Shown: piece by piece, positions 1-5,384 of the stretch | Position numbering within the stretch: the stretch's first letter is position 1 | Layout of the letters: every line of letters starts with the position of its first letter | Source of the DNA: Ignavibacteria bacterium | Lineage (GTDB): Bacteria > Bacteroidota > Ignavibacteria > Ignavibacteriales > Melioribacteraceae | Reading direction: 5' to 3' | Assembly: GCA_003233295.1 (NCBI GenBank) | Contig: QILJ01000315.1 | Coordinates: 1-5,384 of the forward strand | Length of the DNA: 5,384 bases | Translations under genes and position numbers: made by a program | The notes under the pieces: model-generated | Told to the model about the DNA's origin: nothing | The model's input: only the letters and a program-made list of their open reading frames with translations | Databases searched by the model: none

Positions 1-55
1 TTCTCAACAGTTATAGCAAACACCTTGTTGATACCTCTAAAAACATCCTTTTTGT

Positions 56-481
56 ATGCTGCTAGCATTTTTATCTTATCCTTTATTTAATAGAGAGGAT
101 TGGATATCCTTGAATGAGTCATTCTCAGCAACATATCAAATGCATATTCTTCCATACTTCGTTGAACTTGAAAAGAACATTAAAGCTGATTGGATTGAAT
201 CTATAAAGGTATTCATTGAAACTTTTAAAAAAATACAAAGATCTTCTTACACATGGTTAGTTACAATTATTAGAGCACTGATCTCTTTATTATTTGTCTT
301 TTTAAGCTTAGAATATTTTGGGGTATGGTCCTTTTTGGTAATTCTTAGTTTCATTGTGGTCATTGGTGCAGGGGTATTGTTCCTGGTAGCAGGTCTGCAA
401 GATTCAATTAAGGGGTTAGAAGGCCTCCAAACTGGAATTATCAAGCGGTCAAAAAATCGAAAAGAACCAACTTTACCATAG
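56..481 (+). CDS. small two-helix membrane protein, function unknown
   Basis: I do not recognise this 141-residue protein. What can be seen is a mixed N-terminal half (residues about 10-65, with aromatic, acidic and lysine residues and possible amphipathic helices), then two closely spaced hydrophobic segments at about 67-86 and 89-114 that should form a membrane hairpin, and a short basic tail (residues 129-137 rich in K and R) that would sit in the cytoplasm by the positive-inside rule. The ATG at 56 has no Shine-Dalgarno sequence before it. Another frame is open from base 1 to a TAA at 88-90 and also encodes a hydrophobic peptide, so the true gene may begin left of the window and be joined to this frame by a frameshift, or this ORF may overlap the end of an upstream gene. 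A terminator at 573-594 separates it from the following operon, so there is no reason to assign it to that system. The stretch 482-572 shows nothing recognisable. Confidence 0.55.
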   Translation: MLLAFLSYPLFNREDWISLNESFSATYQMHILPYFVELEKNIKADWIESIKVFIETFKKIQRSSYTWLVTIIRALISLLFVFLSLEYFGVWSFLVILSFIVVIGAGVLFLVAGLQDSIKGLEGLQTGIIKRSKNRKEPTLP

Positions 482-572
482 ATTTGCTATACTCTGAGTT
501 TTGAATTTTCGTTGATTTGTTTTATCCAGCTATTTCATTGAGCACGTAATCTAACATTGAATCGTAAATTCT

Positions 573-594
573 GTGGGGATAAGCCCCACTTTTT
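573..594 (+). terminator. rho-independent terminator after the membrane-protein gene
   Basis: A perfect 6-bp GC-rich stem, GTGGGG (573-578) with CCCCAC (584-589), encloses a 5-base loop and is followed at once by five T residues (590-594). It lies about 90 bases after the membrane-protein stop. It implies that the ATPase operon starting at 689 has its own promoter within 595-688. No convincing promoter is visible there; a TATAAG at 666-671 is the only -10-like box I noticed, and it has no good -35 partner. Confidence 0.8.
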
Positions 595-688
595 AGTATT
601 TTAAGCTCAGCACGGTTAAGGATCTATCTGGATTCTTCATAATAAATGCTCATTAAAAGACACATTATAAGAAAGGTACAACGCATAA

Positions 689-1942
689 ATGTATATTTCG
701 AGGATTGAAATTCATCATATCAGGTGTTTTGAACACTTGATTATCGACTTGGAAAGAGCCAAGGATCGAATAATGTGGACCACTATACTAGGTGATAACG
801 CAGTTGGCAAATCAACTATTCTTAAATGCATTGCAATGGGGCTCTCTGATGTTTCTAGTGCATCTGCACTAATGAAGGAAGTAAGCGGCGACCTAATTCG
901 ACGTGGAGAAGAAACCGCAACGATAAAAATTACATTGAAAAAAGAAACGACTGATTCCGGTGTATCAATAGAAACCGAGATTACTCAACTTTCCAAAGAC
1001 AGTCCGGAGGAAATTCTGCAGCATGTGCATTCTGATAATGATATTCCGTGGCATGAAATATTTGTTTGCGGATATGGAACACAATTAGGAGCAGGTGGCG
1101 GTAACACTTTTGAAAGATACAAGCAGATTGAGGCAGTGTACACCTTATTTAATGACACTTCCGAGCTACCTAATCCCGAAACCATAATGCGACGACAAGG
1201 ATTGGATGTTAGAAATTGGCTGTCAGAAAAGCTACAGGAGATCCTTCTAATAAAAGGATACAAAGAAATCGAATATAATAAAAAAGGAATGTACGTATTC
1301 GGTCCTTGGGGAAAAAGTAGGGTCGAAGATTTAAGTGATGGGTATAAAACCACTATTCAATTGGTTGTGGACTTTTTTGGTTGGCAAATTGTTTCTGATA
1401 AGATAAAAAATGTAGACGATGAAATATCAGGAATTTTGCTGATCGATGAATTGGAAACTCATCTTCATCCAAGGTGGCAACGAAGTATTGTAAATGCTCT
1501 AAGAGCACAGTTGCCAGGTGTGCAAGTAATATCTACAACCCATTCACCGCTAATAGTTTTAGGTACTTCAGACCTCGAGGATGCCCTCATGGTCGAATTG
1601 GATTTGATTGGTAAAAATAAGCTTCATTACCAATGTTTAGATCCTGCTTTTTACAGAGGTTTTTCTGTAGATCAGATTTTAACCTCTTCAGCTTTCGATC
1701 TACCAATCTCTGGGAGCCTTATTACTGGCGACAAACTATTAAGATATAAGGAATTGTTTTTACTGGATACTAGAGATGAAGATGATGAAATTGAGTTTTC
1801 TAATCTTCAAAAAGAGCTGGAGCAAAATATACCAGAAGTAAGGGCGGATGCAGAAAGTACGGCATTACAAAAAGAGTTAATCAAAAAATCTCAAGAATTA
1901 TTAGACAGAATAAATTCAGCTAAAGATGATAAAACTCCCTAG
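689..1942 (+). CDS. SMC/RecF-type AAA ATPase, PtuA-like (Septu family)
   Basis: This 417-residue protein is a complete ABC-type (SMC/RecF-like, AAA_21/AAA_15 class) ATPase. It opens with the family's typical first strand (MYISRIEIHHIRCFE). The Walker A motif GDNAVGKST is at residues 35-43, a glycine-rich GYGTQLGAGGG segment at about 128-138, a signature-like LSDGYK at 215-220, the Walker B ILLIDE at 249-254 with catalytic Glu254, and the H-loop TTHSP at 283-287. After the ATPase core there is an SVDQIL segment near 326 and an acidic, probably coiled-coil tail (about 362-412). There is no Toprim domain, which argues against an OLD or Gabija GajA nuclease. The stop overlaps the next gene, an HNH nuclease, by 17 bases; ATPase followed by HNH is the arrangement of Septu PtuA-PtuB, where the ATPase is thought to regulate the nuclease. 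The start at 689 fits the family N-terminus; an AAGAAAGG 12 bases upstream is a weak ribosome site. The ATPase class is certain, the Septu assignment is by inference from motifs and neighbour. Confidence 0.88.
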   Translation: MYISRIEIHHIRCFEHLIIDLERAKDRIMWTTILGDNAVGKSTILKCIAMGLSDVSSASALMKEVSGDLIRRGEETATIKITLKKETTDSGVSIETEITQLSKDSPEEILQHVHSDNDIPWHEIFVCGYGTQLGAGGGNTFERYKQIEAVYTLFNDTSELPNPETIMRRQGLDVRNWLSEKLQEILLIKGYKEIEYNKKGMYVFGPWGKSRVEDLSDGYKTTIQLVVDFFGWQIVSDKIKNVDDEISGILLIDELETHLHPRWQRSIVNALRAQLPGVQVISTTHSPLIVLGTSDLEDALMVELDLIGKNKLHYQCLDPAFYRGFSVDQILTSSAFDLPISGSLITGDKLLRYKELFLLDTRDEDDEIEFSNLQKELEQNIPEVRADAESTALQKELIKKSQELLDRINSAKDDKTP

Positions 1943-2720
1943 TAGACCGAATCCTCCTGGTAAATTAACTAGTCAATCAGTTGCTCAATCCTTAAGTAGT
2001 ATTGAGCAAAAGGTTTTGAAGGGGGATAGTTTAAATTCCAGAACGGATTTTCCTAACTATTGGCACCCTGAAGCCAGAGAATTACTGTGGATCAATCAAA
2101 AAAAAAGATGTTGTTATTGTGAACGATTAAGAGAGGCGAAAAGAGAATCTGATCTCGAACATTTTAGGCCTAAGAGTATGGTAACTGAAGATACAAACCA
2201 TAAAGGTTATTGGTGGTTGGCATATAATTGGTCAAATTACTTTTTTTCCTGTAAGCCATGTAATTCCGATTACAAAGCAAATCATTTTCCTGTGCTAGAT
2301 AACTCAAGAGCATTTGGTCCAGATGACCGCTTGACCGATGAGTTTCCTGTACTAATAGATCCGTGCATTGAAGACCCAGAGGAATATATCGATTACCAGT
2401 GGGAATCTAATGGGCCATATGTAAAAGCTGTAGGATCTATAAGAGATACTGAAAATAGAGGAAGAGAAACGATAAACATTTTAGGACTAAATCGTACGGA
2501 ACTAATGGAAGGCAGGGCTGCTAACCTTTCAGTTTTATCTGGAATAGCTAAATTAATGAATGCGTATGAGATGTTTCCAATGCTGAGAACTCAGAAGGAA
2601 TTTGAAAGGGTCACTCAGTTGATAAGGGAACAAACAGATTTCAATTCTGATATTAATTATATTGGGTTTCGGCGAGCTTTCTTTCGAAGATGGGATTTAG
2701 GTGGATATATTGTGGCATGA
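1926..2720 (+). CDS. HNH endonuclease, PtuB / retron-associated HNH (TIGR02646-like)
   Basis: This 264-residue protein carries a zinc-ribbon HNH nuclease fold: CxxC at Cys62/Cys65 (CCYCE), the core DLEHFRPK at 77-84 with the likely catalytic His80, a YWWLAYNWSN segment at 95-104, and a second CxxC followed by Asn at 109-113 (CKPCN). The EHFRPK core, the tryptophan-rich segment and the later NILGLNR block (184-190) are what I know from the HNH proteins paired with AAA ATPases in Septu systems and in Ec78/Eco7-type retrons (TIGR02646-like). The expected role is cutting nucleic acid, DNA or RNA, when the ATPase senses infection; the target cannot be read from sequence. The ATG at 1926 lies inside the end of the ATPase gene (17-base overlap), so the two are probably translationally coupled. 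The TGA stop at 2718-2720 overlaps the start of the SpeD-like gene. No key residue appears to be missing. Confidence 0.88.
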   Translation: MIKLPSRPNPPGKLTSQSVAQSLSSIEQKVLKGDSLNSRTDFPNYWHPEARELLWINQKKRCCYCERLREAKRESDLEHFRPKSMVTEDTNHKGYWWLAYNWSNYFFSCKPCNSDYKANHFPVLDNSRAFGPDDRLTDEFPVLIDPCIEDPEEYIDYQWESNGPYVKAVGSIRDTENRGRETINILGLNRTELMEGRAANLSVLSGIAKLMNAYEMFPMLRTQKEFERVTQLIREQTDFNSDINYIGFRRAFFRRWDLGGYIVA

Positions 2721-3088
2721 AATATTATGGAAAAGAATTGATACTTGATCTTCATGGTTGTGATGTGTCGCGTTTTAATAGAAAGAAGATAAAGAAGTAC
2801 TTTGTTCAGTTATGTGCTTTGATCGATATGGAACGTTGCAAACTAAGCTGGTGGGATGATCATGGTTTGCCTCCGGAAGATTGCCAAACAGAACCCCATT
2901 TAAAGGGTACTACCGCGGTGCAGTTTATTATGACCAGCAATATTGTTATTCATACCTTAGATCTCTTGGGAGCCGTATATGTAAATATATTTTCCTGTAA
3001 AGAATTCGACCCCAAAGTGGCTGAGGAATTTACGGCTGAATGGTTTAAAGGAACTGTGGTTAATTCACATTTTATCGATAGAATATAA
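2717..3088 (+). CDS. speD: S-adenosylmethionine decarboxylase (SpeD)-like protein, short prokaryotic class
   Basis: From the ATG at 2717 this is a 123-residue protein, the usual size of the short (class 1B) prokaryotic AdoMet decarboxylases, which self-cleave to make a pyruvoyl cofactor and decarboxylate SAM for spermidine synthesis. The N-terminus GKELILDLHGCD (5-16) matches the family's GxHLLLDLYGCD-type start. The canonical ESHISIHT motif appears as TSNIVIHT (73-80): the pyruvoyl-forming Ser74, the processing His79 and the later Cys94 (IFSC, 91-94) are kept, but the residue before the cleaved serine is Thr instead of Glu and the next is Asn instead of His. I chose 2717 over the earlier in-frame ATG at 2690 because it gives the family N-terminus and an ATGA stop/start overlap with the nuclease. 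Its own TAA overlaps the next ATG. Some SpeD homologues are known to act on arginine or ornithine, so the substrate is open. No spermidine synthase gene lies in the window. Confidence 0.8.
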   Translation: MKYYGKELILDLHGCDVSRFNRKKIKKYFVQLCALIDMERCKLSWWDDHGLPPEDCQTEPHLKGTTAVQFIMTSNIVIHTLDLLGAVYVNIFSCKEFDPKVAEEFTAEWFKGTVVNSHFIDRI

Positions 3089-4419
3089 TGAAAGAATTAG
3101 AGCTTAAAGTCCCCATAGTTAAAGATCACCAAAATTTGCTTTCTCATTTTTGGGACTTAATTGGTAATAGAGAAAATGCAAGTGGCATACCGATTAGATT
3201 TGTGGTTACTCAAACTGATAAAGAGAATTATCACTGCGAAATAGGGATGTTGCCCATGGTGGAGTCTCAAGACAAATCAGAGCAGGATTCGATTTTTTAT
3301 TTTAAAAAACGAGATTTCGAAAATACAGATAAGTTCAATGCAGTTTTTCTGACACCAACCGGTATAGGGTCCGATATTGGAGGACATGCAGGTGATGCCA
3401 CGCCTGCAGCTCGTATGATTGCCTCTATTTGCGATACCTTAATCACTCATCCCAATGTGGTAAATGCCTCCGATGTAAATGAGATGAGTGAGAATATGCT
3501 GTATGTCGAGGGTAGCGTGATTAGTCGTTTGTTAATGGGCTCAGTAGGTTTGCAACCGGTTAAAGCAAATCGAATCTTGACAGTTATTGATGATCATCCT
3601 CTGGAGATTTATTCCAATGCAGCTATTAATACTGTTAATGCTGCCAGAGCCACGTACGGGTTAAATTGCGACCAGATTGTGAAACTCAACCCACCGATAC
3701 AAATGACGGCAGAATATACATCTGCAGGCAGGGCCGGGGGTACTATATCGGGATTGGAGCATCTTTTTGAGGTATTGGATGAATTTGAAGGCAAATATGA
3801 CGCACTGGCCATCTCTTCTGTGATAAAAGTTCCCATGAGCTATCATATGGACTATTTTCAATCGGAAGGAGGGATGATCAATCCTTGGGGAGGCATTGAA
3901 GCCATGCTAACCCATGCTATCTCTATGAAGTATAACATTCCTTCCGCTCATGCCCCTATGTTTGAATCTGAAGATATTGCCAACATGGATCCAGGTGTGG
4001 TAGATCCAAGAATGGCAGCGGAAGCCATCTCGGTTAGCTTTCTTCAATGTTTACTTAAGGGTTTGCAGCGTAGTCCGAAGATATTAACCGATTCTAAGAT
4101 GTTTAATAATAGTGGGGTCGTTTCCGCAAAAGATGTCTCTTGCCTAATTATTCCAGTGGGTTGTTTGGGATTGCCAACGTTAGCCGCTCTTGAACAGGGA
4201 ATCCCTGTTATAGCAGTAAAGGAAAGTGCGAATATGATGCAAAATAGCTTATCCGAGTTGCCGTGGAAATCCAATCAATATTTTGAGGTTGAAAATTACC
4301 TGGAAGCGACTGGCATAGTGGCTGCCTTGAGGTCCGGTATTAGCGTACCTTCGGTTAGGCGACCATTAAGTTATTCGCAGGTACATAAAATAAAAATTGG
4401 CGTAGCTAAAGAAATTTAG
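3088..4419 (+). CDS. DUF3326 family protein, function unknown
   Basis: This 443-residue protein resembles the DUF3326 family, which I know mainly from cyanobacterial genomes and which has no established function. The blocks I recognise are a glycine-rich PTGIGSDIGGHAGDATPAAR (90-109), DDHPLEIYSNAAINTVNAA (168-186), NPPIQMTAEYTSAGRAGG (201-218), NPWGGIEAMLTHAIS (265-279), DPGVVDPRMAAEA (301-313) and a C-terminal GCLGLPTLAALEQGIPVIAV (358-377). The glycine-rich loops and conserved acidic and histidine residues look like those of an enzyme rather than a structural protein, but no catalytic class can be named. No signal peptide or membrane segment is visible, so it should be cytoplasmic. Its ATG shares a base with the SpeD-like stop (TAATG), implying coupled translation and a joint role with that gene. 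Hand-counted lines within it (27/60 and 31/60 GC) are richer in GC than lines in the ATPase and HNH genes. No strong plus-strand terminator follows; the hairpin at 4562-4590 might serve weakly. Confidence 0.85.
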   Translation: MKELELKVPIVKDHQNLLSHFWDLIGNRENASGIPIRFVVTQTDKENYHCEIGMLPMVESQDKSEQDSIFYFKKRDFENTDKFNAVFLTPTGIGSDIGGHAGDATPAARMIASICDTLITHPNVVNASDVNEMSENMLYVEGSVISRLLMGSVGLQPVKANRILTVIDDHPLEIYSNAAINTVNAARATYGLNCDQIVKLNPPIQMTAEYTSAGRAGGTISGLEHLFEVLDEFEGKYDALAISSVIKVPMSYHMDYFQSEGGMINPWGGIEAMLTHAISMKYNIPSAHAPMFESEDIANMDPGVVDPRMAAEAISVSFLQCLLKGLQRSPKILTDSKMFNNSGVVSAKDVSCLIIPVGCLGLPTLAALEQGIPVIAVKESANMMQNSLSELPWKSNQYFEVENYLEATGIVAALRSGISVPSVRRPLSYSQVHKIKIGVAKEI

Positions 4420-4556
4420 ATTTACCAAATGAGCTACTTGCTAGAATTGAAACCAAAGCAGGCACTGGATAGATACAAGGTTCATTTCCTGAACAACTGA
4501 GTGAACCAAAGAATAACTTTAAAGTTTACCCAAGCTGCCACCTATTTGACACCAAT

Positions 4557-4590
4557 AAAAAAGCAAACTACTGATAATCAATAGTTTGCT
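4557..4590 (-). terminator. rho-independent terminator of the tRNA-Leu gene
   Basis: Read on the minus strand, AGCAAACTA (4590-4582) pairs perfectly with TAGTTTGCT (4570-4562) across an 11-base loop, and a T-run continues from the stem to 4557. It sits about ten bases beyond the 3' end of the tRNA. On the plus strand the same hairpin is followed by CTCCTTTC rather than a T-run, so it would be at best a weak terminator for the convergent operon ending at 4419. The rest of 4420-4600 holds no recognisable gene. Confidence 0.85.
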
Positions 4591-4600
4591 CTCCTTTCAG

Positions 4601-4684
4601 TACCCAGAGCCGGGGTCGAACCGGCACGTCCGTGAAGACATTGGTGTTTGAGACCAACGCGTCTACCAATTCCGCCACCTGGGC
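4601..4684 (-). tRNA. trnL-CAA: tRNA-Leu, anticodon CAA
   Basis: The reverse complement folds as an 84-base class II tRNA. The acceptor GCCCAGG pairs with TCTGGGT (with G-U at each end) and the discriminator base is A, as expected for leucine. The D arm contains GGTAGA, the anticodon stem TTGGT/ACCAA holds the loop CTCAAAC with anticodon CAA (4650-4648), a long variable arm (TGTCTTCACGGACGT) follows, and the T arm is GCCGG-TTCGACC-CCGGC. It would read UUG codons. The 3' CCA is not encoded (CTG follows), so it must be added after transcription. It has its own promoter upstream and terminator downstream. Confidence 0.96.
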
Positions 4685-4688
4685 AAAG

Positions 4689-4736
4689 TATAGAGTGTGG
4701 TATAAAGTGTAGCATAGAGTGTGATATAAAGTTTGA
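4689..4736. repeat. imperfect 24-base tandem repeat in the tRNA leader/promoter
   Basis: Two 24-base units lie back to back. Both contain ATAGAGTGTG (from 4690 and 4714), then a G or A, then TATAAAGT, and they diverge towards the end. The first unit lies in the presumed leader of the pre-tRNA and the second contains its -10 box. Confidence 0.75.
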
Positions 4737-4753
4737 TTTGGACATGTTGTCAA
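4725..4753 (-). promoter_or_regulatory. likely promoter of tRNA-Leu
   Basis: On the minus strand TTGACA (4753-4748) is followed after exactly 17 bases by TTTATA (4730-4725). This is a full sigma-70-type -35 box and a near-consensus -10 box at the ideal spacing, about 40 bases before the mature tRNA 5' end, which suits a stable-RNA gene. The -10 lies in the second copy of a 24-base imperfect tandem repeat, whose first copy holds a similar TTATA box nearer the tRNA. Confidence 0.6.
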
Positions 4754-4810
4754 ATTAAATTCATTTAGCTCAATTGCGCATTTTATCGCTTACACCCACA
4801 CTCTATACTC

Positions 4811-4866
4811 AAACTCACACTCAATCTGCCCCCACACCCACACCCGCAAACTTAAACTCAATCTGC
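4811..4866. repeat. 19-base direct repeat in a C/A-rich spacer
   Basis: AAACTCACACTCAATCTGC (4811-4829) recurs as AAACTTAAACTCAATCTGC (4848-4866) with two mismatches and a 37-base period. Between them is a run of CCCACACCCACACCCG. The plus strand here is almost purely C, A and T. Confidence 0.75.
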
Positions 4867-4990
4867 AAACATAAGTAGAAATTCACAATCCGGAAAGTAG
4901 TTTTTCAATAATTGAGATAGGGCCAAGCCCCAAAACGCAATTTCCAACTAAGCACCAAACTCCAAACTCTGGAGCACTAAAATAGCTAGC

Positions 4991-5047
4991 TCCCTGCGCT
5001 ATGCTCCATGCCTCCCTGCTCCATGCTCTCTGCGCTATGCTCCATGC
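4991..5047. repeat. direct repeats of a TGCGCTATGCTCCATGC-type unit
   Basis: Three copies stand close together: 4991-5011 and 5027-5047 are 21-base copies differing at one base (TCCCTGCG versus TCTCTGCG), and 5013-5026 is a shortened copy (TCCCTGCTCCATGC) lacking the inner CGCTATG. The array begins directly after the stop of the SAM hydrolase gene (minus strand), so it lies in that gene's 3' untranslated region. Confidence 0.85.
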
Positions 5048-5049
5048 CC

Positions 5050-5384
5050 CTATTCCTCAAAGGATATCTTTACTTGCGAATCGAATTGCAGGCCCATCAA
5101 TTCGGATGCATTGCCTTTATTGATGCCCACCTCCAATAGTCCCAAACTGTTGAACATCACATAACAATCTCCGCTACCGGTCTCGTTGATGGAAGTATTT
5201 AAACGCCTAAACCGCTCTCTGCCAATTAAGATGGTATAACCCCGATCTTCACGGAGCATGGAAAACGAATATTGGTAATGAGGTTTCCATAGTGATCAAC
5301 CCGCACCACATGTCCGATGATCTGGGTTTTGCTGGCACGCATATGTCGCCCCACCATCTTTTTGTAGTCAACTTTTTGTTTGCC
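5050..5384 (-). pseudogene. SAM hydroxide adenosyltransferase (SAM hydrolase, DUF62), 3' part, frameshifted
   Basis: The gene enters from the right edge on the minus strand. The first frame reads from 5384 through GHVVRVDHYGNLITNI (ending at 5268), the conserved DxYGNLxTNI block at the start of the C-terminal domain of SAM hydroxide adenosyltransferases, which cleave SAM to adenosine and methionine. That frame then meets a TAA at 5228-5226. The family sequence continues in another frame as MLREDRGYTILIGRERF and ends with FNSLGLLEVGINKGNASEL and a hydrophobic last strand, stopping at 5052-5050. Adding one base near 5266-5268 would restore a continuous NI-P-F-SMLRED reading. This is either a real one-base deletion or a sequencing error. 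The catalytic N-terminal domain lies outside the window. Family identity is fairly sure; whether the gene is dead is not. Confidence 0.75.

Follow-up and report, generated by a model that had tools for sequence, protein, structure and literature searches.

A Septu-type nuclease pair recurs ahead of a decarboxylase and a DUF3326 protein, suggesting a defence system under small-amine control

The window analysed here, 5,384 nucleotides of an Ignavibacteria bacterium contig (QILJ01000315.1), contains an operon in which genes for a PtuA-type ATPase and a PtuB-type HNH endonuclease are followed by genes for a SpeD-like decarboxylase and a DUF3326 protein. A sequence-only reading had proposed that these four genes form one system. 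That the four-gene unit is real is near certain, because PtuAB recurs ahead of the decarboxylase–DUF3326 pair (18 of 92 DUF3326 loci, in 8 phyla) and its PtuA belongs to a distinguishable family; the proposal stands in this respect, although the pair is also common without PtuAB. The arrangement suggests a defence system under small-amine control, and we infer both the defence role and the amine control from sequence.

All four open reading frames and their three overlaps were verified in the window sequence at the coordinates originally called. On the forward strand, the ptuA-family gene (689..1942, 417 aa) overlaps the ptuB-family gene (1926..2720, 264 aa) by 17 nt (1926..1942), the latter overlaps the speD-like pyruvoyl decarboxylase gene (2717..3088, 123 aa) by ATGA (2717..2720), and this in turn overlaps the DUF3326 gene (3088..4419, 443 aa) within TAATG (3086..3090). 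A mechanical ORF caller placed the third start at 2690; the ATG at 2717 is supported because most of 22 aligned homologues begin there. The last two junctions likewise overlap in locus L001 (-4 and -1). The gene identities first assigned agree with profile matches to PADLOC PtuA (E 9.7e-60) and PtuB (E 3.5e-51), Pfam AdoMet_dc (E 3e-14) and Pfam DUF3326 (PF11805; E 5.9e-92, 308.7 bits against a gathering score of 25).

PtuA in the window is an ABC/SMC-type ATPase with both motifs expected of a Septu PtuA, Walker A (GDNAVGKST, 791-817, forward strand) and Walker B with D253/E254 (1445-1450, forward strand); G35, N37, K41, D253 and E254 are invariant among 14 aligned operon PtuAs. The adjoining HNH nuclease, as in Septu, is a PtuB that scores above the TIGR02646 cut-off (55.0 versus 52.15 bits), and its C62xxC65, H79, N104 and C109xxC112 are invariant among 17 aligned PtuBs.

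A decarboxylase gene was found within 400 nt upstream in 82 of the 92 DUF3326 loci. The 18 PtuAB loci comprise 17 with both genes and one at a contig end (L004) in which only PtuB is visible. Among the 64 loci whose upstream sequence exceeds 3.5 kb, 14 carried PtuAB, 21 carried glutathionylspermidine-synthase-like genes and 25 carried none of the modelled partner types. The decarboxylase–DUF3326 pair has an existence apart from PtuAB, since most such pairs lack it. Septu is mobile, and seven PtuAB loci were seen on plasmids; together with the occurrence of SpeD–DUF3326 without PtuAB, this would fit a two-gene Septu cassette that landed by chance before an unrelated housekeeping pair. In our estimate such chance placement is very unlikely, because PtuA-like matches (E<=1e-20) occur in 17 of 148 Bacteroidota and 7 of 149 Planctomycetota genomes, seeds included. 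That one gene order is shared across 8 phyla, and that its PtuAs form a recognisable family, also argues against it, as does recovery of the arrangement by a search starting from PtuA alone, which yielded three further loci, two with the decarboxylase next, up to the contig end.

The operon PtuAs scored 355-490 bits in leave-one-out HMM searches, compared with 219 bits for the best of 38 other PtuAs, and formed a clade against those 38 with support of 99/96 and 100% of 200 bootstraps. Held-out matches to the family came from L145, G231 and G664. One IMG/VR contig (L173) blurs the border of the family, since its PtuA scores 284 bits yet belongs to an ordinary two-gene PtuAB; across 57 IMG/VR PtuA loci, none had a decarboxylase or DUF3326 match. 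The family includes TIR, EAD1, phosphorylase and receiver-domain fusions, these and other metagenome PtuAs being placed by sequence alone; conflict systems typically feature domains of these types. In two Nitrospirota loci the DUF3326 proteins are 95% identical and the flanks mostly 90-97% identical, while the PtuAs are just 30% identical, and in another pair of loci a membrane protein stands in place of PtuAB. Such comparisons indicate that the PtuAB cassette is exchanged in situ at a fixed site before the pair. The suggestion that a resident unit had been caught behind an inserted defence pair thus fails as an accident and survives as a slot into and out of which PtuAB is swapped. Distances between PtuB and DUF3326 proteins were uncorrelated (Mantel r 0.03, 13 loci), and those between PtuA and DUF3326 weakly correlated (Mantel r 0.27, p 0.03, 14 loci), which weighs against the reading preferred below. 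The decarboxylase of L045 spans two frames, and that unit may be broken.

Other upstream partners are a membrane protein (c13) and a cyclase-TPR protein with or without a PRMT-like enzyme. With the pair constant and its partners variable, the roles could be reversed, the upstream part (PtuAB, membrane protein or cyclase-TPR) acting as sensor and the decarboxylase and DUF3326 as the invariable effector, which would alter the cell's pool of an amino acid, SAM or polyamines. We regard this as distinctly unlikely, given the intact PtuAB catalytic residues in the window and the role of PtuAB as a toxin in retron-Eco7, as described in the available part of PMC11555353. The neighbours also permit a metabolic account, in which the pair would make a cofactor or an envelope polyamine conjugate and PtuAB would be a regulator or quality-control nuclease with no anti-phage role. 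In Pseudomonadota loci the pair adjoins GSP_synth, DUF1190 and DUF350 genes, which the accessible text of PMC11237479 places in envelope-stress operons with an AdoMet decarboxylase; a 4-HFC-P synthase (MfnB type, PF04476) lies beside PtuA or at least one ORF away in 6 loci, with remnants in L038 and L152; and all 11 Chloroflexota loci are without PtuAB. However, a PtuAB that gives way to another only 30% identical to it, amid flanks mostly 90-97% identical, is unlike a stable metabolic regulator, and the conflict-domain fusions of the PtuA family and the sparse distribution of DUF3326 (3/296, 6/246, 6/149 and 1/148 across genome sets, seeds included) further render this account doubtful.

The window's SpeD-like protein has Ser74 as its predicted pyruvoyl residue (2936-2938, forward strand), with His79 and Cys94. 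The catalytic and processing Ser, His and Cys are retained in all 40 aligned operon SpeDs (from 49 SpeD-type loci), and the WPE motif is replaced, with D in 37 and E in 3 of the 40 at the position that our own alignment equates with the marker proline of AdoMetDC. That proline is conserved in bona fide AdoMetDC, according to the portion of PMC10407285 at hand. The window protein fell below the curated TIGR03330 (SpeD) cut-off (31 versus 75.65 bits). A strong spermidine synthase match (PF01564, E below 1e-30) was present in 2 of 12 SpeD-type genomes (G003 and G005), each of which also carries another, canonical SpeD, with weaker matches in 6 and none in 4; these are MAGs that may be incomplete, with the window's own genome outside the set and G231 partly outside it. 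The SpeD-like protein is, from these features, probably not an AdoMet decarboxylase. The earlier idea that the system senses SAM pools is weakened by the absence of the proline in 40/40 proteins and of a strong spermidine synthase match in 10/12 genomes. Across loci, the decarboxylase is SpeD-like in 49 and a PLP enzyme in 33, and PtuAB was found with both types. The PLP enzyme is unrelated to the SpeD-like one and is a relative of carboxynorspermidine decarboxylase, to which its nearest solved structures belong (one protein compared); three PLP proteins scored 318, 269 and 326 bits, below the nspC TIGR01047 cut-off of 409.05.

DUF3326, a family scarcely mentioned in the literature searched, is predicted to adopt an alpha/beta fold (AlphaFold2 pLDDT 89.8, pTM 0.91). 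It was absent from the plasmid and phage collections searched, a point against a conflict system, and neither it nor the SpeD-like protein matched a PADLOC model at E<=0.1. AdoMet and carboxynorspermidine, on which enzymes of the two decarboxylase families are known to act, share a 3-amino-3-carboxypropyl group. This would be compatible with self-protection, whereby the two enzymes put an amine or aminopropyl-type group on nucleic acid, such as a tRNA target of PtuAB, and unmodified molecules are cut in a manner resembling restriction-modification. A PRMT-like methyltransferase in three related loci fits such a scheme, as does cleavage of tRNA-Tyr in the variable loop by Septu EcB88, reported in the visible part of PMC13096335. 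It is nonetheless unlikely: profile and structure comparisons, of limited power, recognised no RNA- or DNA-binding signature in DUF3326, and the pair persists in loci that have a membrane protein in place of PtuAB, which would not be expected if its task were to modify the target.

The four genes are best read as one functional unit because PtuAB repeatedly precedes the pair, two unrelated decarboxylases share one slot, the cassette is exchanged and catalytic residues are kept. Our preferred explanation, held tentatively at somewhat below an even chance, is a conflict system of the Septu type that has its own metabolic control module: PtuAB would act as effector, controlled by an amine from decarboxylase–DUF3326. 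From an amino acid, or from a compound that bears a 3-amino-3-carboxypropyl group, the decarboxylase would produce an amine, which DUF3326 would alter or attach. The product would be a ligand holding PtuAB off (or switching it on), a part comparable to that of reverse transcriptase and msDNA in type I-A retrons. Infection would disturb the product or the cell state, whereupon PtuAB would cut tRNA or DNA and the phage would be stopped. A broader version, possible but less probable, is that the pair makes a dedicated new amine, serving as a messenger or as a small-molecule antitoxin, and forms the unchanging centre of a family of immune systems with an exchangeable effector (PtuAB, the c13 membrane protein, cyclase-TPR alone or together with the PRMT-like enzyme, perhaps TIR- or phosphorylase-fused PtuA).

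To our knowledge, PtuAB systems are either two-gene or retron-controlled. A tie between PtuAB and amine-forming enzymes would, if true, make small-molecule metabolism a third control mode for this nuclease, and a recurrent unit would give DUF3326 a functional setting. L045/L049 and L020/L038 are natural swap pairs for telling effector from control part.

The window resembles Septu in its adjacent, overlapping PtuA-type ATPase and PtuB-type HNH nuclease with active-site residues kept. In contrast to Septu as a self-contained two-gene system, it adds an overlapping decarboxylase and DUF3326, and its PtuA falls in a separable family; it is a Septu variant rather than plain Septu because the two added genes recur in the operon. 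PtuAB as an exchangeable effector under a control module, here a putative one, is reminiscent of type I-A retrons (Ec78/Eco7), and PtuAB of retron-Eco7 is an exchangeable toxin neutralised by reverse transcriptase and msrmsd in the available part of PMC11555353. The control module in the window would consist of metabolic enzymes instead of reverse transcriptase and msDNA, and no reverse transcriptase was found among the six window ORFs scanned, with just 688 bases upstream. Like the neofunctionalised SpeDs (SpeDA/SpeDC arginine and ornithine decarboxylases) in the portion of PMC10407285 at hand, the SpeD-like protein keeps Ser, His and Cys, lacks the AdoMetDC proline and mostly occurs in genomes with no strong spermidine synthase, but it clusters with DUF3326 and PtuAB rather than with polyamine pathway genes. 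Finally, the GSPS-DUF1190-DUF350-AdoMetDC operons of the PSP network, as outlined in the accessible text of PMC11237479, have their counterpart in the Pseudomonadota loci where the pair adjoins such genes, whereas the window has none and PtuAB occupies the upstream position.

The window carries four overlapping genes on the + strand (689–4419), encoding an ATPase of the PtuA type, an HNH nuclease of the PtuB type, a SpeD-like protein and a DUF3326 (PF11805) protein, at the coordinates proposed by the sequence-only reading; all three overlaps that it had described are present, and its start for the SpeD-like gene at 2717 is backed by homologues. Downstream of the operon lies a tRNA-Leu(caa) gene on the − strand (4600–4684), beyond which short motifs resembling tatagagtgt and ctccatg are repeated, as judged by eye (4685–5050). 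The C-terminal part of a SAM hydroxide adenosyltransferase is also encoded on the − strand (5050–5259; PF20257, E 5.6e-9), its preceding part (5260–5384) seemingly in a different frame; despite the SAM theme, this gene past the tRNA is probably unrelated to the operon.

A DUF3326 alignment was scanned against one genome per species, and the best 80 of 221 confirmed loci were combined with five from IMG/VR and those from phylum-wide family searches, giving 92 DUF3326 loci (L-numbers) after duplicate removal; most genomes in the scan are MAGs, in which incompleteness and misbinning are possible. A decarboxylase, either SpeD-like (pyruvoyl) or a PLP enzyme, was encoded on the same strand within 400 nt upstream of DUF3326 at 82 of the 92 loci (81 of 88 where the contig continues for more than 500 bases upstream). 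The other ten comprise three cut by a contig end, five with a divergent DUF3326, and two (L071 and L072) with the PLP enzyme downstream of DUF3326 instead of upstream. PtuA and PtuB precede the decarboxylase at 17 of the 92 loci, ahead of SpeD in L001, L002, L005, L007, L016, L022, L033, L046, L052, L067, and L069, and ahead of the PLP decarboxylase in L019, L038, L040, L045, L049, and L145 (the last from the Bacteroidota family search); an 18th locus, L004, runs off its contig within PtuB. This four-gene order recurs in Bacteroidota, Fidelibacterota, Planctomycetota, Thermodesulfobacteriota, Pseudomonadota, Nitrospirota, Rhodothermota, and Myxococcota. Among the 64 loci with more than 3.5 kb upstream, PtuAB occurs in 14, GSPS-type genes in 21 (one of them also with PRMT-like and cyclase-TPR genes), the unnamed membrane-protein cluster c13 in three, a nucleotide cyclase with TPR repeats in one, and none of these four in 25.

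The operon PtuAs form their own family. Each is 30–38% identical to the window PtuA, and with leave-one-out profiles 15 full-length members scored 355–490 bits versus a best of 219 for 38 other PtuAs, the latter from 148 Bacteroidota and 149 Planctomycetota genomes (E≤1e-20; L131 left out) and seven plasmid PtuAB loci, two of which adjoin a retron RT. The L145 PtuA, outside the profile, scored 476 and the truncated PtuA of L007 scored 183. In a PtuA tree built without the truncated L007 and L033 genes, 16 operon PtuAs lie on one side of a single branch (99/96; 100% of 200 bootstraps). PtuA-only searches of overlapping draws of 148, 149, 198, 345, 149, and 138 genomes returned scores above 290 bits in ten genomes (G001, G003, G009, G010, G013, G014, G231, G294, G569, and G664); PtuA is followed by a decarboxylase gene on its own contig in nine of them, and seven of the nine had already been found via DUF3326. 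The new finds, G231 (SpeD) and G664 (PLP enzyme), have contigs that stop ahead of the expected DUF3326 position, and phylum-wide family searches detected no DUF3326 elsewhere in either genome. In G569, PtuA lies at a contig end and contains a stop, and a separate contig begins with a DUF3326 piece. Plain PtuAs had a decarboxylase or DUF3326 at 0 of 39 distinct loci (mostly ∼1.5 kb flanks) and a PtuB match at 31; neither partner lay beside PtuA in L170, L171, or L172, and none of 57 IMG/VR loci found via PtuA had a match to either. An intermediate counter-example is the IMG/VR contig L173, a plain PtuAB pair whose PtuA (284 bits) forms an unresolved branch at the base of the operon family.

An N-terminal extension of more than 80 residues was present in 20 of the 120 listed, of 356, relatives of the operon PtuA at E≤1e-30. 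Nine proteins were scanned, revealing TIR in three (one also with EAD1), a phosphorylase in one, a receiver domain in one, and no additional recognised domain in four. The fused relatives P0327, P0328, P0347, P0353, and P0359 fall within the operon PtuA family. PtuA matches and SpeD or DUF3326 matches, compared by eye, occur on equal-sized contigs above 10 kb (33839, 37451, 19419, 18895, 25945, 15594, and 204621), a suggestive tie rather than proof.

Closely related loci differ in what precedes the decarboxylase–DUF3326 pair. The Nitrospirota loci L045 and L049 have DUF3326 proteins 95% identical and DNA windows on both sides of the PtuA–PtuB cassette mostly 90–97% identical (one 82%), versus 30% for PtuA and 32% for PtuB. 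The exchanged stretch extends into the decarboxylase, the first part of which is 40% and the remainder 96% identical; the two parts of the L045 copy (L045:5809–6962) are in different frames, and it may be broken or misassembled. In Fidelibacterota, L020 and L038 share 93% of DUF3326 residues, 82% of DNA over ∼3 kb upstream and 83% over the decarboxylase–DUF3326 stretch; one carries c13, the other PtuAB. Two loci of a single genome, L016 and L152 (DUF3326 short in the latter), share the 3′-terminal stretch of an mfnB-type gene (81%) as well as SpeD–DUF3326 (79%), with PtuAB versus c13 in between. Across a DUF3326 tree of 82 rows (window added; 11 divergent or truncated rows excluded), the PtuAB label switches eight times, at least five of them forced by starred branches (SH-aLRT only). 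Mantel comparisons of 13–14 loci gave r 0.58 for PtuA–PtuB distances, a weak correlation for PtuA–DUF3326 (0.27, p 0.03) and none for PtuB–DUF3326 (0.03). From the locus-pair exchanges, label switches and distance correlations, PtuAB is therefore a mobile unit that enters a slot upstream of a stable decarboxylase–DUF3326 pair.

Other genes accompany these loci. A 4-HFC-P synthase gene of the MfnB type (PF04476 in both proteins scanned) adjoins PtuA in L005, L016, L067, and L167 and lies one or more ORFs away in L045 and L049, in either orientation, and a C-terminal remnant precedes PtuA in L038 and c13 in L152; the gene may act as a partner or mark the border of the exchanged segment. The c13 protein, with several hydrophobic segments and no Pfam match (L015), fills the PtuAB slot in L012, L015, L020, L031, L048, and L152; PADLOC at 0.001 gave no match for c13 of L015 and L020 or for the PLP decarboxylase of L038. 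A cyclase-TPR type protein lies upstream of the pair in L008 (cyclase and TPR domains), L062 (TPR alone), L074, L035, and L146, accompanied by a PRMT-like methyltransferase in L062, L074, and L035. Eight Chloroflexota loci, L024 among them, lack PtuAB and have a gene of cluster c9 near PLP decarboxylase–DUF3326; it is SecA-like, with the Pfam check confined to L024. On two IMG/VR contigs classed as viral (L083, 241 kb; L084, 173 kb), SpeD–DUF3326 adjoins a 2150-residue protein with no Pfam match. Lipase-type genes adjoin PtuAB loci: Tle1-like (L046:9541–10701), patatin-like (plasmid L139), and DUF2235, the Tle1-like family (plasmid L140).

Two unrelated enzymes alternate ahead of DUF3326, the SpeD-like pyruvoyl enzyme at 49 loci and the PLP decarboxylase at 33, and the decarboxylase label switches nine times on the DUF3326 tree. 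The PLP enzyme belongs to the Orn/DAP/Arg family, and its closest relative is carboxynorspermidine decarboxylase (TIGR01047, 318 bits, under the 409 cut-off; PDB 9eaf, E 9e-77). All 40 aligned SpeD-like proteins keep Ser74, His79, and Cys94 and have Leu-Asp/Glu in place of the AdoMetDC Trp-Pro. The 3-amino-3-carboxypropyl group is common to the known substrates of both decarboxylase families, a lead rather than a test. The operon-type SpeD is the sole copy in nine of 11 SpeD-type genomes searched, G003 and G005 having a canonical SpeD in addition; among 12 SpeD-type genomes, only these two had a strong spermidine synthase match, six had weaker matches and four none. The SpeD-like enzymes fit the "anomalous SpeD" pattern of PMC10407285, in which arginine and ornithine decarboxylases were demonstrated within the SpeD family.

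The DUF3326 protein is modelled with high confidence as an alpha/beta fold (pLDDT 89.8, pTM 0.91), and structure comparison returned no solved relative over its whole length. Residues invariant in 106 sequences, including GGHxGD, NPWGGxE, and H288, suggest an enzyme. DUF3326 is sparse (3/296, 6/246, 6/149, and 1/148 genomes, seed genomes counted), had no match in plasmid and phage collections, and was found in a cyanobacterium used as a control genome; a fed3-DUF650-DUF3326 cluster is described in PMC4284462. One 611-residue DUF3326 protein (P0122) has a long internal self-repeat, perhaps an assembly artefact.

Genes 3 and 4 of the window (SpeD-like and DUF3326) matched no PADLOC model at E≤0.1, and the combination of PtuAB, decarboxylase and DUF3326 was not found among the matches listed in a literature search. 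PtuAB serves as an exchangeable toxin in other systems: in retron-Eco7 it is neutralised by RT together with msrmsd (PMC11555353), and Septu EcB88 depends on Walker and HNH residues and cleaves tRNA-Tyr (PMC13096335). The four-gene unit is filed with Septu-type systems, as a variant. The data show the unit itself, its recurrence, the PtuA family and the exchange of PtuAB, whereas product, control, target and defence role are inferred: the decarboxylase and DUF3326 protein would make an amine, and this amine would control the effector. Amine control is favoured here by analogy, because a constant enzyme pair with swappable upstream parts (a nuclease complex or a membrane protein) resembles systems in which one control or signal module stays the same and the effectors vary.
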